DNA of 64,000 nt from Burkholderiales bacterium (GTDB lineage: Bacteria > Pseudomonadota > Gammaproteobacteria > Burkholderiales > Eutrophovitaceae). Positions within the stretch are counted from its first letter, which is position 1. Every line of letters begins with the position of its first letter. The notes under the pieces are model-generated. The model was not told the origin of the DNA and ran no database searches. It was given only the letters and a program-made list of their open reading frames with translations. The stretch lies in assembly GCA_035560005.1 (NCBI GenBank), contig DATMAN010000071.1, forward strand, positions 1 through 64,000, in the 5' to 3' direction. Below, piece by piece: positions 1-64,000 of the stretch. The position numbers were made by a program, and so were the translations under genes.

Positions 1-60
1 AGGCGAATGCGGAGACAACCAAACGCCGAAGGTACGGGTCGTGTAAGACGAGGGAACGTC

Positions 61-1161
61 ATGGAGCAGCTCAGTCCAGCCAGCGAATCGATCCTGCAGG
101 AGCTGATGGCCTATCATCGCGGCCGACTGGCAGAGTTCGAGCGCGCGCACCGCCGCAATCCGGAGGATCGCACGCGGCCCGCTGCGCTCGCGCGCGCCAT
201 CTCGCAGATGGCCACGCCCGCCGGGCTCTCGGGACCCGAGCGCGAGTGGGCCAAGGAGACCCAGCGCATCGCGCCGAGCAGATTCCCGCGCGACGATCCG
301 CACCGGCTGTGGGTGCCCTTCGGGGCGCTCACACGCGACCTGAACGTGGCATCCGCCGGCGCCGGGGGCTATCTGGTGGATGCCGTCACTTTGCCTGCGC
401 GCGACATCCTGAGGCCGTGGTCCGTGACACTCCAAGGTGGTGTCACCATGATCGAATCGATCACGAGCAACGCCTTCCTGCCGATGACGAGCGGCACCGT
501 GTCGGTGCAGTGGATGTCCACCGAATCCGCGCAGGCCTCGCCGAGCACTCCGGCGCTCGCGCAGGCGGCGCTCACTCCAAAGACTGCGATCGGCGTGATC
601 GTGGCGAGCAGACAGTTCATGCAACAAGCCGATCCCGAGGCCTGGATTCGGCGCGAGTTGCTGCGCACATGCGGTGCCGTGATCGACACCGCCGTGCTCA
701 ACGGCTCGGGGGCGAGCGGGCAGCCGCTGGGTGTGCTCAACGCCCCGGGCATCTCGACACAGTCGGGCACATCGCTCGCCTGGTCCGGCGTGCTGGCGAT
801 GAAACGCAATGCCGCCGCGGCGAATGCCCAGGACGGCACGATCGCCTTCCTCGCCACGCCGGCGGTGCGCGAGCTGCTGGAAGCGCGCGAGCGCGCAAGC
901 GGCGGCGGCACCTTCATCTGGCAGGACGATCGCATCGCCGCCTGCCCGGCCTTTGCGACGACGCTCATGCCGGCCGCAACCCTGCTCTGCGGCCCGCTGG
1001 GCGAGGTGGTCGTGGGACTGTGGGGCGGCGGGATCACCGTCGAGGTCGATCCGTACACGCAGTTCCAGACTGGGCGCGTGCAGATCCGCGTGCTGGTGAG
1101 CTGCGATGTGGCGATCGGCTGCGATCGCGCCGCCTTCACGCGCGCGGCCTCGATCACGTGA
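61..1161 (+). CDS. Phage major capsid protein, HK97 family
   Basis: Capsid subunit of 366 residues that would form the head shell of a tailed phage. The start at 61 is preferred over an upstream in-frame ATG because a GAGGG ribosome site lies just before it. The first ~85 residues are charged and helical, like the scaffolding or delta domain of HK97 capsids. From about residue 90 comes the capsid core with 'ASAGAGGYLV', the segment around 'QFMQQADPEAWIRREL' and 'NGSGASGQPLGVLN', which matches the usual family pattern of a Gly-rich loop followed by a conserved 'GxP.G'. No protease or portal gene is present because the window begins here. The family call is from the overall pattern and is fairly secure. 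Confidence 0.82.
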   Translation: MEQLSPASESILQELMAYHRGRLAEFERAHRRNPEDRTRPAALARAISQMATPAGLSGPEREWAKETQRIAPSRFPRDDPHRLWVPFGALTRDLNVASAGAGGYLVDAVTLPARDILRPWSVTLQGGVTMIESITSNAFLPMTSGTVSVQWMSTESAQASPSTPALAQAALTPKTAIGVIVASRQFMQQADPEAWIRRELLRTCGAVIDTAVLNGSGASGQPLGVLNAPGISTQSGTSLAWSGVLAMKRNAAAANAQDGTIAFLATPAVRELLEARERASGGGTFIWQDDRIAACPAFATTLMPAATLLCGPLGEVVVGLWGGGITVEVDPYTQFQTGRVQIRVLVSCDVAIGCDRAAFTRAASIT

Positions 1162-1361
1162 GCCACCTGCACACCGCCTGGCCCTGGCCCGATCCCTCGG
1201 GCGCACCGCGCGTCGATCCGCGGCTGCTCGAGCCCGTGCGCTGCCGCGTGCTGCGCGCCTTCTGCGTGGGCGGAGCGCGCGTGGAGCCGGGCGAGATCGT
1301 CGAGCTGGCGCGCTTCGATGCGCAGAGCATGCGCGCGCTCGGGCGCGTGGAGATTCTCTGA
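1158..1361 (+). CDS. Small phage-associated protein of unknown function
   Basis: A 67-residue protein that starts with GTG inside the stop region of the capsid gene (GTGA, four-base overlap), which implies translational coupling. The C-terminal half, around 'RVLRAFCVGGARVEPGEIVE' followed by a Leu/Ala-rich end and 'LGRVEIL', resembles small proteins found next to phage capsid and head genes, where a cysteine-bearing strand is followed by a 'xPGxxxxL' turn. I do not know a function. The overlap, the compositional fit and the position make a real gene likely. It ends seven bases before a strong hairpin. Confidence 0.55.
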   Translation: MSHLHTAWPWPDPSGAPRVDPRLLEPVRCRVLRAFCVGGARVEPGEIVELARFDAQSMRALGRVEIL

Positions 1362-1367
1362 TTCATG

Positions 1368-1406
1368 ACCCGGCACGCGAGCCACCGCGTGCATAGCGTG
1401 CCGGGT
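1368..1406 (+). repeat. 11-bp perfect inverted repeat after the phage genes
   Basis: ACCCGGCACGC at 1368-1378 is exactly complementary to GCGTGCCGGGT at 1396-1406, with a 17-base loop. It begins seven bases past the last phage stop codon, so it could end the transcript, but no T-run follows and a classical intrinsic terminator is not supported. Confidence 0.5.
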
Positions 1407-1611
1407 GGACGCACCATCCGCGGGGCGCCCCTGGATCATGCACGCGGACCACGCGGCGGCTACATGCGCCGCGGACGCGCCTTGGGCGCGGCGCCGAACC
1501 CACGGGCCGTGCGACGGCGCGAATTCCCTCTGTCGCTGAAGTGCTCTGCCTGGAGAGTGCGGAGACGACTACCTTGGACGCCGGAGTGCCCGGCGCAACC
1601 ACGTTGCAAAA

Positions 1612-1691
1612 GGCTTGTTAAAGTTTAACAAGCCGGCGGGGCTGTAAAACCATTCAAGCCGAAAAACTTTAACAAGACTTTAACTTTTCGG
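1612..1691. repeat. AT-rich nested inverted and direct repeats near tRNA-Glu
   Basis: GGCTTGTTAAA (1612-1622) and TTTAACAAGCC (1624-1634) form an 11-bp perfect inverted repeat around one base. CCGAAAA (1659-1665) and TTTTCGG (1685-1691) form a second one. The 9-mer TTTAACAAG occurs at 1624-1632 and again at 1668-1676, and a related CTTTAAC follows at 1678-1684. The composition contrasts sharply with the GC-rich surroundings. The layout could be recombinase or excisionase binding sites at an attachment end, but that is inference. Confidence 0.55.
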
Positions 1692-1720
1692 CCGCCCGAA
1701 TCTGTAAGTCGTTGATTTTC

Positions 1721-1796
1721 TGGCGTCCCCACGGGGATTCGAACCCCGGTTACCGCCGTGAAAGGGCGATGTCCTAGGCCTCTAGACGATGGGGAC
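1721..1796 (-). tRNA. tRNA-Glu (anticodon TTC)
   Basis: Read on the minus strand, a full cloverleaf of 76 bases with acceptor arm GTCCCC/GGGGAC, T-loop GGTTCGAATCC, anticodon loop CTTTCAC and an encoded CCA end. It is the second gene after the promoter at 1909-1937, behind tRNA-Ala. Its cognate synthetase gltX lies just upstream on the same strand. The 3' end faces the phage-like element. Confidence 0.96.
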
Positions 1797-1816
1797 CCGT
1801 TCGGCGAAGCAATCGG

Positions 1817-1892
<76 letters not shown>

Positions 1893-1908
1893 ACCGGAAA
1901 GAGGGCGC

Positions 1909-1937
1909 ATTATACGGATGGCCTAATACCCTGTAAA
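1909..1937 (-). promoter_or_regulatory. Sigma70 promoter of the tRNA-Ala/tRNA-Glu operon
   Basis: On the minus strand TTTACA (1932-1937), a 17-base spacer and a perfect TATAAT (1909-1914), followed by a GC-rich GCGCCC discriminator. The start point would fall just ahead of tRNA-Ala. GC-rich discriminators are typical of stringently controlled stable-RNA promoters. The promoter begins immediately after the gltX stop codon, so the tRNAs need not depend on gltX transcription. Confidence 0.8.
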
Positions 1938-1945
1938 GAAAACGG

Positions 1946-3346
1946 TTAGTCGGGATACACGGCCAGTTCTTCGTCCATCCGGCGCAGCACTTCCTCGCGC
2001 CCGATGAGTTCCAGCGTGGCGTCGATCGAGGGCGTATGCGGCTCGCCGGTGACCATGACGCGCAACGGCATGGCCACTTTCGGCATCTTCAAGCCACTGC
2101 GCACAACCACGTCCGTCAGCGTGCGCGAGATGGCTTGACGTGACCACGTAATCTCTTCCAGCCGGGCGCGCAAGTCCTCCAGCGCGGGGCGCGCTTCCGC
2201 CGAGTAGTGCTGTTGCCTGAGCGCGTCGGTCGGATACAGGCGCCGGTAGAACAGCACGGCTGCGTCCGCAAGCTGAACCAGAGTCGCGGCCCGCTCCTTC
2301 AGCAGCGCCACCACTGCCCTGAGGTCCGGCCCCTGCGCGGGATCGCAGCCGCGGGCACGCAAAAACGGCGCGACCAGCTCCGCCAACCGCGCGTCGTCCG
2401 CGATCTTGATGTATTGCTGGTTGAGCCAGGCGAGCTTGGCGGGATCGAATTTCGCCGGCGAACGGCTGATATGAGCAAGGTCGAACCACTCCACGAACTG
2501 GCTGCGCGAGAATACTTCGTCATCGCCATGTCCCCAGCCCAGGCGCGCCAGATAGTTGACCAGCGCCTCGGGAAGGTAGCCGTCCTCCTTGTACTGCATC
2601 ACGCTTACCGCACCGTGGCGCTTGGACAGGCGCTCCCCGTCGTGGCCGAGGATCATCGGCACGTGGCCGAACTCCGGCAGCGTCGCGCCCAGCGCGCGGA
2701 AGATGTTGATCTGGCGAGGCGTGTTGTTCACGTGGTCGTCGCCGCGGATGACGTGGGTGACGTTCATGTCGATATCGTCGACCACCACTCCGAAGTTGTA
2801 GGTCGGCACGCCGTCCGCGCGCAGGATGACCAGATCGTCGAGTTCTTCGTTGTCGATCGAGATCGGTCCCTTCACGAGATCGTCCCAGCTTACCTGTCCT
2901 GAATCCGGGTTGCGAAAACGCAGCACCGGCTTGACCCCGGCCGGGGGCGTCCTGCCTCTCGCGTTCTCGGGGCGCCAGCGCCCGTCGTAGCGCGGCTTGA
3001 GTCCGCGGGCGCGCTGCTCTTCGCGCATGGCCTCGAGTTCTTCCTTCGAGGCATAGCACCAGTACGCGTTGCCGCCGGAAATGAGTTGCTCCGCGACCGC
3101 CCTGTAGCGGTCGAGACGTTTCATCTGAAAGTACGGTCCTTCGTCGTAATCGAGCCCCAGCCACTGCATCGCGTCCAGGATGGCCTGGGTCGATTCGGCG
3201 GTGGAACGCTCGAGGTCCGTGTCCTCGATGCGCAAGATGAAACGGCCACCATGCTTGCGCGCGTACGCCCAGGAGAACAGCGCGGTGCGCGCACCGCCGA
3301 TGTGCAGAAAACCGGTCGGGCTCGGAGCGAAACGGGTGCGGACCAT
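1946..3346 (-). CDS. gltX: Glutamate--tRNA ligase
   Basis: Charges tRNA-Glu with glutamate using ATP in the cytoplasm. The 466-residue length is normal for bacterial GluRS. The class I signature appears at the N-terminus as '[13 protein letters not shown]' (the HIGH motif variant HIGG), and the KMSKS loop as '[10 protein letters not shown]' near residue 240. The C-terminal third is the helical anticodon-binding domain. A TAGAAT -10-like box lies about 25 bases upstream of the start (3373-3378). The gene sits directly upstream of tRNA-Ala and its own substrate tRNA-Glu. Confidence 0.96.
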
Positions 3347-3672
3347 TCAATCGACGCCGGAAAAAGGGCGCCATTCTACGCGAAAGCTTCGCCGAAGCCG
3401 CGCCACGCAAAGGTGAGCTTTCCGTTCGCGGCAGTGAAGGCAGGGCGATCGCAGCCGATGCCGGACGTGCTGCCGAACTATGCGATTCTCAGGCTCTTCG
3501 CGCTGCGCTGGAACTGGAGCGCAGGCTGGCGGCTTTCGCCAGCCGGCAAGTGCGGAAACGCTCACGCTCCACTGAACAGGGCAGGCACAGACCGATCGCG
3601 CGTTGACCCCGCCGCCGGCGGCGTGATTAAATTCGAGCCGTCCGGCGTGCTGTGGTTAAATGCGCGCCTTGC
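3347..3672. other. 326-bp gap between gltX and tRNA-Val
   Basis: Divergent promoter region. It contains a hairpin (GGCTGGCG 3524-3531 with CGCCAGCC 3537-3544), a 14-bp GC palindrome at 3610-3623, and promoter-like boxes for tRNA-Val. Open frames across it are low quality and I see no gene. Confidence 0.5.
3603..3661 (+). promoter_or_regulatory. Possible tRNA-Val promoter boxes
   Basis: TTGACC at 3603-3608 is followed after 18 bases by TTAAAT (3627-3632). A second TTAAAT at 3656-3661 lies 11 bases before the tRNA and is followed by GCGCGCC, like the discriminator of the other tRNA promoter here. A strong -35 for the second box is not visible. Which box is used is uncertain. Confidence 0.35.
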
Positions 3673-3747
3673 GGGTGGTTAGCTCAGCGGTAGAGCACTG
3701 TCTTCACACGGCAGGGGTCACTGGTTCGAACCCAGTACCACCCACCA
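3673..3747 (+). tRNA. tRNA-Val (anticodon CAC)
   Basis: 75-base cloverleaf with acceptor GGGTGGT/ACCACCC, anticodon stem CTGTC/GGCAG enclosing loop TTCACAC (anticodon CAC), T-loop GGTTCGAACCC and encoded CCA. It lies 32 bases upstream of a protease gene on the same strand. Confidence 0.95.
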
Positions 3748-3779
3748 GCCCGACACGCCTCCTTGCGGTGCAATTCCCG

Positions 3780-5108
3780 ATGCTAAACTCGCTCGCCGGC
3801 GTCGTGCTGCTGTGGCTTTGCTGCGCAGCGCCCGCGCTTTCCGCGCCCCCGGATCCCGACCGGGCCCAGGTGCTGTTCGACACCGCGAAGGACAAGGTCC
3901 TGAAAGTGCGCGTGGTGCTGAACGCCACGCAATCGCAGGCTTCCGTGGGCTCGGGCTTCCTGGTCAGCTCGGACGGCCTGGTGGCGACCAATTTCCACGT
4001 CGTCGCTCCCTTTCTGCAGCGCCCCGGAGACTACAGCATCGAATTCGCCCGTCACGACGGCAGCCGCGGCTCGCTCAAGCTGGTCGACGTGGACGTGGTG
4101 CACGATCTGGCGCTGCTGCGAATGCCGGTCGGCGCCCAACCGCATTTCCAGTTGCTCACGCGCGGCATGTGGAAGGGCGAGCGCGGCTTCTCGATCGGCA
4201 ATCCGCACGATCTGGGACTCACCATCGTCGAGGGCACCTACAACGGCTTCGTCGCCGAATCGAAATACGAGCGCATCCACTTCACCGGCGCCATCAACCC
4301 CGGCATGAGCGGCGGACCGGCCATCACGCGCGAAGGCACCGTCTTCGGGGTGAACGTGGCGCGGCTCGTCAATGCCGAGCTGGTGAGCTTTCTGGTGCCG
4401 GTGAAGTTCGTGCGCGCGCTCGTCGAGTCGGCGCGCGACGAGAGCAACACCCCCGAGACCCTGCTGCTGCGCGCCCGGGACCAGTTGCTCGCCGAGCAGG
4501 ATCGGCAGCTCGGCGCCCTTCTCGATGCACCGTTTCCGCTGACCGCGCTCGGCCCCTACCGCGTACCGGCGAAGCTGGGCGATTTCATGCGCTGCTGGGG
4601 CCGCGCGGAAGCCGGGAACAGCCGTGAATACCGTGCCTTCGTGCAGAGCTGTCTGAGCGAGGACTCCATTTTCGTGTTCGAGAACGTGCGCACCGGATCG
4701 ATCGACTTCGACCATGTGCTGCTGGAAAGCCGGTCCCTGGGCCCGGCGCGCTTCTATCGGATGTTCGAGTCGCGCTTCGGCGCGACCGGGGCGGCACCCG
4801 GCCGTGAAGAGGACTTCACCGAGTTCCGCTGCCGTACGGATTTCGTGGGCAGTGCTGCCTTGCCGTTGCGCGCGGCGCTCTGCGTGCGCGCCTACAAGCG
4901 CCTGCCGGGCCTGTACGACTTCTGGCTGCGCGCCGCCGCAGTCGATCGCGGCGACAGGGGCATGCTGTCCACGCTCTCGCTGACCGGCGTGAGCTTCGGC
5001 AACGGCAGCCGCTTCGTGCAGCGCTATCTGGAGTCGATCGCTCCCCTGCCGGCGCAGGGCGCTGCCCCGGCCGCATACTCGCGCAAGAAGCCGGAGCGCT
5101 CGCGATGA
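3780..5108 (+). CDS. Exported trypsin-like serine protease with unknown C-terminal domain
   Basis: A 442-residue protein with a clear signal peptide at residues 1-22 ending 'APALSA', so it acts outside the cytoplasmic membrane. The chymotrypsin-fold domain spans about 35-245: His73 in 'TNFHVV', Asp109 in 'VVHDLALLRM' and Ser177 in 'NPGMSGGPAI' form the triad, an HtrA-like arrangement but without a PDZ domain. Residues ~265-430 form a domain I do not recognise, with cysteines near 'FMRCWGR', 'VQSCLSED', 'EFRCRTD' and 'ALCVRAY'. A longer open frame runs back through the tRNA, but the signal peptide fixes the start here. Its stop overlaps the next start (ATGA), so protease and FHA protein are translationally coupled. 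Confidence 0.8.
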   Translation: MLNSLAGVVLLWLCCAAPALSAPPDPDRAQVLFDTAKDKVLKVRVVLNATQSQASVGSGFLVSSDGLVATNFHVVAPFLQRPGDYSIEFARHDGSRGSLKLVDVDVVHDLALLRMPVGAQPHFQLLTRGMWKGERGFSIGNPHDLGLTIVEGTYNGFVAESKYERIHFTGAINPGMSGGPAITREGTVFGVNVARLVNAELVSFLVPVKFVRALVESARDESNTPETLLLRARDQLLAEQDRQLGALLDAPFPLTALGPYRVPAKLGDFMRCWGRAEAGNSREYRAFVQSCLSEDSIFVFENVRTGSIDFDHVLLESRSLGPARFYRMFESRFGATGAAPGREEDFTEFRCRTDFVGSAALPLRAALCVRAYKRLPGLYDFWLRAAAVDRGDRGMLSTLSLTGVSFGNGSRFVQRYLESIAPLPAQGAAPAAYSRKKPERSR

Positions 5109-6052
5109 TGTTCGTCGAAGTGCTCGATCGCGGCGCAGACGTGCGATCGCGCAGCCGCATCGCGTCCACCCCCTTCACGATCGGGCGGGCGTACGACAAC
5201 GATCTGATTCTCGACGACCCGTACGTCGCGCCGCACCACCTGCGCGTCGAGCGCGACGCCAACGGCGGCTTGCTCATCACGGATCTCGGCTCGAAGAACG
5301 GCCTTCATCTGCTCGATCCGCCGCGGCAGGCCACTTCGGTGGCGGTCAGCCAGGATCTTCGCGTGCGCATCGGACACACCCAGTTGCGCTTCCGCGACGC
5401 GCACTTCGCGGTCGAACCGGAGCTCGCGACTAGGCCCGGCTCGCAGCTGCTGCGGCGCGCGATCGCCTTCTATCTGGTCCTGATTGCGACCGGACTCCTG
5501 CTGTTCGGCGAGATCTATCTGTCGACTTTCGACGAGGCGCGGCCGGTGCAAATGGTCGCCTCGGTGCTGGCCCTGCTGCTGGGGGCCTTCGCCTGGATCG
5601 GCACCTGGGCGTTCTTCGGCAGGCTGGCCACGCGCAACGCCAATTTCTACGCGCACGCCAACACCGCGCTGATCGGCGTCACCGCCATCGTTCTCGGCTA
5701 CGAAGTATCGAGCCACCTCGCCTATGCGTTGTCGTCCGAGATCGTGCCGCGACTATTCCTGCTGGTCCTGGTGGCCATCCTCGCGGCAATGCTCTATCGG
5801 CACATCCGACTGGTGAGTCGCGCGCCCGTGCGCCGCGCCGCGATCACGGCCGCGGCGCTGTCCGGGGCCCTGGTCGGCTCGATCTGGCTGGTGGACTACG
5901 CCGCGCGCCTCACGTACGCCACCACACCGGAGTTCGCCCCCCAGCTCAAACCGCCCGCCTTTCGGATGGTCCCTCCGGACACGCCCGAGGCGTTCGTCGC
6001 CAAGGCGAACGGGCTGCGCGAAGAGATCGACCGTCTTCTGAAAGCGAAGTAG
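5105..6052 (+). CDS. FHA-domain membrane protein
   Basis: A 315-residue protein starting in an ATGA overlap with the protease gene. Residues ~1-95 are a forkhead-associated domain, a phosphothreonine-binding fold: 'FTIGRAYDNDLILDD' carries the conserved Gly-Arg, and 'DLGSKNGLHL' the conserved Asn-Gly. The usual Ser of the 'SxxH' element is Ala here ('VAPHHLRV'), so phosphate binding may be altered. Residues ~118-275 contain about five hydrophobic segments consistent with an integral membrane domain. A likely reading is an inner-membrane sensor that links Thr phosphorylation to the exported protease, but no partner is proven. A Ser/Thr kinase lies at 61610. Confidence 0.75.
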   Translation: MMFVEVLDRGADVRSRSRIASTPFTIGRAYDNDLILDDPYVAPHHLRVERDANGGLLITDLGSKNGLHLLDPPRQATSVAVSQDLRVRIGHTQLRFRDAHFAVEPELATRPGSQLLRRAIAFYLVLIATGLLLFGEIYLSTFDEARPVQMVASVLALLLGAFAWIGTWAFFGRLATRNANFYAHANTALIGVTAIVLGYEVSSHLAYALSSEIVPRLFLLVLVAILAAMLYRHIRLVSRAPVRRAAITAAALSGALVGSIWLVDYAARLTYATTPEFAPQLKPPAFRMVPPDTPEAFVAKANGLREEIDRLLKAK

Positions 6053-6182
6053 TCGCGGGCCAGCGCAGGTCGCGCTTTTGATCTGGCGCAAGCGATGTGC
6101 GGGTTCCTGCTGGCATAATTCGCGGGCGGTCGCATTGCGTACCGGAAGAACAAGCCAGCCAGTTGCATCAACGGGAGTCCTC

Positions 6183-7334
6183 TTGCGCCGTACACTCGCC
6201 CTGATCGTCCTGCTGATCGCCCTGGCCGCCGGCGCCATCTGGTACGCGTCGCGGCCCGATCCGCTGCCGGTGACCGTGGCCACAGTCGAGCGCGGGCTGG
6301 TCGAGTCCACCGTCGCGAATACCCGCGCCGGCACGGTGAGCGCGTGCCGGCGCGCAAAGCTCGCACCCCGTTCCGGCGGACAGATTGCCCGGCTTCATGT
6401 CCAAGAGGGTGATCGCGTGCGCGCGGGCCAAGTGCTGCTGGAGCTGTGGAACGAGGATCTGCGCGCCCAGCTCGAGCTCGCGCGAGACCAGCAGGAATCG
6501 GCCCGGGAGCGCGCCACCGAGATCTGCCTGACCGCGGACGCCGCCGAGCGCGAGGCGCAGCGCTCGCGACAATTGATGGAGCGCGGCTTCATCAGCGAGG
6601 AACGCCTCGACCGCGCGGTCTCCGATGCCCAGGCCCGTCGCGCGGCGTGCAACGCCGCGCGCGCCGAAGTGAAACAGGCCGCCGCGCGCGCGACCGCGGT
6701 CGAAGCCGAGTTGTCGCGCTCCTACCTGCGCGCGCCGTTTGCCGGCGTGGTTGCCGAAGTGACGGGAGAAGTGGGGGAATTCACCACGCCTTCTCCGCCC
6801 GGCATCCCCACGCCGCCGGCGGTGGACCTGATCGACGATTCCTGCCTCTATGTCACCGCCCCGATCGACGAGGTGGACGCCCCGAACATCGTGATCGGAC
6901 AGCCGGGGAGAATCACCATCGACGCGTTTCCCGGGAAGAAGTTTCCCGGCCACGTGCGCCGAATCGCGCCTTACGTACTCGACCGCGAGAAACAGGCGCG
7001 CACGGTGGACGTCGAGATCGAGTTCGAGGATGCTTCCCAGTTCAGGACGCTGCTCGTGGGCTACAGCGCGGACGTCGAGATTGTCCTCGCCGCGCGCGAC
7101 AACGTCCTGCGCGTGCCCACTGCGGCCCTGCTCGAAGGCAATCGCGTATGGCTGGTCACCCCTGAAGGCCGGCTGACGATCCGCAAACTCGAAACCGGGC
7201 TTTCGAACTGGGAATTCACCGAGGTGCGTTCGGGGCTCAGCGAAGGCGATCGCATCGTGCTCTCCGTCGAGCGCCAGGGACTGGTCGAAGGTGCGAAGGT
7301 CATCGCCGAGGGCGATGCCGGCGCCCGGAAATAG
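6183..7334 (+). CDS. HlyD/MacA-type periplasmic adaptor of an ABC efflux system
   Basis: Membrane-fusion protein of about 383 residues that would couple the inner-membrane ABC transporter to the outer membrane. The TTG at 6183 is chosen because GGGAG lies five bases upstream and the protein then opens with basic residues and one membrane anchor ('LALIVLLIALAAGAIWYA'). Upstream in-frame codons encode a poor N-terminus. A barrel-sandwich (lipoyl-like) half with 'SGGQIARLHVQEGDRVRAGQ' is followed by an Ala/Arg/Glu-rich coiled coil (~85-170) and the second half 'YLRAPFAGVVAEVTGEVGE'. A CATAAT -10-like box sits at 6115-6120. Downstream lie the ATPase and two permeases. Confidence 0.85.
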   Translation: MRRTLALIVLLIALAAGAIWYASRPDPLPVTVATVERGLVESTVANTRAGTVSACRRAKLAPRSGGQIARLHVQEGDRVRAGQVLLELWNEDLRAQLELARDQQESARERATEICLTADAAEREAQRSRQLMERGFISEERLDRAVSDAQARRAACNAARAEVKQAAARATAVEAELSRSYLRAPFAGVVAEVTGEVGEFTTPSPPGIPTPPAVDLIDDSCLYVTAPIDEVDAPNIVIGQPGRITIDAFPGKKFPGHVRRIAPYVLDREKQARTVDVEIEFEDASQFRTLLVGYSADVEIVLAARDNVLRVPTAALLEGNRVWLVTPEGRLTIRKLETGLSNWEFTEVRSGLSEGDRIVLSVERQGLVEGAKVIAEGDAGARK

Positions 7335-7455
7335 GAGCGCTGCCATGCCCTGCGGGTCATCTGTCTTCACGGCCTGCGCGCTCTTGCCGTTCTGGTGCCC
7401 TCGCTGTCCTCGCCGCCCTTGGCGGTTCGCTTCGTTGCCGACCAATGCGTAGAAC

Positions 7456-8154
7456 ATGATCTCGCTGAGAGCCATCGAGCGGATCTTCCAGGTCGGCGAT
7501 CAGCAGGTACACGCGCTGTCCGGCATCGACCTTGAGATCGGCGCCGGGGAGTACCTGAGCCTTATGGGCCCGTCGGGCTCGGGCAAGTCCTCGCTGCTCA
7601 ACATCATCGGCCTGCTCGACCGGCCCACGTCGGGTACTTACCGCCTGGACGGGCGCGAGGTCACCACGCTCTCGGACGAGGAACAGGCGCGCGTGCGGCG
7701 CGAAAAGATCGGCTTCGTCTTCCAGTTCTTTCACCTGGTGCCGCGGCTGACCGCCGCGCAAAACGTCGAACTGCCCATGATGCTGGGCGGCGTGCCCGCC
7801 CAGGAGCGCAGCCGCCGCGCGCAGGCGCTGCTCGAGGCCTACGGTCTGGGCAATCGCATGCACCACCGTCCCGACCAGCTCTCCGGCGGCCAGCGCCAGC
7901 GCGTGGCCATCGCGCGCGCCACCGTCATGCGCCCGGCGGTCGTGCTGGCCGATGAGCCGACCGGCAATCTGGACCGCACGTCCGGAAGGGAAGTCATCGA
8001 GATCCTGGAAAAGCTGCACGAGCAAGGCGTCACGCTGATCGTGGTGACCCACGATCCCGAACTCGGCGGCCGCGCGCAGCGGTGCCTGCGGATGGTGGAC
8101 GGGCGCATCGCCTCCGACCGGCGCGCTCCCGAGGCACGGCAGCATCCCAGATGA
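7456..8154 (+). CDS. ABC transporter ATPase, MacB/LolD type
   Basis: A 232-residue nucleotide-binding subunit. Walker A is 'GPSGSGKSSLLN' near residue 37, the signature is 'LSGGQRQRVAIARA' and Walker B is 'VVLADEPTGNLD', typical of the LolD/MacB/FtsE clade. It powers the two following permeases. Its stop overlaps the next start (ATGA). A 121-base gap separates it from the adaptor gene; this holds only a 35-codon frame of low quality. Substrate cannot be told: this clade handles lipoproteins, macrolides, peptides and toxins. Confidence 0.9.
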   Translation: MISLRAIERIFQVGDQQVHALSGIDLEIGAGEYLSLMGPSGSGKSSLLNIIGLLDRPTSGTYRLDGREVTTLSDEEQARVRREKIGFVFQFFHLVPRLTAAQNVELPMMLGGVPAQERSRRAQALLEAYGLGNRMHHRPDQLSGGQRQRVAIARATVMRPAVVLADEPTGNLDRTSGREVIEILEKLHEQGVTLIVVTHDPELGGRAQRCLRMVDGRIASDRRAPEARQHPR

Positions 8155-9359
8155 AACTCGCCGACATCGTCGCCTTCGCCTGGGGCAGCCTGAAAGGCTC
8201 CCGCGCGCGCAGCGTCCTCATGGTGATCGCGATGGCAATCGGCGTGGGCGCGGTGGTCGTGCTTACCGCGCTGGGCGAAGGCGCGCGCCGTTACGTGGTG
8301 AGGGAATTCTCCTCGCTCGGTACGCATCTGATCATCGTGTTTCCGGGACGCACGGAAACCGGAGGCAACATGCCCGGCATGATGGTCGGGCGCTCGCCGC
8401 GCGATCTGACACTGGAGGACGCCCTGACACTGCTCAAGAGTCGTCATGTATCGAAGATCGCGCCGCTGAACATCGGAACGGCCCAGCTTTCCTGGGCGCA
8501 GCGCAGCCGGGAGGCGACCGTACTGGGCACCACGCACGAGTTCCTGGAAATCCGCGGCCTGAAGCTTGTGCAGGGCCGCTTTCTGCCCGGCGGCGATCCC
8601 ATGCTCGCCGAGCCGGTGTGTGTGATCGGCATCAAGCTGCGCGCGGAGATGTTCGGGGCCGGCCCGGCGCTCGGGCAGTGGGTGCGCATCGGCGAGCGCC
8701 GCTATCGCGTGATCGGCGTGCTCGGCGCGCAGGGGCAGGCGCTCGGCTTCAACATCGACGAGATCGTCATCATTCCGGTGGCTTCGGCGCAACAGTTGTT
8801 CAATCAGGCCTCGCTGGTACGCATCCTGGTGGAGGCCAAGAGCCGCGAAGCGCTCGAAGCCGCACGCGACGACGTCAAGCGCATCCTCAAGGTGCGCCAT
8901 GAAGGCGAGGAGGACGTGACCGTGGTAACCCAGGACGCGGTGCTGGCGACCTTCGACCGCATCCTGCGCACGCTCACCATGGCGGTGGGCGGGATCGCAG
9001 CCATCAGCCTGGCGGTGGCCGGCATTCTTATCATGAACGTGATGCTGATCGCGGTGTCCCAGCGCACGCGCGAAATCGGCCTGCTCAAGGCGGTGGGCGC
9101 TTCCGCGCCACAGATCCGCAGTCTGTTCTTCGCCGAAGCCATCGTGCTTTCCGCCATCGGCGCCACGGTCGGCTATGTGCTGGGCGAGGCCGGGATCGCC
9201 GCCATCGGGCAAATCTACCCGAAGTTCCCGGCCGCGGCGCCGCCGTGGGCGGTGGGTGCCGCGCTGGCGACCGCGGTCGCGACCGGGATCGTCTTCAGTC
9301 TCGCACCCGCGCGCCGGGCCGCGCAGCTCGACCCGGTAGCGGCCCTGGCCCGTCGATAG
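8151..9359 (+). CDS. ABC transporter permease (MacB/FtsX family), first copy
   Basis: A 402-residue permease starting in the ATGA overlap with the ATPase gene. It has an N-terminal membrane segment ('VLMVIAMAIGVGAVVVLTAL'), a large periplasmic MacB-type domain (~45-275) and three C-terminal segments ('GGIAAISLAVAGILIMNVML', then two more), ending in the characteristic 'ARRAAQLDPVAALA' tail. The next permease starts two bases after its stop and has the same architecture, so the pair probably forms a heterodimer. Confidence 0.88.
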   Translation: MKLADIVAFAWGSLKGSRARSVLMVIAMAIGVGAVVVLTALGEGARRYVVREFSSLGTHLIIVFPGRTETGGNMPGMMVGRSPRDLTLEDALTLLKSRHVSKIAPLNIGTAQLSWAQRSREATVLGTTHEFLEIRGLKLVQGRFLPGGDPMLAEPVCVIGIKLRAEMFGAGPALGQWVRIGERRYRVIGVLGAQGQALGFNIDEIVIIPVASAQQLFNQASLVRILVEAKSREALEAARDDVKRILKVRHEGEEDVTVVTQDAVLATFDRILRTLTMAVGGIAAISLAVAGILIMNVMLIAVSQRTREIGLLKAVGASAPQIRSLFFAEAIVLSAIGATVGYVLGEAGIAAIGQIYPKFPAAAPPWAVGAALATAVATGIVFSLAPARRAAQLDPVAALARR

Positions 9360-9361
9360 CC

Positions 9362-10561
9362 ATGCATCCGGCCGATCTGTTGAAATTCACCTTCGGCTCG
9401 CTGAGGAGCCACCGCTTGCGCAGCTTCCTGACCGCGCTGGGCATCGCCGTGGGCATCGCGGCCGTCATCCTGCTCACCTCAATCGGGGAAGGGATCCATC
9501 AGTTCGTGCTGGCAGAGTTCTCGCAGTTCGGCACCAACGTGATCAGCGTCTCCCCCGGCAAGACCCGGACGCATGGGGCCTCGGTCGGCATCTTCGGCAG
9601 CGACCGGCCCCTCACCCTGGCCGATTCGGTCGCGCTCAAGCAGGTTGCGCACGTGATCTACTCCAACCCCGCGCTGCAGGGCAACGCGGAAGTCAGCGCG
9701 AACGCGCGCAGTCGGCGCGTGGTGGTCTACGGGGTCGGGCCCGAGTTTCCGGACACCCTCAATATCCGCGTGGCATCCGGCCGTTTTCTGCCGCACGACG
9801 ACCTGGAGAACGCCCGCGCCTTCGCGGTGCTCGGCTCCAAGGTGCGCGACGAGCTGTTCGGAGACGCCAGCCCGCTGGGCACCCGGATCGAGATCGGTGG
9901 CAGCCGCTTTCGCGTGATCGGCGTCATGGAGTCCAAGGGGCAGGTGCTCGGCTTCGATCTCGACGACACGGTCTACATTCCCGCCGGGCGCGCGCTCGAA
10001 CTGTTCAACCGCGAGGGGCTGATGGAGATCCACGTGGCGCACGCGCCGGGCGCGCCGGTGGACAAGGTGGTCGAGGGCATCCGCAAAGTGCTGCTGGCCC
10101 GCCACGGGCGGGAGGATTTCACCATCACGCCGCAGCAGCAGATGCTCGACGTGCTCTCCTCCGTGCTCAACGTGCTGACCTTCGCCGTCGGTGCGCTGGG
10201 CGGCATCTCGTTGCTGGTGGGCGGCGTGGGCATTCTCACGATCCTGACGATTTCCGTTGCGGAGCGCATTGCGGAGATCGGATTGCTGCGTGCGCTCGGC
10301 GCCCGCCGCGTCCAGGTGCTGGCGCTGTTCCTGGGAGAGGCGCTCTTGCTCTCGGCGATCGGCGGACTGCTCGGGTTGGGGCTCGGCATCGGCATCGCGC
10401 AACTGTTGCATGCGGCCTTCGACACGCTGCCGGTGCACACGCCGTGGAGCTTCGTGGTGCTGGCCGAGATGATCGCGGTCGGAATCGGGCTGGCCGCCGG
10501 CGTGGCACCGGCGACCCGCGCGGCGCGTCTCGACCCGGTCGAGGCGCTGCGCGCCGAGTGA
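9362..10561 (+). CDS. ABC transporter permease (MacB/FtsX family), second copy
   Basis: A 399-residue paralogue of the preceding permease: N-terminal membrane segment after 'LRSHRLRSFLTALGIAVGIA', periplasmic MacB-type domain, three C-terminal membrane segments and the tail 'ATRAARLDPVEALRAE'. Shared features such as 'RFRVIGVMESKGQVLGFDLD' against 'RYRVIGVLGAQGQALGFNID' show a duplication. Last gene of the four-gene set that begins at 6183. It converges on dnaQ with a 40-base gap and no obvious terminator. Confidence 0.88.
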   Translation: MHPADLLKFTFGSLRSHRLRSFLTALGIAVGIAAVILLTSIGEGIHQFVLAEFSQFGTNVISVSPGKTRTHGASVGIFGSDRPLTLADSVALKQVAHVIYSNPALQGNAEVSANARSRRVVVYGVGPEFPDTLNIRVASGRFLPHDDLENARAFAVLGSKVRDELFGDASPLGTRIEIGGSRFRVIGVMESKGQVLGFDLDDTVYIPAGRALELFNREGLMEIHVAHAPGAPVDKVVEGIRKVLLARHGREDFTITPQQQMLDVLSSVLNVLTFAVGALGGISLLVGGVGILTILTISVAERIAEIGLLRALGARRVQVLALFLGEALLLSAIGGLLGLGLGIGIAQLLHAAFDTLPVHTPWSFVVLAEMIAVGIGLAAGVAPATRAARLDPVEALRAE

Positions 10562-10601
10562 CCAGCCGCATCGACCTGGCTGCGACCGCGGACCGCGGAC
10601 G

Positions 10602-11360
10602 CTACGCGCGCTGCGCGTCGAGATTCGGATTGCCGCTTCCGGCTTCGATCTGGCTCGCCGCCGGTTCGAGCTTCTTCCAGATGCAGCCCCCCCTGGAGGC
10701 CTTGTCGATGTCCTCGAGCCGTGCCCGGTGCAGATCCAGTTCCTCCGGCGTAGCGCGCACCACGATCAGCTCCACGTTGCGTGCACCCGCGGCAACCCGT
10801 GCCGCGGGTCCCGGACCCGAGACGACGTCCATCAGCAGGCTGTCCTGGCCGCGCGTGATCGCCAGGTAGACCTCCGCCAGCAGCCTGGCGTCGAGCAACG
10901 CGCCGTGCAGCGTGCGCGAAGAGTTGTCGATCGCATAACGCTCGCACAGGGCGTCCAGGGAGTTGCGCTTGCCCGGATGCAGATCCTTGGCCATGCGCAA
11001 GGTGTCCGTGATGGCATGGCAATACGCCTCGACGGGTTCTAGCTTGAGCAGCGCCAGCTCCGCGTTGAGAAAGGCGAGGTCGAACGCGGCGTTGTGAATG
11101 ATCAGCTCGGCCCCGTCGATGAACTCAAGGAAGTCCCGGGCCACGTCGCGGAATCTGGGCTTGTCGGCGAGGAACTCGCCGGTGATGCCGTGCACCTGCA
11201 GCGCGCCGTCTTCGATCTCGCGCTCCGGGTTAAGGTAGCGGTGAAACACCTTGTCGGTGATGCGGCGATTGACGATTTCGACTGCGGCCAGCTCGATGAT
11301 GCGATGGCCGAGCGCCGGATCGAGCCCGGTGGTCTCCGTGTCCAGCACGATCTGACGCAT
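10602..11360 (-). CDS. dnaQ: DNA polymerase III epsilon subunit (3'-5' proofreading exonuclease)
   Basis: 252-residue proofreading exonuclease of the replicative polymerase. Exo I is 'VLDTETTGLDP' at the N-terminus, Exo II is 'IIHNAAFDLAFL', and Exo III is 'HGALLDARLLAEVYL' with the catalytic His and Asp of the DEDDh class. The C-terminal ~60 residues would contact the alpha subunit. It lies one base after rnhA on the same strand; the rnhA-dnaQ pairing is conserved in proteobacteria. The extreme C-terminus is polar and variable. Confidence 0.94.
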   Translation of the reverse strand: MRQIVLDTETTGLDPALGHRIIELAAVEIVNRRITDKVFHRYLNPEREIEDGALQVHGITGEFLADKPRFRDVARDFLEFIDGAELIIHNAAFDLAFLNAELALLKLEPVEAYCHAITDTLRMAKDLHPGKRNSLDALCERYAIDNSSRTLHGALLDARLLAEVYLAITRGQDSLLMDVVSGPGPAARVAAGARNVELIVVRATPEELDLHRARLEDIDKASRGGCIWKKLEPAASQIEAGSGNPNLDAQRA

Positions 11361-11361
11361 G

Positions 11362-11811
11362 TCAGGCCCGCATCACCACCGAGGCGACGCCGCGATTGGC
11401 GAGCGCGTCCGCGCGTTCGTTACCGTCGTGTCCGGAATGGCCGCGCACCCAGATCCATTCGACCTCATGACGGCTGACAAGGTCGTCGAGCCGCCTCCAC
11501 AGGTCGGCGTTCTTGACCGGCTTCCTGTCGGCGGTGAGCCAGCCGCGCCGCTTCCAGTCGTGAATCCAGGCGCTGATCCCGTTCGCGACGTACTGTGAAT
11601 CGGTGTGCAGCCTGACTTTCGACCGGCGCTTCAGCGCCGCCAGCGCTTCGATGACGGCGGTGAGCTCCATTCGGTTGTTGGTGGTCACCGGTTCGCCGCC
11701 GAACAGCTCCTTCTCGTGGCCATTCCAGCGCAGCAGCACACCCCAGCCGCCCGGTCCCGGGTTGCCTTTGCACGCGCCATCGGTAAAGGCATCGACCACG
11801 CCCCGGCTCAT
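11362..11811 (-). CDS. rnhA: Ribonuclease HI
   Basis: 149-residue enzyme that cuts RNA in RNA-DNA hybrids. The four metal-binding acidic residues are visible: Asp in '[17 protein letters not shown]', Glu in '[13 protein letters not shown]', Asp in '[12 protein letters not shown]' and Asp in '[15 protein letters not shown]'. The basic handle 'IHDWKRRGW' is present. Its start overlaps the stop of the methyltransferase gene by four bases, and dnaQ follows directly, so the three genes form one operon. The much longer open frame reaching 13113 is not used. Confidence 0.96.
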
Positions 11812-12581
11812 CTGGAGTCGCCGGCCACGCCGTTGTGCCTGGCGGCCCGCGCGTCGTCCGGATGGCTGTGCCGGTGCGGAATGGGCGCCAGCGCCTTTCT
11901 CTTCTCGCCGGCCGCCTTCCATTTGGGCGTGATCAGGCGCATTCCATGCACGCGCTTGATGGCGTGCAGGAAATAGACTCCGCCCGCGAAAGGCCACCAG
12001 CGATCGCCGGCCTTCTCCATGAAGCCGAAGCGCTGTCGCCACTTCTCGCTGGCGAGCGGCGGTACGTAGCAGGCCATCCGGCCAGCGGCGACCTCGAAGC
12101 CGAGCAGCGCCATCCAGTCCTTCAGCCGTGGCAGATTGATGAACTGCCCGCACCAGGGAAAGGCTGCGTCGCGCGCGGCCAGGCGCCGCACGCCCCACAG
12201 GCTCCAGGGATTGAATCCGGACACCACCACGTGGCCTTCGGGCATCAGAATGCGCGCCACTTCGCGCAGCACCTGATGCGGGTTGGAGCTGAACTCCAGC
12301 ACGTGCGGCACCACTACCAGATCGATCACCCCGGTCTGTACCGGCAGCGCGCAGGGATCGCTCAGGAAGGCGGACGGTCCGGTCACGGCCGTACGCGCCC
12401 TGAAGGGCATCCGGTTGGCGCGCAGAAAATCGTGCTCGGGCAGCCCGAGCTGCAGCGCGTGGAAGCCGAATACGTCGGCGAGCTCCTGATCGAAGTAGCT
12501 CTGCTCGACCTGCAGAATATGCGCTCCGAGCGGCGTGGCGAGCCACTGCGAAAGACTGCCTTGTGCGGACGTCGTTGACAT
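11808..12581 (-). CDS. Class I SAM-dependent methyltransferase
   Basis: About 257 residues when started at the ATG at 12581 ('[14 protein letters not shown]'). A farther in-frame start at 12653 would run into the divergent gloB gene. The fold is recognisable from '[20 protein letters not shown]' (motif IV region) and '[20 protein letters not shown]' (post-strand-5 motif typical of type-11 methyltransferases). The N-terminal SAM loop is degenerate ('ALQLGLPEH' in place of GxGxG), as is common in this gloB-linked family. Substrate unknown. It heads the methyltransferase-rnhA-dnaQ operon. Confidence 0.8.
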
Positions 12582-12609
12582 CGCTTGTCGCGGTGAGAAA
12601 GATACGGTC

Positions 12610-13380
12610 ATGAGCGAGGCGGCGATCTCCGCAATCAGGGCATTCAGCGACAACTATATCTGGTGCATACGCCGGGATCGGCAGGCCGCCGTCGTCGATC
12701 CGGGAGACGCCGGGCCGGTGCTGACATATCTGCGTGCACACGGGCTCGAACTCACCGCGATCCTCTGTACACATCATCACGGCGATCACGTCGGCGGCAA
12801 CGCGCGACTGCTGGCGCAGTATAACGTACCGGTCTACGGCCCGGCCGACGAGCCGATTCCGGGCGTAACACGCAGGCTGCGCGAAGGCGACGAGATCGTC
12901 GTGCCCGGGGTAGAGCTCCGGTTGCGGGTGCTCGACATCCCGGGGCACACCCGGGGACACATCGGCTATGCGGGCGCGGGCTTGCTGTTTTGCGGAGACA
13001 CGCTTTTTTCCTGCGGCTGCGGCCGGCTGTTCGAAGGCACGCCCGCGCAGATGTACGCTTCCCTCTCCAAGCTCGCCGTCCTGCCCGAGCAGACGCGGGT
13101 GTACTGCGCGCACGAATACACGCTGTCGAACCTGCGCTTCGCCCGCGCCGTCGAACCGGACAACCCGGCGCTCGCAGAACGCGAGGCTACGGCGCGCGCG
13201 GCGCTCGAGCGCGGGGAACCCTCGTTGCCGTCCACCATCGCAATGGAGAAAGCCGCCAACCCTTTCCTGCGCACGGGTCTTGCAGCGCTCCGGGAATCTG
13301 CGAGCCGTCGTGCCGGTCGTAAGCTGGACGACCCGGTGGAGGTGTTCGCGGTGCTGCGGCAGTGGAAGGACAGCTTTTGA
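12610..13380 (+). CDS. gloB: Hydroxyacylglutathione hydrolase (glyoxalase II)
   Basis: 256-residue metallo-beta-lactamase-fold hydrolase that converts S-lactoylglutathione to lactate and glutathione in methylglyoxal detoxification. '[11 protein letters not shown]' holds the first metal ligands, '[11 protein letters not shown]' the next His, '[19 protein letters not shown]' the bridging Asp, and '[15 protein letters not shown]' the glutathione-site region. The start at 12610 gives the standard N-terminus '[14 protein letters not shown]'. It is divergent from the methyltransferase gene across only 28 bases, so their promoters must overlap. Confidence 0.95.
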
Positions 13381-13512
13381 CGGCCCGCGGGCGACAGGGT
13401 GCGCCCCCGGAGTTCGACCTTAGGGACCATATAAACAGTTACATCTAACGTATTGACGATACAAGAAGTTATGCTTTAGCATCGATATCGATTCCGGGCT
13501 CCGACGAGGAAA

Positions 13513-14973
13513 ATGAAGAATACGATCGCCGCTTTCGTGCTCACCCTGTGTGTCTGCGGTGCCCGCGCCGAAGACCCTTTTTCTCCCCCCGATCCATCGC
13601 CACCGACAGCGTCCGATCCCGCTTCCTCGTTGACCGAGGCGGGCGAGGTGCCGGAGGATGGCAGCCCCCTCCTCGTTCAGCCGGCCCCGTCATCCGATCC
13701 GCCGGCAGCTGCCGAACCCTCGATCCCGGCGCCCGGCGCCGAAGAGGCGGCGGCGCGCAGTATCTGGGATCGCATTCGCGCCGGTTTCCGGATGGATGAA
13801 ATCGAAAGTCCGCTCGTCGCCCGCCACGAGGCGTGGTATCTGAACCATCCGGATTACACGCAGCGCATGATCGAGCGCAGCCGGCTCTATCTGCACTTTA
13901 TCGTCGAGGAAGTCGAAAAGCGCGGCATGCCCACCGAGATTGCGCTGCTTCCGATGATCGAAAGCGCGTACAACCCGAACGCCCACTCCCGGGCGCGGGC
14001 GTCGGGCATCTGGCAGTTCATTCCGTCCACCGGGCGCAAGTACGGCTTGCAGCAGGACTGGTGGTACGACGGGCGGCGCGACGTCATCGCCGCCACCCGC
14101 GCGGCACTGGACTACCTGGAGACGCTGCACGCGGAATTCCGGGACTGGAATCTTGCGCTCGCCGCTTACAACTGGGGAGAGAACGGCGTGCGGCGGGCGA
14201 TCCTGCGCAATCGGGCCCTGCGCAAGCCCACGACCTATTACAGTCTGCGCATGCCGCGCGAGACGCGCAACTATCTGCCGAAGCTGCAGGCAGTGAAGAA
14301 CATCGTGTCCAATCCCTCGGTGCTGAGCTTCGCCTTGCCCGAGATTCCGGATCAGCCCTATTTCACGGTGGTCAACGCCTCCGATCACATCGACGTCGAG
14401 GTCGCGGCGCAGCTTGCCGAGATGACGGTCGAAGAGTTCGTGGCGCTGAATCCCGGCTACAACCGCCCCGTAATCACCTCGAACGGCAGCCGCACGCTCG
14501 TTCTGCCGATCGACAAGGCCGGCGTCTTCCAGACCAATCTCCGGAGCTATGACGAGCCGCTGGTGAGCTGGCAGACCTACACGCTGAAAAAAGGCGATAC
14601 CGTGGAGGAAGTCGCGCAGCGCTTCGAGATCAGCCCGGCGCGGCTGCGCGAGATCAACGGCATCACCGCCGGCCGGCCGGCGCGTCCCGGGCGCACTCTG
14701 CTGGTCCCGATGGTGGAAGGCTCGGAGGCGTCCAATCTGGCGGACACGTGGGACAATCCCGAATTCCAGTCGCCGGAGGATTACTACGGCACCCGCATCG
14801 TGCACCGCGTGCGCAAGGGCGAAACGCTGTCCACCATCGCGCGCAAGTACCGCGTCACGGTCGCCGCGCTCAAGGAATGGAACCACGTGCGCGGCACGGC
14901 GATTCGCGCCGGGCAGAAACTGGTGATCTATCGCGACCCGCGCATCCCGCAGGTTTCGAAGATGTTGCAGTAA
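13513..14973 (+). CDS. mltD: Membrane-bound lytic murein transglycosylase D
   Basis: 486-residue cell-wall lytic enzyme that cleaves peptidoglycan glycan strands. The N-terminal signal sequence ends near 'CVCGARAED', with cysteines that may or may not be lipidated. A Pro/Ser-rich linker leads to the SLT domain (~110-270) with catalytic Glu in 'ALLPMIESAYNPNAHS' and 'ASGIWQFIPSTGRKYGL'. Two LysM domains follow, near 'YTLKKGDTVEEVAQRFEI' and 'HRVRKGETLSTIARKYRV'. The 132-base upstream gap is AT-rich and contains TTGACG (13454) and TATAAA-like (13430) elements, but no well-spaced promoter pair. The gloB-mltD order is common in betaproteobacteria. Confidence 0.92.
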   Translation: MKNTIAAFVLTLCVCGARAEDPFSPPDPSPPTASDPASSLTEAGEVPEDGSPLLVQPAPSSDPPAAAEPSIPAPGAEEAAARSIWDRIRAGFRMDEIESPLVARHEAWYLNHPDYTQRMIERSRLYLHFIVEEVEKRGMPTEIALLPMIESAYNPNAHSRARASGIWQFIPSTGRKYGLQQDWWYDGRRDVIAATRAALDYLETLHAEFRDWNLALAAYNWGENGVRRAILRNRALRKPTTYYSLRMPRETRNYLPKLQAVKNIVSNPSVLSFALPEIPDQPYFTVVNASDHIDVEVAAQLAEMTVEEFVALNPGYNRPVITSNGSRTLVLPIDKAGVFQTNLRSYDEPLVSWQTYTLKKGDTVEEVAQRFEISPARLREINGITAGRPARPGRTLLVPMVEGSEASNLADTWDNPEFQSPEDYYGTRIVHRVRKGETLSTIARKYRVTVAALKEWNHVRGTAIRAGQKLVIYRDPRIPQVSKMLQ

Positions 14974-15087
14974 TCGCCGCTTCGGGCTGTTCCACGATCG
15001 AGAAGCGTAGGCTCGCGCAGGCCCGCGTCACTGCTCCTCCAAGTTCCGCGCCTTGCGCCTCTCACCTCACGCCGCACCCCTCACGCC

Positions 15088-17108
<2,021 letters not shown>

Positions 17109-17112
<4 letters not shown>

Positions 17113-18560
17113 GTCGCGACCGCCGGGCGCCTGCGAGGACGGGAAAGTGCGGGCAAACCGCCGCGCACCACCACACGCGGGTCGAACGCGTCGCGCACCG
17201 CGTCAGCGAACAGGTTGGCGGACAGCACCAGCAGCAGCATGAAGACGAACGCCGAGGCCAGGGACCACCACACCATAGGCTCGCGCGCCATTTCCAGCCG
17301 CGCCGCGTTGATCATCGTGCCGAAACTGATCGTAGTCGGGTCCACGCCGACACCTACGTAGGAAAGCACCGCTTCGGCCAGCACGAGCCCGGAGAAATCC
17401 ATCACCACCGCGATCAGCACGATGTGCATCACGTTAGGCAGGATGTGGCGGGTGATGATGCGCCAGTGCGGTACCCCGAAGGCCCGCGCCGCCTGGATAT
17501 ATTCCATCTCCCGCAGCTTGAGGGTCTCGCCGCGCAGCAGCCGGCACAGGCCGGTCCAGCTCGTGACCCCCAGTACCAGGCACAGGAACAGCAGGCGCAG
17601 ATCCTGGCGCTGCTGCACCGTTTCGAACAGACCCGGGTGGGTCTCCAGGTAGACCTGCATCACCAGAATCGTCGCCGCGATGAGCAGAACGCTCGGAATC
17701 GAATTGAGCGTCGTGTACAGATACTGAATGACGTCGTCGATCCAGCCCCGAAAATAGCCGGCCATGATGCCCAGCAGCAACGCCAACGGCAGCATCACCA
17801 GGGTCGTGAGCGTTCCGATCACCAGTCCGGTGCGGATGCTCTTCAGCGACAGATAGAGCACGTCCTGACCGACCTTGTCGGTGCCCAGCACGTGGTACTT
17901 CGCAGACAGCACCAGCATGGGCGCTGCGACCAGCAGAATGAATCCAGCGGCGATCAGCATCGCGCGCCAGGGCATCTCGGTTTCGCCGCGCCAGATCGCG
18001 TTCCAGCACGCGTGCCACGACTGCCCGAGCCTGGCGGCGCGCCAGGTCACTGCCACTCCAGTCAGAAGATTCCAGGCGAGCGCGGCGAGCGCGAGCCCGA
18101 CGATCGTGCGCCGTGCGACATCGACCGCCCATTCGGCTTCCGGATCGGTCAGATGCGCACCTCCGTGCTTCAGGCGCGGAAAGATCCGCGCTTGCCGGCC
18201 GTCGGGCAGCTCGACGGTCTCTCGCGCGTAGAGCCGCGTGGCGAGCGGCGCCGAGTACGTGGTCTCCGGGCGGGTGCGCAGGTGCGCGAGCATCACGTCG
18301 AGGACACTCAAGGTGTCGACGGCGAAGTTCGCTTCCGAGCCTGGAAGTCGCGGCCGGAAATGCAGGGAGTCGAGCAGCCCGATCGCCACGAAGACCGCCA
18401 GCACGACGGCCGAGACCATGCCCATCGGACTGCGGGCCACCTTGCGCCAGGGTTCGCGCAAGTGCTCGCGCCGGCGCATCTGCCAGGCGAGCGCGCAGAC
18501 CGCGGCCACGAGCAGGAAGATCAGCGCATCGGTCCACAGGACGACCGGCTTGAACGGCAT
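17109..18560 (-). CDS. yejE: Peptide ABC transporter permease (YejE type)
   Basis: 483-residue permease. An N-terminal membrane anchor is followed by the OppC-type N-segment ('WRKVARSPMGMVSAVVLAVF'), a periplasmic insert with 'RLYARETVELPDGRQARIFP', and the binding-protein-dependent transport domain. The EAA loop is visible as 'REMEYIQAARAFGVPHWRII'. The YejE family is longer than OppC because of the insert, and this protein fits. I place the start at 18560 ('MPFKPVVLW'), two bases after the yejB stop. The frame stays open farther upstream through yejB in another register, which is a GC artefact. Confidence 0.9.
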
Positions 18561-18562
18561 GG

Positions 18563-19540
18563 CTAGTCCAGGCGCACGCGGGGATCGACCCAGGTGTAGG
18601 AAACGTCCGTGAGGATCAGGCCCAGCACGTAGAGCACGGCGCCCAGAAACACCATGGCGCGCACCACGGAGTAATCCTGGTTGTTGATCGCCTCGATCGT
18701 GTAGCTGCCCAGTCCCGGCACGGCGAAGAAGGACTCCATCAGCAGGCTGCCCAGGAACAGCAGCGGAATCACCACGACGACCCCGGTCAGGATCGGGATC
18801 AACGCGTTGCGCAGCACGTGACCGACCAGCACCTGCGCCTCGCTCAGCCCTTTCGCGCGCGCGGTGCGCACGTAGTCCTTGCCGATCTCCTCGAGGAAGA
18901 TGGTGCGGTACCAGCGCGTGCTCGAACCGATGCCGCCGATCACGCCGATTGCCACGGGCAGTGCCACGAAACGCCAGGCGTTCAGACCGTCCGCGTAGCC
19001 GGAGATCGGGACCAGGTTCCACAGTTTCGCGACCAGGTACTGCCCGCCGATGATGTAGAACAGTCCCGAGACCGACATGGCGATGACGCAGAGCACGACG
19101 CCGGCGAAGTCGACGCAGGTGGCGCGGAACAGCGCCAGGATCAGCGCAAAGGTCACGTAACAGGCGAGCCCCAGCACGAAAGTCGGAATGGCGATCGCCA
19201 AGCTCGGCCCCATGCGGATGCGGATTTCCTGCCCGATGTCGCGGCCGTCGTCCGCCTTGCCGAAATCGAGCGCGAACATCGACGCCGACTTGGTGAAGAA
19301 GATCGTGTCGGTGAACTTGTCGAGCCCGGTGGCCTGCGGATTGTAGAAGCGCGGCTTGTCGTAGCCCTTGTCGCGCTTCCATTTGTCGATCGCTTCCTGG
19401 GTCACGCGCTTCTCGCCCAGGGCAAGCCGTGCCATGTCGTCCGGCGTGTTGACGTAGAAGAACAGCACGAAGGTGATCAGGTTGACGCCGACGAGAATCG
19501 GAAGCGCGTAAAGCAGGCGGCGCACCACGTAGCTCAGCAT
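18563..19540 (-). CDS. yejB: Peptide ABC transporter permease (YejB type)
   Basis: 325-residue OppB-like permease beginning 'MLSYVVRRLLYALPILVGVN', the family's usual start. It carries an insert with 'DKWKRDKGYDKPRFYNPQA' and the EAA loop 'KDYVRTARAKGLSEAQVLVG'. About six membrane segments are visible. The first base of its ATG doubles as the last base of the yejA stop (TGATG), so the two are translationally coupled. It pairs with YejE to form the channel. Confidence 0.91.
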   Translation of the reverse strand: MLSYVVRRLLYALPILVGVNLITFVLFFYVNTPDDMARLALGEKRVTQEAIDKWKRDKGYDKPRFYNPQATGLDKFTDTIFFTKSASMFALDFGKADDGRDIGQEIRIRMGPSLAIAIPTFVLGLACYVTFALILALFRATCVDFAGVVLCVIAMSVSGLFYIIGGQYLVAKLWNLVPISGYADGLNAWRFVALPVAIGVIGGIGSSTRWYRTIFLEEIGKDYVRTARAKGLSEAQVLVGHVLRNALIPILTGVVVVIPLLFLGSLLMESFFAVPGLGSYTIEAINNQDYSVVRAMVFLGAVLYVLGLILTDVSYTWVDPRVRLD

Positions 19541-21705
19541 CAGCCGGCCTCCTGCGGCAGGGCCGCGCTGTGTTCCCTGCGCCGCCAGGCCCGCCAGCCG
19601 GGGATCAGCACCGCGAGCGCGATCAAGCCCACGAGAAGCAGCGGCCACAACACCGGCGCATTCCACCGCGCGCGCATGGCTTCGCGCAGTGCGGGATCGA
19701 CGCGGAGGTATTTCAGGCCGTTGTTGGCCATCTTGTTCGGCTTGCGGTTGTAGACCCAGCCGTGGGCGAGCGAGTAATCGGCGGGATGGAAACCGAACGC
19801 CCAGGGCGCGTCGAAGCGCAGGATCTCGATCATGCGGTCGATGATGGCCTGTCGCTGGGGGCCGTTTTCCATGTTGCGCATCTGCTCGAACAGCGCGTCG
19901 AATCGGGGATTGGAGTAGTTGGCTGCATTCTCTCCGCTGTTCTGCGCGCGCGATTGCGGCCCGTGAAAGAGAAAGAGGAAGTTTTCCGGATCCGGGTAAT
20001 CCGCGTTCCATCCCAGTAGAAACACCTGCGTGGTGCCCTTGCGCAGCTTTTCCTGGAAGCGGTTGAAGTCGGTATTGCGCACCACCAGCTGCAGGTTGAT
20101 CTTCTGGAACTGCTTGATGAGCCAGTCGGCCCGCGCCTTGCCTTCCGGACCCACCAAATAGGTGTCGAAGTTGATCACCAGCGGCCGACCGGTGGCGGAG
20201 TCGATGCCTTCGGGATAGCCGGCCTCGGCGAGCAGCCTCCTGGCGTGTTCCACCGGCTTGCGCCGCGGTCTGCCGTCCACCCAGTCGTAGACATGGCGGT
20301 TGATCCCCCTTTCACCCGATTGGTAGCCGAAGATTCCGGGTGGAATCGGCCCGTGCGCGGTTACGCCGCGGCCGTTGCGGAAGATCGACACGAACTCCTC
20401 GATGTCGAGCGCCACCGAAACGGCATGGCGCAGCTTTCGCGCCCGTTCGGAGGCGCCGCCGACAGTGGGGTCGAGCATGTTGAACCCGATGTAGATCGTC
20501 GAGGGCGAAACCGCGGTCTGCAGCCGGATGTTCCTCGCGCGCATCTGCTCGGTGAGCTGGACCTCGCCGCCCGGGCCGAACGCAATCGTCTGGTCGAAAC
20601 TGTCGGAACTGATGCCGGAAATGTCGTAATAGCCCTGCAGGAACTTGTTCCAGTAGGGGATGCTCTCCTTCTCCAGCGCGAACACGATCTTGTCGAGGAA
20701 CGGCATCGGTTTGCCGGCATCTTGGAGCAGGCCGGCTGCGACATCCTGCGCCTCCCCTTCCGAAGGATACGGCTCGCCGGAGAAGTTCGGGTTGCGCTCC
20801 ATGATCATGACCCGGTTCGGGTTGTTCATCGTGAGCATGAACGGGCCGCTGCCTACCGGATACCAGTCCAGGGAGAGATTCGCCGCCATTCCAGGCTGGC
20901 GATAGAAGCGCTCGGCCTCCGCGGGCACCGGCGCGAAGAACGGCATCGCGAGCCAGTAGAGGAACTGCGGGTACTTGCCGCGAATCCTGATCTCGTAGCG
21001 CCGGCGGTCGATCACCCGCACGCCTTCGATATCGAAGCGGTCGAGGTCCAGATAGGCGTCGCGCGGCACGTCAGCGGCGGCGCGCTGCAGCGCTTGCGCG
21101 TACTCTTTCAGCCCGACGATGTACTCGCTCATCAGGCCGAAGATCGGCGAGTGCAGCCAGGGATGAGCCAGGCGCTTGATCTGATAGACGTAGTCGCGTG
21201 CTTCGACTTCGCGCGTGCCTGTGAGAGAAAACTCCGGCAGGTCCCTGTAACGGGCGAGTGCTTCCCGGCTCAACCCGATATAGGCGGGACTGCCCTGCGC
21301 CGTCCTGGCGAACGCCGGATGGGGCTGATAGCGCATGCCGGGCTTGAGTTCGATCTCGTACAGCGTGTAGGCCACCTGCGCGGCAGGTGCACCGTCCGGC
21401 AGCCGGCGGCCGCTGGCGTCGAAGTATCGGGGTAGCGGCATGCGCGCGGCGCCGAGCGGGATCAGCTCGTAGGGTCGCCGCAGCCAGTGATATTGCAGCG
21501 GCGGCATATAGATCTGGGCCGTGAAGACCGCTTCGTTCTCCACGTAGGACTGCACCGGATCGAGATGCTTGGGACGCTCGGTGAAGGCGGAGTAAAGAAT
21601 GTTCTGACCACGCTGCTCCGCCGGATAGGGATGGTTCCACGGACCTCCGCAGCCCGCGCCCAGCAGCACCACCAGGCCGGCCGCGACGGTGTGTTTGAGC
21701 CCCAT
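19540..21705 (-). CDS. yejA: Extracellular peptide-binding lipoprotein (YejA type) with C-terminal membrane segment
   Basis: 721-residue family 5 solute-binding protein. The N-terminus is a lipoprotein signal with lipobox 'LLGAGC', so it should be lipid-anchored. The family core is visible in 'ILYSAFTERPKHLDPVQSY', 'RDYVYQIKRLAHPWLHSPIF' and the C-terminal 'LLGWNADYPDPENFLFLFHG'. Unusually, residues ~686-706 form a hydrophobic helix ('VLWPLLLVGLIALAVLIPGW') followed by Arg-rich residues, suggesting a second membrane tether. E. coli YejA is a soluble periplasmic protein of about 600 residues. It heads the yejA-B-E-F operon. Confidence 0.88.
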   Translation of the reverse strand: MGLKHTVAAGLVVLLGAGCGGPWNHPYPAEQRGQNILYSAFTERPKHLDPVQSYVENEAVFTAQIYMPPLQYHWLRRPYELIPLGAARMPLPRYFDASGRRLPDGAPAAQVAYTLYEIELKPGMRYQPHPAFARTAQGSPAYIGLSREALARYRDLPEFSLTGTREVEARDYVYQIKRLAHPWLHSPIFGLMSEYIVGLKEYAQALQRAAADVPRDAYLDLDRFDIEGVRVIDRRRYEIRIRGKYPQFLYWLAMPFFAPVPAEAERFYRQPGMAANLSLDWYPVGSGPFMLTMNNPNRVMIMERNPNFSGEPYPSEGEAQDVAAGLLQDAGKPMPFLDKIVFALEKESIPYWNKFLQGYYDISGISSDSFDQTIAFGPGGEVQLTEQMRARNIRLQTAVSPSTIYIGFNMLDPTVGGASERARKLRHAVSVALDIEEFVSIFRNGRGVTAHGPIPPGIFGYQSGERGINRHVYDWVDGRPRRKPVEHARRLLAEAGYPEGIDSATGRPLVINFDTYLVGPEGKARADWLIKQFQKINLQLVVRNTDFNRFQEKLRKGTTQVFLLGWNADYPDPENFLFLFHGPQSRAQNSGENAANYSNPRFDALFEQMRNMENGPQRQAIIDRMIEILRFDAPWAFGFHPADYSLAHGWVYNRKPNKMANNGLKYLRVDPALREAMRARWNAPVLWPLLLVGLIALAVLIPGWRAWRRREHSAALPQEAG

Positions 21706-21776
21706 GCGGATCAGTGTAGCGGAAACGCCGGTCGTGGCCTGCGCCCCGCTTGACCGGTCGGCCGTTGCTCGTTGGC

Positions 21777-21804
21777 TATAATCCGCGCTTTCTCAGCGAG
21801 GAGG
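21777..21804 (+). promoter_or_regulatory. fabI -10 box and ribosome binding site
   Basis: A perfect TATAAT at 21777-21782 is followed by CCGCGC and, 16 bases on, an AGGAGG at 21799-21804, four bases before the fabI ATG. TTGACC at 21750-21755 is too far (21 bases) for a good -35, so the upstream half of the promoter is uncertain. The transcript leader would be only about 20 bases. Confidence 0.55.
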
Positions 21805-21808
21805 CGAA

Positions 21809-22594
21809 ATGGGGTTCCTGGCCAACAAGAAGATCCTGATCACGGGGATGCTCAGCAATCGCTCGATCGCCTACGGAATTGCCAGGGCCGCGCATCGGGA
21901 AGGCGCGCAACTCGCCTTCAGCTATCAGGGAGAGAAGATCAGGGAGCGGGTCGTCGAGCTGGCCGCGGAGTTCGGCACCGATCTGGTGCTGCCCTGCGAC
22001 GTGGCGAGCGACGAGGAGATCGCGGCGCTGTTCGCTTCCCTGGGCCGGCGCTGGGACGGCCTGGACGGTCTGGTCCACTCGATCGCCTTCGCTCCGCGCG
22101 AAGCCTTGTCCGGTGACTACATCGACACGATCGCGCGCGAAGCCTTCCGCATCGCGCACGACGTCAGTTCCTACAGTTTGGGCGCTCTGGCGAAAGCTGC
22201 GCTGCCGATGATGAGCGCAGGCAACGGCGCATTGCTCACACTCACCTATCTCGGCGCGCAGCGTGCGTTCATCAACTACAACGTGATGGGCCTGGCCAAG
22301 GCCAGCCTCGAAGCCAACGTGCGTTATCTGGCGCAGAGCTTGGGCCCGCGCGGGATCCGGGTCAACGCCATCTCCGCCGGCCCGATCAAGACGCTCGCGG
22401 CCGCCGGCATCGGCAGCTTCGGCAAGTTGCTGTCGTTCAGCGAGAAACAATCGCCACTGCGGCGCAACGTCACGATTGACGAAGTAGGCAACGTCGCGGC
22501 GTTCCTGCTCTCCGATCTGGCGAGCGGCATCACCGGGGAGATCACCTTCGTGGACGCCGGGTTCAACATCACCGGCGTGGCGGCGGTGGAATAG
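21809..22594 (+). CDS. fabI: Enoyl-[acyl-carrier-protein] reductase (NADH)
   Basis: 261-residue reductase catalysing the last step of each fatty-acid elongation cycle. The FabI-specific N-terminus '[19 protein letters not shown]' and the active-site stretch '[20 protein letters not shown]' with Tyr-x6-Tyr-x6-Lys are intact. '[20 protein letters not shown]' is the substrate-binding loop, the triclosan and diazaborine target region in FabI enzymes. It converges on ppiD with a 50-base gap. A perfect -10 box and a strong Shine-Dalgarno site suggest high expression. Confidence 0.97.
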
Positions 22595-22644
22595 CACCGG
22601 GCGGGGCCGTCAGGCGCTGCGCTCGCCGGTCTCGCGGCTGGCGC

Positions 22645-24555
22645 TTACCGCGGGGGCGGTTGCAGCTTGGACTTGTCGATGCGGATCTTGGCGCCTTCGC
22701 GCATGCTGGCGACCAGCGCTGCGAACTGTTGCTGGGCGGCAAGCTGAGCGATCTGGTTACCCGCCGCCTTGATCTGGTCGGGATTCACGCTCTGCACGTC
22801 CTGCACCTTGCTGACCCTATAGATGACGAACCGGCCGTCGGAAGCGGCGACGCCCACATAAGCGGGCAGCTTGGACGCGTCCGCACCGAAGACCGCCCGC
22901 ATGCCTTCCGGATGCAGCCCCTGCGGGCGCTGCAAGGTCACGGTCACTGGCGCGGACCAGCGAACGTCGACCGGCTGCCCCTTCTGCAGCTTCTCGAGCA
23001 CGTCCCGCCCTTCTTTTTCGGCCCGTTCGGCCGCGCGCCGATCGCGCAGATGCTCCAGGATGTCCGCCTTCACCTGCTCGAACGGCAACGTGCTCTCGGG
23101 GGCGTGCTCCACGACCCGCGCGGAGACCAGCTGGTTGGACTGGACTTCGATCGCCTCGGTGTTGCGCCTGTTGGCGATCGATTCCTGGGAAAAGACCTGC
23201 TCCAGCAGCCGCGGATTGTTGAACAGCGCATTGGCGTTGGCTCCGGACTTGCCGATCCAATCCGTCTTCTGGATCGTGAGCTTGAACGCCTCGGCCACCG
23301 GCTGCAGGCTCTCGTACTGCTCGTAGACCATGTCGCCGAAGCGTTGTGCGGCCTCGGTGAACGCGCGTTGCATGCGTTCCTTGCGCACCTCCTCGAGCAG
23401 TTGCGCCCTGACCTTGTCGAACGGCGTGGTCACCGTAGGCTTGACGCCGTCCAGGCGGATGATGTGGTAGCCGTACTGGGTCTCTACCGGACCGCGGATC
23501 TCGCCCGGCTTCATGCTGAACACGGCGTCGTCGAAGGGCTTGACCATGAATCCGCGTTCGAATTCGCCGAGCGCTCCACCCTGTTCGGCGGAGCCCGGGT
23601 CCTGGGAAAACTTGCGGGCGAGTTCGGCAAAGCGCGAGGGCGACGCCCGCAGCTGGCTCAACACGTCCTCGGCCTGCGCCCGGGCTTTTGCCTTCTCCTC
23701 CTCGGTCGCGCTGCTCCCGGCCGCGAACAGGATGTGGCTTGCGCTGCGCTTCTCCGGCGTCTGGAACTGGCTCAGTCTGCTCTGATAGGCTTGGTGCAGC
23801 TCCTCTTCCGACACCGTCACGCTCCGGGCCGCCGCTTCCGGGGTGAGCACGACGTATTCCAGCTTGACCCGCTCGGGCACGCGAAACTCGGCGCTGTGCT
23901 CTTCGTAGTACTTCTTCGCCTCCGCCTCGGTGACCTTCGCCTGATCGCGATACCGGCTCGGCTCGAACAGCGCCTGGCTGACCTCGCGTTGCTGCTCGCG
24001 CAGTCGCACCAAGTACTCGACCACCGCATCGGGAACGAACGCCGTCCCGGCATAGACCGATTGCAGACGGGACAAAAGCACGTCCTGGCGCAGCTGATTC
24101 TCGAACATGAGTGGCGTCATTCCCTGCGCGCGCAACAGCCGCTGATAGCGCTCCGGCGAGAATTTCCCGTTCTCGTCCCGGAACGCTTCGATGCCGGCGA
24201 TGATCGTCTGCAGCTCGGTGTCCGAGACCGCCATGCCCGCGCCGGCGGCTTGCGCCAGCATCACCCGGCGCTGAATCAGATCTTCGAGCACCGCTTCCTT
24301 GAATTCGGGGCTGTCGAGCTGTGCGGCGAGCTGGGGATTCTCGCGCACCGCGTCTCTCATGCGGTCCTGTGCCTGGCGTAAGGCCATGCCGAACTCCTGT
24401 TCGGAGATGCGGGTCTTTCCGACGCTGGCGATCCCGCTTCCCGCGCTGCTGTCGCGGAAGTAGAAATCGATCCCGAAGAAGGCGAACGGAGGAATGATGA
24501 GGACGCACAGCACGACCATGATCAGGCGCTTGTGCTTGGATACCAGTTCGAACAT
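22645..24555 (-). CDS. ppiD: Membrane-anchored periplasmic peptidyl-prolyl isomerase/chaperone
   Basis: 636-residue PpiD. One N-terminal membrane anchor ('LIMVVLCVLIIPPFAFFGID') leaves the rest in the periplasm, where it helps proteins leaving the Sec translocon. An N-terminal SurA-like chaperone region follows, then a parvulin domain at about 265-365 ('ASHILFAAGSSATEEEKA', 'FAELARKFSQDPGSAEQGG', 'QYGYHIIRLDG'). It lies downstream of hupB and two tRNAs, as in many proteobacteria. The terminator at 24621-24647 separates it from the tRNA transcript, so it probably has its own promoter in 24556-24620. Confidence 0.92.
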   Translation of the reverse strand: MFELVSKHKRLIMVVLCVLIIPPFAFFGIDFYFRDSSAGSGIASVGKTRISEQEFGMALRQAQDRMRDAVRENPQLAAQLDSPEFKEAVLEDLIQRRVMLAQAAGAGMAVSDTELQTIIAGIEAFRDENGKFSPERYQRLLRAQGMTPLMFENQLRQDVLLSRLQSVYAGTAFVPDAVVEYLVRLREQQREVSQALFEPSRYRDQAKVTEAEAKKYYEEHSAEFRVPERVKLEYVVLTPEAAARSVTVSEEELHQAYQSRLSQFQTPEKRSASHILFAAGSSATEEEKAKARAQAEDVLSQLRASPSRFAELARKFSQDPGSAEQGGALGEFERGFMVKPFDDAVFSMKPGEIRGPVETQYGYHIIRLDGVKPTVTTPFDKVRAQLLEEVRKERMQRAFTEAAQRFGDMVYEQYESLQPVAEAFKLTIQKTDWIGKSGANANALFNNPRLLEQVFSQESIANRRNTEAIEVQSNQLVSARVVEHAPESTLPFEQVKADILEHLRDRRAAERAEKEGRDVLEKLQKGQPVDVRWSAPVTVTLQRPQGLHPEGMRAVFGADASKLPAYVGVAASDGRFVIYRVSKVQDVQSVNPDQIKAAGNQIAQLAAQQQFAALVASMREGAKIRIDKSKLQPPPR

Positions 24556-24620
24556 GGCTGGATTCGCTCAAGTCTGCGGCCGCCGTGCGGGCGCGCAGCG
24601 ATAACAAAACTCGTGCAAAC

Positions 24621-24647
24621 AAAAAAGGCGAACTCTCGTTCGCCTTT
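24621..24647 (-). terminator. Rho-independent terminator after tRNA-Val/tRNA-Asp
   Basis: AAAGGCGAAC (24624-24633) and GTTCGCCTTT (24638-24647) pair perfectly around a TCTC loop. On the minus strand the stem is followed by an unbroken T-run (A-run at 24621-24626 on plus). It starts eight bases after the tRNA-Asp CCA end. Confidence 0.88.
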
Positions 24648-24655
24648 CGTGGGTC

Positions 24656-24732
24656 TGGCGGAGTGGACGGGACTCGAACCCGCGACCCCCGGCGTGACAG
24701 GCCGGTATTCTAACCGACTGAACTACCACTCC
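24656..24732 (-). tRNA. tRNA-Asp (anticodon GTC)
   Basis: 77-base cloverleaf on the minus strand: acceptor GGAGTGG/CCACTCC, anticodon loop CTGTCAC with GTC, T-loop GGTTCGAGTCC, encoded CCA. It is transcribed with tRNA-Val 14 bases upstream and followed by an intrinsic terminator. Confidence 0.96.
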
Positions 24733-24746
24733 CGAAAACCGATATC

Positions 24747-24822
24747 TGGTGGGTGCTGAGAGGTTCGAACTCCCGACATTCGCCTTGTAAGGGCGACGCT
24801 CTACCAACTGAGCTAAGCACCC
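24747..24822 (-). tRNA. tRNA-Val (anticodon TAC)
   Basis: 76-base cloverleaf on the minus strand: acceptor GGGTGCT/AGCACCC, anticodon loop CTTACAA with TAC, T-loop AGTTCGAACCT, encoded CCA. With tRNA-Val(CAC) at 3673 the window holds two valine isoacceptors. It probably shares a transcript with hupB, 88 bases upstream, or has its own promoter in that gap. Confidence 0.96.
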
Positions 24823-24910
24823 GCCGCTCCCCGAGGAGCAGCAATCGGCTGCTTCAGTGTAGCTGGCGTCCCTTGCCGAACCGCTCGCTGCCCCCGAGAC
24901 GGAAAGCGCA

Positions 24911-25183
24911 TCAGTTTACTGCATCCTTCAGCGCTTTTCCAGGTCGGAACTTGGGGACCTTGGCTGCCTTTATCTTGATGACGGCGCCGGTGCGCGGATT
25001 GCGACCGCTGCGCGCGGCGCGTTTGCCGACATAGAACGTGCCGAAACCGACCAACGTGACCATGCCGCCTTTTCGCAATGTGTTCCGGATGGCGGCCACT
25101 GCGCTGTCGAGTGCACGCTCCGCAGCCGCCTTTGAGATATCGGCCGATTTGGCGATCGACTCGATGAGTTCGAGCTTGTTCAC
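24911..25183 (-). CDS. hupB: DNA-binding protein HU
   Basis: 90-residue histone-like nucleoid protein that binds and bends DNA as a dimer. The N-terminal helices '[20 protein letters not shown]' and the DNA-binding arm '[20 protein letters not shown]' are typical. The start codon is GTG (25181-25183) behind an A/G-rich ribosome site. It lies downstream of lon, separated by the lon terminator, and has its own consensus-like promoter. Confidence 0.96.
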
Positions 25184-25281
25184 GAACTTTCCCCTTTCTT
25201 TGTTTATGGATGGAGGACTTGCGGATGCGATTGCGGGAGCGGCGCTTGTGATCGTGGTTATAGGTGCGCGACCCGTGCGAC

Positions 25282-25311
25282 TTTATAACAAGGCAAAAAT
25301 TCCGGTGTCAA
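25282..25311 (-). promoter_or_regulatory. Strong sigma70 promoter of hupB
   Basis: On the minus strand a perfect TTGACA (25306-25311), an 18-base spacer and TATAAA (25282-25287), pointing at hupB about 95 bases downstream. A perfect -35 and a five-of-six -10 suit an abundant nucleoid protein. Confidence 0.8.
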
Positions 25312-25331
25312 GACGAGGTCCTGAAACAAGA

Positions 25332-25357
25332 AAGGCGGTCGGGAAGCCCGCCGCCTT
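25332..25357 (-). terminator. Rho-independent terminator after lon
   Basis: AAGGCGG (25332-25338) pairs with CCGCCTT (25351-25357), with an inner CGGG/CCCG extension around a short loop. On the minus strand it is followed by a T-rich TCTTGTTTC stretch. It begins 18 bases after the lon stop codon and precedes the hupB promoter. Confidence 0.8.
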
Positions 25358-25374
25358 CTGCCGACGCCGTGCTC

Positions 25375-27789
25375 TCAGTGCTTGATCGCGCGGGTCGTCG
25401 CCGGCGTCGTCTCGATGGGCGGAATCGCCACCGGCTCGGTCTTCTCCGGCAGCGGCTCGGGTTGACGCTCGAGGGAAAGCTCGAGCACCTGGTCGATCCA
25501 CTTCACCGGGTGGATGTCCAGGCGGTTCTTGATGTTGTCCGGGATCTCCGCCAGGTCCTTGACGTTCTCCTCCGGGATCAGCACGGTCTTGATGCCGCCG
25601 CGGTGCGCTGCCAGCAGCTTCTCCTTCAGCCCGCCGATCGCCAGCACCTCACCGCGCAACGTGATCTCGCCCGTCATCGCGACGTCGGCACGCACGGGTA
25701 TCCCCGTCAGGGCGGATACCAGTGCGGTGGTCATCGCAATACCGGCCGAGGGTCCGTCCTTGGGCGTGGCGCCCTCGGGCACGTGAACGTGGATGTCGCT
25801 CTTCTCGAAGCAGTCGTCCTTGATGCCCAGCCTCGCGGCCCGGGCCCGCACGACCGAGCGCGCCGCTTCCACCGACTCCTTCATGACGTCGCCCAATGAG
25901 CCGGTGCGGTGGATGTTGCCCTTGCCCGGCATGACGACCGCCTCGATCGTGAGCAGCTCGCCGCCGACCTCGGTCCATGCCAGTCCCGTGACCTGGCCGA
26001 CCTGGTTGGTCTTCTCCGCGATCCCGTAGGTATAGCGCCGGACCCCCAGATACTTGTCCAGATTGCGCGCGGTGACCACGACCTTCTCGTCGCGCTTCTT
26101 CATCAGCAGCGCCTTGACGACCTTGCGGCAGATCTTGGAGATCTCGCGTTCCAGTCCGCGCACCCCGGCTTCACGGGTGTAATAGCGGATGATGTCGCGA
26201 ATCGCGCTCTCCGAAATCGAAAGCTCGTTCTGCTTCAGCCCGTTGTTCTTCATCTGCTTGGGCAGCAGGTAGCGCACGGCGATGTTGACCTTCTCGTCCT
26301 CGGTGTATCCGGACAGGCGGATCACTTCCATGCGGTCGAGCAGAGGCGCAGGGATGTTCATCGTGTTCGCGGTGGCCACGAACATCACGTCGGACAGATC
26401 GTATTCGACCTCGACGTAGTGATCGACGAACTTGTCGTTCTGCTCGGGATCGAGCACTTCCAGCAGCGCCGAAGCCGGATCGCCGCGGAAGTCCATCCCC
26501 ATCTTGTCGACTTCGTCGAACAGGAACAGCGGGTTGCGCACGCCGACCTTGATCATGTTCTGCAGGATCTTGCCCGGCATCGAGCCGATGTAGGTGCGTC
26601 GGTGGCCGCGGATTTCCGCCTCGTCGCGCACGCCGCCGAGCGACATGCGCACGAACTTGCGATTCGTGGCGCGCGCGATCGACTGGCCGAGCGAGGTCTT
26701 GCCCACCCCCGGCGGACCGACGAGACACAGGATCGGCGCCTTCACCTTGTCGACGCGCTGCTGCACGGCCAGGTACTCGACGATGCGCTCCTTGACCTTT
26801 TCCAGTCCGTAATGATCGGCATCGAGGATCTCCTGCGCCCTGCCCAGATCGGTACTGATCTTGCTTCGCTTCTTCCAGGGCAGACTGATCAGGGTCTCCA
26901 CGTAGTTGCGCACCACGGTGGCTTCCGCGGACATCGGCGACATCAGGCGCAGCTTCTTCAATTCGGCTTCGGCTTTCTGGCGTGCCTCCTTCGGCATGTG
27001 CGCGGCCTTGATGCGCTTTTCCATTTCGTCGAGGTCCGCGCCCTCCTCCAGGTCGCCCAGTTCCTTCTGGATCGCCTTGACCTGCTCGTTGAGGTAGTAC
27101 TCGCGCTGACTCTTCTCCATCTGGCGCTTGACGCGCCCGCGGATCCGTCGCTCGACCTGAAGGATGTCGAGCTCCGCTTCCAGCAGCGAAAGCAGGTGCT
27201 CGAGGCGCTTCTTGATGTCAGCCATTTCCAGCACGGCCTGCTTTTGCTCCAATTTCAGCGGCAGATGCGCGGCTACGGTGTCGGCCAGACGCCCCGGTTC
27301 GTCGATCCCGGAAAGCGAGGTCAGTATCTCCGGCGGGATCTTCTTGTTCAGCTTCACGTACTGGTCGAACTGCGAGAGCATCGCGCGCCGCATCGCCTCG
27401 ACTTCGGTGGATTCCACCGCTTCGACCGGCACGATGCCGGCATCGGCCGAGAAGTGCGTGCGCTCGTCGTGCACCTGCGCGATACGCGCGCGCTGCACCC
27501 CCTCCACCAGCACCTTCACGGTGCCGTCCGGAAGCTTGAGCATCTGCAGGATGTTGGCCACGCTGCCGATACCGTAGAGATCATCGGCGGAGGGCTCGTC
27601 CTTCGCGGCGGATTTCTGCGCGACCAGCAGAATGTGCTTGCCGGCCTCCATGGCCAATTCCAGCGCCTTGATCGACTTCGGGCGCCCGACGAACAGCGGG
27701 ATCACCATGTGCGGAAAGACGACCACGTCGCGCAAAGGCAGCAACGGGTAGTTGACCGCGTTTTCAATGCTATGGACTGTTTCAGTCAT
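25375..27789 (-). CDS. lon: ATP-dependent protease La
   Basis: 804-residue Lon protease that degrades misfolded and regulatory proteins in the cytoplasm. The N-terminal substrate domain begins '[20 protein letters not shown]'. The AAA+ module has Walker A '[13 protein letters not shown]' and '[12 protein letters not shown]'. The proteolytic dyad is Ser in '[15 protein letters not shown]' and Lys in '[14 protein letters not shown]'. Length matches the family (about 780-810). It follows clpX on the same strand after 80 bases. A Pro/Glu-rich tail of about 25 residues is slightly longer than usual. Confidence 0.97.
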
Positions 27790-27869
27790 TCGGCACCTGA
27801 GCGTTGCGAATCAGACTTCGGTTCGGGATCGCGCCGCGCAGCGTCTTTTGCACGGCCCCGGCGGACTCA

Positions 27870-29135
27870 TCAGGCGGAGCCCGCGACCTTCGGCTGATCC
27901 GAGTAAATGAGAATCGGTTTGGCGTCGCCGTCGATCATGCCGTCGTCGATGACGACCTTCTCCACGTTCGCCATCGACGGCAGGTCGTACATGATGTCGA
28001 GCAGCACGTGTTCCATGATCGAACGCAACCCCCGGGCGCCGGTGCGGCGGGCGAGCGCCTTCCTCGCCACCGCCCTCAACGCTTCGGGGCGCACCTCGAG
28101 CTGCACGCCCTCCATGGCGAACATCTTCTGATACTGCTTGAGCAGCGCGTTTTTCGGCTCCGTCAGAATTTGGATCAGCGCCGACTCGTCGAGTTCGTCC
28201 AGCGTAGCGACTACCGGCAGGCGGCCGACGAACTCCGGGATCAGGCCGTACTTGATGAGGTCTTCCGGCTCGACTTCCTTCAGGACTTCGCCGATGTCCT
28301 TGCGGCTGTCCTTGCCGCGGACCTCGGCGCCGAAGCCGATCCCGCTCTTGTCCGAGCGCTGCCGGATCACCTTGTCCAGGCCGTCGAACGCACCCCCGCA
28401 CACGAACAGGATGTTGGTGGTATCGACCTGCACGAACTCCTGATTGGGATGCTTGCGCCCGCCCTGCGGGGGGACGGAGGCGATGGTGCCCTCGATCAGC
28501 TTGAGCAGCGCCTGCTGCACGCCTTCCCCGGAGACGTCGCGCGTGATCGAGGGGTTGTCGGACTTGCGGGAGATCTTGTCGATCTCGTCGATGTAAACGA
28601 TCCCGCGCTGCGCCTTCTCGACGTCGTAGTCGCATTTCTGCAGCAGCTTCTGGATGATGTTCTCGACGTCCTCTCCGACGTAGCCCGCTTCGGTCAGCGT
28701 GGTCGCGTCGGCCATCACGAAGGGCACGTTCAGCAGCCGCGCCAGAGTCTGCGCCAGCAAAGTCTTCCCGGACCCGGTCGGTCCGATCAGCAGGATGTTC
28801 GACTTGGCCAGCTCGACATCGTCCTTCTTCTGGACGGTCTTGAGCCGCTTGTAGTGGTTGTAGACCGCGACCGAAAGAATCTTCTTGGCGGTGTCCTGGC
28901 CGATCACGTACTGATCGAGAATCGCGCGGATCTCATGCGGCACCGGCAGGTCGGACTTCGCGCCCTTGCCCGGCGCTTCGGCGTGGCTTTCTTCGCGGAT
29001 GATGTCGTTGCACAGCTCGATGCATTCGTCGCAAATGAACACCGAGGGACCGGCGATCAGCTTGCGCACCTCATGCTGGCTCTTGCCGCAGAAGGAGCAG
29101 TAGAGAAGCTTCTCGCCGCCGGGTTTATCTGACAT
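27870..29135 (-). CDS. clpX: ClpXP protease unfoldase subunit ClpX
   Basis: 421-residue AAA+ unfoldase that feeds substrates to ClpP. The N-terminal C4 zinc module is '[15 protein letters not shown]' plus '[10 protein letters not shown]'. Walker A is '[15 protein letters not shown]', Walker B lies in '[14 protein letters not shown]', the pore loop is 'GYVGED' and the ClpP-docking IGF loop is 'SGIGFGAEV'. All functional elements are intact. It lies 119 bases downstream of clpP on the same strand. Confidence 0.97.
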
Positions 29136-29254
29136 ACGCGCCTTTCGCCTTGCGTGCCAAGAGAACTAGGACACCGGGACGGCCACAAGTTCCGCCCCGG
29201 TCCGGCCCATGCCGCCGGCCCCATCCCGAGCCGTCCGCAAGGCTTTCGGGATTC

Positions 29255-29896
29255 TCAAGCCGGCACGCCGGTCTCGGTACGGCTGACCAGAACCCTGTCC
29301 ACCAGCCCGTACTTTACCGACTCTTCCGCGCTGAGGAAATTGTCCCGGTCCGTATCGCGCTCGATGGTCTTGACGTCCTGCCCGGTATGCTTGGCCATCA
29401 GCTCGTTGAGCCGCGCGCGCAGGTAGAGAATTTCCCGCGCGTGAATCTCGACATCCGAAGCCTGTCCCTGAAAAGCGCCCATCGGCTGGTGAATCATGAT
29501 CCGCGAGTTGGGCAGGGCGAAGCGCTTGCCCTTGGAGCCCGCCGCAAGCAGGAACGCCCCCATGCTGGCCGCCTGGCCGATGCACAGGGTGCTCACGTCG
29601 GGCTTGATGAACTGCATGGTGTCGTAGATCGCCATGCCGGCCGACACCGATCCGCCCGGCGAGTTGATGTAGAACGAAATGTCCTTCTCCGGATTCTCCG
29701 ACTCGAGAAACAGCAGCTGCGCCACGATCAGGTTCGCCGTCATTTCGGTCACGGGACCCACGAGAAAGACCACGCGCTCTTTCAGCAGCCGGGAGTAGAT
29801 GTCGTAGGCGCGTTCGCCCCGCCCGCTTTGCTCGATCACCATCGGGATGAGGCCCAATCCGCGGGGCTCCCAGCCCAGATCCTGATACCTGCTCAT
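29255..29896 (-). CDS. clpP: ATP-dependent Clp protease proteolytic subunit
   Basis: 213-residue serine peptidase that forms the ClpP chamber. The catalytic Ser is in '[14 protein letters not shown]', His in '[14 protein letters not shown]' and Asp in '[12 protein letters not shown]'. The N-terminus '[20 protein letters not shown]' is standard. Its ATG overlaps the trigger factor stop by four bases (ATGA), tighter than the wide spacing seen in E. coli, so chaperone and protease synthesis are coupled. Confidence 0.97.
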
Positions 29897-31200
29897 GTTG
29901 CACTTCCCATCAGATCGTCAAAGTCTATCGTCTTGTCGACGACTTGCGCTTGCCCCAGCACCCACTGGACGACGTTGTCCTCCAGCACCATGGACTCGAT
30001 CTCCCGAATCCGGTCCGGCTGCTGATAGTACCAGCGCACCACCTCTTCGGGCTTCTCGTAGCTCTTGGCCAGCTCCTCGATCACCGCCCTCACCTGCTCC
30101 GGTCGCGCCTCCAGCTTGTGCGAACGCACCAGTTCGGCGACGATCAGCCCGAGTTGCACCCTGCGCCTGCCCTCGGCTTCGAAGGCTTCTCGGGGCAACG
30201 GCACCTGTTCGGGCTTCAGACCGCGCGCCTGCAAATCCCGGCGCATGCCATGCATCAGCCGCTCGATCTCCAGGTCCACCAGCGCCCTGGGTAGTTCCAC
30301 CCGCACGTTCTCGACCAGGGATTTCATCACCTGGTCCTTGAGCCGCGCGGAGGTGCGCCGCTTGACCTCGCGCTCCAGATTGGCCTTCACCTCCTCGCGC
30401 ATCTTCGCGAGATCCCCGCTTTCGATTCCGAGGGCCCGCGCGAAAGCGGCGTCCAAGGCCGGCATCCTCGCGGCGCTCACTTCCGTGACCTTGACCTCGA
30501 AGCGCGCGGTCTTGCCCGCTGCTTCCTTGCGGTGGTAGTCGTCGGGAAAGCGCAGCTCGAAGCTCGTCGACTCGCCCGCCCGCAGTCCGATGACGTTTCT
30601 CTCGAAATCGGGCAGCAGACGACCTTCGCCGAGCACGGCGTACTGATCCTGCGCGCTGCCGCCTTCGAAGGGCGCTCCGTCGATCGTCCCCTGATAATCC
30701 ATCCGGATCCGGTCACCGCTGGCGGCGGCGGCGTCGGTCGGCTCGTACACGGTGCGCTGCTTGCGCAGGATCTCGATCGTCTTGTCGATCTGCGCCTCGC
30801 CGATGGACACGACCGGACGCTCGATCGTCAGGCTGCCCAGGTTGCCCACGACGACTTCCGGGTAGACCTCAAAGGTCGCCGTATACTCGACCTTGCCGGC
30901 CGTCCCGTCCGCAGACTTCAGCTCGATGCGGGGGAACCCCGCCACGCGCAGCTTGTTCTCGCGGACCGCTTCGCCGAAAGTCTTCTGCACCGCATCGCCG
31001 AGCACCTCCTGCCGCACCTGCCCGCCGAACTGCTGCTCGACGATGCGCAGCGGCACTTTGCCCGGACGGAAGCCATGGACCTTCACGGTTCTGGCGAGTT
31101 GCTTGAGACGGGATTCGACCTCGGCGTTGACCTCCGCGAGCGGGAAGGTCACTGACAGGCGTCGCTCGAGCGGGCTCAGCGTTTCGAGGCTAGCTTGCAT
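29893..31200 (-). CDS. tig: Trigger factor (ribosome-associated chaperone and prolyl isomerase)
   Basis: 435-residue chaperone that meets nascent chains at the ribosome exit. The ribosome-binding loop lies in '[20 protein letters not shown]' (GFRxGxxP signature). The FKBP-like domain at about 155-240 includes '[20 protein letters not shown]' and '[20 protein letters not shown]'. The C-terminal helical arms follow. An AGGG ribosome site precedes the ATG. It opens the tig-clpP-clpX-lon run. A tRNA-Leu gene lies just upstream on the same strand, with an odd inverted tRNA-like fragment between them. Confidence 0.96.
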
Positions 31201-31225
31201 TTACCCTGGCTTCTCTGGTGATATT

Positions 31226-31248
31226 GTGGCGAAATTGGCAGTCGCGCC
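31226..31248 (+). repeat. tRNA-Leu D-arm-like fragment, inverted relative to tRNA-Leu
   Basis: Plus-strand bases 31226-31248 match bases 7-29 of the neighbouring minus-strand tRNA-Leu at 19 of 23 positions (GTGGCG.AATTGG.AG.CGC.CC). No cloverleaf can be built around it, so it is a fragment and not a gene. It sits between tRNA-Leu and tig, in opposite orientation to the tRNA. Confidence 0.5.
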
Positions 31249-31262
31249 CGCAGTCGCGGCTC

Positions 31263-31347
<85 letters not shown>

Positions 31348-31356
31348 GACGAACGC

Positions 31357-31369
31357 ATTTTAATATAAT
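31357..31369. promoter_or_regulatory. Divergent -10 boxes for tRNA-Leu (minus) and hpnC (plus)
   Basis: Minus strand: TAAAAT at 31357-31362, nine bases before the tRNA-Leu 5' end. Plus strand: a perfect TATAAT at 31364-31369, 84 bases before the hpnC ATG. The two boxes are one base apart and point away from each other, so the polymerases would compete. Good -35 boxes are not evident on either side. Confidence 0.5.
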
Positions 31370-31453
31370 CGCCCCCCGCGCCGCCACCCGAGCGCGCTGC
31401 CGCGAGCCGCATCCCTCGCCGTTTTCTCCACCTTCGACTCGCACCCGGCGACC

Positions 31454-32260
31454 ATGGGCATCCGACATTACGAGAATTTTCCGGTCGCCTCCCTGCTGCT
31501 GCCCGGACGGCTGCGTCGACCGGTAGAAACCATCTACGCCTTCGCGCGCAGCGCGGACGACTTCGCTGACGAGGGCGGCTGGACCGACGCGCAACGCCTC
31601 GCGTGGCTCGACCAGTACGCCGCCGAGTTGGACCGGCTTCAGTCGGGCGCAGCGCCCGGATCACCGCTGTTCGAGGCGCTCGCTGCGGTGGTTGCCCGTT
31701 ACGCGCTGCCCCTGCAGCCGTTTCGCGACCTGTTATCGGCCTTTGCGCAGGACGTGACCAAGAAGCGCTATGCCAGTTTCGCAGAGCTCGCCGACTACTG
31801 CCGGCGATCGGCCAATCCGATCGGACGCTTGTTGCTGCATCTGTTCGGCTGCGCCGACGCGGACAACATCGCCAATTCGGACCGGATCTGTACCGCGTTG
31901 CAGCTGATCAACTTTCTGCAGGATGTTCCAGTCGATTTCGCCAAGGGCCGCATCTACCTGCCCCTCGACGAGCTGCATCGCTTTGGCGTGTCCGAGGATC
32001 AGATCGCGCGTGGCGATACTGGCGGCGCATGGCGCGACCTCATGGCCTATCAGGCCAAGCGCGCGCGAGCCCTCCTCGATCGGGGCGCCGCGCTCGGCCG
32101 AGCGCTGCCCGGCAGAGTCGGCCTGGAGCTGCGCATGATCGTCATGGGCGGTCGCCGCATCCTGGACAAGCTGCAGGCGGCCGATGGCGACGTGTTCCGG
32201 CGACGGCCGGTGCTCACGGCCCCGGACTGGGCATACATGTTCTGGCGCGCGCTGACATGA
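31454..32260 (+). CDS. hpnC: Presqualene-pathway synthase HpnC
   Basis: 268-residue member of the squalene/phytoene synthase family. It has the first Asp-rich motif 'RSADDFADEG' and the second 'QDVPVDFAKGRIYLP', which bind diphosphate through magnesium. In the three-enzyme bacterial route HpnD makes presqualene diphosphate from two farnesyl diphosphates, HpnC converts it to hydroxysqualene, and HpnE reduces this to squalene. The C-D-E order and the ATGA overlap with hpnD support the assignment. The product is the precursor of hopanoids; no squalene-hopene cyclase is in the window. Confidence 0.9.
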   Translation: MGIRHYENFPVASLLLPGRLRRPVETIYAFARSADDFADEGGWTDAQRLAWLDQYAAELDRLQSGAAPGSPLFEALAAVVARYALPLQPFRDLLSAFAQDVTKKRYASFAELADYCRRSANPIGRLLLHLFGCADADNIANSDRICTALQLINFLQDVPVDFAKGRIYLPLDELHRFGVSEDQIARGDTGGAWRDLMAYQAKRARALLDRGAALGRALPGRVGLELRMIVMGGRRILDKLQAADGDVFRRRPVLTAPDWAYMFWRALT

Positions 32261-33090
32261 CACCGGACGAGTATTGCCAGCAACGCGCGGCCGGCAGCGG
32301 ATCCAGTTTCTACTACAGCTTCCTCTTCCTGCCGCCGGAGCAAAGGCGCGCCATTACCGCCCTGTACGCCTTTTGCCGCGAGGTCGACGACGTCGTCGAC
32401 GACTGCAGCGATCCCGGCGTGGCGCGAATGAAGCTCGCCTGGTGGCGCACCGAGATCGCAGCGAGCTTCGCCGGTGACCCGCAGCACCCCGTGGCACGGG
32501 CCCTCGCCCGGGTGGTCAAGCAATACCATCTCCCGCAGGACTATTTCCACGACATCATCGATGGAATGGAAATGGACCTGGAACGCAACCGCTATGCGAG
32601 CTTCGAAGCCCTGGACGGTTATTGCTACAAGGTGGCCGGGGTGGTCGGGCTGATGGCCGCAGAGGTTTTCGGCTATCGAAGCGCCTCGACTCTCGATTAC
32701 GCCAGGACGCTGGGCACCGCGTTTCAGCTGACCAACATCATCCGCGATGTCGGCGAGGACGCCCGCCGCGACCGCATCTACCTGCCCACCGAGGATCTCG
32801 ACCGCTTCGGCGTCGCCGCGACGGACGTCCTGTCCTTGCGCGAAACCGATGCGTTCCGCGCCCTGATCGCCTTCGAGATCCGGCGCGCAAGGGCCCATTA
32901 CGAACGGGCCTTGGCTCTGCTCGCGCCTCAAGACCGCCGCAGCCAGCGCGCCGGACTGGTCATGGCCGCGATCTACCGCACGCTCCTCGACGAGATCGAG
33001 GCCGACGGCTGTCGCGTGCTGTCCACGCGCGTGAGCCTCACGCCGTTGCGAAAGCTCTGGATTGCCTGGAGAACATGGCTGACCGCGTAG
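32257..33090 (+). CDS. hpnD: Presqualene diphosphate synthase HpnD
   Basis: 277-residue paralogue of HpnC. The first Asp-rich motif is 'FCREVDDVVDDCSDPG' and the second 'NIIRDVGEDARRDRIYLP', both complete. HpnD condenses two farnesyl diphosphates to presqualene diphosphate. 'GSSFYYSFLFLPPEQRRAI' is the typical N-terminal stretch. The start overlaps the hpnC stop by four bases, and hpnE follows after 19 bases. Confidence 0.91.
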   Translation: MTPDEYCQQRAAGSGSSFYYSFLFLPPEQRRAITALYAFCREVDDVVDDCSDPGVARMKLAWWRTEIAASFAGDPQHPVARALARVVKQYHLPQDYFHDIIDGMEMDLERNRYASFEALDGYCYKVAGVVGLMAAEVFGYRSASTLDYARTLGTAFQLTNIIRDVGEDARRDRIYLPTEDLDRFGVAATDVLSLRETDAFRALIAFEIRRARAHYERALALLAPQDRRSQRAGLVMAAIYRTLLDEIEADGCRVLSTRVSLTPLRKLWIAWRTWLTA

Positions 33091-33109
33091 GTCTGGCGAG
33101 GCGCGGGGT

Positions 33110-34414
33110 ATGAGACAAGAGCGCGCGCGCGTTGCCGTCATCGGCGGCGGATGGGCCGGCATGGCAAGCGCCGCAGAGCTGGCCGCCGCGGGAATCCGAG
33201 TCGTGGTGTTCGAAGCCGCCAAGGTGCTGGGCGGACGAGCTCGCCGAGTCGAGATCGATGGGGTTCGGCTCGACAACGGCCTGCATGTGCTGCTCGGCGC
33301 ATACCGCGAGACCTTGCGCCTGATCGAGCAAGTGCGTCCGGCGAACGAAACGGCGGGACTGCGCCGCCTTCCGCTGACGCTGCGAATCGAGCCCGGGCTT
33401 CGCCTGCGCGCGGCGCCCCTTCCCGCGCCCTTGCATATGGTGGCCGCCTTGTGTCTGGCGAACGGGTTGTCTGCCGGCGAGAAAATTCGAGCCGCGCGCT
33501 TCATCCTCGCCCACAAGCGCTGCCGGTTCCGCTGCGATCCGGCGCACACGGTCGAGGCGCTGCTGGCCGCACACCGGCAGACCGGCAAACCGGCGCAGTT
33601 GCTGTGGGGCCCGCTGTGCGTCGCGGCGCTCAACACCCGCCCGGCTGAGGCGTCCGCGCAGGTGTTCCTCAATGTGCTGCGCGACTCGCTCGGCGCCGGC
33701 CGCTGCGCAGCCGACTTGTTGCTGCCCGAGACCGATTTTTCCAGCCTGTTTCCCGAGCGGGCGCGGGCGTTTGTCGAGCGGCGAGGCGGAGGAATACGTC
33801 TGGGCGTGACGGTAAAATCGCTCGGCGTCGAAGACGGCGGGTTTCGGGTCAACGAAGAGCGCGGTTTTACCCACACGATCGTTGCGGTCCACCCGCACCG
33901 GCTCGAAGCCTTGGCGAGCGGTGTCGCGGCACTGAGCAGCGCGGTCGATCAGGTGCGCCGCTATCAGTACCGGCCGATTTACTCCGTATACCTGCAGTAT
34001 CCCGAACCGCTGCGGCTTCCGGCGCCGATGGTCGGCCTGGCCGGGGGATTGGCCCAGTGGGTATTCGATCGCGGCGCACTCTGCGGGCAAGCGGGGTTGA
34101 TCGGGGCAGTCATCAGCGCGGACGGACCGCACGAAGCGCTGGCGCACGAAATACTGGCCCAGCGGGTGCACGGCGAACTCCTCGCCCGCTGGCCGGCTCT
34201 TCCTGCACCGCGCTGGCACCGGGTGATCGCGGAGAAACGGGCGACGTTCGCCTGCGTGCCCGGCCTGCCGCGCCCGCTCAACCGCACTGCGATGCCGCGG
34301 CTCTATCTCGCGGGCGATTACACCGACTCGGAACATCCCGCTACGCTGGAAACGGCGGTGCGCAGCGGCGTGGCCGCTGCCCGGCTTGTGCTCGAGGATC
34401 TCGGAATGCGTTGA
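33110..34414 (+). CDS. hpnE: Hydroxysqualene dehydroxylase HpnE
   Basis: 434-residue FAD-dependent amine-oxidase/desaturase-like protein. The dinucleotide-binding N-terminus is 'VAVIGGGWAGMASAAELA' with the acidic 'VVVFEAAKVLGGRARR' strand, and the C-terminal FAD motif is 'LYLAGDYTDSEHPATLETA'. HpnE reductively removes the hydroxyl group to yield squalene. It ends the hpnCDE operon. The following reductase gene starts 17 bases later on the same strand and may be co-transcribed. Confidence 0.9.
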   Translation: MRQERARVAVIGGGWAGMASAAELAAAGIRVVVFEAAKVLGGRARRVEIDGVRLDNGLHVLLGAYRETLRLIEQVRPANETAGLRRLPLTLRIEPGLRLRAAPLPAPLHMVAALCLANGLSAGEKIRAARFILAHKRCRFRCDPAHTVEALLAAHRQTGKPAQLLWGPLCVAALNTRPAEASAQVFLNVLRDSLGAGRCAADLLLPETDFSSLFPERARAFVERRGGGIRLGVTVKSLGVEDGGFRVNEERGFTHTIVAVHPHRLEALASGVAALSSAVDQVRRYQYRPIYSVYLQYPEPLRLPAPMVGLAGGLAQWVFDRGALCGQAGLIGAVISADGPHEALAHEILAQRVHGELLARWPALPAPRWHRVIAEKRATFACVPGLPRPLNRTAMPRLYLAGDYTDSEHPATLETAVRSGVAAARLVLEDLGMR

Positions 34415-34430
34415 CCAGCCGAACACGAGG

Positions 34431-35183
34431 ATGAAGGAACTGCTGAATTATCAGCCGCGGCCGGATCTGCTCTGCGGTCGCGTGATCCTGGTCACGGGCT
34501 CCTCGCGCGGCCTGGGCAAGGCGTGCGCGCTGGCCTTCGCGGCCCACGGGGCCACGGTCGTGCTGCACGGGCGACACGCCAAGACCCTTGATGCGGTGTA
34601 CGACGAAATCACCTCCAAGGCGTTTCCCGAGCCGGCCTCGATCCCGCTCGACCTGGAGAAGGCGGGGACGCGCGAATACGAGCAGCTCGCCTACGCGATC
34701 GAAACTCAGCTCGGGCGCCTCGACGGCATCGTCCACAATGCGTCGCGCTTCGACAAGTTGTCGGCGCTTGAACACCAGACGGCCGAAGAATGGCGCCTCT
34801 CGCTGGAAGTGAATCTGATCGCCCCGTTCGCGCTCACGCGAGCGTGTGCGCGGCTGCTGCGCGCCGCGCCGGATGCCTCGGTAATTTACGTTTCCGAGAC
34901 GCATGCCGCGACGAGCCCCGCCTACTGGGGCATTTACGCGGTTTCGAAGGCGGGCCTGGAAGCGCTGTGCCGGATCCAGGCCGACGAGTGGTCGCGTTTG
35001 CCGCATCTGCGTGCCAACGTGATCGTTCCGGGTCCCGTGGCCTCCCCGCTGCGCGCGAAAACGCACCCTGGCGAGACGTCCGCCGAGCTGCCCTCGCCGC
35101 AACGGCTGATGCCCCTGTACTTGTACCTGATGGGACCGGACAGCGTCGGCGTGAGCGGGCGGGTGTTCCGGGCTCAGGACTGA
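34431..35183 (+). CDS. Short-chain dehydrogenase/reductase, YciK-like
   Basis: 250-residue SDR. The cofactor motif is 'ILVTGSSRGLGKACALAF', the conserved Asn is in 'GIVHNASRFD', and the catalytic Tyr-Lys is in 'YWGIYAVSKAGLEAL'. The opening 'LNYQPRPDLLCGRVILVTG' resembles YciK-type oxidoreductases. The ATG at 34431, behind a CGAGG site, is preferred over an upstream one that overlaps hpnE. Substrate unknown; co-orientation with hpnE may hint at lipid metabolism. It overlaps the opposing thioesterase gene by ten bases at the 3' end. Confidence 0.8.
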   Translation: MKELLNYQPRPDLLCGRVILVTGSSRGLGKACALAFAAHGATVVLHGRHAKTLDAVYDEITSKAFPEPASIPLDLEKAGTREYEQLAYAIETQLGRLDGIVHNASRFDKLSALEHQTAEEWRLSLEVNLIAPFALTRACARLLRAAPDASVIYVSETHAATSPAYWGIYAVSKAGLEALCRIQADEWSRLPHLRANVIVPGPVASPLRAKTHPGETSAELPSPQRLMPLYLYLMGPDSVGVSGRVFRAQD

Positions 35184-35584
35184 AGCCGTTCGCGCAGCCA
35201 GTCCGGCAACGGGCGCGAGCGCCCTTCGGCGATGTCGATCCAGACCATGGCCGCTTCGCACTCCGCGAAGCGCTCGGCCGGATTGTCCGCGCGCGACAGC
35301 TCATGCCACATCGCGAAACTGCTGCGGCCGGGTCGCCCCACATAAGTGGCCAGCTCGAACTCCACCGGATAGACGGCCGGCTTGAGATAGCGGCAGGAAA
35401 TGCTGCCGAGGATCGGCCCTTCCGAGCCCGGTCGATAGACGATCTGCAGGCTGTCGAACCAGGAGATGCGCGCCTGCTCGAAGTAGCGGAAGTAGGCGAC
35501 GTTGTTCATGTGGCCCAGCGCGTCCATCTCTCCCCAGCGCATGGCCATGCGGTCGGTGCGCACCAGCTTGCGTTGTCGTTGCAC
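35174..35584 (-). CDS. Acyl-CoA thioesterase, 4-hydroxybenzoyl-CoA thioesterase (YbgC-like) family
   Basis: 136-residue single hotdog domain. The active-site region 'RWGEMDALGHMNNVAYFRYF' carries the catalytic Asp-x3-Gly-His-x-Asn pattern of this family. 'SISCRYLKPAVYPVEFELAT' is the second conserved strand. It hydrolyses acyl-CoAs; the chain length cannot be told. It is divergent from the ETF-QO gene across 73 bases, and convergent with the SDR. Confidence 0.86.
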   Translation of the reverse strand: MQRQRKLVRTDRMAMRWGEMDALGHMNNVAYFRYFEQARISWFDSLQIVYRPGSEGPILGSISCRYLKPAVYPVEFELATYVGRPGRSSFAMWHELSRADNPAERFAECEAAMVWIDIAEGRSRPLPDWLRERLQS

Positions 35585-35657
35585 GCTCGGTCGTGCTCCG
35601 CGGGTTATGATTCCCGGCGAATTCTAAACGCTCACGGGCTTTCGGGAGGAGAGGCGA

Positions 35658-37331
35658 TTGGCTGAACGCGAATCCATGCAATACGACGTGGTGATCGTCG
35701 GCGGCGGGCCGGCCGGGCTGTCCGCGGCGATCCGGCTCAAGCAGTTGGCCGCCGAGCGTTCGACGCAGCTCAACGTCTGCGTGCTGGAAAAGGGTTCCGA
35801 GATCGGGGCGCACATCCTGTCGGGCGCGGTCATGGATCCGCGCGCGCTCAGCGAACTGATTCCCGACTGGCAGCGACTCGACGCGCCGCTCAACACGCCG
35901 GTCACCGAAGACCGTTTTCTGTTTCTGTCACGAAACCGGGCCATCCGTACGCCGAACTGGCTGCTGCCCGCGTGCTTCAAGAACCACGGCAACTACGTCG
36001 TGAGCCTGGGCAACGTCTGCCGCTGGCTGGGTCAACGGGCCGAAGCGCTCGGCGTGGACATCTTCCCGGGTTTTGCCGCCGCCGAAGTGCTTTATGCGCC
36101 GGACGGGTCGGTCAAGGGCGTGGCAACCGGTGATGTCGGGATCGATCGCGCCGGCCGGAAGACGCAAGCCTACCAGCCGGGCATGGAGCTGCACGGCAAG
36201 TACACCTTCTTCGCGGAGGGCTGCCGAGGTCATCTGGGCAAGCAGCTGGAGGAGAAGTTCGACCTGCGGCGCGGCGCCGATCCTCAGGTCTACGGCATCG
36301 GAATCAAGGAGCTGTGGGAGATCGATCCGGCGAAGCATCAGCCGGGGCTCGTCATCCACACGGCGGGCTGGCCGCTCGAACCGGACACCTACGGCGGATC
36401 ATTCCTCTACCACCTGGAAAAGAACCAGGTGGCGGTGGGCTTCGTGGTCGGGCTCGGCTACTCCAATCCTTACCTCTCGCCGTATGAGGAATTCCAGCGC
36501 TACAAAACCCACCCCGCGATCCGCCGCTTTCTCGAAGGCGGACGGCGCCTGTGCTACGGGGCGCGCGCGCTCACGGCAGGCGGCTTGCAGGCGTTGCCCA
36601 GGCTGACCTTTCCCGGCGGTGTGCTGATCGGGGACGACGCCGGGTTCCTGAATGCAGCCCGCATCAAGGGCAGTCATTGCGCGATCAAGTCGGGGATGCT
36701 GGCCGCCGAGGCGGCCTTTGGCGCCCTGCTCGCCGGACGCTCCGGCGACGAGTTGACCGCCTACCCCGAGGCCTTCCGCCGTTCCTGGTTGTACGAAGAG
36801 CTGTTTCGGGCGCGCAACTTCAAGCCGTGGATGTCGAAGGGACTCCATCTGGGAACGCTGATGGTCGGCATCGACCAACTGCTGTTCGGCGGCAAGGCGC
36901 CCTGGACCCTGCACCATCGACACGCCGATCACGAGACGTTGAAGAGAAAATCCGAGGCGAAGCCCATCGAGTACCCGAAGCCGGACGGCGTGCTGACTTT
37001 CGACCGGCTGTCCTCGGTGTTCATCTCCAACACCAACCACAACGAGGACCAGCCGATACACCTGCGGCTCAAGGACCCCGGTGTCGCGATCCGCGTCAAC
37101 CTGGCGCTGTACGACGGACCGGAAAGCCGCTATTGCCCTGCCGGTGTCTACGAGTACGTCGATGATCCCGCAACGAGCCGTGAGGGGCTCGGCGGCCGGC
37201 CGGCCAAGCGCCTGCAGATCAACGCGCAGAACTGCGTGCACTGCAAGACCTGCGACATCAAGGATCCGGCCCAGAATATCGTGTGGGTCACGCCGGAAGG
37301 CGGCGGCGGGCCCAACTATCCGAACATGTAG
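35658..37331 (+). CDS. Electron transfer flavoprotein-ubiquinone oxidoreductase
   Basis: 557-residue membrane-associated flavoprotein that passes electrons from ETF to ubiquinone. FAD motif 'VVIVGGGPAGLSAAIRL', ubiquinone-site region in the middle, and a C-terminal 4Fe-4S cluster with 'CVHCKTCDIKDP' plus an upstream Cys in 'YCPAGVYEY'. The start is TTG at 35658 behind a GGAGGAGAGG site; an ATG at 35676 is possible but lacks a ribosome site. A TATGAT box lies at 35606-35611. Its partners EtfAB are at 56225-57900. This completes the respiratory link for the beta-oxidation block. Confidence 0.95.
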   Translation: MAERESMQYDVVIVGGGPAGLSAAIRLKQLAAERSTQLNVCVLEKGSEIGAHILSGAVMDPRALSELIPDWQRLDAPLNTPVTEDRFLFLSRNRAIRTPNWLLPACFKNHGNYVVSLGNVCRWLGQRAEALGVDIFPGFAAAEVLYAPDGSVKGVATGDVGIDRAGRKTQAYQPGMELHGKYTFFAEGCRGHLGKQLEEKFDLRRGADPQVYGIGIKELWEIDPAKHQPGLVIHTAGWPLEPDTYGGSFLYHLEKNQVAVGFVVGLGYSNPYLSPYEEFQRYKTHPAIRRFLEGGRRLCYGARALTAGGLQALPRLTFPGGVLIGDDAGFLNAARIKGSHCAIKSGMLAAEAAFGALLAGRSGDELTAYPEAFRRSWLYEELFRARNFKPWMSKGLHLGTLMVGIDQLLFGGKAPWTLHHRHADHETLKRKSEAKPIEYPKPDGVLTFDRLSSVFISNTNHNEDQPIHLRLKDPGVAIRVNLALYDGPESRYCPAGVYEYVDDPATSREGLGGRPAKRLQINAQNCVHCKTCDIKDPAQNIVWVTPEGGGGPNYPNM

Positions 37332-37409
37332 ATGCCAGGATGAAGGCGGACGGTAGCGGCCCGCATCGCAAAGCCGACGCCGCCCCGATAGGCCGGTCTG
37401 CTCGCGCCT

Positions 37410-38171
37410 TCAACCCTGTCTTCTGCGCAAGGCTTCCATCATCGGGCCCAGGATATCCATCGGCACCGGGAATACGATGGTGGAACTCTTGTCGCCCGCC
37501 ACGCTGGTCAGCGTCTGCAGATAGCGCAGTTGCATCGCCTCGGGCTGGGCGGCCAGCGTGCGCGCCGCCTGCAGCAGCTTCTCGGAAGCCTGAAGCTCGC
37601 CCTCGGCATGAATGACCTTGGCGCGCCGCTCGCGCTCGGCCTCGGCCTGCCGGGCGATGGCGCGCACCATGGTCTCGTTCAGGTCGACGTGCTTGATCTC
37701 GACGTTGGAGACCTTGATGCCCCAGGCATCGGTCTGCACGTCGAGCGCGTTCTGGATGTCGAGATTGAGCTTCTCGCGTTCCGCGAGCATCTCGTCGAGC
37801 TCATGCTTGCCGAGCACCGCACGCAAGGTGGTCTGCGCGAGCTGACTGGTGGCTACCAGGTAGTTCTCGACCTGGATGATCGCCTTCTGCGGATCGACCA
37901 CGCGGAAATAGACGACCGCGTTCACCTTCACCGACACGTTGTCGCGCGAGATCACGTCCTGGCTGGGCACGTCCATCGTGACGGTACGCAGATCCACGCG
38001 CACCATCTGCTGGATGCCGGGAATGACGAAGATCAGGCCCGGCCCTTTCACCGCCCAGAAGCGCCCGAGCTGGAACACCACGCCGCGTTCGTATTCGCGC
38101 AGCACCCGCAGGGAATAAGCCGCGATCACCACGACGAGGGTGATCACGGTCATCCAGAAGTAAGTCGTCAT
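37410..38171 (-). CDS. Slipin (SPFH/band 7) membrane protein
   Basis: 253 residues: one N-terminal membrane hairpin ('[16 protein letters not shown]'), then the SPFH domain ('[20 protein letters not shown]', '[20 protein letters not shown]') and a C-terminal coiled coil rich in Ala, Glu and Arg. Slipins form oligomeric membrane scaffolds. Its start overlaps the stop of the NfeD-type protease gene by four bases; slipin and long NfeD are a conserved functional pair in which the protease is thought to cleave the slipin tail. The family is clear, the physiological role is not. Confidence 0.9.
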
Positions 38172-39541
38172 CGTTGTTCTCCTTTGGCTTGTTCGTCGAC
38201 CACGCCCACTTCGAGTTCGAGGCCCTTGACTGCGGTGACCCTGACGGTCTGGCCGCGTTTCACCGGAACCCGAGACCGCACTCGCCAGTTTTCGCTGTGG
38301 ATGCGCGCCCAGCCGGTGGAATCGAAGTCCTCGAGCGCTTCACCGAGGCTGCCGACCAGCTCTTCCGAGCCGGACACCACCGGGCGCTTGCGCGACTGCA
38401 GCGCCATGCGGATCACGAGAAAGACGAACAGCACGGTGACCGAAGCCACCCCGCCGATCACGCCCCACGGAATCGAGAACTCCGGCATTTCCGTATCCAT
38501 CAGCATGACCGAGCCGACCACGAACGCGATGGCGCCGCCGATACCCAGGGCGCCGTAGGCCGGCACGAACAGCTCCGCGACGATGAACGCGATCCCGAGC
38601 AGCACCAGGGCCACCCCAGCATAATTGACCGGCAGCAACTGGAAGGCGTACAGCGCGAGCAGCAGGCAGATCGCCCCCACTACGCCCGGCAGAATCATGC
38701 CGGGATTGTAGAACTCGAAGATCAGCCCGTAGATCCCGATCAGCATCAGGATATAGGCCACGCTCGGGTTGGTGATCGTAGCCAGGAAGCGGTTGCGCCA
38801 GTCGGGCTGCACCTCGACGGTCTCGGCGTTGGCGGTTGCCAGCGTGACCGACCCGCGCTCCAGCGCGATCTTGCGGCCGTCCACCTTCTTGAGAAGGTCC
38901 GCCACGTCCGTGGCGACGAGATCGATCACCTTGATGCGCACGGCCTCCTCGGCGGGCAGGCTTACCGCTTCACGCACCGCCTTCTCGGCCCACTCGGCGT
39001 TGCGGCCGCGCAGCTGCGCCAGACCGCGGATATAGGCCGCCGCGTCGGACACCTGCTTGCGCGTGGCGGATTCGGCGGGCGATCGGGTCTGCTCCTCGCG
39101 CGCCTCCTTGTCCTTCTTGTCACGCTCCCCGCGTTGCGGCTGCCGGCCGGGATCGCCTTCGGGTCCCATGATCGGAATGGGCGTGGCCGCGCCCAGATTG
39201 GTGGCCGGCGCCATCGCCGCGATGTGGCTGGCGTAGAGGATGTAGGTGCCTGCGCTCGCCGCGCGCGCGCCGCTCGGATGCACGTAGGTCGCCACCGGCA
39301 CGCGCGAGGCCAGGATGTCCTTGATGATGTCCCGCATGGCGCTGTCGAGCCCGCCCGGCGTATCCATCTTCAGCACCACGAGCTGGGCGCCGCGCTTCTG
39401 CGCCCGTTCCAGCCCGCGGCCGATGTAATCGGCCGTGGCCGGTCCGATCGCGCCGTCGACCGTGAGGACGACGACCGGCCCATCGGCCGCCAGCGCGCTC
39501 CGAATCAGGAGAATCAACCACAGCAGGCGCAAGACACGCAT
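38168..39541 (-). CDS. Long NfeD protein: ClpP-like membrane serine protease with OB-fold domain
   Basis: 457 residues. A signal peptide ('[16 protein letters not shown]') leads to a ClpP-class protease domain with catalytic Ser in '[16 protein letters not shown]' and the probable Lys in '[17 protein letters not shown]', a Ser-Lys dyad as in archaeal 1510-N. About four membrane segments follow (~235-375), then the soluble C-terminal OB-fold ('[18 protein letters not shown]', '[18 protein letters not shown]'). A charged Arg/Glu/Lys insert at ~130-155 sits in the protease domain. It is coupled to the slipin gene (ATGA). Confidence 0.9.
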
Positions 39542-39598
39542 TTCGTGCCCTCAGGAGTTCAGGTCATGGCGCAAGCTGCTGTACGCGGGACTGCGTGC

Positions 39599-39626
39599 GG
39601 CTCGATCAGGAAACCCCGATCGAGCC
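39599..39626 (-). terminator. Hairpin between the enolase-superfamily gene and nfeD
   Basis: GGCTCGATC (39599-39607) and GATCGAGCC (39618-39626) pair perfectly around ten bases. It lies downstream of the minus-strand gene ending at 39754 and just upstream of nfeD. No T-run follows, so termination is only possible. Confidence 0.3.
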
Positions 39627-39753
39627 ATCGACATCGAGCGTCCGACCGTGCTCCGACAAGGACATCATACAGCGGCGGGTCCTGCCGTTTTCGGGTTCGT
39701 AATCTCGCACGGGCCACCATTCGGCGGCGTCCTGTCTCGGACCCTACGGGATG

Positions 39754-40908
39754 TCATTTCGAGCCTTCCTTCGCACGCGCGCGCGCCGCGGGCGGTTTGG
39801 AGCCACCCACCACCGCCGGGGGCGCTACCCTCAGTTTCTCGATCGCTTTCCAGTCCCACTCGATGCCCAGACCGGGGGAGTCGAACGGAAACGCGAAGCC
39901 TTTCTCGATCTTGAGCTCGTTTTTCATGATGACATCGAGCTGGGGAATGTATTCCACCCACGGCGCGTTCGGCACCGCCGCGCACAGCCCTACGTGCAAC
40001 TCCATGAGGTAGTGGGGGCAGATCGGCACGTCGAAGGACTCGGCGAGATGCGCGCACTTGAGCCAGGGCGTGATGCCGCCGATCCGCGCGACGTCGGTCT
40101 GCACGATGGTGCAGGCACCGCGTTGCAGATATTCCCTGAAGTGACTGAGCGAATACAGCGACTCGCCGACCGCGATGGGCAGCGTGGTGGACTCGCGCAG
40201 CAGGACGTGGCCGTGCAGGTCTTCGGCCGGCAAGGGTTCCTCGAGCCACGCCAGATCGACTTCCTCGTAGTGCCGCGCGCGCCGAATCGCTTCCGGCACG
40301 TCGAATCCCTGGTTCGCGTCGACCATCAGCTCCAAGGAGTCGCCGATTGCGCGGCGCACCGCGCGCAGCCGCTTCATGTCCTCGGCGACGTGCGGCTTTC
40401 CGACCTTGATCTTGACGCCGCGGAACCCGCGGGACCTGACCTCCTCCGCGTTCTCGACCAGCAGCGCCGTGGGGATGTGCAGCCATCCGCCCTCGGTGTC
40501 GTAGACCGGTATCTTCTCCCGGGCTCCGCCCGCCATGACGTGCAGCGGCAGCCCGGCGCGCCGGCAGCGCAGGTCCCAGAGCGCCGTGTCGATGGCGCAC
40601 AGCGCCAGGCTGGTGATCGCGCCCACCGCGGTGGCATGGGTATGAAAAAACAGGTCGCGCCAGATCTGCTCGACCATCTGCGGGTCGCGCCCGATCAGCT
40701 GCGGCGCGAGATGATCACGGATCAAGGCCACAACGGAAGATCCGCCGGTGCCGATCGTATAGCTGTAACCCGTGCCCTCCGCGCCGTCGTCGGCGAAGAT
40801 GCGGACCATCGGCGTCTCCTGCACCGGGAAAGACTGGATGGCGTCGCCGCGCCGGGCCTTGGCCTTGAGGTCGACCTGGAACACTTCCACGCGGGTGATT
40901 GCGGTCAT
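39754..40908 (-). CDS. Enolase-superfamily enzyme, mandelate racemase subgroup
   Basis: 384-residue barrel enzyme that would abstract a proton alpha to a carboxylate. The catalytic Lys-x-Lys is in 'GFRGVKIKVGKPH'. Metal ligands are Asp in 'ELMVDANQGFD', Glu in 'LAWLEEPLPAED' and Glu in 'IAVGESLYS'. The Asp-His pair of the subgroup is in 'IVQTDVARIGG' and 'PICPHYLMELH'. Such enzymes racemise or dehydrate sugar acids and related acids; the substrate is unknown. Its start overlaps the DUF4442 gene stop (ATGA), and a thiolase lies upstream in the same run, an unusual setting for this family. The last ~25 residues are a Lys/Ala/Pro-rich tail. Confidence 0.85.
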   Translation of the reverse strand: MTAITRVEVFQVDLKAKARRGDAIQSFPVQETPMVRIFADDGAEGTGYSYTIGTGGSSVVALIRDHLAPQLIGRDPQMVEQIWRDLFFHTHATAVGAITSLALCAIDTALWDLRCRRAGLPLHVMAGGAREKIPVYDTEGGWLHIPTALLVENAEEVRSRGFRGVKIKVGKPHVAEDMKRLRAVRRAIGDSLELMVDANQGFDVPEAIRRARHYEEVDLAWLEEPLPAEDLHGHVLLRESTTLPIAVGESLYSLSHFREYLQRGACTIVQTDVARIGGITPWLKCAHLAESFDVPICPHYLMELHVGLCAAVPNAPWVEYIPQLDVIMKNELKIEKGFAFPFDSPGLGIEWDWKAIEKLRVAPPAVVGGSKPPAARARAKEGSK

Positions 40909-41489
40909 CCGTTTTCTCGTCGTGATGGCGTCCCGGTTCTCGGGGCACTGCCTTGCGCACGCGGCATGCTGCCGGCGGCCTCCAGCTCGAGCTTGCGCAG
41001 GTAGGCGTCCTTGCGCGCCACGTAGATCGTCTTCATCACCACCGCGTGCACGATCCCGTCGCCGTCCTTCAGCTCGATCTCATAATCGAGATCGACCGAT
41101 GGCTCCTCGGCGAGGCGGGCGCGCAGGCTGTCCAGTTCGGCCTCGCTCACGCTGCACTGCGCATAGAGCGCGCCGCGCCCCGGCCTGAGGTAGCGGATCG
41201 ACCCGGCCTTGTCCCACACGATGTAACCCGGGCCGAGGCCGACCTTGATCAACAGCGCGTAGAGCGGGTCGGTCGCCGCGTACATGGCACCTCCGAACAA
41301 CGTCCCGTAAATGTTCCGGGTCCTCCAGTTGAGCGGCAACTTGATGCGGATCGCGCGCAGGTCCTCGGCGATGTAGATCACCTTCGCGCCCGTACCCCAG
41401 AACGCGGGATACAGGTTGAAGCGGGTGCGCAGAAGCCAGGTCTTGAGGGATCCTCGGCTGCCGGCGGCTTTGCCGGTAGGGCGTGGCAT
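40905..41489 (-). CDS. DUF4442 hotdog-fold protein, probable thioesterase-like
   Basis: 194 residues with the DUF4442 pattern: 'NLYPAFWGTGAKVIYIAEDL', 'NWRTRNIYGTLFGGAMYAAT' (the hotdog helix with a Gly-rich turn) and 'YIVWDKAGSIRYLRPGRGAL'. The family is related to PaaI/YiiD thioesterases, but its activity is not established. The start at 41489 is two bases past the thiolase stop; a longer in-frame start would overlap the thiolase. Coupled downstream to the mandelate racemase-like gene, so these two and the thiolase form one operon. Confidence 0.75.
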   Translation of the reverse strand: MPRPTGKAAGSRGSLKTWLLRTRFNLYPAFWGTGAKVIYIAEDLRAIRIKLPLNWRTRNIYGTLFGGAMYAATDPLYALLIKVGLGPGYIVWDKAGSIRYLRPGRGALYAQCSVSEAELDSLRARLAEEPSVDLDYEIELKDGDGIVHAVVMKTIYVARKDAYLRKLELEAAGSMPRAQGSAPRTGTPSRRENG

Positions 41490-41491
41490 GC

Positions 41492-42694
41492 TCAGCGCAC
41501 CGACTCGAACAGGCCGGCCGCGCCCATGCCGGTGCCGATGCACATCGTGACCATCCCATAGCGTTGTCCACGCCGCCGCATGCCGTGCACCAGGGTCGCG
41601 GTGCGGATCGCGCCGGTGGCGCCGAGGGGGTGTCCGAGCGCGATGGCGCCGCCCAGCGGGTTGACTTTCGAGCGGTCCAGCCCGAGGTCGCCGATGACGG
41701 CCAGCGTTTGGGCAGCGAACGCTTCGTTCAGCTCGATCCAGTCGAGGTCGTCCTGGCGGATGCCGGTTTCTTTCAGCACCTTGGGGATCGCGAACTTCGG
41801 TCCGATGCCCATGATCTCCGGCGGCACGCCCGCCACTGCGAAGCCGAGGAAGCGGGCCAGTGGCTTCAGGTTGTAGCGACCGACCGCCGATTCGGAGGCA
41901 AGGACTACGGCCCCCGCCCCATCGGAGGTCTGCGAGCTGTTGCCCGCGGTCACCGAGCCGCCGCTGGCAAACGCCGGCTTGAGCTTGGCCAGCACGTCCG
42001 GCGTGGTGCCCGGCCGCGGACCTTCGTCGACCGCGACGACCTTGCCGCGGGTGGCAATCTCGTGCTTTTCGAGGTCGGGAACGCGTTCCTCGACTGTGTA
42101 GGGCGCGATCTCGTCGTTGAACTCGCCTTTCTCGATTCCGGCAAGCGCCCGGCGGTGGCTTTCGGTCGCGAACTCATCCTGCGCCTCGCGCGAGACCTTC
42201 CATTGCTCCGCCACTTTCTCGGCCGTGATGCCCATTCCATACGCGATGCCGAGGTTCTCGTCCTTCAGGAAGATCTTCTCGTTGGCCGATATCTTGTTGC
42301 CGCCCATCGGGATCATGCTCATGCTTTCGGTGCCGGCACCGATCATCACGTCCGCCTCGCCGAGACGGATCCGGTCCGCGGCGATCGCCACCGCGTTCAG
42401 CCCCGAGGCGCAGAAGCGGTTGACCGTGATGCCCGCGACGCTGTTCGGAAAACCGGCCAGTAGCAGCGCGATGCGCGCCACGTTCATCCCCTGCTCGGCC
42501 TCCGGCATGGCGCAGCCGACGACCACGTCGTCCACTGCGCCGCGCTCGATCGACGGCACCTGCGCCATCGCGGCATTGAGCGCATGGGCCAGCAGGTCGT
42601 CCGGGCGAACGTTGCGGAACACCCCTCGCGGCGCCTTGCCCACCGGCGTGCGCGCCGCCGCCACCACGTATGCATCTTGTACTTGTCTGGCCAT
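41492..42694 (-). CDS. Acetyl-CoA C-acyltransferase (3-ketoacyl-CoA thiolase)
   Basis: 400-residue thiolase that cleaves 3-ketoacyl-CoA in the last step of beta-oxidation. Nucleophilic Cys is in '[14 protein letters not shown]', the His region is '[16 protein letters not shown]', '[11 protein letters not shown]' is the conserved strand, and the second Cys is in '[11 protein letters not shown]'. It lies downstream of the FadN-like gene across a foldback repeat. FadN-FadA pairing is typical of this pathway. Confidence 0.93.
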
Positions 42695-42720
42695 GACTCC
42701 GAGCCTCCAAATTCAAGCTT

Positions 42721-42878
42721 TCACCGCGGAGGACGCTGAGGAAACGCGCAGAGCGAAACACGAAGTCACGAAGGAATTGCCGATTTTCCCTCCCTCGTGT
42801 CCTTCGAGCCCCGAGCAACTTGGTCCCGCGCTCCTCAGTCCGGTTTTCCTCCGCGTCCTCACGCGTCCTCCGCGGTGA
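42721..42878. repeat. 158-bp foldback repeat with 16-bp perfect terminal inverted repeats
   Basis: TCACCGCGGAGGACGC (42721-42736) is exactly complementary to 42863-42878. Inside lies GAGCGAAACACGAAGTCACGAAGGA (42751-42775) in two overlapping 20-base readings, facing a related CTCGTGTCCTTCGAG stretch near 42796. The element fills the gap between the thiolase and FadN-like genes almost exactly. A 25-base core recurs with one mismatch at 49917-49941. Confidence 0.7.
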
Positions 42879-42882
42879 GCGC

Positions 42883-45363
42883 TTAATTCCTCAACGGCTT
42901 GCCGGTCTTGAGCATATGCTCGATCCGCGCCTGAGTCTTCTCGGTCGCCAGCAGCTCGATGAACGCCCGGCGCTCGAGATCGAGAAACCACTGTTCGTCC
43001 ACCAGGCTGCCCGGCTCCACGTCCCCGCCGCACATCACGTACGCAAGCTTCGACCCGACCAGATAGTCATGCTCGGAGATGTGGCGCCCGGCGAGCAGGT
43101 TGGTCATCCCCATCTTCAGGGTGGCGATGGCACTGCGCCCGGCGCACGGGATGTTCCGCCGCCGCAGCGGCGGACGATAACCGGCCTCGTGCATGGCGTT
43201 CAGTTCGGCCTTCGCGGCGTGCAGCAACTCGAAGCGGTTCATCACTACGCGGTCGGCCGGGTGCAGGTAGCCCAGCTCGCGCGAATGCTCCGCGCTTCTG
43301 CCCACCTGGGCTGTGGCCACGTTCTGGAAGTAGCGCTTCAGCAGAGGAAAGACGTCTTCGCCCTTCGCCTCATCGGCGGCGCGCAGCGCGAGCTCCTTGC
43401 ATCCTCCACCGGCCGGAATCAGGCCCACCCCGACTTCCACCAGACCGATGTAGCTTTCCAGGCTGGCGACGGCCCGATCGCAATGCATCACGAACTCGCA
43501 CCCACCCCCCAGCGCCATGCCGTCGACCGCGGCGACCGTGGGAACCATCGAATAGCGAAGCGCCAGGCTGGTCGCCTGAAACTGCTCGACCATCTGCTCG
43601 ACCTTCTCCAGCCGGCCCGCCATCAACGCGTCAGCGACGTTCAGCTTGCGTGCCGCTTTGAGGATCGCCGACTCCGCCTCGCGCCGGAACTTCTTCATCA
43701 TCGAGGCGAACGCGGAGGGCTTCTGGTCCGGCTTGCGATTACTCCCACCGGAGAGATTCGCGCCCACGGAGAACGGGGGTTCGGTCTGCCAGATCACCAG
43801 ACCCTTGAAGCCGCGCTCGGCCTCCTCGATCGCCTGCGCGATTCCGTCGAGCACGTCTTCGCCGATGGCGTGCATCTTGGACTTGAACGAGAGCACCGCG
43901 ATGTCATCGCCCGTGGTCCACAGACGCACGGCATCGGTCTCGAACACGCTGCTGCCGTAGGCGGCCGGCTCTGAGATCAGCCGGTCCGGGAAGGGCTGGC
44001 GCCGGTAGATCGGCAGCGTCGGGCGCGGCTGGTAGCTGCGGGTGGCCGGGCTGTAGGACCCGTTGGCGGTGTGCACGCCGGCGCGCTCGGCTTCGAGCGC
44101 CCACGCCGGCAGCGGCGCGTTCGACATGGCCTTGCCGGTCGCGATGTCTTCGCAGATCCAGGCGGCGACTTGCGGCCAGCCGGCGGACTGCCAGATCTCG
44201 AACGGCCCGCGATCCCAGCCGAATCCCCAGCGCACCGCGAAGTCCACGTCGCGCGCATTGTCCGCGATCTCCTGCAGGTGATAGGCGCAGTAGTGCAGCG
44301 AGTCGCGAAACGCCGCCCACAGGAATTGCGCCTGCGGATGGCGGTTCGCACGCAACTGCGCAAAGCGCTCGGCAACGTTCTTGTTCTTGAGGATTTCGAC
44401 AACGCCGTCGTCCGCCTGCTTTCCCGACAGCCGATAGTTGCCATCGCCAAGGTTCAGCACCTGGATATCCTTGCCGACCTTCCGGTAAACACCCCGCCCG
44501 CTCTTCTGGCCGAAAGCTTTCTCCTCCAGCAGCCGCCGCAGCCAGCCCGGGGCCTCGTAGTAGCGGTGCCAAGGGTCGTCCGGCAGCGTTTCCTTCATCG
44601 TGTTGATCACATGCGCGAGCGTATCGAGCCCGACCACGTCCGCCGTGCGATAAGTGGCGCTCTTCGGCCGGCCGATCAGCGGCCCGGTCAGCGCATCGAC
44701 TTCGTCGAATCCCAGCCCGAGCCGCTCGGTGTGGTGAAACGCGGCGAGAATCGAGAACACTCCGACGCGGTTGGCGATGAAGTTGGGCGTGTCCTTGGCG
44801 CGCACCACCCCCTTGCCCAGCGCGGTGACCAGGAACGCTTCCAGCCCGTCTAGGATGTCGGGACGGGTGCCGCGGCCCGGGATCAGCTCGACCAGGTGCA
44901 TGTAGCGCGGCGGATTGAAGAAATGCATGCCGCAGAACCTGGCGCGCAACGCTTCCGGCAGCGCTTGCGCCAGGGCGTTGATCGACAGGCCGGAGGTGTT
45001 GCTCGCGAACACCGCGCGATCCGAAAGATGAGGCGCGACCTTTTCGTACAGCGCCCTCTTCCAGTCCATGCGTTCGGAGATCGCCTCGATCACCAGATCG
45101 CAGTCCTTGAGCAGCGTCATGTCCCGGTCGTAGTTGGCCGGCTGGATATAGTCCGCCTTCGACGCGACGGAAAGCGGGCTGGGCTCGAGCTTCTTGAGGT
45201 TGTCGATCGCCTTGCGGACGATGTCGTTCGGATCGCCCTCTTTCGACGGCAGGTCGAACAGGACCGCTTCGACATTGGCGTTGACCAAATGGGCGGCGAT
45301 CTGCGCGCCCATCACCCCGGCGCCCAGCACCGCGGCCTTGCGGATCTTCAGGGAGGGTTGCAT
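42883..45363 (-). CDS. 3-hydroxyacyl-CoA dehydrogenase / enoyl-CoA hydratase fusion, FadN-like
   Basis: 826 residues performing hydration and NAD-dependent oxidation in beta-oxidation. The dehydrogenase comes first: Rossmann motif 'AAVLGAGVMGAQIAAHLV', catalytic His in 'RFCGMHFFNPPRYMHLVEL', C-terminal dehydrogenase segment 'TPNFIANRVGVFSIL'. The crotonase domain is C-terminal, with 'VAAVDGMALGGGCEFVMH' and 'EVGVGLIPAGGGCKELAL'. This order is that of Bacillus FadN and the reverse of E. coli FadB/FadJ. The middle region 'KSGRGVYRKVGKD' is shared with FadB. The partner thiolase is downstream. Confidence 0.92.
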   Translation of the reverse strand: MQPSLKIRKAAVLGAGVMGAQIAAHLVNANVEAVLFDLPSKEGDPNDIVRKAIDNLKKLEPSPLSVASKADYIQPANYDRDMTLLKDCDLVIEAISERMDWKRALYEKVAPHLSDRAVFASNTSGLSINALAQALPEALRARFCGMHFFNPPRYMHLVELIPGRGTRPDILDGLEAFLVTALGKGVVRAKDTPNFIANRVGVFSILAAFHHTERLGLGFDEVDALTGPLIGRPKSATYRTADVVGLDTLAHVINTMKETLPDDPWHRYYEAPGWLRRLLEEKAFGQKSGRGVYRKVGKDIQVLNLGDGNYRLSGKQADDGVVEILKNKNVAERFAQLRANRHPQAQFLWAAFRDSLHYCAYHLQEIADNARDVDFAVRWGFGWDRGPFEIWQSAGWPQVAAWICEDIATGKAMSNAPLPAWALEAERAGVHTANGSYSPATRSYQPRPTLPIYRRQPFPDRLISEPAAYGSSVFETDAVRLWTTGDDIAVLSFKSKMHAIGEDVLDGIAQAIEEAERGFKGLVIWQTEPPFSVGANLSGGSNRKPDQKPSAFASMMKKFRREAESAILKAARKLNVADALMAGRLEKVEQMVEQFQATSLALRYSMVPTVAAVDGMALGGGCEFVMHCDRAVASLESYIGLVEVGVGLIPAGGGCKELALRAADEAKGEDVFPLLKRYFQNVATAQVGRSAEHSRELGYLHPADRVVMNRFELLHAAKAELNAMHEAGYRPPLRRRNIPCAGRSAIATLKMGMTNLLAGRHISEHDYLVGSKLAYVMCGGDVEPGSLVDEQWFLDLERRAFIELLATEKTQARIEHMLKTGKPLRN

Positions 45364-45435
45364 TGCGTCGTGCTCACAGGGCCGGATTGAAACGGCGCGC
45401 CGCAGCCAGATCCGCCACGGCGCGCAGCTTGCACT

Positions 45436-46749
45436 TCAGAAGCTCATGGAATACTGCACGCTCAGGATGTCCACCGAGCCTTCGTACGTGCCCGTGACCG
45501 TCGTCGCCGTACCAGGCGCCGGCGTGGGCACGGTGAATCCCGGCGCCTGCTGGCTGCGGGTATGGTTGATGTCGGCATCCTTGATGAAGAGGTGCGCGTA
45601 ACCCAGGTCTAGCCGACCGCTCTGGCCCACCCGCATCTGCGCCCCGAGCGCCAGCCAGATCCGGTCGTTGTCGGGCAGCCGCACCGTGCGTGTCGTCGCG
45701 CTCTTCACCGGCGTCTGGTCATAGGCGAGACCGCCTTTCAGCGTCCACTGGTCGTTCCACTTGTAGTCGGCGCCTACCGATACCCGCCAGCTGTCGTCGA
45801 AATCGAAGACGAACACCTCGCGCAGCGTCCCGTTGGTCGTGTTGACGACATCGACACGGTTGATCTCGCTCCATTGCGTGAAGGTGGCGTCACCGAGCAA
45901 CTGGAGCCGATCCGACAACCGGTGGGCAAGACTCAACGAGAACATCCCCGGAAAAGTCACGTCCGCTCTCGCCGGACCGCTGGCGGCGGCCACTGGTGCA
46001 CCGGCGGCAGTGGTCGTGTTTACGCTGCCCTCGAGTTCGTACTCGATGGGCGACCTGTAGGCCAGGCCAATGCGCGTGCCGCTCGCAACGTCGAACAGGA
46101 GCCCGAGATTCCATCCCCATCCATCGTCGTCGGCTTCGAGCTTGGTGTTGCCACTGACCCCGGCACCCAGCACGACGGCATTCGTGAGTTCCGCGTCTGC
46201 CAGCTGATAGTTGATCCCGCCGCCCACCGACACCGTATCGGAGAGCTTGTAGGACACCGACGGGTTGATGTTGATGGTCGTCAGCTCGGACTTGATGCCC
46301 TGGAAACGCCCCACCCAGTTCGAGTCGTATTCGGTGGTCAGCCCGAACGGGACGTTGACACCGATGCCGAAGTGCAGCCTTTCTCCATAAGGCATCACGA
46401 AGTAGCCGTTGGGGACGAAGGAGGTCTGACCGGGATCGCCCGTTCCGGGAACCGTTCCAAGGCCCAGTGCGGCGGGGCCGGTCGCCGAACCGGAGAAGTC
46501 GGCGGAAACCGCGATGACGTGGCCGGCGACCGCGAACTGACGCCCTTGCAGCCGGCTCATGCCTGCGGGATTGAAGAACACGGTGCTGGCGTCCTCGGCG
46601 CTTGCCGCAGCGCCGGCGTAGGCATTGCCGAGCCCGCTTCCGCTCTGTTCGGCAAGCGCGAATCCCGCCGCCGACGCGGTCCCCGCACCGCCGCCAAACA
46701 ACCCAGCAATTGCCGCTGCTAACGCTGCCTTCCTGAACGCTTTCTTCAT
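45436..46749 (-). CDS. fadL: Outer-membrane long-chain fatty-acid porin, FadL/OmpP1 family
   Basis: 437 residues. A signal peptide ending 'AGTASAAGFALAEQS' leads directly into the FadL N-terminal signature ('QSGSGLGNAYAGAAASAEDA', 'TVFFNPAGMSRL'). Alternating beta strands follow, and the last residues 'DILSVQYSMSF' end in Phe, the outer-membrane assembly signal. It admits long-chain fatty acids or other hydrophobic substrates. The ATG at 46749 has a clear AGGAGAAAG ribosome site. The frame stays open far upstream (to 48774), but that part is noise over other genes. Confidence 0.92.
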   Translation of the reverse strand: MKKAFRKAALAAAIAGLFGGGAGTASAAGFALAEQSGSGLGNAYAGAAASAEDASTVFFNPAGMSRLQGRQFAVAGHVIAVSADFSGSATGPAALGLGTVPGTGDPGQTSFVPNGYFVMPYGERLHFGIGVNVPFGLTTEYDSNWVGRFQGIKSELTTININPSVSYKLSDTVSVGGGINYQLADAELTNAVVLGAGVSGNTKLEADDDGWGWNLGLLFDVASGTRIGLAYRSPIEYELEGSVNTTTAAGAPVAAASGPARADVTFPGMFSLSLAHRLSDRLQLLGDATFTQWSEINRVDVVNTTNGTLREVFVFDFDDSWRVSVGADYKWNDQWTLKGGLAYDQTPVKSATTRTVRLPDNDRIWLALGAQMRVGQSGRLDLGYAHLFIKDADINHTRSQQAPGFTVPTPAPGTATTVTGTYEGSVDILSVQYSMSF

Positions 46750-46802
46750 CGCTTTCTCCTTACAAGTGTCGCTGATTGAACAGCGATTTCGAAAAACCCG
46801 AA

Positions 46803-47213
46803 TCAGCCCGCGCTGCCTGGGTTGACCGGCCGCGGACGTCCCTGGTCGTCCACAGCCACGTAAGTCAGCGTGGCCTCGGTCACCTTCACGACTTCGCGCA
46901 GGCTGCGCCGCTGCGCGAACACTTCCACCGCCACCGTGATCGAAGTGCGGCCCACGCGCACGATGTCGGCGTAGAAGCTGACGAGGTCGCCGATCAGCAC
47001 CGGCTGCTTGAAGACGAAGGAGTTGACCGCCACGGTGGCGATCCGCCCCCGCGCCAGCCGCACCGCCGGGATGCTGCCCGCGATATCCACCTGCGACATG
47101 ATCCAGCCGCCGAAGATGTCGCCATTGAAGTTGGCGTCGGAAGGCATCGGCACCACGCGAAGCGCGGGCTCCTTGCCTGCGGGCAACTGCACCGGCTGAC
47201 TCTCCTCGGGCAT
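46803..47213 (-). CDS. Acyl-CoA thioesterase, YciA-like hotdog protein
   Basis: 136-residue hotdog domain with the acyl-CoA hydrolase pattern 'PSDANFNGDIFGGWIMSQVD', in which Asn, Asp and Gly-Gly line the active site, and 'FVFKQPVLIGDLVSFYADIV'. YciA-type enzymes hydrolyse a broad range of acyl-CoAs and may release CoA when oxidation stalls. It starts directly after the acyl-CoA synthetase stop codon (no gap) and precedes fadL, so it belongs to the fatty-acid operon. Confidence 0.88.
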   Translation of the reverse strand: MPEESQPVQLPAGKEPALRVVPMPSDANFNGDIFGGWIMSQVDIAGSIPAVRLARGRIATVAVNSFVFKQPVLIGDLVSFYADIVRVGRTSITVAVEVFAQRRSLREVVKVTEATLTYVAVDDQGRPRPVNPGSAG

Positions 47214-49019
47214 TCAGTGTCCTGCGTACAGCGTTTCGAACTCGCGCTTGTAGGCCTCCACCACTTTGGCACGCTTGACCTTCATGGTCGGGGTCAGCAA
47301 GCCGTTTTCGACCGTCCAGGGCTGCGGCAGGATCGCCACGCGATACAACTGGGCGTAGCCGGGAAACTCCTTGATCTGCAGCTTGATCCGTTCCAGGACG
47401 ATCTTTTCGGCCTGCGGGCCGCGCATCGCCGATTCGGAGTCCGGGTCCAGGCCGCGCTCCTTCGCGACTTTCGCCCACTGATCCTTGTTCAGCACCACGA
47501 ACGCGGTCAGGAACGGCTTGCCTTCGCCGAGCACCATCACCTGTTCGAACAGGGTGTCGCGCATGATTGCCGCTTCCATGTCCACCGGCGGGACCTTCTC
47601 GCCGTTGGACATGACGATGATCTCCTTCAGCCGGCCCGTGATGTACAGATGCCCGGTCTGGTCCATGCGCGCGGTGTCGCCGGTCTTGAGCCAGCCGTCG
47701 GGCGTGAACATCGCCCGGGTCGCCTCCTCGTTGTTCCAGTAGCCGAGCATCACGTTCGGGCCCCTGACCAGCAGCTCGTCCTTCTCGCCGATCTTCACTT
47801 CCACGCCGGGAATCGGCTTGCCGATGCTGGCAGGAATGTTGTCCTCGATCGTGTTGGCGCTGACCACCGGGCTGGTTTCGGTCAGTCCGTAGCCCTGCAG
47901 CACCGGCAGCCCCAGGCCGATGAACAGCCTGGCGATCTCCGGCGAGAGCGCCGCGCCGCCGCAGGTCGCGCAGCGCAGCCTTCCGCCCAGGCGCGCGGTG
48001 ACCTTCGAGGCCACCAGTTTCTCCAGGACCGGCCACAGCAGGAAGCTCGGCTTCCACGGTCCGCGCCCCTGTTGATGTTCGAACCGGGCCCAGCCCAGCT
48101 CGACCGCGAACTCGAACAGCTTGCGCCGCGCAGGAGGACTTTCCGCCAGCTTCTGCTTGATCGCGGCGTACACCCGCTCGTAGATGCGCGGCACCGAGAT
48201 CAACAGCGTCGGCCGGATGGTGAGCAGGTCCTCGGCAAGCTGTTGCACCGAACGGGCGAACGCGGTCTGCGCGCCCGCCATGACCGTACCGTAATAGCCG
48301 CAGGTGCGTTCCAGCGTATGCGACAGCGGCAGGAATGACAGCAACAGATCGTCGGTCGTCATGCTGAAGCGCTGCAAGGTCGAGTAGGCGTTGTGCAGCA
48401 TGTTGTAGTGTGAAAGCATCACGCCCTTCGGCCGACCCGTGGTGCCCGAGGTATAGATGATGCTGGCGAGCTTCTTGCCATCGGTGTTGACGTGTTTCGT
48501 CTCGCCGGCCTCCTTCGGCACCCAGTGGTCGGCGTCCACCAGTCGCGGATCGGAGGGCGCGCCTTTCAGCGGCTTGAGCGACACCAGCCGTTTGACCCCT
48601 TCGAGCTGCCCCTTGACCTCCGCGAACGCGTCCCAGGTCGCAGGGTCCTCGAAGAAGAACAGCTTCGCCCCCGAATCGCGGACGATATAGGCGACGTTGT
48701 CCGGCCGGTCGGAGGTGTAGAGCGGGACCGTAACCAGATCGAGCCCCATCGCGGCCTGGTCGAACACCACCCACCAGACCGAGTTGCGCATCATGATCGC
48801 GACCCGGTCGCCGCGCTCAAGCCCCTCATTCCCGAGCGCCGCCTGCCAGCGCGCGACCAGCCGGTCCACCTCGCGCCAGGTATAGTCTTTCCATTGCCCG
48901 GTTTGCTCGTCGAAATTGCGATAGGCCAGTGCGTTCGCAGAGCGCTTTACCCGCTCGGCGAACAAGCCATCCAGGGTCTTGGCGATCTCCGGAGAGATCA
49001 GGTCCACGTTCTTCGCCAT
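47214..49019 (-). CDS. Long-chain acyl-CoA synthetase (AMP-forming)
   Basis: 601-residue ligase activating fatty acids to acyl-CoA. The ATP loop is 'IIYTSGTTGRPKGVMLSH', the adenylate motif 'QGYGLTETSPVVSAN', the hinge 'GWLKTGDTARMDQTGHLYIT' and the C-terminal Lys loop 'NGLLTPTMKVKRAKVVEAYK'. The general pattern is the eukaryotic-like long-chain ligase subfamily ('FAES'-type C-terminus), not E. coli FadD. A GGAGGAG site precedes the ATG. It heads the ligase-thioesterase-fadL run, which could activate fatty acids imported by FadL. Confidence 0.92.
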   Translation of the reverse strand: MAKNVDLISPEIAKTLDGLFAERVKRSANALAYRNFDEQTGQWKDYTWREVDRLVARWQAALGNEGLERGDRVAIMMRNSVWWVVFDQAAMGLDLVTVPLYTSDRPDNVAYIVRDSGAKLFFFEDPATWDAFAEVKGQLEGVKRLVSLKPLKGAPSDPRLVDADHWVPKEAGETKHVNTDGKKLASIIYTSGTTGRPKGVMLSHYNMLHNAYSTLQRFSMTTDDLLLSFLPLSHTLERTCGYYGTVMAGAQTAFARSVQQLAEDLLTIRPTLLISVPRIYERVYAAIKQKLAESPPARRKLFEFAVELGWARFEHQQGRGPWKPSFLLWPVLEKLVASKVTARLGGRLRCATCGGAALSPEIARLFIGLGLPVLQGYGLTETSPVVSANTIEDNIPASIGKPIPGVEVKIGEKDELLVRGPNVMLGYWNNEEATRAMFTPDGWLKTGDTARMDQTGHLYITGRLKEIIVMSNGEKVPPVDMEAAIMRDTLFEQVMVLGEGKPFLTAFVVLNKDQWAKVAKERGLDPDSESAMRGPQAEKIVLERIKLQIKEFPGYAQLYRVAILPQPWTVENGLLTPTMKVKRAKVVEAYKREFETLYAGH

Positions 49020-49052
49020 CTCGTCTCCTCCTTGGATTGCCCGGTTGCGCGA

Positions 49053-49871
49053 TCAGTCGAGGAACAGGTCCGACGCGAGCGAAACGCCCGGCGTCACGGC
49101 ATAGCACGAGAAGTCGGACACGCCGTGCGCGCGCAAGACCTCTTCGTCGATGAAGAAGTTGCCGGTGGTTTTCCTGCTGTCGCCGGTCACGATCGCGTAG
49201 GCCGCGTCGGCGACGATCGCCGGCGTGCGGCTCGCCGCCAGCGCCTGCGGAAAGTAGACCTCGATGGCCGCGGTCGCGATCGTGGTGCGCGGCCAGAGCG
49301 AATTCACCGCGATGCCATGGGAGGCGAACTCCGCCGCCATGCCCAGGGTGCACATGCTCATCCCGTACTTGGCGATGGTGTAGGCCAGGTGATCCTTGAA
49401 CCACTTCGGATTCATGTTCAGCGGCGGGGACAAGGTCAGGATATGCGGGTTCTGCGAGCGCATGAGGTACGGAATGCAGGCCTGCGAGCACACGTAGGTG
49501 CCGCGCGCGTTGACCTGCTGCATCAGGTCGTAGCGCTTGGCCGAAGTCGCCAGGGTCGCGGTGAGCGAGATCGCGCTGGCGTTGTTGATCAGTACATCGA
49601 TGCCGCCGAACCGTTCCGCGGCCTGGCGCACGGCCGCCGCGACCGCCGCTTCATCGCGAATATCCAGTTGCAGCGCCAGCGCCCTGCCTCCGGCTTCCTC
49701 CACTTCGCGCGCCGTGTCGTAGATCGTTCCCTTGAGCTTAGGATGCGCTTCGGCTGTCTTGCCGGTCACGACGATGCGCGCGCCGTCGCGCGCGAAGCGC
49801 AGGGCGATCGCGCGCCCGATCCCCCGCGAGGCTCCCGTGATGAATACCGTCTTGTTGTTCAGATCACTCAA
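49053..49871 (-). CDS. Short-chain dehydrogenase, HSDL2-like
   Basis: 272-residue SDR: cofactor motif 'VFITGASRGIGRAIALRF', 'LINNASAISLTATL', catalytic Ser in 'LTLSPPLNMNPKWFKDH' and Tyr-Lys in 'AYTIAKYGMSMCTLGMA'. 'MNPKWFKDH' and 'VNSLWPRTTIATAA' are characteristic of the hydroxysteroid-dehydrogenase-like 2 group, which is linked to peroxisomal lipid metabolism in animals. The start is probably TTG at 49871 behind AGGA. It lies in the beta-oxidation block, 33 bases before the acyl-CoA synthetase. Substrate unknown. Confidence 0.85.
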   Translation of the reverse strand: MSDLNNKTVFITGASRGIGRAIALRFARDGARIVVTGKTAEAHPKLKGTIYDTAREVEEAGGRALALQLDIRDEAAVAAAVRQAAERFGGIDVLINNASAISLTATLATSAKRYDLMQQVNARGTYVCSQACIPYLMRSQNPHILTLSPPLNMNPKWFKDHLAYTIAKYGMSMCTLGMAAEFASHGIAVNSLWPRTTIATAAIEVYFPQALAASRTPAIVADAAYAIVTGDSRKTTGNFFIDEEVLRAHGVSDFSCYAVTPGVSLASDLFLD

Positions 49872-49916
49872 GGCCCGATCCTAGAAAAAGCAGAACCAAT
49901 TCGGACCGCCAATGAA

Positions 49917-50131
49917 GAGCGAAACACGAAGGCACGAAGGAAAAAACAGGGCTCGTGGATGAATTGCATTCTGAGCATCTTGGTTGACCTCGTGGGCGGT
50001 GTCCTTTGTGTCAGTCAGGCTCGTATGACTTCGATCGTGGCTTCTGCTCTGGACGTGATCTTCTACAGTCCGCTACGTACTAACCACTTTGATCTCGCTT
50101 TCGTTCTTCTTCGCGCCTCCGTGTTCCGCTC
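49917..50131. repeat. 215-bp imperfect foldback repeat, related to the one at 42721
   Basis: The left arm begins GAGCGAAACACGAAGGCACG (49917-49936) and runs to about 49944. The right arm, 50104-50131, is its imperfect complement (about 4 mismatches in 28). The 25-base core 49917-49941 matches 42751-42775 with one mismatch. The gap between the SDR and enoyl-CoA hydratase genes is otherwise empty and noticeably AT-richer than the flanks. Confidence 0.6.
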
Positions 50132-50177
50132 TTGAGGCTCTCTGGGTCTCCTTGCTTCTGTAGTTCAAATCGATGTC

Positions 50178-50963
50178 TCACGAGCCGATGAAGGTGGGCG
50201 GGCGTTTTTCGACGAAGGCCGTTATGCCTTCCTTCAGGTCCGCGGTGCGTGCGCAGCGCGCGAACGCCAGCAATTCCTCCTCCATCTGCGACTCCATGCT
50301 CGCCGACAGCGAGCGATTGAGCAGGCGCTTGGTCTCGGCGTAGGCGCGCGTCGGGCCGCAAGCCAGCCGGCGCCCGAGCTGCAAGGCCTCGGCGGCCAGA
50401 CGGTCGGCGGCCACGACCCGGTTGACGAGTCCCAAGGAATGCGCCGTCTGCGCATCGAAGCGGTCCGGCAGCAGCGCGAGCTCCATCGCCTTTCGGTGAC
50501 CGACCAGGCGCGGCAGGAAAAAGGTGCTGCCGCCGTCCGGATTGGTGCCGATGTTCGCGTAAGCAAGCGTGAATTTCGTGTCGTCCGCCGCAATGGCGAG
50601 ATCCGCCGCGAGCATCAGGCTCATTCCGGCACCGGCCACCGCGCCGTGCACTGCGGCGAGCACCGGTTTGTCCATGCGCCGCATCGCGAAGATCGCGAAA
50701 TGCAGCTCGCGGCCCCAACGCACGATCAGCTCCGGCAGATCGTTCAGGTGCTCCTTGAACAGCGGCACATCGCCGCCGGCGCAGAAGGCGCGCCCTTCGC
50801 CGCGCAACAGTACCGCGCGCACGGCCGGATCGCCCGCCACGGCTTCCACGCAATCCCGCAACGCGCTCATCAGTTCGCCGTCCAGCGCGTTCATCCGCTC
50901 CGGCCGGTTGAGCGAGACCACCACCAGCGCGCCCTCGCGAGTCGTGCGGATGGTGTCGCTCAT
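50178..50963 (-). CDS. Enoyl-CoA hydratase/isomerase family protein
   Basis: 261-residue crotonase. The oxyanion-hole stretches are 'AFCAGGDVPLF' and 'AAVHGAVAGAGMSLMLAADL'. At the place of the second catalytic Glu stands Asp in 'YANIGTNPDGGSTFFLPRL', as in PaaG-type isomerases, so it may isomerise double bases of unsaturated acyl-CoAs or act on a special substrate. Its start overlaps the fadE stop (ATGA), which ties it to the tetR-fadE-ech operon. Confidence 0.87.
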   Translation of the reverse strand: MSDTIRTTREGALVVVSLNRPERMNALDGELMSALRDCVEAVAGDPAVRAVLLRGEGRAFCAGGDVPLFKEHLNDLPELIVRWGRELHFAIFAMRRMDKPVLAAVHGAVAGAGMSLMLAADLAIAADDTKFTLAYANIGTNPDGGSTFFLPRLVGHRKAMELALLPDRFDAQTAHSLGLVNRVVAADRLAAEALQLGRRLACGPTRAYAETKRLLNRSLSASMESQMEEELLAFARCARTADLKEGITAFVEKRPPTFIGS

Positions 50964-53437
50964 GCGGTTTTCCTCGCCGCTTCGAAGCCGGCATCGCCCA
51001 CCGAGGACACGGCCCGTCCGATCTCGGGCGGAAAGTCGTCGACCATGATGCAGGCGCGGCGCAGCCGCCAGAACCGCTGCAGGGCCTCCGCCTCCTCGCG
51101 CGCGACGATGCCTTTGCTGACCGCGGATTCCAGGCGCTCGGCATCGCTCAGACCCGAAACCGCCTGCGCCTTGACCGCCGCGCGCAATTTCGCTTCGACC
51201 GGCTCGCCCTTCGCCGCCGCCTCCAGAGCCAGTTCCAGCCGGCCCACAGGATCGTCCTCCCTGCGCTGAAAGAACGTGTTGTGCGTCAGCCGGTCGCGCG
51301 CCGCCGAGGGCTCCATCATCAGTCGTGCCACCTGGTGATCGTGCGCATCGCTCGGTCCGGAAAAGACCCGTCCCCACGGAAACACCAGCAGGCGAAGCAC
51401 GGAGCCGATCAGGCGGCTCGGGAAATTCTCGAACACGCCGTAGAACGCCGACTGGGTTTTGTTCAGCGCATCGTTCAGGGCCCAGTGCACCAGCGGCAGG
51501 TCCGAAGCGTGGCGTCCGTCGTCCTCATAGCGCTTGAGCGTGGCCGACGCAAGGTAGAGCTGCGACAGGACGTCGCCGAGCCGAGCCGACAGGCGCTCCT
51601 TGCGTTTCAGGCTGCCGCCGAGAACCAGCAGCGCGACGTCCGCGGCGAGCGCAAAGCCCGCGGAAAGACGCGAGAGCTGCTGATAGTAGCGGCGCAGCTC
51701 GGGCGCGCCGGGCACCGGCAAGAACCGGGCGCCGGTGAGACTCAGCCAGAGCGAACGCGCGGCATTTCCGAGCGTGAAACGCACGTGATCCCAGAACGCC
51801 TGGTCGAACGCCTCGGATGCTCGCACCGGATCGCCTTCCCGGGTCGCCGCGATTTCCCTCAACACGAACGGATGACAGCGGATGGCGCCCTGGCCGAAGA
51901 TCATCATGCTGCGCGTGAGGATGTTGGCGCCTTCCACGGTAATGCCGATGGGGATCTGCTGGTAGGCACGGCCCAGGTAATTGTTCGGACCGAGGCAGAT
52001 CGCCTTGCCGCCGTGCACGTCCATCGCGTCGTTGATCACCTGGCGCCCGCGTTCCGTGCAGTGATACTTCACGATGGCGGAAATGACCGAGGGCTTCTCG
52101 CCCAGATCCACCGCACCCGCGGTCATGCAGCGGGCGGCGTCCATCACATAGGTATTGCCGCCGATGCGGCCCAGCGCCTCCTCGATGCCTTCGAAATGGC
52201 CGATGGGGAGCTTGAACTGGCTGCGCACACGCGCATAGGCGCCGGTGGTGCGCGCGGCGAGCTTGGCCGCGCCGGTGGAGGAGGAAGGCAGCGAGATCGA
52301 ACGCCCGGCTGCCAGGCTCTCCATCAGCATGCGCCAGCCCTGGCCGACGTAGTCGCGGCCGCCGATCACCCAATCGAGGGGGATGAACACGTCCTTGCCC
52401 CAGTTCGGCCCGTTCTGGAAGGAGGCGTTGAGGGGCAAATGACGGCGGCCGATGTTCACGCCCGGATACCTGGTCGGGATCAGCGCGAGCGTGATGCCGA
52501 TGTCTTCCTTGTCTCCCAGCAAGCGCTCCGGGTCGTACAGCTTGAAGGCCAGGCCCAGCAAAGTGGCCACCGGCCCGAGGGTGATGTAGCGCTTTTCCCA
52601 GGTGAGGCGGATGCCGAGCGTCTCGCGCCCTTCGTGGGTGCCTTTGCACACGATCCCGAAGTCCGGGATGGCGCTCGCGTCCGAGCCGGCCTCGGGGCTC
52701 GTGAGCGCGAAGCACGGGATTTCCAGCCCCTTCGCCAGCCTCGGAAGATAGAGGTTCTTCTGCTGCTCGGTTCCATAATGGAGCAGCAACTCGGCGGGAC
52801 CCAGCGAATTCGGCACCATGACGGTTACGCAGGCGGTGGAGTTGCGCGTCGCGAGCTTCTGCACGACCTGCGAGTGCGCAAACGCCGAGAAGCCCAGACC
52901 GCCGTACTGGCGCGGGATGATCATCCCGAGAAAACCCTTGTCCTTGATGAACTGCCAGATCTCGGGCGGCAAATCGTTCAGCTCGTAGGAGATCCGCCAG
53001 TCGTCGCACATCCTGCACAGCTCTTCGACCGGCCCGTCGAGGAAGGCCTGTTCGTCAGCGCTCAGCCGCGGCTTCGGGGTGGCGATCAGCCTGTTCCAGT
53101 CGGGGTTGCCGCTGAAGAGCGCGCTGTCCCACCACACCGTGCCCGCGTCCAAGGCTTCCTGCTCCGTCTGCGAGACCTGCGGCAGTACCTTGCGAAACCA
53201 GCCGAGCAACGGGTCACTGATCAGGCCTTTGCGCAGTTGCGGAACCATCAGGATGCCGGCCATGACGATGAACAACATCCACAGGAGCGTCTTGGTCTCG
53301 GTATCCGCGGCCGACCAGATGGTGAACACCGCCAGATAGGCCGCGACACCGATCGCCCACAGCTGCGCGTTCGCGCGCCGATAGGCGAGCACCCAGAGCA
53401 GCGCGACGGCGGCTACGAGCCAAAGCAAGGCGTTCAT
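50960..53437 (-). CDS. fadE: Acyl-CoA dehydrogenase, FadE type
   Basis: About 825 residues, close to the 814 of E. coli FadE. Two or three N-terminal membrane segments (~1-65) are followed by the acyl-CoA dehydrogenase core, with 'PCFALTSPEAGSDASAIPDF' and 'IPRQYGGLGFSAFAHS', and the C-terminal FadE-specific domain (after ~560). It introduces the first double bond and reduces FAD. An ATG at 53437 is chosen over a GTG two codons upstream because GGAGGAG sits at the ideal distance. It lies between the TetR gene (28 bases upstream) and the hydratase gene it overlaps. Confidence 0.93.
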   Translation of the reverse strand: MNALLWLVAAVALLWVLAYRRANAQLWAIGVAAYLAVFTIWSAADTETKTLLWMLFIVMAGILMVPQLRKGLISDPLLGWFRKVLPQVSQTEQEALDAGTVWWDSALFSGNPDWNRLIATPKPRLSADEQAFLDGPVEELCRMCDDWRISYELNDLPPEIWQFIKDKGFLGMIIPRQYGGLGFSAFAHSQVVQKLATRNSTACVTVMVPNSLGPAELLLHYGTEQQKNLYLPRLAKGLEIPCFALTSPEAGSDASAIPDFGIVCKGTHEGRETLGIRLTWEKRYITLGPVATLLGLAFKLYDPERLLGDKEDIGITLALIPTRYPGVNIGRRHLPLNASFQNGPNWGKDVFIPLDWVIGGRDYVGQGWRMLMESLAAGRSISLPSSSTGAAKLAARTTGAYARVRSQFKLPIGHFEGIEEALGRIGGNTYVMDAARCMTAGAVDLGEKPSVISAIVKYHCTERGRQVINDAMDVHGGKAICLGPNNYLGRAYQQIPIGITVEGANILTRSMMIFGQGAIRCHPFVLREIAATREGDPVRASEAFDQAFWDHVRFTLGNAARSLWLSLTGARFLPVPGAPELRRYYQQLSRLSAGFALAADVALLVLGGSLKRKERLSARLGDVLSQLYLASATLKRYEDDGRHASDLPLVHWALNDALNKTQSAFYGVFENFPSRLIGSVLRLLVFPWGRVFSGPSDAHDHQVARLMMEPSAARDRLTHNTFFQRREDDPVGRLELALEAAAKGEPVEAKLRAAVKAQAVSGLSDAERLESAVSKGIVAREEAEALQRFWRLRRACIMVDDFPPEIGRAVSSVGDAGFEAARKTA

Positions 53438-53465
53438 GGTCACTCCTCCAGAAAATCGTTCTCGT

Positions 53466-54179
53466 TCAGGCAGCCTTGCGGCTGAGCGCCGCAGGCGCCT
53501 TGCGCGCTCGTCGTGCGCCCGCCTCGGCCACCGGCGCCTGCAGGCCCGCCGCCAGAAAAGGAATCAACCGCCGGATGATCGCCTTGGCGTCATCTGCACC
53601 CTCCAGCCGGCAGCTACCGATCAACTGCAGCGCGTCGTTGCCCGCCAAGGTGTAGGACATGGCGCCGAACATGAAGTGCATCCGCCAGGCCAGTTCCTGG
53701 TCGGAGAGATGCGGCAGCGCCCGCGCAAAAGCTTCCTTGAAGCGGATGATGACCTGGCGATAGTGCGCCGCCAGGACCTCGCGCACGAAACCAGCGGGCT
53801 CGGTAAGCGCCCGCCCGAGCAGGCGCAAGAACACCGCCCCGCCGGCCAGCGGGTCTCGGCTTACCTGCAGCGCCGGCATCAGAATCGCCTCGACGATGCT
53901 CGCCACCTTCAGGGGCCGTCCGCCCGCCGCAGCTTCCAGGCGGTCCAGGTAGGCGATGCGTGCCGCGTTCAGCGGTCCGAGCCTGCGCTCGAACACCTCG
54001 CGGACCAGCGCCGCCTTGGAACCGAAGTGGTAGTTGACCGCCGCCAAATTCACCCGTGCCCGGGACGTGATTTCCCGCAACGAAGTGGCGGCATAGCCCC
54101 TTTCCATGAAAAGAGCCTCGGCGGCAGCCAGGATTCGCTCGCGAGTATCGGGCAGGCTATGAAGTTGCGGACGCGGCAT
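53466..54179 (-). CDS. TetR-family transcriptional regulator, likely of fatty-acid oxidation
   Basis: About 237 residues. The N-terminal helix-turn-helix is 'TSLREITSRARVNLAAVNYH' followed by 'FGSKAALVREVFERRL', typical of TetR. The C-terminal ligand domain is unspecific. The ATG at 54179 is preferred to an upstream TTG at 54209, although its ribosome site is weak. The gene lies first in a transcript with fadE and ech, and a 24-bp palindrome overlaps its promoter. PsrA/FadR-type TetR regulators sense acyl-CoAs and repress such genes; that role is inferred here from context. Confidence 0.85.
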   Translation of the reverse strand: MPRPQLHSLPDTRERILAAAEALFMERGYAATSLREITSRARVNLAAVNYHFGSKAALVREVFERRLGPLNAARIAYLDRLEAAAGGRPLKVASIVEAILMPALQVSRDPLAGGAVFLRLLGRALTEPAGFVREVLAAHYRQVIIRFKEAFARALPHLSDQELAWRMHFMFGAMSYTLAGNDALQLIGSCRLEGADDAKAIIRRLIPFLAAGLQAPVAEAGARRARKAPAALSRKAA

Positions 54180-54214
54180 GCACGGGCCGATCGGCGCGTC
54201 GGGCTTCAAACAGG

Positions 54215-54238
54215 TGATTCAAACGGGTGTTTGAATCA
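54215..54238. promoter_or_regulatory. Palindromic operator for the TetR regulator
   Basis: TGATTCAAAC (54215-54224), GGGT, GTTTGAATCA (54229-54238): a perfect 10-bp-arm inverted repeat. The AAAC-N4-GTTT centre resembles sites of PsrA-type regulators. It covers the start point and part of the -10 box of the promoter at 54235-54263, the usual position for a repressor. An extra TTCAAAC half-site lies at 54205-54211. No second full copy was seen elsewhere in the window. Confidence 0.78.
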
Positions 54239-54263
54239 TCCGGGCGCGTCGCCGTCTTGTCAA
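54235..54263 (-). promoter_or_regulatory. Sigma70 promoter of tetR-fadE-ech
   Basis: On the minus strand a perfect TTGACA (54258-54263), a 17-base spacer and GATGAT (54235-54240, four of six). The start point would be near 54228, inside the palindrome, about 50 bases ahead of the tetR ATG. Confidence 0.7.
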
Positions 54264-54356
54264 CCGGCTGCCGGAGGCCGCGCCGGCAGTGCTCAGCCAT
54301 CCTGCCCTGGCTTCGGGAATTGTCCTCAGTCCTCGGGCGTCCGTGCCCTGTTGCGC

Positions 54357-56153
54357 TCAGAACTGCCCTTCTTCGAGCGCGAGCGTACTGGCCGAACCGT
54401 GCACTACTGCGTGCTCGTAGGCGCGCGCGAGCGGCACAACGTGCTCGGCGTAGAAGCGCGCAGTGCCGAGCTTGGCACGGTAGAAATCGTATTCCTCGGC
54501 GTTCTCGTCGAGCCGCCGCTTGGCGATGAGTGCGCTGCGCGCCATGAGCCAGCCCGCGGCGACGGTGCCGAACAGCTTGAGGAACGGCACCGAGCCGGCG
54601 GTGGCGGCCTTGATGTTGTGCGCGTAGGTCTCGACCATCCAGTCGGTGGCCCGCGCGAGCGACTGCACGCCTTCGTCAAGCGAGCGCCGAATGACGGAAA
54701 GCGCCGGATGCGAGGACACCGAGGCGAGATCCTGGTCCAGGGCGCGCATCTGCCCGAGCAGCCTTTTCGCCGTCATCCCTTTTTCGTACGCGATCTTTCT
54801 TCCCACGAGGTCGTTGGCCTGAATGCCGGTCGTTCCTTCGTAGATCGTGGTGATCCGCGCGTCGCGCAGGTATTGCGCGGCGCCGGTCTCTTCGACAAAG
54901 CCCATGCCACCGTGGACCTGCACCCCCGTGGAGGCCACCTCGATGCACTGCTCGGTGCACCAGCCTTTGACCACGGGGGTGAGCAGATCGAACATCGCCT
55001 GGTGCGCCATGCGCTCCGACTTGTCAGGATGCAGCAGCGCCTGATCCAGCTCGGCCGCGGCGAGCGAGGCCAGCGCGCGCATGGCCTCGGTCTGGGCCTT
55101 CATGCTCATCAGCATGCGACGCACGTCCGGGTGATGGATGATCGTCACCCGCTCGCCCGCCTTCACGCCAGGTTCCCGACCCTGCACGCGTTGTCTGGCG
55201 TAGGCCAGCGCATGCTGGTAGGCACGGTCGGCCATGGCGACGCCTTCGATGCCCACTTCCAGACGGGCGAAATTCATCATCGTGAACATGAACTCCAGCC
55301 CGCGATTCTCCTCGCCGACCAGATAGCCGACCGCTCCTTCCCGGTCGCCGTAAGCCATCACGCAGGTCGGACTGCCGTGGATTCCAAGCTTGTGCTCGAT
55401 CGACACGCATCGGACGTCGTTGCGCGCCCCGAGCGAGCCGTCCCTGTTCACCAGAAACTTCGGCACGATGAACAGCGAGATGCCCTTGACGCCCTCCGGA
55501 GCGTTGGGCGTGCGTGCGAGCACCATGTGCACGATGTTCTCCGCCATGTCGTGCTCACCCCAGGTGATGAAGATCTTGGTGCCCTGGATGCGATAGTGGT
55601 CGCCCTGGGGAGTGGCGCGCGTGCGCACCGCGGACAGATCCGACCCGGCCTGCGGTTCGGTCAGGTTCATCGTTCCGGTCCACTGGCCCGAGACGAGCTT
55701 GGGCAGATAGAGGGCTTTCTGCGCCTCGGTGCCGTGGCGCGAGAGGGCGAGCACGACGCCCGCGGTCAGCATCGGGCACAACGCGAACGACATGCACGCG
55801 GCATTCCACATCTCGGAGGTCTGCGCGGAAACGACGTGCGGCAGTCCCTGACCGCCCCACCTCGGATCGTTGGCCAGTCCGACCCAACCGCCTTCGCAGA
55901 ATTTCCGGAACGCTTCCTTGAAACCCGGCGCCGAGATGACGGTATCGCCTTCGAGCCGCGCGCCGACGCGGTCCCCGGCGCGATTGAGCGGATCGAGCAC
56001 GCCGCCGGCGAACTTGCCCGCTTCTTCGAGGATGGCGTCGACGAGGTCGGCAGTCACCTCCTCGCACCCGGGAAGCACGCAGATCGGATCGAGCCCGATC
56101 AGCTCTTTCACCACGAACTTCATGTCCCGGATCGGTGCGGTATAGGTCGACAT
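54357..56153 (-). CDS. Acyl-CoA dehydrogenase with C-terminal extension (DmdC/AcdB-like)
   Basis: 598 residues, longer than the usual ~380. The acyl-CoA dehydrogenase core has 'GTMNLTEPQAGSDLSAVRTR' and the C-terminal catalytic region 'ITTIYEGTTGIQANDLVGRK' with the active-site Glu. The N-terminus 'YTAPIRDMKFVVKELIG' and the extra ~130-residue C-terminal domain mark the subfamily that includes 3-methylmercaptopropionyl-CoA dehydrogenase (DmdC) and many broad acyl-CoA dehydrogenases. It lies directly downstream of etfBA, its likely electron acceptor. Substrate chain is unknown. Confidence 0.9.
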   Translation of the reverse strand: MSTYTAPIRDMKFVVKELIGLDPICVLPGCEEVTADLVDAILEEAGKFAGGVLDPLNRAGDRVGARLEGDTVISAPGFKEAFRKFCEGGWVGLANDPRWGGQGLPHVVSAQTSEMWNAACMSFALCPMLTAGVVLALSRHGTEAQKALYLPKLVSGQWTGTMNLTEPQAGSDLSAVRTRATPQGDHYRIQGTKIFITWGEHDMAENIVHMVLARTPNAPEGVKGISLFIVPKFLVNRDGSLGARNDVRCVSIEHKLGIHGSPTCVMAYGDREGAVGYLVGEENRGLEFMFTMMNFARLEVGIEGVAMADRAYQHALAYARQRVQGREPGVKAGERVTIIHHPDVRRMLMSMKAQTEAMRALASLAAAELDQALLHPDKSERMAHQAMFDLLTPVVKGWCTEQCIEVASTGVQVHGGMGFVEETGAAQYLRDARITTIYEGTTGIQANDLVGRKIAYEKGMTAKRLLGQMRALDQDLASVSSHPALSVIRRSLDEGVQSLARATDWMVETYAHNIKAATAGSVPFLKLFGTVAAGWLMARSALIAKRRLDENAEEYDFYRAKLGTARFYAEHVVPLARAYEHAVVHGSASTLALEEGQF

Positions 56154-56224
56154 CGTTGACTCCCAGCGGAAGTGACTGCACTGCAAAGAAACAAAGCCCG
56201 GAACCGGCCCCCCGAGGGCACCGA

Positions 56225-57151
56225 TTAGAGGCTTTTGACGAGCTCGGGCACGGCCTCGAACAGATCGGCCACCAGGCCGTAGTCGGCGACCTGGAAGATC
56301 GGCGCCTCGGCATCCTTGTTGATCGCGACGATCACTTTGCTGTCCTTCATCCCGGCCAGGTGCTGGATCGCTCCCGAAATTCCCACCGCGATGTAGAGTT
56401 CCGGAGCGACGATCTTGCCGGTCTGCCCGACCTGGTAGTCGTTTGGCACGAAACCGGAATCGACCGCGGCGCGCGAGGCGCCCACCGCGGCGCCGAGCTT
56501 GTCGGCCAGGTCCTCCAGGATCCGGAAATTCTCGGCACTGCCCATGCCACGCCCGCCGGATACGATGACGCGCGCGGAAGTCAGCTCCGGGCGCACCGAC
56601 TGCGTGAGCTCCTGCCCCACCAGCGAGGACAGCCCCGGGTCCGCGGCGGGCGCGATGGATTCGACCTTTGCATCGCCCCCCAGCGGGGCGGCATCGAAAC
56701 CGGTGGCGCGCACGGTAATGACCTTGATGGGGTCGAGCGCCTGAACGGTGGCGAGCGCGTTTCCGGCATAGATCGGGCGAACGAAGGTGTCTGGCGATTC
56801 CACCTTCACGATGTCCGAGACCTGCGCCACGTCGAGCAGCGCGGCGATTCTGGGCATGAGGTTCTTGCCAAAGCTCGTGGCCGGGGCGAGAACGTGGCTG
56901 TAGCTCCTGGCCAGAGGAACCACCAGCGCGGCGAGATTCTCCGCCAGCGGGTGCGCGTAATGCGGCGCGTCGCACACCAGTACCATGGCTGCGCCCGAGA
57001 TCTTCGCCGCGGACTGCGCCGCGGCCGCGCACCGGTGACCGGCCACCAGAACGTGAATTTCTCCGCCGATCTGCCGGCCCGCCGTCACGGTATTGAGGAC
57101 GGCGGGCTTGACCGACGCGTTGTCGTGCTCCGCAATGACCAGGATGGGCAT
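56225..57151 (-). CDS. etfA: Electron transfer flavoprotein alpha subunit
   Basis: 308 residues. The C-terminal FAD domain is visible in '[20 protein letters not shown]', '[20 protein letters not shown]' and '[20 protein letters not shown]', the three blocks of EtfA. With EtfB it accepts electrons from the acyl-CoA dehydrogenases nearby and delivers them to ETF-QO (35658). Its first base overlaps the last base of the etfB stop. Normal length. Confidence 0.96.
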
Positions 57152-57900
57152 CAGATGACCTTTGCCTCGTTACGCAGCTTGTCGATCAGCTCGGCGACGC
57201 TCTTGACCTGCTTGCCGGCACCGCGCTTGGGCGGCTCGGCGACTCTCAGCGTCTTGAGCCGCGGTGCGATCTCCACGCCGAGCGCTTCGGCACTCAGCGT
57301 CTCGAGCGGCTTCTTCTTCGCCTTCATGATGTTGGGAAGGGTCACATAGCGCGGCTCGTTGAGCCGCAAGTCGGTCGTCACCACGGCCGGCAAGCGGATG
57401 ACCAAGGTCTCCAACCCGCCGTCCACTTCACGGGTCACCCGGGCGGAGTCGCCCTCGACCTGGAGCTTCGACGCAAATGTCGCCTGTGCCCAGCCCAGCA
57501 GCGCTGCCAGCATCTGCCCGGTTTGGTTCGAATCGTCGTCGATCGCCTGCTTGCCCATGATGACGAGCTTCGGCTGCTCCCTGACCGCCACGGCCTTCAG
57601 AATCTTCGCCGCGGCGAGCGGCTGGATCTCCGCGCCGCTTTCGACCAGGATCGCGCGGTCGGCACCGATGGCCAGGGCGGTGCGCAGGGTTTCCTGACAC
57701 GCCGCGGGCCCGATCGACACCGCGACGATCTCCGTCGCCGCGCCGGCTTCCTTCAGGCGCACCGCCTCCTCCACGGCGATCTCGTCGAAGGGGTTCATGG
57801 ACATCTTGACGTTGGCGGTCTCCACGCCCGACCCGTCGGACTTCACGCGCACCTTCACGTTGTAGTCCACCACGCGTTTGACCGGAACCAGTACTTTCAT
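57151..57900 (-). CDS. etfB: Electron transfer flavoprotein beta subunit
   Basis: 249 residues. '[20 protein letters not shown]' is the family N-terminus, '[20 protein letters not shown]' and '[20 protein letters not shown]' are the AMP-binding signature blocks. It forms the ETF heterodimer with EtfA. The 200-base gap upstream to the acyl-CoA synthetase holds only an ill-defined repeat-like stretch (about 57960-57990) and no gene. Confidence 0.96.
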
Positions 57901-58100
57901 TTCGCGGCCTTGGAATGCTCGGTTGGAAAGGTGCGGATTTTAGCGCAGCGCAGCACTGCGTTTGACCGCAAACACACGCAGCCGCAGAGAAATTCGACGC
58001 GGGTTTGCCGGGAAAGCGAAGTCGAGTAGCCAGGAAGCGTTGAGCCTTCGCATCTCGATTCCTGGCGCTGTTTCTGGACCCTTTCCCCGTGCCTCCGTAA

Positions 58101-59741
58101 TCAAGCCGTTTTCGCCCGCTCGCGCAGGAGGTTTTTCTGGATCTTTCCGGTGGAGGTCTTGGGCAGCGAGCCGAACACGACCTTCTTGGGGCACTTGTAA
58201 TGCGCCAGACGCTCGCGGCAGAAGGCGATGATGTCCTGCTCGCTGACTCGCGGGGCATCGGGCTTCAGGGTCACGAACGCGCAGGGAACCTCTCCCCATT
58301 TCTCGTCCGGTCGAGCGACAACCGCGGCTTCGAGGACTGCGGGGTGCCGGTAGATGACATCCTCCACTTCGATCGTGGAGATGTTCTCACCACCGGAGAT
58401 GATGATGTCCTTGGACCGGTCCTTGATCTTGACGTAACCGTCCGGGTCGACCACCGCCAGGTCCCCGGTATGGAACCAGCCGCCCGCGAAGGCCTCTTGC
58501 GTGGCTTGCGGGTTGTTCAGGTAACCCTTCATCGTGATGTTGCCGCGAAAGAAAATCTCCCCCATGGTCTGTCCGTCGCGCGGCACCGGCTGCAAAGTCT
58601 CGGGATCGAGGACTTCCATCGCTTCCTGCAGCACGTAGCGAACGCCCTGCCGGCCGTTGAGCGCGGCGCGCTGCTCCAGGGGCAACTGCGCCCATTCCGG
58701 GTGTTTCGCGCATACCGACGCCGGCCCGTAGACCTCGGTAAGCCCGTAGACGTGCGTCAACTCCACGCCGATGCGCTCGGCACCCTCGATCACCGCCTGG
58801 GGCGGCGCAGCGCCGGCGATCATCGCGTGCAGCCTGTGGCTGATTCCCGCCCGCAGCGCGGCAGGGGCGTTGATCAGCATGTTGTGCACCACCGGAGCGC
58901 CGCAGAAATGCGTGACCTGGTGGCGGCGGATCAGATCGAAAATCAGCGCGGCATCGACCTTGCGCAGGCACACGCTGACGCCCGCCACCGCCGCCAGGCT
59001 CCATGGAAAACACCAGCCGTTGCAGTGAAACATCGGCAGGGTCCACAGATAGACCGGGAAGTGCGGCATCGCCCAGGTGACGATATTGGACAGGGCATTC
59101 AGATAGGCGCCGCGGTGATGCGTCACCACCCCTTTGGGATTCCCGGTGGTGCCTGAGGTGTATGACAGCGCGATGGCGTCCCATTCGTCGTCCGGCAGAC
59201 GCCACGAAAACCCGGGATCACCGCCGCCCAGGAATGCCTCGTAATCCATCTCGCCCAGACGTTCACCCCCGGGTCCGAGGGGATCGACGATGTCGATCAC
59301 CAGCGGCGGCGTCGTGAGCCTGCGCAGCGCCCGCGAGACGGTCGGAGCGAACTCGGTATCGGTGATCAATACCTTGGCCTCCCCATGGCCGAGCATGAAG
59401 GCGATTGCCTCGGGATCGAGCCGGGTGTTCAGCGTGTTGATGACCGCGCCAGCCATCGGAATGCCGTAATGCGCCTCGAACATGGCGGGCACGTTCGGTG
59501 CCATCACCGCCACCGTATCGCCAACCCCCACGCCGCGTTGCGACAGCGCCGAGGCCAGGCGCCGGCAGCGTGCGTAGACCTCGGCCCAGGTCGTGCACTG
59601 GTCCCCATGGATCACCGCAGGGCGGCGTGGGTAGACATCGGCGGCCCAGGTCAGAAAGGACAACGGGGACAGCGGCACGTAATTGGCCGGGTTCTTGTCC
59701 AGCCCGACGCTGTAGGGATTGACGCGGTGGTTGGTGCTCAT
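58101..59741 (-). CDS. AMP-forming acyl-CoA synthetase (fatty acyl or DmdB-like)
   Basis: 546-residue ligase. Motifs: ATP loop 'LSYTSGTTGNPKGVVTHH', 'HVYGLTEVYGPASVCAKHP', hinge 'GWFHTGDLAVVDPDGYVKI' and the Lys loop 'PKTSTGKIQKNLLR'. It belongs to the medium/long-chain group that includes 3-methylmercaptopropionyl-CoA ligase (DmdB). The start at 59741 ('MSTNHRVNPYSVGLD') is preferred over an upstream start with an unlikely Pro/Arg-rich leader. It is separate from the 47214 ligase, so the block has two activators with presumably different chain preferences. Precedes etfBA and the dehydrogenase. Confidence 0.9.
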   Translation of the reverse strand: MSTNHRVNPYSVGLDKNPANYVPLSPLSFLTWAADVYPRRPAVIHGDQCTTWAEVYARCRRLASALSQRGVGVGDTVAVMAPNVPAMFEAHYGIPMAGAVINTLNTRLDPEAIAFMLGHGEAKVLITDTEFAPTVSRALRRLTTPPLVIDIVDPLGPGGERLGEMDYEAFLGGGDPGFSWRLPDDEWDAIALSYTSGTTGNPKGVVTHHRGAYLNALSNIVTWAMPHFPVYLWTLPMFHCNGWCFPWSLAAVAGVSVCLRKVDAALIFDLIRRHQVTHFCGAPVVHNMLINAPAALRAGISHRLHAMIAGAAPPQAVIEGAERIGVELTHVYGLTEVYGPASVCAKHPEWAQLPLEQRAALNGRQGVRYVLQEAMEVLDPETLQPVPRDGQTMGEIFFRGNITMKGYLNNPQATQEAFAGGWFHTGDLAVVDPDGYVKIKDRSKDIIISGGENISTIEVEDVIYRHPAVLEAAVVARPDEKWGEVPCAFVTLKPDAPRVSEQDIIAFCRERLAHYKCPKKVVFGSLPKTSTGKIQKNLLRERAKTA

Positions 59742-59886
59742 GGGCGGTCGAGGTGCGTGGCAGGCCGGTGGCCGAGTTCGGGTGCTGAGCAAGGCAGCAA
59801 TGATAGCCGGCGCGCTCCTGCCGGGAGCGGCGCAGCCGAAGCAGTTTGGAAATCTAGAAATAGACGCAAATTCCAGCTAAAACTGG

Positions 59887-59915
59887 TTGACATCACTAAG
59901 AAAAGTGGTTGCTAG
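59887..59915 (+). promoter_or_regulatory. Possible promoter of the cyclase-lipoprotein-kinase operon
   Basis: A perfect TTGACA at 59887-59892 is followed after 17 bases by TGCTAG (two to three of six). A TAAGAT-like box also occurs at 59934-59939. The 59840-59945 region is markedly AT-rich, unlike its flanks. No gene is visible in the 276 bases between the synthetase and the cyclase gene. Confidence 0.4.
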
Positions 59916-60017
59916 AACACGCCCAATTGGTGTTAAGATTCCACATTAGGTTCCGCTCTTAAGCGGTCGAATTGGCGAGAATGGACTCCAAATGGTAGCC
60001 GCGAGGGCCTACCCGTG

Positions 60018-61202
60018 ATGGTCGAGCGTTCCAACCGCACGTTCATCTGCAGCGTGCTATTCCTCGACATCGTCGAGTACTCGCGCAAGCCGGTCGCGGA
60101 GCAGATCCAGCTGAAGGATCGCTTCAACGCGCTCATCGCCGACGCGATTCGCGACATCGCCCCGGCCGACCGCATCATTCTGGATACCGGCGACGGCGTC
60201 GCTATCAGCTTCCTGGGTGACCCGGAGGACGCATTGTTCGTGGCCATGAGCCTGCGCGACGCCTTCGCCCCGGAGCCCGACGCGCCGCCTCGCTTCCCTG
60301 CCCGGATCGGGGTCAACCTGGGTCCAGTGCGCCTGGTCAAGGATCTGAACGGCCAGCCCAACATCATCGGCGATGGAATCAACGTCGCACAGCGCGTCAT
60401 GGGCTTCGCGAAGCCCGGCCAGATCCTGGTCTCCCGTTCCTACTACGAGGTCGTGTCCCATATCTCCGAGGGATACGGCCAGCTGTTCCAGTACGAGGGC
60501 TCGCGGACCGACAAGCACGTGCGGGAACACGAGGTCTACAGCGTCGGCTATACCGGAACGCGCGCCTCGGTGCGCTCGCCTGCGGAGCGCGCCCGCGCGT
60601 CCTCCCTGGACCATGCCCGGCAGTCGGCTACCGCCAGCATCGCCTCCGGCCCACTGCTCCAGAAGATCGAGCCCTGGCTCAACAACCGCTCACTCGCCTA
60701 CGGCACCGCGACCTTGTCGGTCGCCGCATTTGCCGGCGCCCTGCTGCTCAACTTCCTGAGCGAGCCGGCGATCTCGGAACGATCGGAGCCGTTGTCCGCG
60801 CCGGTGGTGCGAAAGACCACGACGGTGCCGCAGATCGCGCCGGAACTGGAGCGCTCCCTCCTCGAGAAGCCCAGGGCCGCCGCCCAGAAAAAGCCCCTTT
60901 TCGCCCGCCTCAAGCAAGAGCGGCGGCCCGCCCGGCAAAGCGCGCCGGCGCGGCAGGAAACGGTGGCACCGGCGGCCGCCGAGCCAGCGCAGGGCTCGGG
61001 CATCATCGCCCTCGCCATTGCGCCCTGGGGAGAAGTCTACGTCGACGGGACGCGCGTGGGCGTGAGCCCTCCGGTCAACGAAGTCGAGGTCGCGCCCGGC
61101 ATCCGCCGCATCGAGATTCGCAATGCCAATTTTCCGGCCTACACCCAGGTGGTCGAGGTGAAGCCCGACCAGAGGATCCGGATCAAGCACAAATTCAACT
61201 GA
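60018..61202 (+). CDS. Class III nucleotide cyclase-like protein with membrane segment and PEGA domain
   Basis: About 394 residues. The cyclase homology domain spans ~8-185: 'CSVLFLDIVEYSRK' carries the first metal Asp, 'LDTGDGVAISFLGDPED' the second, and 'GDGINVAQRVMGFAKPGQIL' the transition-state Asn and Arg. The usual base-recognition Lys is Leu (position before 'DTGD') and the Asp/Thr is Asn ('NIIGDG'), so cyclic-nucleotide specificity is uncertain. One membrane helix follows (~230-250), then a Lys/Arg/Pro-rich linker and a C-terminal PEGA domain (~325-394, 'GEVYVDGTRVGVSPPVNEV'), probably periplasmic. The ATG at 60018 is used; a GTG one codon earlier is possible. The lipoprotein gene follows after one base. 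Confidence 0.82.
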   Translation: MVERSNRTFICSVLFLDIVEYSRKPVAEQIQLKDRFNALIADAIRDIAPADRIILDTGDGVAISFLGDPEDALFVAMSLRDAFAPEPDAPPRFPARIGVNLGPVRLVKDLNGQPNIIGDGINVAQRVMGFAKPGQILVSRSYYEVVSHISEGYGQLFQYEGSRTDKHVREHEVYSVGYTGTRASVRSPAERARASSLDHARQSATASIASGPLLQKIEPWLNNRSLAYGTATLSVAAFAGALLLNFLSEPAISERSEPLSAPVVRKTTTVPQIAPELERSLLEKPRAAAQKKPLFARLKQERRPARQSAPARQETVAPAAAEPAQGSGIIALAIAPWGEVYVDGTRVGVSPPVNEVEVAPGIRRIEIRNANFPAYTQVVEVKPDQRIRIKHKFN

Positions 61203-61203
61203 C

Positions 61204-61599
61204 ATGTCCTTCGCGCGTGCTCTCGGTTCGATGCTCTTCACCGCCTGGCTGGCGGCCGGCTGCGCGACCGATCCTTTTTCCGGCATCGGCTTCGGGCGCA
61301 GCGCCGGCGCGCCCTATATGGAGGAAGGCATCCGCCAGTACGAAGAAGGCAACTACCGCGTGGCAGCCCGGCGGCTGCACTTCGCCCTGGAGGAAGGACT
61401 GCCCCGCGCCGATCGGGTGAAGGCGCACAAGTACCTCGCCTTCATCGCCTGTGTGTCGGGACAGCGCCTGACCTGCCGCGAAGAGTTCGCCATTGCGCTC
61501 GAGCTGGATCCGACCTTCGAGCTGGAGCCGGCGGAGGCCGGACATCCCATCTGGGGACCGGTCTTCAGGAGCGTAAAATCCGGCAGAACCAAGAAGTGA
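61204..61599 (+). CDS. Small repeat-type lipoprotein (TssQ-like)
   Basis: 131 residues. The signal ends in lipobox 'LAAGC', giving a lipoprotein with about 110 mature residues. The mature part looks like one to two TPR helices ('EEGIRQYEEGNYRVAARRLH', 'ADRVKAHKYLAFIACVSGQ', then 'EFAIALELDPTFELEPAEA'). It resembles small TPR lipoproteins annotated as T6SS-associated (TssQ), but no secretion gene is present in the window and the name is a guess. It sits between the cyclase (one base) and the kinase (ten bases), so all three are one operon. Its role may be to link the kinase system to the cell envelope. Confidence 0.6.
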   Translation: MSFARALGSMLFTAWLAAGCATDPFSGIGFGRSAGAPYMEEGIRQYEEGNYRVAARRLHFALEEGLPRADRVKAHKYLAFIACVSGQRLTCREEFAIALELDPTFELEPAEAGHPIWGPVFRSVKSGRTKK

Positions 61600-61609
61600 T
61601 GCCGTTAGC

Positions 61610-62917
61610 ATGATCTCGACCCTCGGACGCTACGAAATCCTCGCCGAACTGGGCCAGGGCGCCATGGGCACGGTGTACAAGGCGCGCGACCCGTTGCTCG
61701 ACCGCATCGTCGCGATCAAGACCGTCAACCTGATGCTGCCCAAGGACGAAGTCGCCGAGTACGAGGCGCGCTTCTACCAGGAAGCGAAGGCGGCGGGGCA
61801 GCTCTCGCATCCCAACATCGTCACCATCTACGACATCGGCAAAAGCGAGAAGCTCGCCTACATGGCGATGGAGCTGCTCGAAGGGCAGGAGCTGCGCAAG
61901 ATCCTGGCGAGCGGGGCGAGCATTCCCGTCCCACAAGCGCTGGACATCGCAGCCCAGGTCGCCGACGGGCTGCAGTACGCGCACGAGCGCGGGATCATCC
62001 ACCGCGACATCAAGCCGGCCAACATCATGGTGCTGAAGGACGGCCAGGTGAAGATCACCGATTTCGGCATTGCGCGCATGCGCAACAACGAAGTGAAGAC
62101 CATGACCGGGATGATCCTCGGGTCTCCGAAGTACATGTCTCCCGAGCAGGTCTCCGGCAAGCGCGCCGACACCCGTTCGGACATCTTCTCACTGGGCGTG
62201 GTGCTCTACGAAATGCTGACCGGGACTTCCCCGTTCGTGGCCGACAACATTCACGGCGTCATGTACCAGACGCTGAACTTCACGCCACCGGCGCCGAAGA
62301 CGCTCAACCCCGAGTTGCCCGACGTGCTGAACTTCATCTCGGCCAAGGCGCTGGCCAAGAATCTCGACGACCGCTACCAGCAGGCCAAGGACTTCGCGAA
62401 CGACCTGCGCGAAGCGCGCCGCGCCATGCTCGGAGAATCGGCGGCTCCGAATCTGCTCGCCGCCACCCTTCCGCCCAAGCCTGTGCCGTTCGTCGAACCG
62501 GCGGTGCAGCTCACGCGCCAGGAAGACAAGCGCGCCGCCGTGACCGGCGCCCTCGAGGCGGTGGTGCCGGGCGGCGAAGCGATCGTGGACTCGGGTGAAG
62601 TCAGCTCGCCGGCGCTGGGTCTGTCCAAAGCCTTCGACTCCTTCGATGCCACCATGCGCCTGGCGGCCCTCACGGGCATGGAGCGGGAACTCGACGAGTT
62701 CTCCGAAACGCAGAAGATCGCCCGGCTCAAGGCGCTGTCCGAAGCCAGGCGCGGCACGCATCCGAGCATCTCGGACAGCACGACCTGGCGCAACGACGTC
62801 TCGGTCCCTCGCGCCAGGCCGGCCTCCAGCGGCGGCAGCGCGAGCGGGCTGCGCTACGTGTGGATCGCCAGCGCCGCGCTGGCGCTCGCTGCACTTGCCC
62901 TTCTGCTGACCGGCTGA
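61610..62917 (+). CDS. Tail-anchored Ser/Thr protein kinase (Hanks type)
   Basis: 435 residues with a complete kinase domain (~5-270): Gly loop 'LGQGAMGTVYKA', Lys in 'IVAIKTVNLML', catalytic 'IIHRDIKPANIMVL', DFG in 'KITDFGIARMRNNE' and 'GSPKYMSPEQVSG'. The activation loop holds Thr residues ('VKTMTGMILGS') that may autophosphorylate. A low-complexity linker (~275-410) is followed by one C-terminal membrane helix ('YVWIASAALALAALALLLTG') at the very end, so the kinase faces the cytoplasm and has no extracellular sensor domain. Sensing may lie in the lipoprotein and PEGA proteins of its operon. It converges on radA across 12 bases. Confidence 0.88.
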   Translation: MISTLGRYEILAELGQGAMGTVYKARDPLLDRIVAIKTVNLMLPKDEVAEYEARFYQEAKAAGQLSHPNIVTIYDIGKSEKLAYMAMELLEGQELRKILASGASIPVPQALDIAAQVADGLQYAHERGIIHRDIKPANIMVLKDGQVKITDFGIARMRNNEVKTMTGMILGSPKYMSPEQVSGKRADTRSDIFSLGVVLYEMLTGTSPFVADNIHGVMYQTLNFTPPAPKTLNPELPDVLNFISAKALAKNLDDRYQQAKDFANDLREARRAMLGESAAPNLLAATLPPKPVPFVEPAVQLTRQEDKRAAVTGALEAVVPGGEAIVDSGEVSSPALGLSKAFDSFDATMRLAALTGMERELDEFSETQKIARLKALSEARRGTHPSISDSTTWRNDVSVPRARPASSGGSASGLRYVWIASAALALAALALLLTG

Positions 62918-62929
62918 GCGCGCCTTGCG

Positions 62930-64000
62930 CTAGCGTATTTTCGCGATCGCCTGGTCCACCCGGTCCACGGGCAACACCTCCAGTCCCTCGATCACCGATT
63001 TGGGGGCATTGGCACGCGGCACGATCGCCAGCTCGAATCCGAGCTTGGCCGCTTCCTTCAGCCGCTCCTGGCCGCGCTGCACCGGGCGCACTTCCCCCGC
63101 CAGCCCCACTTCGCCGAAGGCGACGGTTTTCTCCGGCAGCGGTTTGTTCTTCAACGAAGAGACAATCGCGAGCAGTACCGGCAGATCCGCTCCCGGTTCG
63201 GCGATCTGCACGCCGCCGACCGCATTGACGAACACGTCCTGGTCGAAAACCGGCAAGCCCGCGTGCCGGTGCAAGACCGCGAGCAGCATGGCCAGGCGGT
63301 TCTGCTCCAGACCCACGGTCAGGCGGCGCGGATTGGGCGCCTTTGCGTCGTCCACCAGCGCCTGGATTTCAACCAGCAGCGGCCGCGTGCCCTCCTGGGT
63401 AACCATGACGCAGGATCCCGCAACGTCGGCCGCGTGGCGCGACAGGAACAGCGCGGATGGATTGGCCACCCCGCGCAGGCCGTGATCGGTCATGGCGAAC
63501 ACGCCCAGTTCGTTGACTGCACCGAACCGGTTCTTGATGGCGCGCACCAGCCGGAAGCTGGAGTGGGTGTCTCCCTCGAAGTAGAGCACCGCGTCGACCA
63601 TGTGCTCGAGCACGCGCGGACCCGCGATCGCCCCCTCCTTGGTGACGTGACCGACCAGCAGGAGCGCGGTGCCCGAGGCCTTGGCGAACCGCGTCAGCTG
63701 CGCGGCGCATTCCCGAACCTGGGCCACGCTGCCCGGCGCGGGCTGCAGCGCTTCGGAGTAGACGGTCTGAATCGAGTCGATGACGACGACGGCGGGCTTC
63801 TCGGTGCTCAGGACCGAAAGTATTTTCTCCAGCTGGATCTCGGCCAGCAGCTTGAGCGATCCGGTCTGAAGCCGCAGCCGCCGAGCGCGCAGCGCGATCT
63901 GCTGCACGGATTCCTCGCCGCTGACGTAGAGCGCCTTGCAGTCGTCCGCCATCGCGGCGCTCGCCTGCAGCAGCAAAGTCGACTTGCCTATGCCCGGATC
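62930..64000 (-). CDS. radA: DNA repair protein RadA, 5' end outside the window
   Basis: C-terminal ~356 residues of RadA, a RecA-like helicase for recombination intermediates. The Walker A ('DPGIGKSTLLLQAS') sits at the edge, followed by 'LYVSGEESVQQIALRARRLR', Walker B 'VVVIDSIQTVYSEALQ', the RadA signature 'AIKNRFGAVNELGVFAM' and the Lon-like C-terminal domain ('AEPGADLPVLLAIVSSLKN'). The N-terminal zinc finger and the rest are cut off at 64000. The gene is intact as far as visible. Confidence 0.96.
   Translation of the reverse strand, partial: DPGIGKSTLLLQASAAMADDCKALYVSGEESVQQIALRARRLRLQTGSLKLLAEIQLEKILSVLSTEKPAVVVIDSIQTVYSEALQPAPGSVAQVRECAAQLTRFAKASGTALLLVGHVTKEGAIAGPRVLEHMVDAVLYFEGDTHSSFRLVRAIKNRFGAVNELGVFAMTDHGLRGVANPSALFLSRHAADVAGSCVMVTQEGTRPLLVEIQALVDDAKAPNPRRLTVGLEQNRLAMLLAVLHRHAGLPVFDQDVFVNAVGGVQIAEPGADLPVLLAIVSSLKNKPLPEKTVAFGEVGLAGEVRPVQRGQERLKEAAKLGFELAIVPRANAPKSVIEGLEVLPVDRVDQAIAKIR

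Follow-up and report, generated by a model that had tools for sequence, protein, structure and literature searches.

A probable PsrA operator at the promoter of a psrA-fadE-ech operon in a Burkholderiales genome

What does the palindrome over the promoter of a tetR-fadE-ech operon do, and which protein is likely to bind it? The question is raised by a 64,000-nt stretch of a Burkholderiales contig (the window), for which the original prediction proposed an autoregulated TetR-family protein controlling fadE and the hydratase gene. This proposal is supported as the best reading of the locus, and the regulator can be named as PsrA, a repressor already known to sense fatty acids. The palindrome had been rightly interpreted as an operator, but the known PsrA motif in it had gone unrecognized.

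Promoter, operon and regulator

The promoter lies on the minus strand and reads into all three genes. Its -35 hexamer, TTGACA (54258..54263, read 54263-54258), is a perfect match by direct reading and by promoter scan. Its -10 hexamer, GATGAT (54235..54240, read 54240-54235), matches TATAAT at four of six positions, giving a promoter total of 10/12 with a 17-nt spacer. The promoter had been described as perfect; because the -10 is only a 4/6 match, that word is limited to the -35 hexamer and the spacing. Within 4 kb, the promoter scan finds no other sigma-70-like match (0.3 expected from shuffles). The -10 hexamer overlaps the outer end of the palindrome, TGATTCAAAC-GGGT-GTTTGAATCA (54215..54238, no strand assigned), referred to here as the main operator, which covers both the -10 and the start region. 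The palindrome is real: direct reading and the repeat search agree on two 10-bp arms (54215-54224 and 54229-54238) that are 100% complementary across a 4-nt spacer, and motif and matrix scans also recover it. It scores 29.8 bits with a matrix built from the operators of other genomes, and the best score in 30 simulated 64-kb sequences is 16.7 bits. The matrix scan covered the window and fetched stretches, while the mismatch search covered the whole 3.61-Mb genome. In that search, the 18-bp core TTCAAACN4GTTTGAA (54218-54235) is the sole match with at most one mismatch, and a reversed control pattern gives 0.

Three genes follow on the minus strand. The first, psrA (53466..54179), encodes the 237-aa TetR-family regulator from an ATG at 54179, with an in-frame TTG at 54209 as a possible alternative start. 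The second, fadE (50960..53437), begins 28 nt after psrA and encodes a bacterial-type acyl-CoA dehydrogenase (ACDH_C). No other ACDH_C protein is encoded in the genome, and the only copy of that type therefore lies in the PsrA operon. The third, ech (50178..50963), encodes a member of the enoyl-CoA hydratase/isomerase family, and its ATG overlaps the fadE stop codon (ATGA).

How firmly can the regulator be named? It has the Pfam domains TetR_N (PF00440, 6.7e-16) and TetR_C_30 (PF17939, 2.4e-34). The nearest solved structure is 2FBQ (E 5e-40; runner-up 4.9e-12), with which it shares VNLAAVNYHFGSK in the DNA-binding helices and an identical recognition helix, and which we take to be PA3006. PA3006 is PsrA (PMC10304680). 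The regulator is 40% identical to P. aeruginosa PsrA, and the gene is single-copy, with the next match in the genome at 2.6e-6 over 58 residues and no closer paralogue. The top NCBIfam family is the PsrA model NF053516, at 182.5 bits, below the curated cut-off of 300, which is a naming threshold rather than a defining trait of PsrA function. The model is named for Vibrio, and divergence from it may be why the cut-off is missed. The strict equivalog threshold is thus missed, and the PsrA assignment is carried by the operator evidence. By sequence comparison, the regulator is a PsrA orthologue.

Identity and conservation of the operator

A 2026 review describes the PsrA site as C/GAAACN2-4GTTTG/C, the form footprinted at the P. 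putida psrA promoter, and lists TTCAAACN4GTTTGAA as the sequence footprinted with P. putida PsrA at the rpoS promoter (PMC13104628). A palindrome of the first form is present on the regulator's own promoter in the window, and its 18-bp core is letter for letter the P. putida rpoS site. The palindrome is very probably a PsrA operator through which autoregulated PsrA represses psrA-fadE-ech and from which long-chain fatty acids or their CoA esters would presumably release it. This reading is based directly on the sequence and its place on the promoter, on how the site is conserved together with psrA, and on gene order and orthology.

The original prediction made its reading depend on the site not being lost where tetR is kept. 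Such a loss is not the pattern seen: in 87 of 95 psrA loci (the window's own included; mostly betaproteobacteria), the psrA homologue retains an upstream operator with at most three mismatches, against an average of about 5-6 mismatches for the best site in stretches drawn at random from these loci. The arrangement of the promoter recurs too. Of 47 psrA promoters in which the promoter itself is well matched, 33 place the -10 at the identical offset (-5) relative to the operator, and a TTGAC(A/T/G) -35 lies at an equal distance in many relatives. By hand count, fadE is downstream of psrA on the same strand at 76 of the 95 loci, some of the others being truncated. A site of at least 19 bits is also present for 14 of 17 PsrA homologues that are more remote but belong to the class. 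Two psrA homologues in Zoogloea (L088 and L090) have neither a recognizable operator upstream nor an adjoining fadE; a change of specificity is possible there.

The second, overlapping operator

The predicted extra half-site, TTCAAAC at 54205-54211, is present and forms a 13-bp direct repeat with the left arm of the main operator. It is not a stray half-site: it is included in a second, weaker operator, TTCAAACAGGTGATTCAA (54205..54222, no strand assigned; two mismatches, 13.8 bits), which overlaps the main one, its center 13 bp away, and which the original prediction missed. This second operator is recurrent. Of 68 non-redundant psrA promoters (the window's own left out), 22 have a site scoring above 8 bits at +13 or -13, although these 22 share descent and are not independent. 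When the flanks are shuffled and the main site is kept, the mean is 0.5 promoters and the maximum is 3 in 500 shuffles. Outside the range of spacer symmetry, other offsets have almost no second sites in the 68 promoters. An apparent overlap at ±4 bp was rejected as the internal symmetry of AACGTTCGTT spacers. The pair-bearing promoters come from Chromobacterium, a Burkholderia-type strain, Sulfuritalea, Azoarcus and other lineages. In addition, a Pseudomonas-type psrA promoter has GAAACGTAAGTTTC and then, at +13, a second site scoring 16.2 bits; the protein encoded at that locus shares 83% identity with P. aeruginosa PsrA. A class-wide search with the full composite pattern matched 3 of 274 genomes; this pattern is too strict, and the per-promoter scoring was used in its place as evidence.

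How many dimers would bind? It is a real possibility, if a somewhat doubtful one, that the site is a single-dimer operator in which only the full palindrome is functional and the extra half-site is a remnant. The remaining 46 of the 68 promoters lack a second site at ±13, and the score of the second site in the window falls within the range of simulated sequence. On the other side, the ±13 sites far exceed the shuffled expectation, other offsets are nearly empty, and the P. putida footprint is 38 bp at psrA (-18 to +20) versus about 25 bp at rpoS (PMC13104628). The L. pneumophila psrA promoter has also been described with two sites (PMC13104628), as has that of the psrA orthologue in Stenotrophomonas (PMC10304680). 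Because the 13-bp pair recurs in 22 of the 68 promoters and in the Pseudomonas-type one, it suggests dimer-of-dimers binding, with two PsrA dimers at the psrA promoter. With a chance that we put just short of even, psrA promoters in several proteobacterial lineages may have three half-sites joined in one composite operator, TTCAAAC-N4-GTTTsAAwC-N4-GTTyG, that is, two palindromes with centers 13 bp apart. Two dimers would bind it cooperatively, autoregulation would be steeper or stronger than control of single-site targets, and the published P. aeruginosa site GAAACN4GTTTC would correspond to one half of this composite. A pair of operators (30.1 and 21.0 bits, 13 bp apart) also precedes an aldehyde dehydrogenase-like gene in relative G037 (L176, 1987-2019), so the double operator is not restricted to psrA promoters. 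The recurrent double operator is only a modestly new point, but it yields a concrete and readily testable prediction on how PsrA binds its own promoter.

Mode of control, regulon and known systems

In the repressor model, we infer putative binding, repression, ligand and second dimer as follows. One PsrA dimer would occupy TTCAAACN4GTTTGAA, spanning the -10 and +1, and a second would probably occupy the overlapping site 13 bp downstream, both blocking RNA polymerase. Long-chain fatty acids or CoA esters would bind the C-terminal domain of PsrA and release it from the DNA, and psrA, fadE and ech would then be produced until the inducer is exhausted. PsrA could instead be an activator here, as at Pseudomonas rpoS, where the identical sequence serves activation (PMC13104628), but this is very unlikely given that the site lies over the -10 and start, the position of a repressor, with the same placement in most relatives, and that PsrA represses its own gene in P. 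putida, A. vinelandii and L. pneumophila (PMC13104628). Also very unlikely is a transcription terminator or other structural element of the etfBA-acyl-CoA dehydrogenase operon, which lies upstream on the same strand such that the palindrome sits between the two operons; the palindrome is A+T-rich, is not called by terminator prediction and co-occurs with psrA across many genomes.

How far would repression by PsrA extend? The genome-wide motif search leaves just one good site, and the suggestion that other beta-oxidation operons may be controlled differently holds, since etfBA and the others in the window have no site. Sites with two or three mismatches number 28 in the genome, including the second operator at 54205, and there are relaxed-core sites as well. 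Of 25 candidate sites placed against ORFs, 14 are inside them, and the intergenic ones that were tested as further targets were rejected: they precede unrelated genes, for example those for ALA dehydratase and a PLP/CBS-domain enzyme. None of the fetched candidates exceeds 15 bits, within the range of simulated sequence; these remaining sites look weak and chance-like. At etfB, five of ten relatives carry a good operator in the 250 bp before the gene (24.3, 27.1, 21.4, 25.3 and 26.8 bits), and there is none here (-0.5 bits) or in the nearest psrA-bearing relative, G038 (-3.3 bits). Just upstream of etfB in the window lies TTCCAACCGAGCATTCCAAG (57909-57928, -0.5 bits), at the place of a perfect PsrA site in relative G037; it is possibly a decayed operator. 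Other relatives have sites before a 3-hydroxyacyl-CoA dehydrogenase or thiolase gene (names read from translations). With a single good site in the genome and none at etfBA, unlike in half of the ten relatives, the PsrA regulon here seems local, with the psrA operon as its one remaining member. The regulon is reportedly shifted toward fatty-acid synthesis in Ralstonia and Burkholderia (PMC5343134), so PsrA function may vary.

What does the locus add? Given the PsrA orthology, the published core and the operator at most psrA homologues, it is ordinary biology: a regulatory module already known, now seen in a further genome. The regulator gains a name and a mechanism, and a betaproteobacterial-type genome extends the picture of the PsrA regulon, in which psrA-fadE is a recurrent core and etfBA membership comes and goes. 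Pseudomonas PsrA, with operators at the psrA, rpoS, fadBA5 and PA0506 promoters, shares with the window its family, recognition helix, operator sequence, autoregulation layout and fadE target. However, in Pseudomonas psrA forms a monocistronic unit and the regulon is broad, taking in rpoS, whereas psrA here heads a fadE-ech operon and has one good site genome-wide. FadP of Burkholderia, Ralstonia and Comamonadaceae is likewise a TetR-family regulator of fatty-acid degradation in betaproteobacteria; it is a separate regulator, set apart from the PsrA of the window by description only. QacR and the archaeal FadR of Sulfolobus, which also controls fatty-acid genes, have two overlapping inverted repeats like the window, bound there by two dimers, although operator sequence and spacing differ. 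In the literature consulted, no cooperative binding is reported for PsrA, unlike for these dimer-of-dimers TetR systems. The xanthomonad PsrA orthologues Smlt2053 and XAC2014 (TfmR) are likewise first genes of autoregulated beta-oxidation operons, with a PsrA-like operator and an apparently local regulon; the Stenotrophomonas orthologue autoregulates its own operon (PMC10304680), from a promoter that, like that of the window, has two inverted repeats. Their operons carry fadB and fadA homologues where the window has fadE and ech.
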